Source: an uncultured Clostridia bacterium
Lineage (GTDB): Bacteria > Bacillota > Clostridia > Peptostreptococcales > Anaerovoracaceae
Assembly: GCA_944388495.1 (NCBI GenBank)
Contig: CALXIZ010000051.1
Location: forward strand, 1-38,605
DNA: 38,605 nt
Direction of reading: 5' to 3'
A program made the translations under genes and the position numbers. Of this stretch, positions 1 to 38,605 are shown piece by piece. The stretch's first letter is position 1. The number at the start of each line of letters is the position of its first letter. The notes beneath the pieces were generated by a model, which saw nothing but the letters and a program-made list of their open reading frames with translations, made no database searches and was not told where the DNA came from.

Positions 1-58
1 TGTATGAAAAATGTAAGAAATGTTTTCGAAGATATGCCCGGGAATCTGAAAGAATATC

Positions 59-67
59 TGCTATAAT
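59..67 (+). promoter_or_regulatory. Extended -10 promoter, first gene
   Basis: TGCTATAAT is a perfect extended -10 (TGn + TATAAT). No clear -35 is visible. The start site would fall near 74, leaving a very short leader before the gene at 94. Confidence 0.55.
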
Positions 68-93
68 ATTTCTGTCAAAGGGGTGTGAGTATA

Positions 94-711
94 TTGGGAA
101 ACAGTTCTGTTTATCTGTTGTTTACAAAATCAAATACTCTGATGTCAAAAGCAGTCTCTGCGCTGACAAATGATGAGTATACACATGTGGCAATTTGTGT
201 CGATGATACATTTACGGATTTTTATTCTTTCGGAAGGAGGACTCCGTATTTCATGCTGCCGGCCGGATTTACGAAAGAATCTGTCTACGGAGGGCTTTAC
301 CGGCAGGATGAGAGCATCCCGTGCAAGCTGGTAAAAATACAGACAGATGAAAGAAAAGTGGACAGAGCCAGAGCAATCCTGGATTTTTTCTATGAGAACC
401 GGTTTCGGTACAAATACAGTATCCTCGGAACGGTATTATGCAGGGTCGGGATTACATATCACCGGAATTATCACCGATTCTGTTCGCAGTTTGTCGGCGA
501 ACTGCTGCAGGAATGTGATATTCTGATCAAAAACAGAGAACCGGCGCTGATGCGGCCGTCACAGCTCGACCGTGAGCTTTCGGCGCACCGGCTGTTTGAG
601 GGCGACATCGGCGGTCTGAAGGCGTGGATCGAAAACAGAGCCTGTTTTATGACGGCGGCCGGCAGGCGGCCGGAATCCGGCGGATATCCGGCCGCTGCTT
701 CTCTCTTTTAG
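94..711 (+). CDS. Permuted papain-like (NlpC/P60-type) amidase family protein
   Basis: About 205 residues without a signal peptide or membrane segment. It resembles the circularly permuted NlpC/P60 (YiiX/YaeF-like) fold: the catalytic His precedes the Cys, with His31 in YTHVAI and Cys130 in RFCSQFVGELL. Family members are thiol hydrolases or acyltransferases acting on amide or ester bonds; the substrate here cannot be read. I chose the TTG at 94 because the AAAGGGGTG ribosome binding site (77-85) runs into an upstream in-frame GTG at 85; starting at GTG would give 208 residues. The last 15 codons are GC-rich and double as the terminator hairpin, so the C-terminal tail is probably not part of the fold. 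Monocistronic. Confidence 0.6.
   Translation: MGNSSVYLLFTKSNTLMSKAVSALTNDEYTHVAICVDDTFTDFYSFGRRTPYFMLPAGFTKESVYGGLYRQDESIPCKLVKIQTDERKVDRARAILDFFYENRFRYKYSILGTVLCRVGITYHRNYHRFCSQFVGELLQECDILIKNREPALMRPSQLDRELSAHRLFEGDIGGLKAWIENRACFMTAAGRRPESGGYPAAASLF
666..705 (+). terminator. Terminator hairpin inside the 3' end of the amidase gene
   Basis: GCGGCCGG (666-673) pairs with CCGGCCGC (688-695) and is followed by the pyrimidine run TGCTTCTCTCTTTT. The stop codon (709-711) lies after the hairpin, so the terminator is coded within the gene. Confidence 0.5.
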
Positions 712-726
712 CGGAAGGAACGATCC

Positions 727-1032
727 TCAGCCGAAGAGTTCGTCACCTTTCTTAAATTCGAAGGCAGGGTGGAAGTCGAAGCGTACGGCGCCGACGGCAA
801 TGTCGGGGCCTACCGCACGCTGGATTCTGGCAACGCCTTCGTTGCCGAAGCCGGCACAAAGCTCGATTGCGGTGCAGCCTTTTTCGACCATTTCTCTGGC
901 GACAGCTTCCGCCTGCTCGTAGGTGGAGCAGCCGATTACGTTCATATCGATTTCGTCTCCTTCGACGATACCTCTCTGCTTTTCCGGATCACAGCCGGGA
1001 GCGACGTAAACAAATGCGCACTGGAATTTCAT
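727..1032 (-). CDS. Conserved hypothetical protein (DUF6506-like)
   Basis: 101 residues, small and soluble, starting MKFQCAFVYVAPGCDPEK and carrying the AIELCAGFGNEGVARIQ block and the AVGAVRFDFHPAFEF end that I associate with the DUF6506 family. The function is not known. ATG at 1032 has a strong AAGGAGG site a few bases upstream. It is divergent from the Abi-like gene (182 bp between starts) and convergent with the amidase gene, so it is most likely transcribed alone. A minus-strand TACAAT at 1092-1097 could be its -10, but no convincing -35 accompanies it. Confidence 0.6.
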   Translation of the reverse strand: MKFQCAFVYVAPGCDPEKQRGIVEGDEIDMNVIGCSTYEQAEAVAREMVEKGCTAIELCAGFGNEGVARIQRAVGPDIAVGAVRFDFHPAFEFKKGDELFG

Positions 1033-1167
1033 CTTTTCCTCCTTGATAATCTGTCATTCGTTTTCTGTGAAGTGATAAATTCTCTTTTCTTATTGTAAAT
1101 CAAAACGGTTGCGGAAAGCCAGAGAAACTTTTTACGGTTCAGTCTGTTTCCTGCCCGGCAGAGCCCG

Positions 1168-1176
1168 TGGTAGAAT
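1168..1176 (+). promoter_or_regulatory. Extended -10 promoter of the Abi-like gene
   Basis: TGGTAGAAT fits the TGnTATAAT form with one mismatch; the -35 region (TTCCTG at 1148-1153) is weak. A start near 1183 leaves about 30 nt of leader, too short for a long structured RNA upstream of the gene. Confidence 0.4.
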
Positions 1177-1214
1177 AAGAAAAAGCATATCCGAAAAAAC
1201 GGGGAGGGAGAGTC

Positions 1215-2123
1215 TTGAAGGAAAGAAAACCGATGACGTATGAGGAACAGGTCGCTGTCATCCGCAGAAAAGGATTTATTATCTATGATGATGAGGTCGG
1301 CGACTGCATCGCATTTCTCAGAAAAGTAAATTATTACCGCTTTTCCGCTTATTTTCTTCCTTTTATGAAGAACGACAGGACTTTTGAAAGAGGAATATCG
1401 TTTTTCCGTCTGCAGCGCATCTATGAATTTGACAGCAGACTGAGATCTCTCATTTTTGAGATCATCGAGGATGTGGAGGTCTACCTCCGGACGCAGATTT
1501 CTTATTATGTCTCACAGAAATACGGCGCTTTCGGCCATCTGAATGACGCCATGTATTCCCGCCGTCACGACGAACACAATTTTCTCGGCAGAATCCGGCG
1601 CTGTGTGGAACAGAACAGAGATTCTCCGATTATCATTCAGAGTCAGAAGAAAAATGACGGAAGAGTTCCGCTCTGGATTATCGTTGAGTTTTTCTCGGTC
1701 GGTATGCTGACTTACTTTTTTCTCGATATGAAATCGGCGGATCAGAAGGAGATTGCGGAAAAAATCTACCGGGCCCGCGTAAAAGAATTCGAAAGCTGGC
1801 TTCACTGTCTGACAGATCTGAGAAACCGCTGTGCGCATTATCTGAGTCTTTACGGATGGACCTTCGCTGCCGCACCGCGCCTGCCGCAGGATGTCGCCTG
1901 CTTTTACGAAGCTGACAGGAGTCTGTTTCCGCAGCTTCTTGTTCTGAAATTTCTGTATCCCGATGAACGGGAATGGATGTTTAAAATGATGGCGGTCCTG
2001 AAACCGCTGATGCTGGAGTATGAGGAGGACATCGAACTGCGTCATATCGGATTCCCGGAAAACTGGGAGAATCTGCTGGCCGGACGCGGCGGAACAGGTG
2101 CAGCGGACAAAACCGCAGGATAG
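1215..2123 (+). CDS. Abi_2/AbiD/AbiF-like abortive infection family protein
   Basis: 302 residues with the Abi_2 pattern: an N-terminal YEEQVAVIRRKGF segment, the LRKVNYYRFSAYFLPF block, an EFDSRLRSLIFEIIEDVEVYLRT helix split over residues 70-95, and RNRCAH at 203-208. The last matches the R-x4-H HEPN motif found in this family, usually linked to RNA cleavage. Family members include phage abortive-infection proteins and toxin-like proteins. The start is TTG 1215, seven bases after GGGGAGGGAG; an in-frame ATG at 1233 is a weaker alternative. The gene stands alone, with no partner antitoxin gene, and its leader is short. Membership is well supported; a defence role is inference. Confidence 0.8.
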   Translation: MKERKPMTYEEQVAVIRRKGFIIYDDEVGDCIAFLRKVNYYRFSAYFLPFMKNDRTFERGISFFRLQRIYEFDSRLRSLIFEIIEDVEVYLRTQISYYVSQKYGAFGHLNDAMYSRRHDEHNFLGRIRRCVEQNRDSPIIIQSQKKNDGRVPLWIIVEFFSVGMLTYFFLDMKSADQKEIAEKIYRARVKEFESWLHCLTDLRNRCAHYLSLYGWTFAAAPRLPQDVACFYEADRSLFPQLLVLKFLYPDEREWMFKMMAVLKPLMLEYEEDIELRHIGFPENWENLLAGRGGTGAADKTAG

Positions 2124-2136
2124 ATCATGCACTGAT

Positions 2137-2171
2137 CCGTACAGCCGGCCGGATATCCGCCGGCTGTACGG
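2137..2171. terminator. Bidirectional terminator hairpin between convergent genes
   Basis: A perfect 13-bp stem (2137-2149 with 2159-2171) with loop CGGATATCC sits just after the Abi-like stop and just before the stop of the minus-strand gene. T tracts on both sides are weak. Confidence 0.6.
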
Positions 2172-2176
2172 AAAGA

Positions 2177-2608
2177 TTATTTTGCGTCGGAGTCGTTTCG
2201 GAATTCACTGATACCGTACATCCCCTGTTCCGTGCAGTGCTTCGGGATATCGGAAGGGAAGCAGATAAGCATCTTATCGAATACTTCGAGGAATGTGCCG
2301 TTCCAGCCTTTTTCCTCTTCGATCGGGCGGCATATCTCCTCTTTGCTGTCAAAATCTGCGTTTTTCGGATCGATATCAGGCAGCTCAACGCCCGGAACGG
2401 CATAATAGTGGTATTCGGCGCTGTGAGGGCTGAACTGATTTGCTATTTTCATGTTCCAGTAATCGCCTCCGAATTCTTCGATCAGCTTCTGTCTGGCTCT
2501 GTCTCCGGCTTTTTTCGGATCATAGCCCTCGCAGATCAGTTCACGGAATATGCCGCTTCTGATCTCGGGACTGCTGGTCAGGATCGTATACATCTTAGTC
2601 TCGCTCAT
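2177..2608 (-). CDS. Hypothetical protein, 143 residues, not recognised
   Basis: I do not recognise this protein. It starts MSETKMYTILTSSPEIRSG, is soluble and acidic, has no signal peptide or membrane span, and contains a short basic stretch (GYDPKKAGDRARQKLIEEF) followed by an aromatic patch (HSAEYHYYAVPGVELP) and Asp/Glu-rich segments. ATG at 2608 is preceded by AAAGGA at good spacing, so the start is secure. The stop overlaps the edge of the shared terminator with the Abi-like gene. Upstream on the same strand lie a strong hairpin-T-run terminator (2652-2685) and a seven-codon ORF with a perfect ribosome binding site (2795-2818), an arrangement that could be transcription attenuation. Confidence 0.65.
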   Translation of the reverse strand: MSETKMYTILTSSPEIRSGIFRELICEGYDPKKAGDRARQKLIEEFGGDYWNMKIANQFSPHSAEYHYYAVPGVELPDIDPKNADFDSKEEICRPIEEEKGWNGTFLEVFDKMLICFPSDIPKHCTEQGMYGISEFRNDSDAK

Positions 2609-2651
2609 CGGGATATCCTTTCTTATTCTGTCGGGTGATAAAAAATTCTGT

Positions 2652-2685
2652 ACAGAGCTTTCCGCCGGTATGCGGAAAGCTCTGT
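2652..2685 (-). terminator. Strong intrinsic terminator in the leader of the 2177-2608 gene
   Basis: A perfect 14-bp stem (2652-2665 with 2672-2685), 6-nt loop CGGTAT. Read on the minus strand it is followed by AGAATTTTTTATC, a good T run; on the plus strand there is none. It lies 44 bp upstream of the minus-strand start at 2608 and no minus-strand gene precedes it, so it may act as an attenuator. Confidence 0.6.
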
Positions 2686-2794
2686 TCTTATCATATCCTA
2701 CAGAAGCGGGAATGGCAACCGCCGGAGGCAGTCTCCTTCCTTCCTGCAGTCATTCTGCCGATATCCCGAAAAACTGTCCCGCAGATCCGTTTTT

Positions 2795-2818
2795 TCAGTC
2801 TCCGAAGAAAAGTTTCAT
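2795..2818 (-). other. Candidate leader peptide ORF (7 codons)
   Basis: ATG at 2818 encodes MKLFFGD then TGA. A perfect GGAGG lies five bases upstream (2824-2828). It precedes the terminator at 2652-2685 and then the 143-residue gene. It may be a leader ORF or chance; the same DNA in another frame is open but unremarkable. Confidence 0.3.
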
Positions 2819-2875
2819 TTTTCCCTCCTGAACATAGTTTGTCTGCAGCGGATGCAGACGGCTGAAATGATTGTC

Positions 2876-2884
2876 TGATATAAT
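2876..2884 (+). promoter_or_regulatory. Extended -10 promoter of nrdG
   Basis: TGATATAAT is a perfect extended -10. No good -35 is seen. The start near 2891 leaves a leader of about 110 nt, including a GTTGT/ACAAC hairpin (2968-2981) just before the GGAG ribosome binding site. The rest of 2609-3002 shows no gene. Confidence 0.5.
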
Positions 2885-3002
2885 TCTGACAGGACGATTT
2901 TCCGGTATCCGCGGATAATTTTTCCGGATTCCGATATAAGTATATCTCAGAGATAGGAATTAGAATGTTGTTTTTACAACAAAAAGAGAAAAGGAGAAAA
3001 AA

Positions 3003-3758
3003 ATGTCTGACGACAGCATGAGAATCAGAGGATTTCAGAAACTGACGCTGCTGGACTATCCGGGACAGATGGCCTGCATCGTCTTTACCGCCGGCTGCAA
3101 TTTCAGATGTCCCTTCTGCCAGAATGCGGGGCTGCTGCAGACGGATGCTGCGGAAGACGCAGAGGAATCCACCGGCGGCAGAACACAGGAAGATGAGATT
3201 TTCAGCTATCTGGAAAAGAGGAGAGGTATTCTGGACGGTGTCGTCATCTCCGGCGGAGAGCCTCTGATGCAGGAAAAGCTGCCGGAATTTATCAGGAGGA
3301 TACGGCAGCTGGGGCTGTTGGTAAAAGTGGACACCAACGGGAGCTTTCCCGACAGACTCGCTTATCTGCTGGAAGAAAATCTGGTCGATTATGTGGCTAT
3401 GGATATTAAGAGCGGCAGAGAAGGTTATCCGGACGCTTCGGGATGCAGACGGAAGGATATAGTGAAACAGGTCGCCGCAAGCATCGCTCTGCTGAACAGG
3501 GCAGCTTCGGAGAGCAGATGCGGAAACGGTTTTTCCTGTGAGTTCAGGACGACGCTGGTGAAGGGAATACACCGTGCAGAGGATGTGGAGGAAATCGCGC
3601 GTCAGATCGGCCGTGATATTCCGTATTATCTGCAGTCTTATTCCGATGCCGGAGATATTCTTCACCCGGAAGGTCTCGCTTCCTTTTCCGGAGAGGAGCT
3701 CGCCGATATGCTGCACAGAGCGCGCAGATACTGCCGGAAGGCGGAGCTGAGAATTTGA
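3003..3758 (+). CDS. nrdG: Anaerobic ribonucleotide reductase activating enzyme (radical SAM)
   Basis: 251 residues. Near the N terminus is the radical SAM cluster motif C32-x3-C36-x2-C39 (AGCNFRCPFC), after the FQKLTLLDYPGQMACIVF segment typical of the longer NrdG/PflA-like activases; the SAM-binding VISGGEPLMQ follows. It should cleave S-adenosylmethionine with a 4Fe-4S cluster to install the glycyl radical on NrdD in the cytoplasm. At 251 residues it is longer than the E. coli-type NrdG (about 155). The ATG at 3003 follows AAAAGGAG. It lies upstream of nrdD, the reverse of the common nrdDG order, and nrdD has its own promoter 205 bp downstream. Confidence 0.9.
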   Translation: MSDDSMRIRGFQKLTLLDYPGQMACIVFTAGCNFRCPFCQNAGLLQTDAAEDAEESTGGRTQEDEIFSYLEKRRGILDGVVISGGEPLMQEKLPEFIRRIRQLGLLVKVDTNGSFPDRLAYLLEENLVDYVAMDIKSGREGYPDASGCRRKDIVKQVAASIALLNRAASESRCGNGFSCEFRTTLVKGIHRAEDVEEIARQIGRDIPYYLQSYSDAGDILHPEGLASFSGEELADMLHRARRYCRKAELRI

Positions 3759-3759
3759 C

Positions 3760-3812
3760 TCCCAATATATAGTGCATAATCACTTGCCATACAGAATATA
3801 TTGTGCTATGCT
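3760..3812 (+). promoter_or_regulatory. nrdD promoter with two NrdR boxes
   Basis: Two 16-bp NrdR-type boxes at 3760-3775 (core CAATATATAG) and 3791-3806 (core GAATATATTG, flanks ACA and TGC) start exactly 31 bp apart, three helical turns, as expected for cooperative NrdR binding (consensus core CWATATATWG). Between TTGCCA (3784-3789) and TATGCT (3807-3812) is a 17-bp spacer, and box 2 fills it. Repression by NrdR when dATP is high follows from knowledge of the regulator. Confidence 0.85.
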
Positions 3813-3963
3813 TAGTGTTAATCTGGAGAAAAACACAGCATCTGTAACCCGGCACGGAAAAAAGCTGTACGGGAAAGTACGGAAAGTGTATCAGAAAATA
3901 CAGAGCGGGGTACAGAAATATACAGAAGGTATGAGTACGGAAATACGGGAGGAGTGAAACAGA

Positions 3964-6387
3964 ATGTATAAAGTCATCAAGAGAGACGGAAAAGTGGCTG
4001 AATTTGACATTCAGAAGATCGTAAATGCCATCACGAAAGCCTTCCACGCGCTGGAAAAGCAGTATAACAGTTCGGTGATCGATTTTCTGGCTCTGAAAGT
4101 CACGGCTGATTTTGAACCGAAGATTTCGGACGGACGCATCAGTGTGGAGGATATTCAGGACAGTGTGGAATCCGTGCTGAGCAGAGCCGGATATGCCGAC
4201 GTGGCAAAAGCATATATCCTTTACCGTAAAAAGAGGGAAAATCTCAGAAACGTGGAATCCACCGTTCTCGACTACAAGAAAGTGGTGGACAATTATCTCA
4301 ATGTAAACGACTGGAGAGTGAAGGAAAATTCCACCGTAACCTACTCTGTGGGCGGCCTGATCCTCTCCAATTCCGGAGCGATTACAGCCAATTACTGGCT
4401 TTCACAGATTTACGACGATGAGATCGCAAATGCTCACCGCAATGCGGATATTCATATCCACGACCTGTCCATGCTGACGGGCTACTGTGCCGGCTGGTCT
4501 CTGAAGCAGCTGATTCAGGAGGGACTCGGCGGAGTTCCGGGAAAAATAACTTCTGCTCCTGCCCGCCATCTGTCCACTCTGTGCAATCAGATGGTAAATT
4601 TCCTCGGCATCATGCAGAATGAATGGGCCGGAGCGCAGGCCTTTTCTTCCTTTGATACGTATCTCGCACCGTTTGTCAGGGCGGATAACCTGACCTACCG
4701 CCAGGTGAAGCAGTGCATCGAATCCTTTATCTACGGTGTGAATACGCCGTCGCGCTGGGGAACGCAGGCGCCGTTTTCCAATATCACGCTGGACTGGACT
4801 GTTCCGCCTGATCTGGCCGAGATGAATGCGATCGTCGGCGGAAAAGAGATGCCGTTCAAGTATAAGGACTGCAAAAAAGAGATGGATATGGTCAATAAGG
4901 CTTTTATCGAAATCATGATCGAGGGCGACGCCAACGGACGGGGATTTCAGTATCCGATTCCGACGTATTCCATCACAAAGGACTTCGACTGGTCGGATAC
5001 GGAAAATAACCGCATGCTGTTCGAGATGACGGCGAAGTACGGAACTCCGTATTTTTCCAACTATATCAACAGCGATATGGAGCCGAGCGACGTGCGCAGC
5101 ATGTGCTGCCGCCTGCGTCTCGATCTGAGAGAGCTGCGCAAGAAGACGGGAGGATTTTTCGGCAGCGGAGAAAGTACCGGTTCGGTAGGCGTTGTCACGA
5201 TCAATATGCCGCGCATCGCGTATCTGTCGGAGAATGAAAAGGACTTTTTCCGCCGTCTGGATCGTATGATGGACCTCGCGGCACGTTCGCTGAAGATCAA
5301 ACGAACCGTCATCACGCGCCTTCTTGATGAGGGGCTTTATCCGTATACAAAGCGTTATCTGGGAACATTTGACAATCATTTCTCTACGATCGGCCTGGTG
5401 GGCATGAACGAAGCCGGTCTCAATGCGAAATGGCTGGCAAAGGATCTCACGCATCCGGAGACGCAGGAGTTCACGAAAAAAGTGCTGAATCACATGAGAG
5501 AGCGTCTCTCTGATTATCAGGAGGAATACGGAGATCTTTACAATCTGGAGGCGACGCCCGCGGAATCCACTTCCTACCGGCTGGCAAAGCACGATGTGGA
5601 ACAGTATCCGGATATTATAACGGCTTCAGAGGACAACGGAACGCCGTATTATACCAACAGCAGTCATCTGCCGGTGGGATATACGGATGATGTCTTTGCG
5701 GCGCTCGATATTCAGGATGAACTGCAGACGCTCTATACCTCCGGTACGGTATTTCATACTTTTCTCGGAGAACGTCTCAGCGACTGGAGCGCCGCGGCAA
5801 AGCTGATCCGCAGGATCGCGGAAAATTACCGTCTGCCGTATTATACGCTCTCGCCGACGTATTCCGTGTGCAGAAATCACGGTTATCTGGCCGGTGAACA
5901 GTATGAGTGCCCCGTCTGCCACGAAAAGACGGAGGTATACAGCCGGATCACAGGCTATTACCGTCCGGTTCAGAACTGGAATGACGGAAAGGCGCAGGAA
6001 TTCAGACAGAGAAAGGCATATCGCGTATCATCCGCTCCGGTGTCCTGCGGAGAGCGCCGCATGGAACATGCAAAGAAGGAGTCTGTTTCGTATCCGCAGG
6101 AATCTCTGACGAAACCGCAGCCGGAAAAGAGCGGTGCAGAGGAAAAGGCGGGACGTGTGCTTCTGTTTACGACGAAGACCTGCCCGAACTGCAGAACGGC
6201 GAAAAAGATGCTGCAAGATGCGGGAGTCGAGTACACTGCAGTCTCCGCAGAGGAACAGCCTGATCTCGTAAGGAAATACCGTGTCATGCAGGCGCCGACT
6301 CTCGTCGCCGTCACGGATCACGGTACGGAATCGGCGGCGGGTGTGACGATGATCCGGAGAATGATCGAATCGGGAATCGCAGAGTAG
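3964..6387 (+). CDS. nrdD: Anaerobic ribonucleoside-triphosphate reductase with C-terminal redoxin domain
   Basis: 807 residues. Order: ATP-cone (about 1-90, MYKVIKRDGKVAEFDIQKIV), catalytic barrel with adjacent Cys381-Cys382, zinc ribbon C636-x2-H639-x9-C649-x2-C652, glycyl-radical loop RITGY with Gly664 and the PVQNWNDGK tail, then a linker and a glutaredoxin/NrdH-like domain (about 720-807) with redox motif C740-P-N-C743. It reduces NTPs to dNTPs without oxygen. Class III enzymes use either formate or a redoxin as electron donor; the fused CPNC domain suggests the redoxin type, with the donor supplied in cis. ATG 3964 follows GGAGG. Transcription is under the NrdR-box promoter; NrdG upstream is its activase. 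The fusion raises the length above the usual 600-750. Confidence 0.93.
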   Translation: MYKVIKRDGKVAEFDIQKIVNAITKAFHALEKQYNSSVIDFLALKVTADFEPKISDGRISVEDIQDSVESVLSRAGYADVAKAYILYRKKRENLRNVESTVLDYKKVVDNYLNVNDWRVKENSTVTYSVGGLILSNSGAITANYWLSQIYDDEIANAHRNADIHIHDLSMLTGYCAGWSLKQLIQEGLGGVPGKITSAPARHLSTLCNQMVNFLGIMQNEWAGAQAFSSFDTYLAPFVRADNLTYRQVKQCIESFIYGVNTPSRWGTQAPFSNITLDWTVPPDLAEMNAIVGGKEMPFKYKDCKKEMDMVNKAFIEIMIEGDANGRGFQYPIPTYSITKDFDWSDTENNRMLFEMTAKYGTPYFSNYINSDMEPSDVRSMCCRLRLDLRELRKKTGGFFGSGESTGSVGVVTINMPRIAYLSENEKDFFRRLDRMMDLAARSLKIKRTVITRLLDEGLYPYTKRYLGTFDNHFSTIGLVGMNEAGLNAKWLAKDLTHPETQEFTKKVLNHMRERLSDYQEEYGDLYNLEATPAESTSYRLAKHDVEQYPDIITASEDNGTPYYTNSSHLPVGYTDDVFAALDIQDELQTLYTSGTVFHTFLGERLSDWSAAAKLIRRIAENYRLPYYTLSPTYSVCRNHGYLAGEQYECPVCHEKTEVYSRITGYYRPVQNWNDGKAQEFRQRKAYRVSSAPVSCGERRMEHAKKESVSYPQESLTKPQPEKSGAEEKAGRVLLFTTKTCPNCRTAKKMLQDAGVEYTAVSAEEQPDLVRKYRVMQAPTLVAVTDHGTESAAGVTMIRRMIESGIAE

Positions 6388-6409
6388 AGACGGGAGAGGA
6401 GTGAAGAAT

Positions 6410-7624
6410 ATGAAACCGGCAGAAACCGGCGGGCGCCGTGTGCGGCGGGATCGGAAGGGAATGATTCTTCTGATTTCTGTTCTGTCCATGACGCCGCCTC
6501 TTTCCACTGATATGTATCTTCCGGCGCTGCCTCACATGACAGAGAGTTTCGATGCTTCGACCGGCGTGATCAACCTCACGCTGGTCGCCTTTTTCTTTTT
6601 TCTGGCCGTGGGGATTCTCGTCACCGGACCGGCCAGTGACAAATACGGCAGACGCCCTGTTCTTCTTCTGAGCCTGACGCTTTATGCCGTATTCAGTCTG
6701 CTGTGTGCCTTTTCTGTCAATATTCAGATGCTGATTGCGGCCAGAATCTTTCAGGCTCTCGGGGGCGGAGGAATGATGGCGGTCTCTACCGCTCTGGTCA
6801 AAGACTGTTTTGAAGCGGAGCGCAGAGGAAGTGTTCTGGCCGTCGTGCAGGCGATGGCCGTCATCGCTCCCATGGCCGCGCCTCTTCTGGGAGCTTTTAT
6901 CCTCAGCTTTTTCACCTGGAGAGCGACCTTTCTCGTTCTGACTGTAATCGGTGCAGTCTCTCTGGCAGCTTCGGCATTTATGGGTGAGACGCTGAAAAAA
7001 GAAGAAAAGAGCAGCGAAAGCCTCGGAAAAACGCTGAAAAAGATGATAGTCATCGGAAGAAACCGGGCATTCCTGAAGTATCTTCTCATGCTGTCGTTTT
7101 TTATGACGCCGTACATGGCGTATATCAGTGTCTGCTCTTATATTTATATCGATATCTTCCGCCTGAGCGATGCGATGTACAGCATCTTTTTTGCTGTCAA
7201 TTCCGCTTTTGCCGTCTTCGGGCCGGCGCTTTATATTTTTTTCATCAGACGAACGACAGCGCTGCGTCTGAACACGGCCTGCCTGATCATCTCGTTCGTC
7301 AGTGCGGGAATGCTGCTGTCGCTGGGAAGCAGAAGTCCTCTGCTGTTCCTGCTGTCTTTTCTTCCGTTTACGGTGGTGGAGAGCATGATTCGTCCTCTGG
7401 GTACCGAAATCCTGCTTCGTCAGCAGGACGGGGATACCGGAGCGGTATCCTCGCTGATCAATTTTTCGCTGACTGTTTTCGGAAGTGCCGGAATGGTGGC
7501 AGGCGTGCTCCCGTGGCCGGATTTTATTTCGGGCCTCGGCATCGTGATAGTGATTTTTTCGACTCTGTCAGCCTTTTTCTTTATTCGTTCGTTTTCGGGC
7601 CGGAGCAGAGTGAAGGATCTGTGA
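6410..7624 (+). CDS. MFS drug efflux transporter, Bcr/CflA type
   Basis: 404 residues with about 12 hydrophobic segments, a cytoplasmic basic N terminus, the STDMYLPALPHM first-helix signature of Bcr/CflA pumps and the DKYGRRPVLL loop 2-3 motif of major facilitators. It should export drugs or metabolites by proton antiport; substrate unknown. I chose ATG 6410: GAGAGGAG (6394-6401) is eight bases upstream, and an in-frame GTG at 6401 lies within that site. It begins 22 bp after nrdD and has no promoter of its own that I can see, so it is probably read from the nrdD promoter. Its last 44 bases overlap the convergent Nudix gene. Confidence 0.85.
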   Translation: MKPAETGGRRVRRDRKGMILLISVLSMTPPLSTDMYLPALPHMTESFDASTGVINLTLVAFFFFLAVGILVTGPASDKYGRRPVLLLSLTLYAVFSLLCAFSVNIQMLIAARIFQALGGGGMMAVSTALVKDCFEAERRGSVLAVVQAMAVIAPMAAPLLGAFILSFFTWRATFLVLTVIGAVSLAASAFMGETLKKEEKSSESLGKTLKKMIVIGRNRAFLKYLLMLSFFMTPYMAYISVCSYIYIDIFRLSDAMYSIFFAVNSAFAVFGPALYIFFIRRTTALRLNTACLIISFVSAGMLLSLGSRSPLLFLLSFLPFTVVESMIRPLGTEILLRQQDGDTGAVSSLINFSLTVFGSAGMVAGVLPWPDFISGLGIVIVIFSTLSAFFFIRSFSGRSRVKDL

Positions 7625-8084
7625 AAGGACGGCCGTTGAGACTGACCCGGACGAGCTCATCCTTCCGGTAGACGAGCTTGAGAGAGAAGAAAGGAATTTC
7701 CTCCTGCATCAGCCGGAGAAAAATTCTGTCGCCGGGCCAGATGGGAAGAGAAAAGACATCTTCTTTCCGGACCCATTCGAGTTCGCCTTCATCACAGTCG
7801 GTGAGAGAACCGGTGAAATCGTCTGACAGATAAAGATGCATATATTCTGTGGGATAATCGTCAGCGATGAAAGTGACGATGCCGCAGTAGCGCCAGGAGA
7901 CGAGGTCGAGCCCCGTCTCCTCTTTTACTTCCCTGAGAAGACATTCCTCGGGGCTTTCTCTGTCCTCGAATTTTCCGCCGACGCCGATCCATTTGTCTTT
8001 GTTGAAGTCATGTTCTTTTTTTGTGCGGTGGAGCAGGAGATAGCAGCCGTCCCGCTCGATATAGCAGAGTGTGGTATTGATCAT
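7581..8084 (-). CDS. Nudix hydrolase, 8-oxo-dGTPase (MutT)-like
   Basis: About 167 residues with a full Nudix box (G-x5-E-x7-REVKEETGL, beginning GGKFEDRESPEECLL), which binds magnesium and hydrolyses nucleoside diphosphate-X bonds. The N-terminal INTTLCYIERDGCYLLLHR strand resembles the YtkD/MutT group, suggesting clean-up of oxidised nucleotides; the true substrate is not readable. ATG 8084 is preferred because AGAGGA lies seven bases upstream; an ATG at 8114 would overlap the tyrA stop by eight bases but has a poor ribosome binding site. It is translated downstream of tyrA and is convergent with the MFS gene, sharing 44 bases of antisense overlap. Confidence 0.85.
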   Translation of the reverse strand: MINTTLCYIERDGCYLLLHRTKKEHDFNKDKWIGVGGKFEDRESPEECLLREVKEETGLDLVSWRYCGIVTFIADDYPTEYMHLYLSDDFTGSLTDCDEGELEWVRKEDVFSLPIWPGDRIFLRLMQEEIPFFSLKLVYRKDELVRVSLNGRPFTDPSLCSGPKTNE

Positions 8085-8106
8085 CGTTTTTTCCTCTGTC
8101 GGCTTA

Positions 8107-8970
8107 TCATTCATAGATCATTTTCTTTTCGGCGGCATTATGCTGCTTCAGGATGCGCCCCTTGCGCAGCATTTCTCTGATTTTTTCGCGGTCGCCGTTT
8201 TTCAGCGCTTCGCGGTGGGCGGAAATATGTTTCATGAGCTGTTCTATTTCGAATAGGAGATTTTCGCGGTTGAGAAGGAAGAGATCACACCAGGTATCCT
8301 CATCGAGACGTGCTACACGCGTCATATCGAGAAAGCTTCCGGCGCTGAATCCCTTTTCCTTCGTCAGAGTCGGGCTCTGGATATAGGAGTTCGACACGAC
8401 GTGTGCCAGCTGGGATGTATAAGCGATACTCTGGTCGTGCCGCTGCGCCGTCGTCTCGATTACCGTCTTGAAGCCGATATCGTAGGCGAGCCTCCTGAGA
8501 ATTTCGACCTTGGCGGGATCTGACTTTTCGGTGGGCGTGATGAGATAACTGGCGTTGACGAACATATCAGCCAGCGAGAAGGAGAAACCCGAAAATTCCG
8601 TGCCGGCCATCGGATGAGAGCCTATAAATTCCACGCCGGATTCCGCAAGCGGCTCGCTGAGGCTGTCGACGATAAACTGTTTGACGCCGCAGACGTCGGT
8701 GACGACGGCTCCCTTACGGAAGTTTTCTCTGTTTTCCAGGATGAAATCGACGATCTTATTCGGCGGGAGAGCGACGATGACGAGATCCGCCCGGGACATC
8801 AGATGAGGACGGTCCATCGGAATCACTTCATCGACACTCTCCATGGCGATGGCCATCTCCAGCGTAGTATCATCGGCGTCCATACCTATCATGTGATGTG
8901 TCGTATATTTCTTGATCGCTTTGCAGAAAGAACCTCCGATCAGGCCCAGCCCGACGACTAAAATTTTCAT
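8107..8970 (-). CDS. tyrA: Prephenate dehydrogenase
   Basis: 287 residues. The N-terminal Rossmann motif GLGLIGGS binds NAD(P); the catalytic GSHPMAGTEFSGF segment follows, then the helical dimerisation domain (QLAHVVSNSY). It converts prephenate to 4-hydroxyphenylpyruvate in tyrosine synthesis. There is no chorismate mutase domain and no C-terminal ACT domain, so feedback control by tyrosine is not built in. Start at ATG 8970, eight bases after AGAGGT; an upstream in-frame ATG at 9045 would cover the promoter hairpin and is unlikely. The Nudix gene follows directly on the same strand. Confidence 0.92.
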   Translation of the reverse strand: MKILVVGLGLIGGSFCKAIKKYTTHHMIGMDADDTTLEMAIAMESVDEVIPMDRPHLMSRADLVIVALPPNKIVDFILENRENFRKGAVVTDVCGVKQFIVDSLSEPLAESGVEFIGSHPMAGTEFSGFSFSLADMFVNASYLITPTEKSDPAKVEILRRLAYDIGFKTVIETTAQRHDQSIAYTSQLAHVVSNSYIQSPTLTKEKGFSAGSFLDMTRVARLDEDTWCDLFLLNRENLLFEIEQLMKHISAHREALKNGDREKIREMLRKGRILKQHNAAEKKMIYE

Positions 8971-9026
8971 GTTAAATACCTCTTTTTTCTGTAAGTACTG
9001 CATTTGCAGTAAATGCGGGAATATCG

Positions 9027-9060
9027 TCTGTGCCGCGTGCGGCACAGATCAATTATAGCA
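9027..9060 (-). promoter_or_regulatory. tyrA promoter with inverted repeat at the start site
   Basis: Minus-strand TGCTATAAT (9052-9060) is a perfect extended -10. Just downstream, spanning the expected start site, is the perfect inverted repeat TCTGTGCCGC / GCGGCACAGA (9027-9036, 9039-9048). A second inverted repeat TACTGCA/TGCAGTA (8995-9010) lies in the leader. Either could be an operator or an RNA hairpin. Confidence 0.55.
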
Positions 9061-9143
9061 TATCCGCAGGCGGCCGCGGAAAATCTGAAAGGATAAGACT
9101 CGCGGCGGCCGGAGGCGGGCAGTGTGCGGACAGGAAACGGGCA

Positions 9144-10061
9144 TCATCCTGATCCGGAAGCGGAATCATCCTGCTCTGAGAGCAGCCTCTTCTGCAGGCA
9201 TTCGAAAAATTTCTGCGAAGCCCGGGAAAAGATCTGATATTTTTTCCATACCAGAGCCAGAGGCGCTTCGAGACGGGGCTCGAGAGGCCGGAAGCACAGA
9301 TCGCTGTCTCCTGTGGTATTGATGAGTCTGTCGAGACACAGCGCATATCCCAGTCCCTCTTTTACCATGATGGCGGCATTATAGATCAGATTATACGTCA
9401 TGACGATATTGAGACGTTCAAAGTCGCTGCCGTACCATCCGGAAAGCTCGTTTCGCATGACAGCCTGGCGGGAGCCGAGAATCGGAAGATCAGAGAGATC
9501 TTCGGGACGTATGGAATCATGGGACGCCAGAGGACTGTCCCTGCGCATCAGAACGCCCCAGGTGTCAGTGAAGGGCAGCCTGATGTAGTCATATTTTTCC
9601 ACATCGGCCGTGCCGATCAGAATCCCGAAATCGAGGAGTCCCTTATCCAGCCGTTCCGTCACATCGTCGGCGTTGCCGCTGAAGAGATGATAACGGATAT
9701 CAGGATATGTCTCCTGTATCTCTTTTGCCGTGCGGGCTATGATATGCATCGCATCGGTTTCACCGCCGCCGATATAGATCTCGCCGCTGATCATCTCATC
9801 TCCGGCGAGAAATTCAGCTTCTGTCTTATCAGCGAGCTCTACAATTTCCTCCGCCCTTCTGCGGAGCAGCATTCCCTCTTCCGTGAGCATAATCCGCCGG
9901 TTTCTTTTTCCGCGGATCAGAAGTCTGGCGCCCAGTTCTTTTTCGAGATCCATCAGCTGACGGGAGAGCGTGGGCTGTGTGATGTGAAGATATTCGGCGG
10001 CTCTGGAGATACTCTCTTCTCTCGCCACCGCCAGAAAATAACGCAGAACCCGGATTTCCAT
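9144..10061 (-). CDS. LysR-family transcriptional regulator
   Basis: About 306 residues. The N-terminal winged helix-turn-helix (MEIRVLRYFLAVAREESIS, then AAEYLHITQPTLSRQLMDLE) is a clear LysR signature, followed by a periplasmic-binding-like effector domain (IYIGGGETDAMHIIAR onward). The effector is unknown. ATG 10061 follows GGGAGGT by about 11 bases; an in-frame ATG at 10115 would read through the promoter. It is divergent from the aldo/keto reductase gene (313 bp), a usual layout for LysR regulators and their targets, so control of that gene is a reasonable inference. Confidence 0.9.
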   Translation of the reverse strand: MEIRVLRYFLAVAREESISRAAEYLHITQPTLSRQLMDLEKELGARLLIRGKRNRRIMLTEEGMLLRRRAEEIVELADKTEAEFLAGDEMISGEIYIGGGETDAMHIIARTAKEIQETYPDIRYHLFSGNADDVTERLDKGLLDFGILIGTADVEKYDYIRLPFTDTWGVLMRRDSPLASHDSIRPEDLSDLPILGSRQAVMRNELSGWYGSDFERLNIVMTYNLIYNAAIMVKEGLGYALCLDRLINTTGDSDLCFRPLEPRLEAPLALVWKKYQIFSRASQKFFECLQKRLLSEQDDSASGSG

Positions 10062-10085
10062 CGGTATATTTACCTCCCTGAAAAA

Positions 10086-10142
10086 AGTATAACGGCGTGT
10101 ATATATGCCCGTCAAGTATCGGAAAGTATTTGATATAAGTAT
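10086..10142 (-). promoter_or_regulatory. LysR gene promoter with three AAGTAT repeats
   Basis: On the minus strand TTGACG (10110-10115) and TATACT (10086-10091) are 18 bp apart. Plus-strand AAGTAT occurs at 10114, 10124 and 10137, covering the -35 and upstream DNA; these could be an autoregulatory site. Confidence 0.55.
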
Positions 10143-10374
10143 TTATCATAGAATGCTTTTCCGTTTATACTGTTAAAAGGAGGAGTGGCGCTGTCTGCTG
10201 CCCGGAAACAGACAGCGCCTGCCGGAGGCGGTCCGCAAAGATCAGAAACGGATCGATATTCCCGCCTGCCTGATTTGTACTATAATAAAGAAGGACAAAA
10301 CTTTCGGAGCAAGACAGGCCGGAAGGAAAATATGAGAAAATTACAGACAGAATGACAGCGAGGAGGAACACACA
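10143..10374 (+). promoter_or_regulatory. Leader of the aldo/keto reductase gene
   Basis: Two possible plus-strand promoters: TTATCA (10143-10148) with TATACT (10166-10171) at 17 bp, and an isolated TATAAT at 10281-10286. Between them is an 11-bp stem hairpin (10187-10197 with 10209-10219) without a T run. No convincing gene lies in this stretch. Confidence 0.35.
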
Positions 10375-11511
10375 ATGGTTTATACAGAATTTCAGGATCT
10401 AAAACTCTCTGCTCTCGGCCTGGGAGCCATGCGTCTTCCGGTCGTCGACGGAGATGATATGAAAATCGACGAGAAAACAGCGGAAAAAATGATCGACATC
10501 GCTATGGAAAGCGGCATCAACTATTATGATACCGCATGGGGATATCACGGAGGAAATTCAGAGCTCGTCGTGGGAAAGGCCCTGAAAAAATATCCGCGTG
10601 AGAGCTTTTATCTGGCTGACAAATTTCCGGGATATGATCTGTCAAATATGGGAAAGACGGAGGAGATTTTTGAAAAACAGCTGGAAAAGTGCGGCGTGGA
10701 TTACTTCGATTTCTATCTCTTCCACAATGTCTGTGAGATGAACATCGATGCCTATCTGAATGATGAAAAATACGGCACGTTTTCCTATCTGATGAAGCAA
10801 AAGGAAAACGGCAGAATCCGCCATCTCGGATTTTCTGTTCACGGCAGCTATGATGTGATGAAGCGGTTTATGGACCGGTATGGAAAGTATATGGAATTCT
10901 GCCAGGTTCAGCTGAATTATCTGGACTGGGACTTTCAGGAGGCCGGACGGAAGGTCGGACTTCTGCAGGAGTACGGAATTCCTGTATGGGTCATGGAACC
11001 TCTTCGCGGAGGAAAGCTGGCTTCTCTGGCCGAAGCCGATGAAGCCAGACTGAAGGAACTGCGTCCGGATGAAAATGCTGTAAGCTGGGCTTTCCGGTAT
11101 CTGCAGTCGATACCGTCCGTAAAAGTGATTCTTTCAGGCATGTCAGACGAAAAACAGCTGCGGGAAAATATCGGCATCTTTGCGGAAGATAAGCCTCTGA
11201 ACGAGGAAGAAATGAGTGTGCTGAAGGGAATTGCGGACGATATGGTCGGTAAAATCGCTCTGCCGTGCACGGCCTGTCATTACTGCACCTCTCACTGCCC
11301 GATGGAACTCGATATTCCGGGCCTGCTCGCTCTGTATAACGAGCACTGCTTTACCGGCGGCGGATTCATCGCTCCGATGGCGATGCAGGCGCTTCCGGAG
11401 GACAAGCAGCCGGCCGCCTGTATCGGATGCGGAAGCTGTGAGGCTGTATGTCCGCAGCAGATTAAAATTTCGGAGGCTATGGCAGATTTCGCGGAAAAAC
11501 TCAGAGCCTGA
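10375..11511 (+). CDS. Aldo/keto reductase with two C-terminal 4Fe-4S motifs
   Basis: 378 residues. The barrel carries the usual tetrad: Asp and Tyr in NYYDTAWGYHGGN, Lys in YLADKFP and His in DFYLFHN. A ferredoxin-like tail follows with CTACHYCTSHCP and CIGCGSCEAVCP, each C-x2-C-x2-C-x3-CP, expected to hold two 4Fe-4S clusters. This domain order is common in anaerobes, where electrons may flow between ferredoxin and an NAD(P)-type site; the substrate is unknown. ATG 10375 follows GAGGAGG. It is divergent from the LysR gene and ends in a strong terminator. Confidence 0.9.
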   Translation: MVYTEFQDLKLSALGLGAMRLPVVDGDDMKIDEKTAEKMIDIAMESGINYYDTAWGYHGGNSELVVGKALKKYPRESFYLADKFPGYDLSNMGKTEEIFEKQLEKCGVDYFDFYLFHNVCEMNIDAYLNDEKYGTFSYLMKQKENGRIRHLGFSVHGSYDVMKRFMDRYGKYMEFCQVQLNYLDWDFQEAGRKVGLLQEYGIPVWVMEPLRGGKLASLAEADEARLKELRPDENAVSWAFRYLQSIPSVKVILSGMSDEKQLRENIGIFAEDKPLNEEEMSVLKGIADDMVGKIALPCTACHYCTSHCPMELDIPGLLALYNEHCFTGGGFIAPMAMQALPEDKQPAACIGCGSCEAVCPQQIKISEAMADFAEKLRA

Positions 11512-11531
11512 ATGACTGAAGCCGGAAACGA

Positions 11532-11575
11532 AAAAGCCGTCTGAACGCTGAAAATACAACGTTCAGACGGCTTTT
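11532..11575. terminator. Bidirectional terminator
   Basis: AAAAGCCGTCTGAACG (11532-11547) pairs with 11560-11575, which ends CGGCTTTT; 12-nt loop. A and T tails on both sides serve the aldo/keto reductase gene (plus) and tRNA-Ser (minus). Confidence 0.85.
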
Positions 11576-11582
11576 AAAATTC

Positions 11583-11668
11583 TGGCAGAGGGCACGGGAC
11601 TCGAACCCGCGGGGCTTGCGCCTTACTCGCGTTCCAGGCGAGCTCCTTAGCCACTCGGTCAACCCTCT
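11583..11668 (-). tRNA. tRNA-Ser (anticodon GGA)
   Basis: An 86-nt class II tRNA with encoded CCA (11583-11585). The acceptor stem AGAGGGT pairs with GCCCTCT, with a G discriminator; the anticodon stem CTCGC/GCGAG encloses loop CTGGAAC, anticodon GGA at 11633-11635; there is a long variable arm and T loop GGTTCGAGTCC. It reads UCC and UCU. Confidence 0.95.
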
Positions 11669-11706
11669 ATATCTCATCCGGAGGAATATCCCTTCGAACT
11701 TTTATT

Positions 11707-11734
11707 ATTATAACTCAATTTCTGATTTTTGCAA
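11707..11734 (-). promoter_or_regulatory. tRNA-Ser promoter
   Basis: Minus-strand TTGCAA (11729-11734), 16-bp spacer, TATAAT (11707-11712), about 40 bp before the mature tRNA 5' end. Confidence 0.65.
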
Positions 11735-11844
11735 GAGAAAAATCAAAGTTTTTTTTAATTTTCTGATAAAAAACAAAGGGTAAAAAATCGATAAAAACGA
11801 CAGAGAAAGGACATAATAACAGGGGAAAGGAGAGTGAAAAAAAC

Positions 11845-12510
11845 ATGTTTAAACACGAAAAACAGCTGTTTCATCCGGTGGCCGTGGAACGGCCGAATCC
11901 CCAGTATGCTGTCCTGCTTCAGGAACAGCTGGGAGGCGGAAACGGAGAACTCAAAGCAGCCATGCAGTATATGTCACAGAGCTTCCGCATCAAAGATCCG
12001 GAGATAAAAGATCTCTTTCTCGATATCGCAGCGGAGGAACTGGGGCATATGGAGATGGTCGCGCAGACGATCAGTCTGCTGAACGGACATGAGGTGGACG
12101 CATCAGCGGTAGGCGCCGGAGAGATACAGACACATGTGCTCCTGGGACTGAATCCGGGTCTGGTCAACTCCTCCGGATATTCCTGGACAGGGGATTATGT
12201 GACAGTAACCGGCGATCTGTGCGCCGATCTGCTGTCAAATATCGCTTCGGAACAGAGAGCAAAGGTGGTCTATGAATATCTCTACCGGCAGATCGGTGAC
12301 AGAAAGGTCAGAGAGACGATCGATTTTCTGCTGAACCGTGAGGAAGCACACAATGCCATGTTCCGGGAAGCATTTAACAGGATTCAGGATACGGGATCAA
12401 ATCGCGATTTCGGAACGACGAAAGCGGCGAAGATGTACTTCAGCATGTCATCTCCGTCGCCGGGTCAGCCGTTCGCGGAAACAGAAGTAAATCCGCCGTC
12501 GTTTCAGTAA
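11845..12510 (+). CDS. Manganese catalase, CotJC-like
   Basis: 221 residues. The ferritin-like helices carry the di-metal ligands of manganese catalases: Glu in GGNGELKAAMQYM, Glu and His in EELGHMEMV, Glu in ASEQRAKVVYEY and Glu-His in NREEAHNAMF. It should disproportionate hydrogen peroxide; close relatives include the spore coat protein CotJC and YjqC. No cotJA or cotJB lies nearby. ATG 11845 follows GGAAAGGAGAG. Upstream, CATAATAA (11812-11819) could belong to a mother-cell sporulation sigma promoter, but the -35 is not clear, so spore-specific expression is only a suggestion. Confidence 0.85.
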   Translation: MFKHEKQLFHPVAVERPNPQYAVLLQEQLGGGNGELKAAMQYMSQSFRIKDPEIKDLFLDIAAEELGHMEMVAQTISLLNGHEVDASAVGAGEIQTHVLLGLNPGLVNSSGYSWTGDYVTVTGDLCADLLSNIASEQRAKVVYEYLYRQIGDRKVRETIDFLLNREEAHNAMFREAFNRIQDTGSNRDFGTTKAAKMYFSMSSPSPGQPFAETEVNPPSFQ

Positions 12511-12568
12511 ATGGCAGACGGCGTGTCTTCCCCGGAATGAGGCGCATGACGGCAGAGTCTGACGGGAT

Positions 12569-13051
12569 TCAGCAGAGCTCGGGATCCCATCCTCTGCACA
12601 CATCCGTCCAGGATTTGCTGCGGGAATATCTTTCCAGTTCTTCGGGAGTCAGCCGGACAGCACTGCTGGGGCTTCCGGCGGCGGGGAAGACGGTCTCGAA
12701 CCGTTTCAGGGAGACATCCAGATAGACGTCGATACCGGGGCGAAGTGCAAAGGGACATACGCCTCCCGGCGGATTTCCCGTAGCCTCTTCGACTTCCTGA
12801 GACGGGATCATTTTCGCTTTTTCTCCGAAGAAGGATTTGAATTTTTTATTGTCAATTCTGGCGTCGCCGGCCGTGACGATGAGAATCGGACGGCCGGATA
12901 CATAAAAAGACAGTGTTTTTGCGATATGTGCCGGTTTACAGCCTACGGCCCGGGCCGCTAGCTCGACGGTGGCGCTGGATTCGTCAAATTCCATGACACG
13001 CTCTCCGAGACCGCAGGATGCGAAAAATTCTTTTACCTGTTGAAGTGACAA
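12569..13051 (-). CDS. YbaK/EbsC-family aminoacyl-tRNA deacylase
   Basis: 160 residues matching the YbaK/ProX fold. The conserved Lys in AHIAKTLSF and the GNPPGGVCPF loop are present. Family members hydrolyse mischarged tRNA such as Cys- or Ala-tRNA(Pro) in trans; which one here is unknown. ATG 13051 follows a weak AGGAGA. The gene lies 12 bp downstream of the citrate synthase stop on the same strand, so it is probably cotranscribed with gltA. It is convergent with the manganese catalase gene, with no obvious terminator in the 58 bp between them. Confidence 0.88.
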   Translation of the reverse strand: MSLQQVKEFFASCGLGERVMEFDESSATVELAARAVGCKPAHIAKTLSFYVSGRPILIVTAGDARIDNKKFKSFFGEKAKMIPSQEVEEATGNPPGGVCPFALRPGIDVYLDVSLKRFETVFPAAGSPSSAVRLTPEELERYSRSKSWTDVCRGWDPELC

Positions 13052-13063
13052 GATCAGCTCTCC

Positions 13064-14476
13064 TTATCTTTCATCGAGAGGAACATATTTTTCCTCCGCT
13101 TTGACGCACTGGTAGGCAGGGCGCATGATTTTATTATTGCTCGAAAGCTCTTCGATACGGTGTGCACACCATCCGGAAATCCGGGAGCAGGCGAAGATAG
13201 GTGTCGCCAGGTCAGCCGGGATGTCGAGCGCATTATAGACAAATCCGGAATAAAGATCGACGTTGGCAGGCAGGACGACATCCAGACCTGTCTCTTCGGA
13301 AAAGATCTGAGAGCCTCTCGTTTCGATGAAATCATAAAGCATGAAATCATCCATCAGTCCCTTTTTCTCAGCCAGTTTGCGGGCCATTTTCTTGAGGAGC
13401 TGAGCTCTCGGGTCGCTGAGCGTATAGACGGCATGGCCGAGACCGTAGATCAGTCCGGAGCCGTCATTTGCCTCACCTTTAATGACGCGGCGGAGATACT
13501 TTTCCACTTCTTTGAAATTGGTGATATCCGTCACATTCTCCTTCAGATCGTTTATCATATAGACGACGGCCAGATTTGCGCCGCCGTGTTTCGGACCCTT
13601 GAGAGAACCGACCGCGGCGGAGATGGCGGAATACGTGTCCGTTCCGGTCGATGAGATGAGGTGTGTCGTAAAGGTCGAATTATTTCCGCCGCCGTGTTCC
13701 GCATGAAGAATCATGGCGATATCGAGCAGGTGAGCTTCAAGTTCGGTATATTCTCCCATCGGCCGGATCAGACGAAGAATATTTTCTGCTGTCGAAAGCT
13801 CCGGAAGCGGATAGTGGAGATGAAGACTCTGGTTATAAAAATGGGAACACTTTGCCTGATAGGAATATGCTGCGATCGTAGGAAAACAGGAGATCAGAAG
13901 AATCGACTGACGCAGGACATTTTCCAGAGAAGTGTCATCGGCCTTGTCGTCGTAAGCGTACAGAGCGAGGATATTTCTCGCGATCTGATTCATGATGCTG
14001 CGCGAAGGACTGGCCATGATCATGTTTCTCGTGAAATACGGCGGAAGTTCACGGCGCAGACCGAGAATCTTCGTATAATTTTCCAGATGTTTCCGGTCGG
14101 GGAGTTCTCCGAACAGCAGGAGATAGCTGACCTCTTCGTAGCCGAAACGGTTCTCGCGGATAGCTGCATTGACGATATCTTCGACATTGATCCCGCGGTA
14201 AAACAGCTTTCCGGGAATAGCGATCTTTTTTTTGTTTTCATCGATATCGTATCCGCGCACGTCGGCGATATGCGTCAGTCCGACGCGCACACCGGTGCCG
14301 TTTTTATTCCGAAGACCGATTTTGACATCGTATTTATCGTAACATGCTTTGTCGATATCGTTATTTTTGTGAAGAAGAGGCGTAATCTCGGAAATGAAAT
14401 CGTGTTCGAGAACACGCGCATCGTCTGACAGATAGGAAATCAGATCGTGGAAGCTGGTGGAATTAAGACTTAACAA
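13064..14476 (-). CDS. gltA: Citrate synthase
   Basis: 470 residues, type II-like. Catalytic residues are present: His in LHAEHGGGNNSTF, His in GPKHGGAN and Asp in PANVDLYSGF. It condenses acetyl-CoA and oxaloacetate to citrate, which in an anaerobe probably feeds glutamate synthesis. I place the start at TTG 14476, about seven bases after GGGGGAGGA; an upstream in-frame TTG at 14497 lies before that site. An N-terminal extension of about 55 residues with an HLLHKN-like basic stretch precedes the core. It has its own promoter, divergent from uvrBA. Confidence 0.92.
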   Translation of the reverse strand: MLSLNSTSFHDLISYLSDDARVLEHDFISEITPLLHKNNDIDKACYDKYDVKIGLRNKNGTGVRVGLTHIADVRGYDIDENKKKIAIPGKLFYRGINVEDIVNAAIRENRFGYEEVSYLLLFGELPDRKHLENYTKILGLRRELPPYFTRNMIMASPSRSIMNQIARNILALYAYDDKADDTSLENVLRQSILLISCFPTIAAYSYQAKCSHFYNQSLHLHYPLPELSTAENILRLIRPMGEYTELEAHLLDIAMILHAEHGGGNNSTFTTHLISSTGTDTYSAISAAVGSLKGPKHGGANLAVVYMINDLKENVTDITNFKEVEKYLRRVIKGEANDGSGLIYGLGHAVYTLSDPRAQLLKKMARKLAEKKGLMDDFMLYDFIETRGSQIFSEETGLDVVLPANVDLYSGFVYNALDIPADLATPIFACSRISGWCAHRIEELSSNNKIMRPAYQCVKAEEKYVPLDER

Positions 14477-14507
14477 TAAGAATCCTCCCCCTTTCAAAAA
14501 GACTATT

Positions 14508-14539
14508 ATTGAATACAGTTTCTCGATTGAATACAGTTT
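14508..14539. repeat. Two 14-bp direct repeats in the gltA leader
   Basis: ATTGAATACAGTTT occurs at 14508-14521 and again at 14526-14539, identical, with an 18-bp period. Both lie just downstream of the gltA promoter, between start site and ribosome binding site. Candidate operator; the protein is unknown. Confidence 0.75.
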
Positions 14540-14559
14540 TCAATGAGTGTATCAAATTT

Positions 14560-14588
14560 ATTATATCTTAAACAGATAATTTAATCAA
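14560..14588 (-). promoter_or_regulatory. gltA promoter
   Basis: Minus-strand TTGATT (14583-14588), 17-bp spacer, TATAAT (14560-14565). Start near 14553, leader about 77 nt containing the direct repeats. Confidence 0.7.
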
Positions 14589-14624
14589 TGACAATGATTC
14601 TCAGGAAAAGCAGAACCTTTAAAA

Positions 14625-14666
14625 AGAACTTTTGTTCTTGTGAGAGAACGACACGGGTGATATAAT
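14625..14666 (+). promoter_or_regulatory. uvrBA promoter with LexA (DinR) box
   Basis: AGAACTTTTGTTCT (14625-14638) contains GAAC-N4-GTTC, the Gram-positive SOS box. It abuts the -35 TTGTGA (14638-14643), which is 17 bp from the extended -10 TGATATAAT (14658-14666). LexA bound here would block transcription until DNA damage. Confidence 0.85.
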
Positions 14667-14767
14667 ACTTGTACTTCCATGCAGAGGCGATCGTCCGCCG
14701 AAGCGTCCGGTACCGGATTTCTACATTTATATTTATATTGCATCAGATTCAGAAAGGAAAGAGCGCT

Positions 14768-16744
14768 ATGGGCAGATTCAGGCTTGTTTCCGATTACCGT
14801 CTGACGGGAGATCAGCCCCGGGCGGTGGAAAAACTGGCAGAGGGATTTCTGAGCGGAAAAAAGCATCAGACCCTGCTTGGTGTTACAGGATCGGGAAAAA
14901 CATTTACGATGGCGAATGTGATCGAACGCGTGCAGAAACCGACACTGATCATTTCTCACAATAAAACGCTGGCGGCACAGCTTTACGGCGAATTCAGGGA
15001 ATTTTTTCCGGAAAATGCGGTGGAATATTTCGTCTCCTATTACGATTATTATCAGCCGGAGGCGTATGTCCCGTCCACCGATACCTATATTGAAAAGGAT
15101 TCCGACATCAATCAGGAAATCGAAAAGCTGCGCCATTCGGCGACGGCAGCGCTGTTTGAACGCAATGATGTGATCATCGTCGCCAGCGTGTCCTGCATCT
15201 ACGGTCTCGGTAATCCGGAGGAATACCGCCGTCAGATGATATCGCTGCGTCCGGGGATGGAAAAGAGCCGGCGGGAGATCATGGAGGATCTGGTGCGCAA
15301 CCAGTATGTGCGCAACGACATCGCCTTTGAACGCGGAACATTCCGTGTCAGAGGAGATATCATCGATATCTATCCGGCCGGTGCGGAGCAGGCGGTCAGA
15401 GTGGAACTGTTCGGCGACGAGATCGAATCCATAAAGGAGATCAATCCCGTGACAGGTGAGATCATCGGCGTACGCAGTCACATCTCCGTCTTTCCGGCGT
15501 CTCATTATGTGACATCGAAAGAAAAGACGGAACGCGCCTGCGGGACGATCGAAAAAGAACTTGAGGAACGGATCGCGTTTTTCAGAGAAGAGGGCAAGCT
15601 TCTGGAAGCACAGCGTATCGAGCAGAGAACGAGATATGATATTGAAATGCTGCGCGAAGTGGGTACCTGCAAGGGAGTGGAAAATTATTCACGCCATCTG
15701 ACAGGACTGCCGGCCGGATCAAGACCGTATACGCTTCTGGATTATTTTCCGGAGGACATGCTGATCATGATCGATGAATCTCACGTCATGCTGCCGCAGC
15801 TCCGGGGTATGTACGCCGGTGACAGATCGAGGAAACAGTCGCTGGTGGATTACGGATTTCGTCTTCCCTCTGCTCTGGACAACCGGCCGCTGGAATTTTC
15901 GGAATTTGAGAGTCTGGTGAATCAGATTCTCTATGTCAGCGCGACACCGAATGAGTATGAGAGAGAAAAGAGCGGAAATGAAGTGGTGGAACAGATTATC
16001 CGTCCCACAGGGCTGCTTGATCCGCCGATCGACGTACGGAAGACGGAGAATCAGATCGACGATCTGATCGGTGAAATCCGTCAGGTAACCGCGCGTGAGG
16101 AGCGTGTCCTCGTGACGACGCTGACGAAGAAAATGGCGGAAAGTCTGACGGATTATCTGAAGGATGTGGGTATCCGGGTGAGGTATCTCCATTCGGAGAT
16201 CGATACGCTGGAGCGTACCGAGATTATCCACGATCTTCGCACGGGAGAATTCGATGTACTGGTGGGAATCAATCTGCTTAGAGAGGGGCTCGACATTCCG
16301 GAGGTCTCTCTGGTGGCCATTCTGGATGCGGATAAACAGGGATTTCTGCGGAACGAGACGTCTCTCATCCAGACGATTGGAAGAGCCGCCCGCAACGCTC
16401 ACGGACGTGTTATCATGTATGGCGACACAGTCAGCCCGCAGATGCAGAAAGCGATCGATGTCACGGAGAGAAGGAGGGCGATTCAGGATCAGTATAACAG
16501 AGAGCACGGCATTACACCGGTATCCGTGAAAAAATCGGTACGGCCGGCAGTCAGAGCTACAGAAGCCGCAGAGGAAGCGGATCTTTATCTGACGGATGTA
16601 AAGCCTTCGGAAATGACAAAGAAAGAACTCCGCAGCTACGCCGCAAAGCTGGAGTCCGAGATGAAGGCGGCAGCGGCGGCGCTGCAGTTCGAACAGGCAG
16701 CACATCTGAGAGATCTGCTGTTTGAACTCAGAGTAAAGCTGTGA
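14768..16744 (+). CDS. uvrB: Excinuclease ABC subunit B
   Basis: 658 residues. Helicase motif [15 protein letters not shown] binds ATP, the beta-hairpin region [20 protein letters not shown] (split over residues about 90-110) clamps [13 protein letters not shown] is motif II, and the C-terminal UVR coiled coil (about 620-655, [19 protein letters not shown]) contacts UvrC. It verifies damage loaded by UvrA in nucleotide excision repair. ATG 14768 follows GAAAGGAAAG; an earlier in-frame ATG at 14669 would start at the transcription start and lacks a ribosome binding site. It is the first gene of a uvrBA operon under LexA control. Confidence 0.96.
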
Positions 16745-16838
16745 GTTTCCGGCGCGGAAAACACGCGGCTGAGGCTGTACGGCAGCGGAGAAGAGACAGA
16801 GAAGAGAAAAAGAGAAAAAAGGGGAAACAGGAGCAGAT

Positions 16839-19700
16839 ATGTCCGGAACGAATACAGAACAGATCGTCGTAAAAGGCGCAAATGAAAATAATCTCAAAAA
16901 TGTGGACGTCGTCATTCCGCGCGACAGGATGGTGGTAATCACGGGCCTGTCGGGTTCCGGAAAGTCGACGCTCGCTTTTGATACCATCTATGCGGAGGGA
17001 CAGCGGCGCTATATGGAAAGTGTGTCAGCTTATGCGAGGCAGTTTCTCGGGCAGATGGAAAAGCCGGATGTGGAATATATCGAGGGACTGTCACCGGCGA
17101 TTTCCATCAGCCAGAAGACGACCGCGAAAAACCCTCGTTCTATCGTCGGTACCGTGACAGAGACGTATGATTATCTCCGTCTTTTGTATGCAAGAGTCGG
17201 GATACCGCACTGTCCGGTCTGCGGCAGACAGATCAGCAGTCAGTCGGTGGATCAGATTGTGGACACGCTTCTGTCCTGCCCGGAGGGGACGCGTGTCATC
17301 GTCATCGCGCCGGCTGTCCGCGAACAGAAGGGAGAGCATAAAAAGCTGCTGGACCGGATTCGCAAGGAAGGATATCTGCGCGTGCGGGTGGACGGAACGA
17401 TGTACAATCTTTCGGAGGACGAGATAAAACTGGAAAAGACATACCGGCATACGATCGAGATCGTCATCGACCGTATCGTCATCCGGCCGGATGTCCGGAG
17501 CCGTCTGGCGGAGGCGGTGGAACTCGGTCTGGAAGAGGGGGACGGTCTGGTCACCGTCAGTCTGAAAAAACCGGAAGAGGACGAAGCGCAGGACCGGGTA
17601 TTCAGTACGAAATTCGCCTGCCCGGAACATGGTGCGGCCATCACCGAGATGGAACCGCGTACGTTTTCCTTTAACAGTCCTTTCGGAGCCTGCCCGGAAT
17701 GCAACGGTCTCGGATTCATACAGCGGGTGGATCCGGATCTCATCGTCACCGATCCGAAGCTGAGTCTGAATGAAGGAGCGCTCGGATCCTCCTTCAATAT
17801 TTTCGATGAAAAATCCTATTACTCGACGATTATCCGCGCTCTGGCAGAAGAATACGATGTCAGCCTCGACACGCCGTACGGAGAGCTTCCTGAGAAATTC
17901 CGCCACGATCTGATGTACGGCACAGGGGGGCGGAAGATCGAATATTATTACGAGAGCCGCAACGGAGGAATCCGGACACACCGCCGCCAGAGCTATGAGG
18001 GAATCGTCAATAATCTGGAGCGGCGTTACCGCGAGACCGCTTCGGAATTCATCAAGGACAAGATCGAACAGTATATGAGTGTGGTGCCGTGCAGCAGCTG
18101 TAAAGGAGAGAGACTGCGGCCGGAAGTGCTGGCCGTCACAGTGGGCGGCATCAACATCATGGAATTCTGTCATATGCCGGTGAGAGATTCGCTGAAGTTT
18201 ATCGGGGAGCTCGAGCTGAGCGAAAAGGACACTGTGATCGCGGCTCAGATTGTCAAAGAGATACGCAGCCGCCTTCAGTTTCTCTCTGATGTGGGACTCG
18301 ATTATCTGACGCTCTCCCGCTCTTCCGCCACACTTTCCGGCGGAGAATCGCAGAGAATCCGTCTGGCGACGCAGATCGGCTCGGGGCTGGTCGGTGTGCT
18401 CTATATTCTCGATGAACCGAGTATCGGACTGCATCAGAAGGATAACGACAAACTTCTGGCGACGCTGCGCCATCTGACCGATATCGGAAATACGCTCATC
18501 GTCGTGGAACACGATGAGGATACTATGTATGCAGCCGACCATATCATCGATATGGGCCCGGGAGCGGGCATACACGGCGGCGAGGTAGTGGCTCAGGGAA
18601 CTGTGGAGGACATCAAGGCATGCGGCGAGTCTCTGACGGGCCAGTATCTGAGCGGTGTAAAAAAGATCAGCGTACCCGAAACGCGGCGGAAGGGAAACGG
18701 AAAATTTATCAGAATCAAGGGAGCAAAGCAGAACAATCTGAAGAATGTCAGTGTCTCCGTTCCTCTCGGCGTCATGACATGTGTCACCGGAGTTTCCGGC
18801 TCCGGAAAGAGCAGTCTGATCAATGAGGTCCTTTACAAAAATCTGGCGGTTCAGATCAACCGTTCGAAGATACGTCCGGGAGAGTGCCGTTCGCTGACGG
18901 GTACGGAAAATATCGATAAGATCATCAATATCGATCAGTCTCCGATCGGAAGAACACCGCGTTCCAATCCCGCCACTTATACGGGTGTTTTCACTCATAT
19001 CCGCGATCTCTTTGCGCAGACGCAGGAAGCGAAGCTGAGAGGCTACGGAAAGGGAAGATTCAGCTTCAATGTGAAAGGCGGCCGCTGTGAAGCCTGCTCC
19101 GGCGACGGTATCGTCAAAATCGAGATGAATTTTCTGCCGGACGTCTATGTGCCGTGCGAAGTGTGCAGAGGAAAGCGGTATAACCGGGAGACGCTGGAGG
19201 TGAAATACAGAGGAAAGAACATTTTCGATGTTCTGGACATGAACATCGAAGAAGCGCTGGCCTTTTTTGAGAATATTCCTTCCATTACGCGGCAGCTGCA
19301 GACACTTTACGATGTCGGACTCGGATATATCAAGCTGGGGCAGCCTTCCACACAGCTTTCGGGCGGCGAGGCGCAGAGAATCAAGCTGGCGTCGGAGCTT
19401 TCAAAGCGCATGACGGGAAAGACGATGTATATTCTCGACGAGCCGACGACAGGGCTTCACTTTGCGGATGTCGACCGTCTGATTCAGGTTCTGAGCCGCC
19501 TCGTGGATGCCGGAAATTCCGTCGTCGTCATCGAACATAATCTGGACGTAATAAAAACGGCCGATTATATCATAGACCTCGGCCCTGACGGAGGCGACCG
19601 GGGCGGCGAGATCGTCGTGACCGGGACGCCGGAGGAAGTGGCGCGATGCGAACGTTCCTACACGGGCCGGTATCTGAAGAAGATGCTGCCGTCCGTCTGA
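16839..19700 (+). CDS. uvrA: Excinuclease ABC subunit A
   Basis: 953 residues. Two ABC ATPase halves: Walker [11 protein letters not shown] and [10 protein letters not shown], signatures [10 protein letters not shown] and [10 protein letters not shown]. The second zinc module is C-x2-C-x20-C-x2-C (CEACSGDG onward). The first is C261-x2-H264-x20-C285-x2-C288 (CPEHG), with His in place of the usual second Cys, still a possible zinc ligand. It finds helix-distorting lesions and loads UvrB. ATG 16839 starts 94 bp after uvrB on the same strand, with no terminator between, so the two are probably one transcript. uvrC is not in the window. Confidence 0.96.
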
Positions 19701-19805
19701 TATCGTATGGCTTTCCGGGGAGAAGGCGGATGCGGTTCAGTCAGCGGAAAAAAGCGGATTTCCGGATCCCGGAGACGCCGAATTGTGTTAAAACTATATC
19801 AAATA

Positions 19806-19834
19806 TTGCAATTACATTTGTTATGACCGATAAT
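19806..19834 (+). promoter_or_regulatory. pncB promoter
   Basis: TTGCAA (19806-19811), 17-bp spacer, GATAAT (19829-19834), in a locally AT-rich patch between uvrA and pncB. Confidence 0.55.
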
Positions 19835-19958
19835 AGAATCAGAAAAAGTTTTATCGAATCCGAAAATACGGCGGGTGCCTGTGTATCCGTGGGAGAACCT
19901 GCCGTTTCGGATAAATACGCTCTGCGGACATTCCGGCGGGCGGAGAACGGAGAAACGG

Positions 19959-21401
19959 ATGAAAAACGATTCTGCAAAAAATATCAATCATACACTGCTC
20001 ACTGATTTTTATGAGCTGACCATGGCTAACGGCTATTTTGAACTCGGGAAAAAGGATGAGATCGCCTATTTCGATCTGTTCTTCCGGAAGGTTCCCGACG
20101 AGGGCGGATTTGCGATTTTCGCCGGGCTGGAGCAGGTCGTGGAATATCTTGAAAATCTTTCCTTTACAGAAGAGGATATTGAATTCCTGAGATCAAAAAA
20201 ATGTTTCAGCGAGGCCTTTCTCGAATACCTCAGAGACTTTAAATTTGAATGTGACGTATGGGCGATTCCGGAAGGAACGCCGGTATTTCCATACGAGCCT
20301 CTGATTACGGTCAGGGGCCCGATCATACAGGCACAGTTTATCGAGACTTTTCTTCTGCTCACGGTAAACCATCAGACTCTGATCGCCACAAAAGCCAACA
20401 GAATTGTGCGCGCCGCTCAGGGACGCTCTGTCATGGAATTCGGATCCAGGCGGGCGCAGGGAGCGGATGCGGCGGTCTACGGAGCGAGAGCGGCGTATAT
20501 CGGAGGCTGCATCGGCACGGCATGTACCATCGCCGAGCGCGTTTTCAATATTCCGGCGCTGGGTACGATGGCTCACAGCTGGGTTCAGAGCTTCGATTCG
20601 GAATACGAGGCTTTCTCAAAATTTGCCGAGCTTTATCCCGAAAACTGCGTCCTGCTCGTCGACACGTATGATGTTCTGCGGTCGGGAATTCCGAATGCGA
20701 TCCGTGTCTTTGACGAGAAAAAACCGGAGAAAATGGGGATCCGAATCGACAGCGGGGATGTCACCTATCTCTCAAGAAAAGCGAGAAAAATGCTGGATGA
20801 AGCCGGATATCAGAACTGTCAGATCGTCGCTTCAAACTCATTTGATGAATATATTGTACGGGGTGTCGTAAATGAAGGCGCCTGCATCGATTCCTTCGGC
20901 GTGGGAGAGAGACTGATTACGGCAAAATCTCAGCCGGTATTCGGCGGAGTATACAAACTGGCCGCCATAGAAGAAGAGGGAAGGATCATACCGAAGATCA
21001 AGGTGAGTGAAAATACGGAAAAGATCACGACGCCGGGATTCAAGAAAGTATACCGTCTCTACGACAGAGAGAGCGGAAAAGCCACCGCGGATCTGATTGC
21101 GCTGGCGGACGAAAAGCTTCCGGAAGAACCGTTTGAGATTTTCGATGAGGAACACGTCTGGAAGCGCAAGACGATCGAAAACCACGAATGCAGAGAGCTT
21201 CAGGTTCCTGTATTTGAAAAGGGAAAGCTGGTCTATGATCTTCCGGGACTGGAGGAGATAAAAAAATTCTGCGCGCAGCAGATCGACATGCTGTGGGAGG
21301 AACTCAAGCGTTTTGAAAATCCTCACAGATACTATGTAGACCTGTCGGAAAGTCTGTGGAATCTGAAAAACGATCTGCTGCAGACGCATAAGCAGGGCTG
21401 A
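19959..21401 (+). CDS. pncB: Nicotinate phosphoribosyltransferase
   Basis: 481 residues. Starts NHTLLTDFYELTMANGYF, carries RRAQGADAAVYGARAAYIGG (phosphoribosyl binding) and GTMAHSWVQSF, whose His is the residue phosphorylated during ATP-coupled turnover in this family. It makes nicotinate mononucleotide from nicotinate and PRPP in the Preiss-Handler route to NAD. I chose ATG 19959 with GGAG upstream, since the in-frame ATG at 19875 lacks a site and the extra residues are not family-like. It is the longer, about 480-residue form. Convergent with ilvE. Confidence 0.93.
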   Translation: MKNDSAKNINHTLLTDFYELTMANGYFELGKKDEIAYFDLFFRKVPDEGGFAIFAGLEQVVEYLENLSFTEEDIEFLRSKKCFSEAFLEYLRDFKFECDVWAIPEGTPVFPYEPLITVRGPIIQAQFIETFLLLTVNHQTLIATKANRIVRAAQGRSVMEFGSRRAQGADAAVYGARAAYIGGCIGTACTIAERVFNIPALGTMAHSWVQSFDSEYEAFSKFAELYPENCVLLVDTYDVLRSGIPNAIRVFDEKKPEKMGIRIDSGDVTYLSRKARKMLDEAGYQNCQIVASNSFDEYIVRGVVNEGACIDSFGVGERLITAKSQPVFGGVYKLAAIEEEGRIIPKIKVSENTEKITTPGFKKVYRLYDRESGKATADLIALADEKLPEEPFEIFDEEHVWKRKTIENHECRELQVPVFEKGKLVYDLPGLEEIKKFCAQQIDMLWEELKRFENPHRYYVDLSESLWNLKNDLLQTHKQG

Positions 21402-21434
21402 ACAAGGGGAGAAACAGGAAAAGAAAAAAGAAAA

Positions 21435-21464
21435 GCCGCCTTCCCGCAGATGCGGGAAGGCGGC
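21435..21464 (-). terminator. ilvE terminator
   Basis: GCCGCCTTCCCGC (21435-21447) pairs perfectly with 21452-21464 around a 4-nt loop. On the minus strand it is followed by TTTTCTTTTTTCTTTT; on the plus strand there is no T run. Confidence 0.85.
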
Positions 21465-21491
21465 GGAAAAACAGAATGATCGGTACAGCGG

Positions 21492-22523
21492 TTATTTTAC
21501 GGGAATTTCGTGAATCCAGCCTTCCGGAGCTTCGATATGTCCCATCTGGATTCCGGTCAGCGTTTCATAGAGCTTCTTTGTGACAGGTCCCATATTTTCC
21601 ATGCCGCTCGGGAACACGATCTCTCTGCCGTGATCGTTAATCTTTCCGACCGGTGAAATGACGGCTGCCGTACCGCAGAGACCGCATTCGGCAAAGTCGG
21701 AGACTTCGTCGAAATAGACCTCGCGCTCCTCGACCTCGAGTCCGAGATAATCCTTTGCCACGGTCAGAAGAGAACGGCGGGTGATCGAAGGAAGGATACT
21801 GTCAGACTTCGGCGTTACGACTCTGTTGTCTTTCGTGACGAAGAGGAAGTTGGCGCCGCCGGTTTCCTCGACCTTTGTACGGGTAGCGGCGTCGAGATAC
21901 ATGTTTTCATCGAATCCCTCCGCGTGAGCCGTAACGATGGCATGAAGACTCATGGCATAATTCAGACCTGCTTTGATGTGGCCCGTGCCGTGAGGAGCCG
22001 CCCGGTCAAAATCACTGACTCTGATCGTCAGAGGCTTGATGCCGCCTTTGAAATACGGACCTACCGGAGTTGTAAATACACGGAACTGATATTCGTCAGC
22101 AGGCTTGACACCGATGACAGGATTCGTTCCGAAGATGTACGGACGGATATACAGTGTGGCGCCGGAACCGTAAGGCGGTACATATGCGGCGTTTGCGCCT
22201 ACGACCTTATCGATGGCTTCGATGAACTTCTCCTGAGGATAAACGGGAATTTCGAGACGGCGGGCGGAATTTTCCAGGCGCTCGGCGTTGAGATCAGGGC
22301 GGAAAGTGACGATTCTGCCGTCTTCCGCGGTGTAGGCCTTCAGACCCTCAAAGACGGTCTGAGCGTACTGCAGGACGCCTGCGCATTCGTTGAGAACGAT
22401 ATTTGCGTCCGATGTCAGCGAACCCTCGTCCCAGGCTCCGTCTCTGTAATTTGAGACAAAGCGATGCTCGGTGGGTATGTAGTCAAATCCGAGATTTCCC
22501 CAGTCGATGTTTTTCTTTTCCAT
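21492..22523 (-). CDS. ilvE: Branched-chain amino acid aminotransferase
   Basis: 343 residues of the long (BCAT2-like) form. The PLP lysine is in GHIKAGLNYAMS; TYIRPYIFG-like TLYIRPYIFGT and the cofactor-site block ETGGANFLFV are present. It transfers amino groups between glutamate and the branched-chain 2-oxo acids, the last step of valine, leucine and isoleucine synthesis or the first of their breakdown. ATG 22523 follows AAGGAG. It stands alone under a near-consensus promoter and ends in its own terminator. No T-box or attenuator was seen in its 73-nt leader. Confidence 0.95.
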   Translation of the reverse strand: MEKKNIDWGNLGFDYIPTEHRFVSNYRDGAWDEGSLTSDANIVLNECAGVLQYAQTVFEGLKAYTAEDGRIVTFRPDLNAERLENSARRLEIPVYPQEKFIEAIDKVVGANAAYVPPYGSGATLYIRPYIFGTNPVIGVKPADEYQFRVFTTPVGPYFKGGIKPLTIRVSDFDRAAPHGTGHIKAGLNYAMSLHAIVTAHAEGFDENMYLDAATRTKVEETGGANFLFVTKDNRVVTPKSDSILPSITRRSLLTVAKDYLGLEVEEREVYFDEVSDFAECGLCGTAAVISPVGKINDHGREIVFPSGMENMGPVTKKLYETLTGIQMGHIEAPEGWIHEIPVK

Positions 22524-22602
22524 AGTAAATCAACTCCTTCGTCTATGCATGTCTGTGATGTTTGAGATGCCGGTTCTTATTTGTTCTGTAAATTTACGTT
22601 TA

Positions 22603-22631
22603 ATTATAGAACTCGCCTTTTGCCGTGTCAA
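22603..22631 (-). promoter_or_regulatory. ilvE promoter, full consensus
   Basis: Minus-strand TTGACA (22626-22631), 17-bp spacer, TATAAT (22603-22608): both hexamers match the sigma-A consensus exactly. Confidence 0.85.
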
Positions 22632-22742
22632 GGAGGCGGAAAAGGAGGAAAAACAAAAGAACAGGTACTTATCCGCCGGAAAATGTATTTTTTCGTCTTC
22701 CGGCTTCTGCAGTCTGCCGCGGAGGTATATAATTCTGCTGAT

Positions 22743-22816
22743 ATATTGTTGTATACAAAATGCTTCTATGCATTGCATTGAAAAACCGGTGAAGAAGTAT
22801 TAATATACAACAATAT
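22743..22816 (+). promoter_or_regulatory. ATP synthase operon promoter with 13-bp inverted repeat
   Basis: TTGAAA (22778-22783), 17-bp spacer, TAATAT (22801-22806). ATATTGTTGTATA (22743-22755) and its exact reverse complement (22804-22816) flank this promoter; the right arm covers the -10 and start site. The left arm also forms the palindrome TTGTATACAA (22749-22758). The rest of 22524-22871 holds no convincing gene. Confidence 0.6.
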
Positions 22817-22871
22817 TAAAAAATTTTTTAACTTGCTTTTGTGTATGTTTCGCGTGAAGGAGGTGAGATTT

Positions 22872-23564
22872 TTGAGTATCGGTGAGGAATTGACAGAAAA
22901 ACTGGCGTATAAAATATCATTTTATATTCCGCTGGGCGATTTCAAAATACCGGTGCCGCATTCGGTTGTGGTTACCTGGGGTGTAATGGCGTTTCTGGTA
23001 ATCGTATCTATTATTTTTACCAGAAAAATGAAGATCGTTCCCGGAAAGCGGCAGGCGTTTATCGAGTTCTGTATCGAGAAGCTGTACAACATCTTCTACG
23101 ACATTCTCGGCGAACGGGGAAAACGCTATATTCCTTATCTGCTGACGGTGCTGCTGTATCTGGGTATTTCAAACATGCTCGGACTCTTCGGCATAGCGCC
23201 GCCGACAAAAGACCTGAATACGACTGCGGGTCTGGCACTGATGAGTATCATTCTGATACAGTACGCCGGCATTCATCAGCGGGGTGTGGGAGGATGGCTG
23301 AAGCATTTCGGACATCCGATCGCAATGATGGCTCCGATGAACATTCTGGAGCTGATCATCCGGCCGCTGTCTCTGTGCATGCGACTGTTCGGAAATATTC
23401 TCGGCGCGTATATCATCATGGAGCTCGTCCATATCGTCGCGCCGGCTGTCGTTCCGCTGGCTGCGGGAGCTTATTTCGATATCTTCGATGCGCTTCTGCA
23501 GGCGTATGTGTTCTGTTTCCTCACGTCTTTGTTTATTCAGGAATCTATCATGGATGACGACTAG
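22872..23564 (+). CDS. atpB: F-type ATP synthase subunit a
   Basis: About 230 residues, five or six membrane helices. The essential stator Arg is in SLCMRLFGNILGAYI, facing the c-ring. It forms the proton half-channels of Fo. I chose TTG 22872 (MSIGEELTEKL), seven bases after AAGGAGGTGAG; the ATG at 22833 precedes that site. It is the first gene of atpBEFHAGDC; atpI, often found first, is absent here. Confidence 0.93.
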   Translation: MSIGEELTEKLAYKISFYIPLGDFKIPVPHSVVVTWGVMAFLVIVSIIFTRKMKIVPGKRQAFIEFCIEKLYNIFYDILGERGKRYIPYLLTVLLYLGISNMLGLFGIAPPTKDLNTTAGLALMSIILIQYAGIHQRGVGGWLKHFGHPIAMMAPMNILELIIRPLSLCMRLFGNILGAYIIMELVHIVAPAVVPLAAGAYFDIFDALLQAYVFCFLTSLFIQESIMDDD

Positions 23565-23592
23565 GCATGAGGAGATGAGATGCCGTATCTGA

Positions 23593-23913
<321 letters not shown>

Positions 23914-23944
23914 AAAAGCGACTGAACAATCTGGAGGCAAGAGA

Positions 23945-24430
23945 ATGCTCACATTAAATATGAGCGCTTTCTGGATCGTCTTCAATATCATCATTCTCTT
24001 TATTCTTCTGAGAATCTTTCTGTTCAAGCCGGTGATGGGAATCATCGAGAAGCGTCAGAAGCTGATTCAGGGTCAGCTGGACGACGCGGAGAACAAAAAT
24101 AAAGAGGCGGGTGAATTGAAGAGCCGTTATGAGGAATCGCTGAAGAGCGCGAAGGAGGAATCCTTCCAGATCGTCAACGAAGCGAAGGAACGTGCCCAGG
24201 TTCAGTACGCGCATATCATTGAAAAGGCAAATGATGATGCCGCACAGATCGTGCAGCAGGCCAATAAGGCGGCGGAAGCGGACCGCGAGCAGATGATGCG
24301 CAGTGCGCAGGCCGAGCTGGCCGAGGTTGCACTGGCAGCTGCGTCCAAAGTTCTCGGAAACAGCGTGGATGCGGAAGCAAACAGAAATATGCTCGATCAG
24401 TTCTTAGCGGAAAAGGGGTCGGATAAATGA
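23945..24430 (+). CDS. atpF: F-type ATP synthase subunit b
   Basis: 161 residues. One N-terminal membrane helix (FWIVFNIIILFILLRIFLF) and a long charged coiled coil make up the peripheral stalk joining Fo to the delta subunit. ATG 23945 follows GGAGG. Its TGA overlaps the ATG of atpH by four bases (ATGA), suggesting translational coupling. Confidence 0.94.
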   Translation: MLTLNMSAFWIVFNIIILFILLRIFLFKPVMGIIEKRQKLIQGQLDDAENKNKEAGELKSRYEESLKSAKEESFQIVNEAKERAQVQYAHIIEKANDDAAQIVQQANKAAEADREQMMRSAQAELAEVALAAASKVLGNSVDAEANRNMLDQFLAEKGSDK

Positions 24431-24930
24431 TTGATTTACCCTTCAACTATGCCAGAGTCCTGTATGACGGGAATATAGCATCAGAAGATCTTGAAACGAC
24501 ACGCGGGCTTCTTACCGGAGAGCCGGAGCTCACGGATGCGCTGGAAAATCCGCTCATCCGTAAATCAGAAAAACAGAGGGTGATCGACAGACTGTTTCCG
24601 GAGTCTGTCCGAAGCTTTGTCAAAGTAATGAGCGATAATGACGATATCGCGTGTGCGCAGGAGATGTTCGAGGCGTATGATGAGCTCGTGCGCAGAAGAG
24701 AGAACACGATTGAAGCGGTATTTACTTATGTGACAGAGCCGGATGATGCTCAGATCGAAGGTCTGAAAGCGAAAATCGCAAAGGACTACGGCAAAAAGCA
24801 TGTCGACCTCAGGCTCGAGTACGATCCTTCGATCATAGGCGGTTTTATCCTCTCGGTGGGAGAAAATGTCTATGATCAGAGTATCCGAACTTCTATGGCA
24901 AGAATGAAGCGTCATTTTGCGGAGAGGTGA
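24427..24930 (+). CDS. atpH: F-type ATP synthase subunit delta
   Basis: 167 residues. Six-helix N-terminal domain ([16 protein letters not shown]) and a C-terminal [20 protein letters not shown] segment typical of delta/OSCP. It ties subunit b to the top of the alpha-beta hexamer. The start overlaps the atpF stop. Confidence 0.92.
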
Positions 24931-24934
24931 GAAG

Positions 24935-26437
24935 TTGAGTAATATAAATTCACAGGGAATCATTTCTGTCTTAAAAAGTGAAATAGAAAATTATGACAGT
25001 AAAGTGCAGGTCGAGGAGACGGGGCGCGTCATCAGTGTCGGTGACGGTATCGCCAACGTTTACGGCATGCAGCAGGTGATGTACGGCGAGCTGGTGGAAT
25101 TTGAAAACGGCACGACGGGCATCGCCCAGAACCTCGAACAGAAGGTGATCGGATGCGTACTGCTCGGATCTGATCACGGTATCGTAGAGGGTTCTACGGT
25201 TACCCGTACCGGCAGACAGGCCGGCGTAGCCGTAGGAGAAAAGATGATCGGCCGCGTCGTCGATGCTCTCGGAAAGCCGATCGACGGACTCGGTCCGATC
25301 GAAACGGATGATTACAGACCGGTGGAACACAAAGCACCGGGCGTTATCACGAGAAAAGAAGTATCGGAGCCGCTGCAGACCGGTATTCTGTCGATCGACT
25401 CGATGTTTCCGATCGGCCGCGGACAGCGTGAGCTGATCATCGGTGACCGCCAGACCGGAAAGACGTCTATCGCGATCGATACGATCATCAACCAGAAAGG
25501 ACAGGACGTCATCTGTATCTATGTGGCGATCGGCCAGAAGGCATCCACTGTCGCCAAGACAGTCAATACGCTGAAGCAGTTCGGCGCGATGGACTATTCC
25601 ATCGTCGTCAATTCTCCGGCCAGTGAGCCTGCTCCGCTGCAGTATCTCGCACCTTATACAGGTGCCGCTATCGGAGAACACTTCATGGATCAGGGAAAAG
25701 ATGTCCTGATCGTATACGACGATCTGTCCAAGCACGCACAGGCATACCGTGCCATGTCACTGCTGCTTCACAGACCGCCCGGCCGTGAGGCTTATCCGGG
25801 CGACGTCTTCTATCTGCACTCCAGACTTCTGGAACGCGCCTGCAGAAGAGACCCGGCTTACGGCGGCGGTTCCATGACGGCTCTGCCGATCATCGAGACG
25901 CTGGCCGGTGACGTGTCGGCCTACATTCCGACAAACGTCATTTCCATCACGGACGGACAGATCTTCCTGGAAACAGGCCTGTTCCACTCCGGCGTACGTC
26001 CGGCCGTCAACGTCGGTCTTTCCGTATCGCGAGTCGGAGGAAAGGCTCAGACGAAAGTCATGAAGAGCGTAGCCGGTTCGCTTCGTGTGGATCTGGCTCA
26101 GTACCGTGAGATGGAAGTTTTCACACAGTTCAGTTCGGATCTGGACGATGCGACAAAGGAGCTGCTCACTCACGGCAGAAGCCTGATCGAACTGCTCAAG
26201 CAGCCGCTGTATAATCCGATGCCGCTTCACAAGCAGGTCATACTGCTGTGTGCGGCTTCAAACAGACTGCTGCTCGATGTTCCGGTCAAAGAGATCGGCG
26301 CTTTTAAAGAAGGCCTGATCGAATACGTGGAGGCTTCCTATCCTGAAATCATCGAGGAGATCAACGATAAGAAAGTGATGACCGATGAACTGAAGGAAAA
26401 GATCCTGACAGTCACAAAAGAATACAAGAGCAGGTGA
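24935..26437 (+). CDS. atpA: F-type ATP synthase subunit alpha
   Basis: 500 residues. Walker [12 protein letters not shown], the [13 protein letters not shown] Walker B region and the Arg-finger segment [10 protein letters not shown] are present. It forms the non-catalytic nucleotide sites of F1 and supplies the arginine finger to beta. I chose TTG 24935, after GAGAGGTGAG; the in-frame TTG at 24917 lies before that site and would overlap atpH. Confidence 0.96.
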
Positions 26438-26441
26438 TTTC

Positions 26442-27341
26442 ATGGCTAACATGAGAGAAATCCGTACGAGAATCGACAGCGTCAAGGACACGATGAAGAT
26501 CACCAATGCGATGTATCTCATCGCCTCCTCAAAGCTGAGAAAGGCGAGAAGCGGCAGAGACGCGGTATCGCCTTATTTCGAAAGCCTGCAGGAGACGATT
26601 TCCGATATTCTCGATCGTTCCCCGGATCTGGAGGGAACGCTGTTCGATAATTCCTCGGCTCTGTCGAGAGAAAAGAAAGAAGAGATCAGACGCTGCTATA
26701 TCGTCATCACCTCCGATAAGGGACTTGCGGGCTCGTACAATCATAACGTGTTCAAACTGGCCGATGAGTATATCGCAAAAGGCAGCGATAATACCGTCTG
26801 CATGATCGGTTATATGGCGAGAAACTATTTCGCCGGCAATCCGAATGTAAAGATCGATGAGGAGTTTATCTATCCGGCTGCCGAACCGACAGGATACCGT
26901 GCCCGCGGGATGGCGGAACACGTTATTGAAAAATTTAATAAAAATGAATTTGACGAAGTATACGTCTTGTATACGGAAATGATCAATTCCATGACGTTTG
27001 AGGCCAGGGCGATGAAGATCCTGCCGCTTTCACAGAATATGTTCAACCGTCCGCGTCCTGCGGAAGGGGAAAAACAGAAGAAAGCGTCAGTCATCTTTTC
27101 TCCTTCCCCTGTGGAAGTGCTCAGTCATATCGTGCCGAACTACGTGAAGGGTCTCATCTACGGCGCCATGGTGGAATCCTATGCCTGCGAACAGAGTTCG
27201 CGTATGAGTGCGATGGATAATGCCACGACGAATGCCAGGGAAATGATCACGGAACTGTCTCTGATCTACAATCGTGTGAGACAGGCGGCCATCACGCAGG
27301 AAATTACGGAAATCGTAAGCGGGGCGCAGTCGCAGGAATAA
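26442..27341 (+). CDS. atpG: F-type ATP synthase subunit gamma
   Basis: 299 residues. N-terminal helix MREIRTRIDSVKDTMKITNAM and C-terminal helix ending RQAAITQEITEIV form the rotating central coiled coil; the SDKGLAGSYN block is conserved. Starts four bases after atpA. Confidence 0.95.
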   Translation: MANMREIRTRIDSVKDTMKITNAMYLIASSKLRKARSGRDAVSPYFESLQETISDILDRSPDLEGTLFDNSSALSREKKEEIRRCYIVITSDKGLAGSYNHNVFKLADEYIAKGSDNTVCMIGYMARNYFAGNPNVKIDEEFIYPAAEPTGYRARGMAEHVIEKFNKNEFDEVYVLYTEMINSMTFEARAMKILPLSQNMFNRPRPAEGEKQKKASVIFSPSPVEVLSHIVPNYVKGLIYGAMVESYACEQSSRMSAMDNATTNAREMITELSLIYNRVRQAAITQEITEIVSGAQSQE

Positions 27342-27344
27342 TGA

Positions 27345-28751
<1,407 letters not shown>

Positions 28752-28784
28752 GCTGCCGGTTCATGCCGACATGAGGTGATGTAA

Positions 28785-29195
28785 ATGAGTACATTTAATC
28801 TGGAAATCGTCGCCACGGATAAGATCTTTTATAAAGGGCAATGTGAGTTTCTCGTCTTTCCGGGAATCGACGGAGAGCACGGCATTCTCGCCAACCATGA
28901 GCCGATGGTGGCAGCCGTCAAGGCAGGCGAGCTCCGTTATACGGTAGACGGAGAAATCCGCGGAGCCGCGGTAGGCGACGGATTTATCGAGGTTTCCTCG
29001 GAGAAGGTCGTCGTCATTTCGGATTTTGCCGAAAAACCGGAAGAGATCGATATCAAGCGCGCGGAAAGAGCAAAGGAACGCGCTGAAGAGCGCCTGCGCC
29101 TGAAGAGAAGTGAAAAGGAATATGTTCACAGCCAGGCGGCGCTTTCCCGTGCGATGGCACGTCTGAAGGTCGCAAGAAAAAACATGCGGCAGTAA
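28785..29195 (+). CDS. atpC: F-type ATP synthase subunit epsilon
   Basis: 136 residues. Beta-sandwich with the FPGIDGEHGILANHEPMVAA core (split at the usual GEHGIL...H site) and a C-terminal helical pair (about 88-136) that can brake rotation. ATG 28785 follows TGAGGTGATG. Last gene of the operon; a terminator follows 46 bp later. Confidence 0.94.
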   Translation: MSTFNLEIVATDKIFYKGQCEFLVFPGIDGEHGILANHEPMVAAVKAGELRYTVDGEIRGAAVGDGFIEVSSEKVVVISDFAEKPEEIDIKRAERAKERAEERLRLKRSEKEYVHSQAALSRAMARLKVARKNMRQ

Positions 29196-29240
29196 GAGAG
29201 CAGCGGGATATGCTGTTTCCGCAGAAAAATTACAGAACAG

Positions 29241-29280
29241 AAAATTCCGGAAGTCTGTCAGAGGACTTCCGGAATTTTTT
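29241..29280 (+). terminator. ATP synthase operon terminator
   Basis: AAAATTCCGGAAGTC (29241-29255) pairs with 29264-29278, 8-nt loop, ending in TTTTTT. Confidence 0.9.
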
Positions 29281-29393
29281 ATTGAAAAAATTATGCAAAA
29301 TCGGCGTAAAACATGATAAAATTTGACGAAAATTGTTACGTACGGAAGAAAGTTTCGGAATATGTGATGAATGCTTGAATTGTATTTCTGTAT

Positions 29394-29623
29394 ATGTTAG
29401 CATAATCACTGTCGTGCATCGCACGGACACTGCGGCATCCGCCGCGACTCTGGAGAGTCTTTCTTAGAGAAAGCGCCGAAGGTGTAATGTATGGAATAAA
29501 GAGCCGGAGGAAAACCGCGCCTGTGCACAGCGGAGAAAACAGACCGCCGACGGCACATGACGTAATCCGCCGGAAAAATACTTCCCTGCAGATCTCTCAG
29601 GCAAAAGGACAGAGCTAACATGT
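29394..29623 (+). promoter_or_regulatory. Glycine riboswitch (single aptamer, enlarged arm)
   Basis: Core signature elements are all present: CTCTGGAGAG (29448-29457), GCGCCGAAGGTGTAA (29473-29487) and CTCTCAGGCAAAAGGACAG (from 29594) ending AGAG at 29611-29614, which closes P1 with CTCT. Only one aptamer set is visible. Roughly 100 nt (29488-29590) lie between the halves, forming an enlarged P3-like arm. An outer stem ATGTTAGC (29394-29401) with GCTAACAT (29614-29621) could enclose the aptamer. A terminator follows at 29651-29677 and then the alanine/glycine symporter gene. The promoter is not clear: CATAAT at 29401-29406 is possible but would exclude the outer stem from the RNA. Confidence 0.9.
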
Positions 29624-29650
29624 CACAGCTTTATCCTTTCTCTCAGGAGT

Positions 29651-29677
29651 CGGAACAGATACGTTCCGGCTTTTTTT
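29651..29677 (+). terminator. Riboswitch expression-platform terminator
   Basis: CGGAAC (29651-29656) pairs with GTTCCG (29663-29668), 6-nt loop, followed by GC and seven T. It sits 27 nt after the aptamer, so glycine binding probably decides whether it forms. Confidence 0.85.
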
Positions 29678-29679
29678 AG

Positions 29680-29737
29680 TTACAGTAAAACCCCGCGAAG
29701 CAAGTCCGAAGGACGCAGAAGAGCGGGAGGTATTACG
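29680..29737. repeat. 58-bp structured repeat, copy 1
   Basis: It matches copy 2 (29801-29858) at 55 of 58 bases. It can fold as a long hairpin: GTAAAACCCCGC (29685-29696) pairs with GCGGGAGGTATTAC (29723-29736), with an inner GTCCGAAGGAC stem-loop at the tip. It lies between the riboswitch terminator and the symporter gene. Confidence 0.85.
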
Positions 29738-29747
29738 TATGCGACGA

Positions 29748-29792
29748 CCTCTTAGCGATACGCGAGCCGAAGGCGAAGCGTGAGCTTAGAGG
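29748..29792. repeat. Hairpin between the two 58-bp repeats
   Basis: CCTCTTAGC (29748-29756) pairs with GCTTAGAGG (29784-29792) with one mismatch, enclosing ACGC/GCGT and a CCGAAGG tip like that of the flanking repeats. Confidence 0.5.
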
Positions 29793-29800
29793 CTCACCGC

Positions 29801-29858
29801 TTACAGTAAAACCCCGCGAAGCAAGTCCGAAGGAGGCAGGAGAGCGGGAGGTTTTACG
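29801..29858. repeat. 58-bp structured repeat, copy 2
   Basis: Second copy, 121 bp after the first. The three differences include GAC to GAG and TATT to TTTT; the outer stem GTAAAACC/GGTTTTAC is better paired in this copy. It ends 36 bp before the symporter start. Confidence 0.85.
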
Positions 29859-29894
29859 GATCTTTAAAGATAAAGGAGAGGACAGGTATTCGTT

Positions 29895-31310
29895 ATGGAA
29901 AAATTCACAAAGATCCTGGAGGCGATCGACGGTGCAGTCTGGGGCATTCCGCTGATCGTTCTCATTCTTGCGGGCGGCATCCTGCTCACCGTGCGTCTGC
30001 GCGGACTGCAGATCCGTCATCTGGGCAAAGCGTTCCGCTACATGATTAAAAATGAAGAGGGCGGCGTAGGTGAAGTCACGAGCTTCGGAGCGCTGTGCAC
30101 AGCGCTGAGCGCGACGATCGGAACGGGAAACATCGTCGGCGTGGCTACCGCCGTATGTGCCGGCGGTCCGGGAGCGCTGTTCTGGATGATCGTAGCCGCG
30201 TTTTTCGGAATGGCGACAAAGTATTCGGAAGGCCTTCTGGCCGTCAAGTATCGTACGGTCGATGAGGACGGTCATTCTCTGGGCGGACCGTTTTATTACA
30301 TCGAGAGGGGAATGGGACCGCGCTGGAAGTGGCTGGCGAAGATCTTCGCTTTCTTCGGCATGTGTGTCGGCCTGTTCGGTATCGGTACCTTTACACAGGT
30401 AAACGGTATCGCTTCTGCGGTGAAGAACTTTTTCGACCCGGACTCCTTATGGACGGTCACGATTCCGGGAATCGGAGAATATTCCTGGGCGGTCGTTGCA
30501 GCGGGTCTGGTCATTACAGTGTGTACGGCTCTCGTCGTTATCGGCGGAATCAAGAGAATTTCAGACGTTTCGCAGATCGTCGTTCCTTTCATGGCGATCA
30601 TCTATGTGGTAGTCTGTCTGGTTCTGCTGATCTGCAATATCACGAGAGTTCCGGAAGCGATCGTCATGATCTGCAAGGGTGCTTTTTCGCCGCGTTCCAT
30701 CGCGGGCGGCGTTGCAGGCAGTATGTTCATCGCCATGCAGATGGGTGTGGCGCGCGGTATCTTCTCAAATGAAGCGGGTCTCGGTTCCGCTCCGATCGCT
30801 GCCGCAGCGGCGCAGACGAAAGAGCCGGTACGCCAGGGTCTGGTATCTATGACGGGTACCTTTATCGATACGATCATCATCTGTATGATGACGGGTATCT
30901 CTATCGTGCTCACCGGCGCGTGGACAGTGGACGGGCTGGAGGGCGTCGAGGTGACGACTTTCGCATTCCAGAACGGACTGCCGTTCCCGGAACGTGTCGC
31001 TTCCTTCCTGCTGATGTTCTGTCTGGTGTTCTTTGCCTTTACCACAATTCTGGGCTGGAATTATTACGGAGAGCGCTGCCTGGAGTATTTCTCAAACAGA
31101 AATCAGAAGAGCGTGCTCGTCTATCGCTGGCTTTACATCGCAGCCGTCTTCATCGGACCTTACATGACTGTCTCCGCCGTCTGGACGATCGCGGATATTT
31201 TCAACGGTCTGATGGCGATCCCGAATATGATCGCTCTGATCGTGCTCAGCGGCGTCGTCGCAAGAGAAACGAAGGATTACTTCGAGCGTCATAAAAACGG
31301 AAGACTGTAG
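29895..31310 (+). CDS. Alanine/glycine:cation symporter (AGCS family)
   Basis: 471 residues, about ten or eleven membrane helices. The AGCS core is clear: GEVTSFGALCTALSATIGTG (residues about 57-76), NIVGVATAVCAGGPGALFWM and SNEAGLGSAPIAAAAAQT. It moves alanine or glycine with sodium or protons across the cell membrane. The glycine riboswitch upstream makes glycine the likely substrate; whether it takes up or expels glycine cannot be read. ATG 29895 follows AAAGGAGAGGA with a rather long spacer. Monocistronic, closed by the terminator at 31341. Confidence 0.94.
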   Translation: MEKFTKILEAIDGAVWGIPLIVLILAGGILLTVRLRGLQIRHLGKAFRYMIKNEEGGVGEVTSFGALCTALSATIGTGNIVGVATAVCAGGPGALFWMIVAAFFGMATKYSEGLLAVKYRTVDEDGHSLGGPFYYIERGMGPRWKWLAKIFAFFGMCVGLFGIGTFTQVNGIASAVKNFFDPDSLWTVTIPGIGEYSWAVVAAGLVITVCTALVVIGGIKRISDVSQIVVPFMAIIYVVVCLVLLICNITRVPEAIVMICKGAFSPRSIAGGVAGSMFIAMQMGVARGIFSNEAGLGSAPIAAAAAQTKEPVRQGLVSMTGTFIDTIIICMMTGISIVLTGAWTVDGLEGVEVTTFAFQNGLPFPERVASFLLMFCLVFFAFTTILGWNYYGERCLEYFSNRNQKSVLVYRWLYIAAVFIGPYMTVSAVWTIADIFNGLMAIPNMIALIVLSGVVARETKDYFERHKNGRL

Positions 31311-31340
31311 AAAAAAGAATGAGATAAAAAATCAGAAAAA

Positions 31341-31378
31341 GCGGAGGAAGACGGGGCATGGTTTTCCTTCGCTTTTTT
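31341..31378 (+). terminator. Terminator of the symporter gene
   Basis: GCGGAGGAA (31341-31349) pairs with TTCCTTCGC (31364-31372, one G-U), flanked by AAAAA and TTTTTT. Confidence 0.85.
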
Positions 31379-31450
31379 CCGCCCTGAACCCTTCGAAAAA
31401 ATATGCGGCTTTTTGCTTTTACAGAGCGGGTTTTCTGCGGGCAGAAGAGG

Positions 31451-31459
31451 TGTTATAAT
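31451..31459 (+). promoter_or_regulatory. Extended -10 promoter of the DUF4253 gene
   Basis: TGTTATAAT, a perfect extended -10; the -35 region is TTTTCT and weak. Confidence 0.5.
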
Positions 31460-31536
31460 AAGTAACGATTCGCGGATAGAGATGTATGAGTACGGAAGTT
31501 CATGAACGGGATACCTGAAAAGAGGTGCGCGACAAG

Positions 31537-32529
31537 ATGTTTAAATTCCACAGAGAGAAAAGAGATTCATCCGGCAGCGATCTGGCCGTCAGAATGTCAG
31601 AATATCTGGACTGTGAGTGTTTCGTCGTCATGCCGGGGGAAGATGACGAAAAGCTGGCGGAGCTTTACCGCGAAGCGGAGGAGCGGGAGGATGTGTTTCC
31701 CATTTTTGTGCGCGTCGATGCGACCCTGATGGAATCTCTTCTGCTCAACAGCGATCCTGCCGATGCGGATGAGGACGGAGAAGAGTATGAGCTTTCGGAT
31801 CCGGAGTATGATATCATCTCCGGCGAAGAGGAAGCGCAGCAGGACGATGCGGGAGCGTGGAAGTTCCGTCTGTCGAAAATCCGGGCCTACAGGGAGAACA
31901 GCCTGGCGGAAGATCTGGCTGACGGAGCCGCGTATCTGGAGGAACTGCGCCTGCAGCGAAGCGGAAACTCCGGCGGACAGACCGGCAGGTGCGAAGAGCA
32001 GAGCGGAAAAAAGGGACGTTTTCACTTTTTTGAGGATCGTCTGAATGAGAACATCGTGATGACAGGGCGAAGCGCGAGGGAACTCCCGGAAAAGAACAGC
32101 CGGGAAGACGAAGCCCGAAAGCGCCGGCCGGAGCTGACAGTGACGGATCTGAAAAATCTGCACTCTTTCTGGGAAACCGGAACGGGCCTGGTCTCGGAAA
32201 TGCTGCTGGCTCTGATTCCCGTCAGAGAGCCGTGGCAGGTCTTCGCCTGGCTGCCTTTCGGCGGCTGGAATGACTGTCCCGGAGCGGAAGAAATGATGGC
32301 GGTCGCGAAATACTGGTATGAAAAATACGGAGCTGTTCCGGTAGCTCTGAATCATGACGAGCTGGAGTTTCTTCTGCCGCATTCTCTGAACGCTTCTCAG
32401 GCTGCCGAAGCGGCGGAAGAGCATGTGCTTTTCTGCCCTGATCTTCTGAACCCGGAGGGCGGCCTGAATGAGGAAAAGCTGGCGAAAATACTGAGCCGGT
32501 CGCGATGCTGGTATTTCTGGTGGGACTGA
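31537..32529 (+). CDS. DUF4253 domain protein
   Basis: 330 residues. The C-terminal half carries the DUF4253 features: LPFGGWNDCPGAEEMMAVAKYW, YGAVPVALNHDELEFLLP and the closing SRCWYFWWD. The N-terminal 90 residues are acidic and repeat-like (DPADADEDGEEYELSD), and a charged linker (residues about 140-200) joins the two. No signal peptide or membrane span. Function unknown; DUF4253 proteins are scattered in Gram-positives and sometimes occur among secreted-toxin immunity proteins, but nothing here shows that. ATG 31537 follows AAGAGGTG; the in-frame GTG at 31525 is part of that site. Confidence 0.75.
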   Translation: MFKFHREKRDSSGSDLAVRMSEYLDCECFVVMPGEDDEKLAELYREAEEREDVFPIFVRVDATLMESLLLNSDPADADEDGEEYELSDPEYDIISGEEEAQQDDAGAWKFRLSKIRAYRENSLAEDLADGAAYLEELRLQRSGNSGGQTGRCEEQSGKKGRFHFFEDRLNENIVMTGRSARELPEKNSREDEARKRRPELTVTDLKNLHSFWETGTGLVSEMLLALIPVREPWQVFAWLPFGGWNDCPGAEEMMAVAKYWYEKYGAVPVALNHDELEFLLPHSLNASQAAEAAEEHVLFCPDLLNPEGGLNEEKLAKILSRSRCWYFWWD

Positions 32530-32736
32530 TTTTCGGGCGGGACCGGTTTCCGGCGGGCCGGAAATTCTGCCGGGATGTATCGGCGGCTTCTGTGTCTCTG
32601 CGGCGCGGGCGGTGCGAAAACCGGGCTGCGGAACGGGAAAGAGACAAAATGTTTGAATATGAAAGAATTAAGTCCCGACTGGCTGTCGGGTACTGAAACC
32701 CTACACTTACACTTATATATCAGGAGGAGAAGGAAA

Positions 32737-33354
32737 ATGAAAGTATTGCTGGTAAACGGAAGCCCTCATGCAGAGGGCTGTGTCTATACGGCGTTGTCTG
32801 AGATTGCGGCTCAGCTGGAAAAAAACGGCGTGGATTCTGAGATTTTTCAGATTGGAACGGATCCGGTAAGAGGATGTATCGCCTGCGGAGCCTGTTCCGG
32901 ACTCGGAAAATGTGCTTTTGATGACGATGTATGCAACAGCCTGCTGGAAAAGATGATCGAAGCCGACGGCATCGTCATCGGTTCTCCTGTCTATTATGCG
33001 GGTGCGAACGGTGCGATCTGTGCGGTTCTGGACAGAGTTTTTTACACTTCGCAGGGCAGACTGGCGCATAAGCCTGCCGCAGCCGTGGTGAGCTGCAGAA
33101 GAGGCGGGGCGAGCGCGACCTTTGACCGTCTGAACAAATATTTTACGATCAGCAGAATGCCGGTCGTCCCTTCTCAGTACTGGAATTCCATACACGGAAC
33201 CTGTGCCGAGGAAGCGCGCCGGGATCTGGAGGGTCTGCAGACGATGAGAACGCTGGCAGATCATATGGCATGGATGCTCGCCTGCATCGAAAAGCCGGGC
33301 GTCAATCCGCCGGAAGAGACAGAGCAGATAAAGACGAACTTCATCAGAGGCTGA
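32737..33354 (+). CDS. NADPH-dependent FMN reductase / flavodoxin-fold protein
   Basis: 205 residues. Starts MKVLLVNGSPHAEGCVYTAL, the phosphate loop for FMN; GCIACGACSGLGKCAFDDD gives four closely spaced cysteines, as in iron-sulfur flavoproteins, though the exact cluster pattern differs from the ferredoxin type. GSPVYYAGANGAICAVLDR is the second FMN loop. It probably reduces small acceptors using FMN. ATG 32737 follows a strong GGAGGAGAAGG. The 207-bp leader holds a CCCGAC/GTCGGG hairpin (32674-32690) and no clear promoter. Confidence 0.88.
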   Translation: MKVLLVNGSPHAEGCVYTALSEIAAQLEKNGVDSEIFQIGTDPVRGCIACGACSGLGKCAFDDDVCNSLLEKMIEADGIVIGSPVYYAGANGAICAVLDRVFYTSQGRLAHKPAAAVVSCRRGGASATFDRLNKYFTISRMPVVPSQYWNSIHGTCAEEARRDLEGLQTMRTLADHMAWMLACIEKPGVNPPEETEQIKTNFIRG

Positions 33355-33396
33355 CAGAAATCCGCGGAAGCGGAGATCACCGCCCGCGGAAGCGGG

Positions 33397-33448
33397 AAAA
33401 ATCCGGACAGAAAAGATGCTCGGGAAGAGCATATCTGTCCGGATTTTT
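33397..33448 (+). terminator. Terminator of the flavoprotein gene
   Basis: AAAAATCCGGACAGA (33397-33411) pairs perfectly with 33434-33448 (ending ATTTTT) and an inner ATGCTC/GAGCAT stem extends it. The symmetrical A and T tails would also work on the minus strand. Confidence 0.88.
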
Positions 33449-33532
33449 CGGAGCCGGAGTGAAAGACCTCCGGCTTTTTACTGCCTCAGAACATGAAGGA
33501 ATGTGAAAATACGAAGGAGAGAAAAAGGAAAT

Positions 33533-34462
33533 ATGGAAGTCGAAGTCATTCTTCACCAGATGCTGCAGTTATTTATCATAATGTTTCTGGGTTATATTCT
33601 GTATAAAGTAAAGCTGATCGACAGGGATATGATTAAAAAGCTGACGAAGCTGCTTCTGCACGTGACGCTGCCGGCTATGATTCTCGCTTCTGTTCTGGAA
33701 CAGGAGGACAGTCAGCGGGATATCGGCGCCGTGGCGGAGGTTTTCGCCGTGGGAGCTGCGGTATACATTCTGCTGCCGCTCGCCGGCATCCTGGTCGTGA
33801 AGCTGATGCGTCTGCCGAAAAAGGATCAGGGACTCTACGCGTTTATGCTGGCTTATTCCAATATCGGCTTTATGGGCTTTCCTCTGATGGATGCTCTGTA
33901 CGGGAAGACGGCCGTATTTTATGCGGCGATCATCAATATAGCCTTTAATATATCAGTCTTCACACTGGGAGTCATACTGATGCAGATCGGACGCAGGGAG
34001 GACAGAAAAGGACTGGAAATGAAAAAGCTGCTGACGCCGGGCGTCAGTATATCTCTTCTTTCCGTCGTGTTTTATCTGCTGAACCTCAGGCTTCCGGAGG
34101 ATATCGTCTCTGTCGTTTCTTCCGTAGGCAATGTGACGACACCGCTGGCGATGATTCTCATCGGAGCCACGCTGGCCACGATGGACTTCCGTTCGATTTT
34201 CAACGACTGGCACGTATATCCTTTTGCAGCCGTGCGCCAGATGCTTCTGCCTCTGATCTTCTGGCCGGTACTTCACTTTTTCATCAGAGACACCTTTATT
34301 CTGTCCGTCGTCTACATTCTGCTTCTGCTGCCGATCGCGAATACAAGCGTGCTGTTTGCGACAGAGTATGACGGCAATGAGCAGCTGGCGGCAAAATCTG
34401 TGTTTATTACCACAGCGCTGGCCATCGTGACAGTCCCTCTGATGCTGATGATCTGCGGCTGA
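33533..34462 (+). CDS. AEC-family (auxin efflux carrier-like) transporter
   Basis: 309 residues, about ten membrane helices. The N-terminal FIIMFLGYILYKVKLID and the mid-protein YSNIGFMGFPLMDALYG block are typical of bacterial AEC permeases, which export organic acids or related metabolites such as malate. Substrate unknown. I chose ATG 33533, after AAAAGGAAAT; an upstream in-frame ATG at 33503 is less likely. It follows the terminator of the flavoprotein gene. Confidence 0.9.
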   Translation: MEVEVILHQMLQLFIIMFLGYILYKVKLIDRDMIKKLTKLLLHVTLPAMILASVLEQEDSQRDIGAVAEVFAVGAAVYILLPLAGILVVKLMRLPKKDQGLYAFMLAYSNIGFMGFPLMDALYGKTAVFYAAIINIAFNISVFTLGVILMQIGRREDRKGLEMKKLLTPGVSISLLSVVFYLLNLRLPEDIVSVVSSVGNVTTPLAMILIGATLATMDFRSIFNDWHVYPFAAVRQMLLPLIFWPVLHFFIRDTFILSVVYILLLLPIANTSVLFATEYDGNEQLAAKSVFITTALAIVTVPLMLMICG

Positions 34463-34529
34463 CAGGGGAGACTGAACCGGTCCGCGGCCGGGCGAAATTC
34501 CAAAAGCGTATCGAAAAAAGGCAGAAATG

Positions 34530-34621
34530 TGATATACTGAAATTCAAAGAAGAAAAGAAAGTGATTTGCAGATCCGGCCGGAAATCATCCGGCCGGCAGG
34601 GGCGCCGGCAGAGCCCGGCGC
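34530..34621 (+). promoter_or_regulatory. Promoter and GC-rich hairpin leader of the recombinase gene
   Basis: TGATATACT (34530-34538) is an extended -10. Two strong hairpins follow in the leader: CCGGCCGG/CCGGCCGG (34574-34581, 34589-34596) and GCGCCGG/CCGGCGC (34602-34608, 34615-34621). Neither has a T run. Confidence 0.45.
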
Positions 34622-34646
34622 GGGATGACAGGCACAGGTTTTTGCA

Positions 34647-35585
34647 ATGGAAAGAGACAGTTATCTGGACCGCTATACGGAATATCTGAAAAATACGAAA
34701 AGAATGGCGGAAAATTCATATAATGCTTATCGGAGAGATGTTTCGGAATTTCAGAAGCATCTGGAGAATTCCGGAGTGAAACGGCCGGAGGATATCACAA
34801 ATACGGACGTCGTTTCGTATATCCTTTCGCTGAGAAAGAGCGGCAGAGCTCCTTCGACTGTCAACAGAAAGATCGCGTCGCTGCGCTCCTACTGCTCTTT
34901 TTTATGTGAAGAGGGAATTCTGAGCGACAATCCGGCCAGAGAGGTCAGAGTGCCGCATATGGAACAGAAAGAACTGGAATATCTGACTGTGGAGGAAGTG
35001 GAACGGATTCTAAGCGCACCGGATCAGTCTGTCAAGGGCATCCGGGACCGCTCGATTCTGGAGATAATGTACGGCACCGGCATCCGGGTGACAGAAATAG
35101 CAGGTCTGTGTATGGAGGACGTCAATTTCCGCATCGGTTTCATCACCTGCAGCGGCGAGTACGGAAAAGCGAGAATCATACCTCTGGGCAGGCCCTGCAG
35201 AAAAGCGCTGGAACGTTATGTGGACGAGGCGCGTCCGAAGCTGATCGAATCTTACCGGAAGCGGCAGCGGGCCTTTCAGGCGGATCATGCCGCTGTCGAA
35301 ACGGATCCTCAGTATCTGTTCATGAATTATCACGGACAGAAGCTGACAAGGCAGGGACTGTGGAAGATCGTGCGTACATACGCGGATAAAGCAGGAATTC
35401 AGGGAAAGCTGACGCCGCAGATTCTGAGAAATTCCTTTGCGGCGCACATGGTGCAGAACGGAGCGGATCTCAAGTCGATCCAGGAGCTGATGGGATATGA
35501 GGATGCGGCGGCGGCACAGATCTATCTGAGCGTTTCCAGAAACCGCATCAAGGAAGTCTACGACAGAACCCATCCCCGCGCATGA
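34647..35585 (+). CDS. XerD-like tyrosine recombinase with altered active site
   Basis: 312 residues in the Xer length range. N-terminal SAM-like domain (1-90), catalytic domain after. Present: Arg147 in GTGIRVTEIAG, a lysine in YGKARIIPLG, Arg261 and the nucleophile Tyr293 in AQIYLSV. Missing: the box II His of H-x-x-R is Gln258 (TPQILRNSF, usually TPHxLRHSF) and the LGH His/Trp is Tyr284 (LMGYEDA). Xer enzymes resolve chromosome dimers or move elements. Loss of both histidines suggests weakened or specialised activity, though Arg, Lys and Tyr stay. The weak ribosome binding site near ATG 34647 is unusual. No transposon ends or att-like repeats are seen near it. Confidence 0.85.
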   Translation: MERDSYLDRYTEYLKNTKRMAENSYNAYRRDVSEFQKHLENSGVKRPEDITNTDVVSYILSLRKSGRAPSTVNRKIASLRSYCSFLCEEGILSDNPAREVRVPHMEQKELEYLTVEEVERILSAPDQSVKGIRDRSILEIMYGTGIRVTEIAGLCMEDVNFRIGFITCSGEYGKARIIPLGRPCRKALERYVDEARPKLIESYRKRQRAFQADHAAVETDPQYLFMNYHGQKLTRQGLWKIVRTYADKAGIQGKLTPQILRNSFAAHMVQNGADLKSIQELMGYEDAAAAQIYLSVSRNRIKEVYDRTHPRA

Positions 35586-35653
35586 TAATGCACGGGAAAA
35601 ATGCGCGGCGGGGAGTCACGGCATAAAGAAAAACGGCATGCCGGAGAAAATGA

Positions 35654-35682
35654 TTGCATTTTTACCGGCGTTATGGTAATAT
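35654..35682 (+). promoter_or_regulatory. rplS promoter
   Basis: TTGCAT (35654-35659), 17-bp spacer ending in TGG, TAATAT (35677-35682), an extended -10. Start near 35689. Confidence 0.7.
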
Positions 35683-35688
35683 ATTGCG

Positions 35689-35840
35689 GTGATTGCGGAC
35701 GGTCCGCTGATATGGCGTGCACAGGGCATGCACAGGAAGCAGAAAAGGGACAGACGGTCAGAAGTCCGGAAAGCCGGAAGGCTTTTTAAAAAAGCTTTCT
35801 GTTCATATCAAGAACGTCGTGGCAGGAAAGAGGATAAAAG
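35689..35840 (+). promoter_or_regulatory. rplS leader, possible L19 autoregulatory RNA
   Basis: A 150-nt leader precedes rplS, with GTGCA/TGCAC and AAGCC/GGCTT hairpins, the second followed by TTTTTAAAAAAGC. L19 leaders are known in Firmicutes; I cannot confirm a match to the known motif. Confidence 0.4.
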
Positions 35841-36188
35841 ATGAATATTATTGAAGCGATTGAACAGGATTATAAGAGAGATGATCTTCCGGCATTCAAC
35901 GTCGGCGACACACTGAAGGTCTATATCAAGATCAAGGAAGGCAACAGAGAGAGAATTCAGATGTTTGAAGGATTCGTTCTGAAGATTCAGAACGGCGGCC
36001 TGGGCAAGACTTTCACGGTAAGAAAGATTTCCTCCGGCGTCGGTGTGGAAAAGACTTTCCCGATCCATTCTCCTATGATCGAAAAGATCGAAGTCGTAAA
36101 GCGCGGTGCTGTCAGAAGAGCAAAGCTCAACTACATGAGAGAGAGAACCGGCAAAGCGGCGAAGATCAAGGTAAAGGGCGAAAAATAA
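35841..36188 (+). CDS. rplS: 50S ribosomal protein L19
   Basis: 115 residues with the family pattern: [60 protein letters not shown] and [19 protein letters not shown]. It lies at the 30S-50S interface. ATG 35841 follows AAAGAGG. The usual downstream neighbours (signal peptidase, ylqF, rnhB) do not follow; a strong terminator and a long AT-rich gap do. Confidence 0.98.
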
Positions 36189-36258
36189 AAACGTCGGATA
36201 TGCGGCCGGATGCGGAGGGAGTACCTCCCGTCCGAAGTACAGAGCCGTTTCGCGGACC

Positions 36259-36299
36259 CGCTGCGGCGGATGAGAGATCATCTGCCGCAGCGTTTTTTT
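36259..36299 (+). terminator. rplS terminator
   Basis: CGCTGCGGCGGA (36259-36270) pairs with TCTGCCGCAGCG (36281-36292, one G-U), followed by seven T. Confidence 0.92.
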
Positions 36300-36468
36300 C
36301 TTTTTTGGTCAGCGGCACAAAAAGAACGAAAAGGAATGTCTGTGCTGCAGAAAACCGTGCCGACAGAAAAACCGCGCTACAGGAGATGCTGTGAGATTTA
36401 TGTGAAGGCAGAAGCGGAAAAAGAAAATGTCCATACTGCATAAATTGCTGATCTGCAGACCGAAATAT

Positions 36469-36499
36469 TTTAAGAATTTCTTAAGAAATACGGTATAAA
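36469..36499 (+). promoter_or_regulatory. Direct-repeat activator-like site and -10
   Basis: TTTAAG-N5-CTTAAG (36469-36485) has the 11-bp period of OmpR-family response-regulator sites (CiaR-like). It covers where the -35 would be for TATAAA (36494-36499). The second unit is part of a 14-bp palindrome ATTTCTTAAGAAAT (36476-36489). Confidence 0.4.
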
Positions 36500-36519
36500 A
36501 TAAAAAAAATTCGGTGACA

Positions 36520-36600
36520 AAAAATGTAAAAGAGCAACTTTCGGCATAAGTTGCTCTTCGAAGTTGAAACTTGAAATGAGTTAAACGAATAATAAGTTCA
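36520..36600 (-). ncRNA. Candidate small RNA, about 80 nt
   Basis: On the minus strand TTGCTT (36629-36634), 17-bp spacer, TATATT (36606-36611) predict a start near 36599. The RNA would end in an 11-bp hairpin AAGAGCAACTT/AAGTTGCTCTT (36530-36540, 36548-36558) followed by TTACATTTTTT. Upstream in the RNA, TTGAACTT and AAGTTTCAA can pair. No coding potential. Unknown family. Confidence 0.45.
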
Positions 36601-36960
36601 AGATAAATATAACCTCTGCCGGGAGAAAAAGCAAGTGTTTTTTCTCCGTTTTCCGAAAAATTTTTTTACTGTCACGGAACTGTAATGATTCCCATGGTTA
36701 TGGGAATCACAGCTGATGTAAAATAATTCCATAAAAGAAAAATCAGCGGTATGGAAGTTTTCGGAAAAAGGTATCGGCGCGGGTTTTGAATAAGGAAAAA
36801 AAGGGTAAAAATGAACGATATATATGTGTGAAAAACGGGCTTATTGAAATATTTAAAAAAAATTACAGAAAATTCAATAACCGAAATTATTTCGGTTTGA
36901 ATGCCTTTTCGCTCTATTTGTGAGACAAAAAGCCACTTTTTTTCTTGACAGAGGGCATAT

Positions 36961-36990
36961 TTATTTTGTTTTGATGATCAAATAAAATAA
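36961..36990. promoter_or_regulatory. Imperfect palindrome before the CbiK-like gene
   Basis: TTATTTTGTTTTGAT and ATCAAATAAAATAA around a central G form a 30-bp imperfect palindrome. A perfect TTGACA (36945-36950) lies just upstream but no good -10 is 17 bp away. Candidate operator. Confidence 0.4.
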
Positions 36991-37081
36991 GTTCGGCAGA
37001 GAGGCCGTGAAAGAATGACCGGATCTCAGGGAGCGGCGCGGGAAGACAACGGAGCCGGAGAGAAGAAAGGAAAAACAGGAA

Positions 37082-37930
37082 ATGAACGAAAAAAACAGAG
37101 CGGTTCTCGTGGTACAGCCGGGAGACTCTGACGGAGAAAGACAGGCACATCCGGGATGCGGACGGCAGCGGGACGGCAGTCCGTCTGAAGAGTATCTGAT
37201 GCGGCGTTTTCCGCGGATCCGTCTTTACAGAGCTTTCACCGACCGCGGAGCCGTGAGGTCTCTGAGACAGAAGGGAAAGGATGCGGATACAGTCCAGGAA
37301 GCGCTGGAGAGGATACGGACGGACGGATATCTGCAGGTGAGCGTGCAGCCGGCTATGATTACGGGCGGGACGCCGTATGAGATTATGATGGAAGAAATCG
37401 CTGCGCGCGTCGGATACGGATGTTTTTCCGCGGTTATCGCCGGAAGACCGCTGCTGACGGAGCGGGAGGACTGTGTTTCTTTTGCACGGGTTCTGAGAGA
37501 AACGCTGTCCGGTTCCGGAGAATGCCGCCCGGATATCCGGCTTTCACGGCAGAGCAGAGATGAAGAGCATGGCGGGCGCGCTGTCCTTCTGATCGGCGGA
37601 CGGGCGGATGAAAGGGAAAGAGCGCTGTACCGGATGCTGCGTGAGGAACTGAAAGCGCAGGGTGCGGAAGGTCTCTGTCCGGCTGCGGAAAACGAAAGAG
37701 AAGATATCGAAGCCTTCCTTTTCGGACTGTCGGAACGGGGCGTTCACGGGATCTGTCTGCAGCCCTTCACCTTCCTGAACGGCGGCAGTTCATCTGTCTC
37801 CGAAATGCGTATCCTTCTGCAAAAGCAGGGATTTGACGCGGAATTCTGCCGGAGAGGACTGGAAGACTATGAGGCGGTGTGCAGGCTTTTCGGCGACAGG
37901 CTGGAGCAGATTCTGCCGCGGGAGGACTGA
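37082..37930 (+). CDS. CbiK-like chelatase homologue without metal-binding histidines
   Basis: 282 residues. It follows the CbiK (anaerobic sirohydrochlorin cobaltochelatase) fold end to end: RLYRAFTDRGAVRSLRQKG matches the RAFTSxxIxRKL region, ADTVQEALERIRTDGY and VSVQPAMITGGTPYE match the QxxHIIxGxEY region, and a second half (VLLIGGRADERERALY, ICLQPFTFLNGGSSS) repeats it. The two CbiK metal-binding histidines (GHG, VAGDHA) fall at Gly173 and Ser236 here, and the HIINGEEY histidine is Met. It is thus unlikely to insert cobalt as CbiK does; it may bind a tetrapyrrole or have a new job. ATG 37082; the EcsC gene follows in 54 bp. Confidence 0.7.
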   Translation: MNEKNRAVLVVQPGDSDGERQAHPGCGRQRDGSPSEEYLMRRFPRIRLYRAFTDRGAVRSLRQKGKDADTVQEALERIRTDGYLQVSVQPAMITGGTPYEIMMEEIAARVGYGCFSAVIAGRPLLTEREDCVSFARVLRETLSGSGECRPDIRLSRQSRDEEHGGRAVLLIGGRADERERALYRMLREELKAQGAEGLCPAAENEREDIEAFLFGLSERGVHGICLQPFTFLNGGSSSVSEMRILLQKQGFDAEFCRRGLEDYEAVCRLFGDRLEQILPRED

Positions 37931-37984
37931 GATCCGGAAAAAGAGCGCATGGAAGAAACGCGATGAGGAAAGGAGACGGAGGCT

Positions 37985-38605
37985 GTGAAACAGAAAAAAA
38001 CGGTGAGACGCCGGGAGTGGGAAGAGATCAGAAAAAAAGAGAAGAAATTTCTCGACAGCAGGCGGGAGAAAAAAGAGAGCCGTCTGAACCGCCTTCTGGA
38101 GGAAAAAGTGCCGGATCAGCTGCAGTCGAAACTCGATGCAGCCTTTGAAAAAGCCTTCTCTCTGATTTTTCAGAAGGGAACCGGCCTGATCGAAAAGACT
38201 TACAGCAGAGAAAAAATCGAGCGGACCTATGAGGTTAACCGGTATCTCGCGGGGCTTGAGGAAAACAGGAGAAATATGAGAGCTTTTTCAAAGAGCGCGG
38301 ACGCAGCGGGCGGGAAAAATCTCATCATCAGCGGCCTGGAGGGGATCGGGCTCGGCATTCTGGGAATCGGTCTGCCGGATATTCCGCTCTTTACCGCTCT
38401 GATTCTGAAAAATATGTATGAGCTGGCGCTCAGTTACGGCTTTTCCTATGAGACGGAAGAGGAACGCTGCTGGATTCTGCTGCTGATCCGCGGAGCGCTG
38501 GCATACGGAGACGATGCAGTGAAGCTGAGCCGGGAAGCGGATCTGTTCATACGGGAAGGCACACCTCCGGAAAATTACAGTGAAAAGGAGTCGATCAGAC
38601 AGACG
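37985..38605 (+). CDS. EcsC-family protein, 3' end outside the window
   Basis: The reading frame is open from GTG 37985 to the window end (207 codons, no stop), so the protein is incomplete. AAAGGAG lies nine bases upstream. The first 60 residues are strongly charged (MKQKKTVRRREWEEIRKKEK), likely a coiled coil; then comes the EcsC core (EGIGLGILGIGLPDIPLFTA, LKNMYELALSYGFSYETEEE), with two hydrophobic stretches. EcsC proteins are named after a B. subtilis ABC transporter operon; their function is not settled. It begins 54 bp after the CbiK-like gene and is probably cotranscribed. Confidence 0.75.
   Translation, partial: MKQKKTVRRREWEEIRKKEKKFLDSRREKKESRLNRLLEEKVPDQLQSKLDAAFEKAFSLIFQKGTGLIEKTYSREKIERTYEVNRYLAGLEENRRNMRAFSKSADAAGGKNLIISGLEGIGLGILGIGLPDIPLFTALILKNMYELALSYGFSYETEEERCWILLLIRGALAYGDDAVKLSREADLFIREGTPPENYSEKESIRQT

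Follow-up and report, generated by a model that had tools for sequence, protein, structure and literature searches.

A CbiK-family protein without a chelatase active site, encoded upstream of ecsC in an uncultured Clostridia bacterium

CbiK, sirohydrochlorin cobaltochelatase, is the class II chelatase that inserts cobalt on the way to vitamin B12. The FetB/IhtB protein of Porphyromonas gingivalis, a haem-binding relative of CbiK and a non-cobalamin member of its fold, is a surface lipoprotein, and the CbiK of Desulfovibrio vulgaris (2xvx, 2xvz) is a periplasmic protein that has been co-crystallised with cobalt. FetB/IhtB has been described as a porphyrin chelatase (PMC13402209). In the CbiK of Salmonella, the active-site histidines are His145 and His207, and class II-type chelatases vary in which domain carries the histidines (PMC7689651). 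The literature searched yielded no report of a protein with the class II chelatase fold, CbiK included, as a pseudo-enzyme. Here we describe a CbiK-family protein of 282 amino acids that lacks the chelatase active site, encoded at 37082–37930 (plus strand) of a window of 38,605 nucleotides from an uncultured Clostridia bacterium of the Anaerovoracaceae, the window being the whole stretch of DNA analysed and the entirety of one contig (C51). If functional, this protein would constitute a natural test of the class II chelatase fold without metal chemistry.

The open reading frame begins with ATG and runs for 282 codons with no internal stops. Its product matches the CbiK profile PF06180 over residues 36–277 (60.5 bits against a gathering cut-off of 26.2, E 2e-16) and covers profile positions 24–260 of 262, which identifies it as a CbiK homologue; it also matches Salmonella CbiK (1qgo) in sequence (E 4.8e-12), and the two are alike in fold and length. 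An AlphaFold model based on a 60-row alignment (pLDDT 86.3, pTM 0.86) predicts a two-domain class II chelatase fold, with the periplasmic D. vulgaris CbiK as its closest solved structure (Z 27.3, rmsd 2.4 over 250), followed by Salmonella CbiK (Z 25.9), FetB/IhtB (9b86; Z 25.4, 21% identity), and SirB and the ferrochelatases (Z 14–18). Because the input alignment consisted of active CbiKs, the model is biased towards the CbiK fold and is not independent of the fold assumption, whereas the sequence and profile matches are. Together, the profile, sequence, and fold results exclude a chance similarity. The original prediction that the CbiK pattern extends over the whole length is hence borne out, and the proposed comparison of a predicted structure with solved CbiK structures (Z 25.9–27.3) points to the same fold. 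The protein falls far short, however, of the NCBIfam equivalog for the CbiK enzyme (NF047852, 49.6 bits against a cut-off of 400), nor does its gene belong to a cob operon. Its N-terminus (MNEKNRAVLVV) runs straight into the first strand, as in a cytosolic protein and unlike an exported lipoprotein of the FetB/IhtB type, and in contrast to D. vulgaris CbiK it has neither a signal peptide nor the metal-binding histidine pair. No DNA-binding, signalling, or output domain is attached to it. A family-level Pfam match alone would name such a protein a cobalt chelatase, which should be taken as a warning for annotation.

While fold and length are preserved, the catalytic histidines and the other site motifs of the CbiK enzyme are gone. 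In an alignment with 59 CbiK relatives, all from named genomes, His145 of the GHG motif corresponds to Gly173 (Gly173-Arg174 codons at 37598–37603, in place of His145-Gly), His207 of GDH to Ser236 or, in other alignments, to a gap, and a third histidine, that of QPTH, to Met92 (QPAM; codon at 37355–37357); each of these positions is an invariant histidine in 59 of 59 relatives. Other site motifs, fully or almost fully conserved in the relatives, have also changed: SFGT has become QPGD, GTVE has become AAEN, GHG reads GGR, and the second histidine of GHGT-H is Glu177. NGGSSS stands in place of AGDHAxND (codons 233–239, NGGSSSV, at 37778–37798), the acidic DSW (Trp) loop that follows is ~8 residues shorter, and the C-terminal histidine of the relatives is an arginine. 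No replacement histidine for the lost ligands is seen in either the N-terminal (QPGDS, Met92) or the C-terminal (GGR, NGGS) half-site, and among all CbiK open reading frames of the first locus set it is this gene alone that lacks GHG. Positions that look structural (RAFT, QP, PLL, Asp130, Tyr183, and Gly250) have in turn been retained. The loss of the three chelatase histidines originally proposed is thus confirmed by profile, alignment, and structure, and it proves to be wider than proposed, encompassing the whole active site. With all conserved active-site motifs lost, the protein is not expected to insert metal by the chemistry known for CbiK, and the view of this protein as a catalytically dead CbiK paralogue is well supported. 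Our main reading, to which we assign a probability of roughly 0.55, is that the gene encodes a non-catalytic, cytosolic CbiK paralogue, or pseudo-chelatase, that has been kept in the genomic context of EcsC, FabT-type control, and tetrapyrrole uptake described below, and that probably serves a new, non-catalytic job.

The gene has a very narrow distribution. In the sole other genome of the genus that was found (G001), the sequence preceding ecsC matches the window at 84% identity until just past an operator-like palindrome and then continues for ~170 bp to ecsC, with no CbiK-like gene or remnant of one between operator and ecsC; the gene was therefore either gained in the lineage of this species or cleanly lost in that of its sister. 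Across 350 genomes of the family and 394 of the order the search turned up no orthologue, the best match (78.8 bits, 31% identity) being a CbiK with all its histidines, and a peptide-pattern scan of 84,980 genomes yielded 48 pattern matches, none of which is a relative. The protein sits on a branch of 5.9–6.7 changes per column with no settled position in the tree, and its grouping with the neighbouring lipoprotein CbiK, as under an origin by local duplication, is not rejected (p-AU 0.397 and 0.214).

Absence from the sister locus, confinement to one genome, a very long branch, and the loss of all functional motifs are what one would expect of a relic, a former CbiK in decay that is open by chance and does nothing, and the restriction to a single species together with a branch as extreme as that expected under weak constraint weighs against a kept protein. 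We nonetheless deem a relic rather unlikely. Neutral drift should have brought many stops: about 4% of random single substitutions in this frame would create one, and identity to relatives is about 25–31%. The persistence of 282 intact codons at such divergence suggests constraint over most of the gene's history, although this is an argument and not a measurement. Codon usage is likewise host-like, scoring 0.193 in frame and about −0.02 and −0.01 in the other frames, compared with 0.195–0.251 for six reference neighbour genes and 0.144 for ecsC. Furthermore, the structural-looking positions have been kept while site residues were lost, and the protein is predicted by AlphaFold to fold (pLDDT 86). 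The intact frame, a conserved promoter position, and the existence elsewhere of a degenerate CbiK clade under selection lead us to favour retention in a non-catalytic role over a relic.

That clade belongs to another genus of the family, in which five species (G147, G149, G150, G152, and G156) carry a cytosolic CbiK with a degenerate site (L026:1420–2205, L030:1483–2268, L227:3074–3853, L228:2963–3742, and L229:3050–3829). In these proteins His207 is replaced by Ser or Ala, the third histidine by Tyr, the Glu of GTVE by Asn, and the Trp by Met or Ile, while His145 of GHG and SFGT are retained. In all five species the gene is followed after ~15 bp by one resembling glutamate dehydrogenase (gdhA, an assignment made by eye). 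The five are under strong purifying selection (dN/dS 0.04–0.08 where measurable), which shows that a CbiK may degenerate and yet be retained. The window protein resembles the gdhA-linked clade in being cytosolic and in carrying Asn (for the Glu of GTVE), Ser (for His207), and Met (for the Trp) at three of these columns, where the alignment is uncertain; it differs in that the clade keeps His145 and SFGT and is partnered with gdhA, not EcsC. In the tree the five members form a starred clade (99/97), whereas their union with the window protein (81/90) is unstarred and joins long branches, with the attendant warning of long-branch attraction. The histidine-less clade envisaged in the original prediction thus exists only in part, as a second clade that has kept His145, and the co-occurrence with EcsC envisaged with it is not seen: no match from the clade genomes is listed in the EcsC search. 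As a subject for study, the gdhA-linked clade may be better than the window gene.

The next gene on the same strand, at 37985–38605, belongs to the EcsC family (PF12787, E 1.2e-29; assigned by profile and by its sister-genome orthologue), its 3′ end being cut by the end of the contig. It follows the CbiK-like gene after 54 bp, with no plus-strand terminator between them, in agreement with the earlier proposal of EcsC as a partner; the pairing is not conserved, however, as the sister genome has EcsC without the CbiK-like gene and, in the further genera examined, the EcsC orthologues have no CbiK nearby. To go by their titles and abstracts, the papers found that name EcsC proteins do not take the family as their subject.

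The promoter region suggests how the two genes may be controlled. The FabT operator consensus has been given as ANTTTGATTATCAAATT (PMC10138225). The palindrome TTTGATGATCAAA, at 36970–36982, fits this consensus and is conserved before ecsC in the sister genome; in its wider form, TTTTGATGATCAAAT at 36969–36983, it likewise conforms to the consensus, near a promoter whose probable −35 element, TTGACA (36945–36950, plus strand), precedes the palindrome and is conserved between the two genomes. This genome and G001 each contain exactly three instances of the pattern TTTGATNATCAAA, against none for a reversed control pattern, and the three loci correspond between them: before the CbiK-like gene (where present) and ecsC, before fabK, and before mmdA. 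The fabK gene (TIGR03151 equivalog) heads a set of fatty-acid synthesis genes, and the operon that it leads ends in a MarR-type gene (G000:C130:5811–6311) whose best NCBIfam match is FabT (107.6 bits, below the cut-off of 200) and which also matches the FabT structure 6jbx (E 2.5e-21). A FabT-type operator ahead of the CbiK-like gene and ecsC predicts fatty-acid-linked control, and we infer from these sequence features that both genes may form one FabT-controlled transcription unit. For EcsC, a family of unknown function, the predicted FabT site offers a testable tie to lipid synthesis. The mmdA gene, encoding the methylmalonyl-CoA decarboxylase alpha subunit, is an unexpected target for an operator of this type; besides window positions 36970–36982, the operators lie at L222:967–979 and L220:1501–1513, and those of the sister genome in L219, L221, and L216.

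Beyond ecsC, the neighbourhood is tetrapyrrole/corrinoid-related. The last 23 bp of the window (38583–38605) are identical to the end of another contig of the same genome (C139), as expected where contigs abut in the assembly, and mark a join to an operon with a cobalamin riboswitch (84 bits against a gathering score of 31.5), a CbiK lipoprotein, a NEAT-like protein, and a BtuFCD-like transporter. In the sister genome, EcsC, a cobalamin riboswitch, a CbiK lipoprotein, a NEAT-like protein, and a periplasmic binding protein follow in this order on one contig; on C139 the binding protein is followed by a FecCD/BtuC-like permease and an ATPase, and the top NCBIfam hits of these two, BtuC and a corrinoid transporter ATPase, fall below their equivalog cut-offs. 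The NEAT assignment is weak, at 19 bits against a cut-off of 32.8. The absence of an adjacent cobalamin or haem gene asserted in the original prediction hence does not hold, and was perceived because the contig ends inside ecsC. The CbiK lipoprotein of this operon (G000:C139:4754–5671, or L050:4754–5671) lies two genes downstream of the window gene once the contigs are joined and belongs to the same family with 24% identity, but, unlike the window protein, it is a lipoprotein, has all the histidines, and is controlled by a cobalamin riboswitch (L050:5831–6081).

The proximity of a B12 riboswitch and of corrinoid/haem-type uptake genes, together with the presence of FetB (9b86, Z 25.4) within the CbiK fold, would also suit a tetrapyrrole or haem carrier or sensor, in which the cleft binds a tetrapyrrole without inserting metal and passes it on or signals its level; the original prediction had suggested a sensor or carrier of tetrapyrrole or metal. 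We think this quite unlikely, given that further conserved site motifs have been lost besides the metal ligands, that no output domain is present, and that the window protein is cytosolic whereas FetB is an exported lipoprotein. It is very improbable, finally, that the protein has remained active through relocated ligands and provides this genome with its cytosolic cobalt chelatase. A cytosolic enzyme of that kind is formally missing, since the genome encodes CbiD and CbiC of the anaerobic pathway but not a separate CbiX, and the one CbiK that has the histidines is an exported lipoprotein; members of the class also differ in the histidine-bearing domain (PMC7689651). Against this, no histidine in either half-site substitutes for the lost ligands, the sister species has no CbiK-like gene, and in a genome that is ~93% complete the real chelatase may be unassembled.

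A kept, non-catalytic paralogue would work along the following lines. The protein would retain the class II chelatase fold and, lacking the active site, would not insert metal by CbiK chemistry; it would be expressed together with EcsC as one FabT-controlled unit, beside the riboswitch-controlled operon that encodes the exported CbiK, the NEAT-like protein, and the BtuFCD-like transporter. It might then serve for binding instead of catalysis, most likely by accommodating in the old cleft either a protein partner, be it EcsC or a different membrane-associated protein, or a ligand of tetrapyrrole or lipid-like type, and this role might be geared to membrane-lipid status as well as to the adjacent uptake system. 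A bolder version, which we hold to be improbable, is that a chelatase fold has here been turned into a non-enzymatic component tying tetrapyrrole/corrinoid uptake to the state of membrane lipids, FabT-controlled with EcsC, beside the B12-riboswitch uptake operon and with relatives that may include the gdhA-linked clade; if true, it would amount to a previously unrecognised class of pseudo-chelatases.

Several features of related genomes and of the window itself deserve mention in their own right. Very long open reading frames (590–742 aa) with CbiK matches, some with at least two in tandem, occur in related genomes (G301:C53:225–6533, G303:C84:8042–9736, and L003) and may be read as multi-CbiK-domain proteins. 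In G252 (L052:555–5623), the CbiK most closely related to the window protein adjoins a protein resembling the NEAT-like one, at a locus that also holds genes resembling, by eye, those of siroheme/haem precursor synthesis. Upstream in the window, an Rfam candidate, RefA9, was considered at 36495–36558 and set aside (31 bits against a gathering score of 49). The intergenic element at 36510–36650 is 98% identical in the sister genome and 74–76% identical in two other genera; it resembles a small RNA, is present as a single copy per genome, and lies 3′ of xerC-rplS both in the window and in G177.
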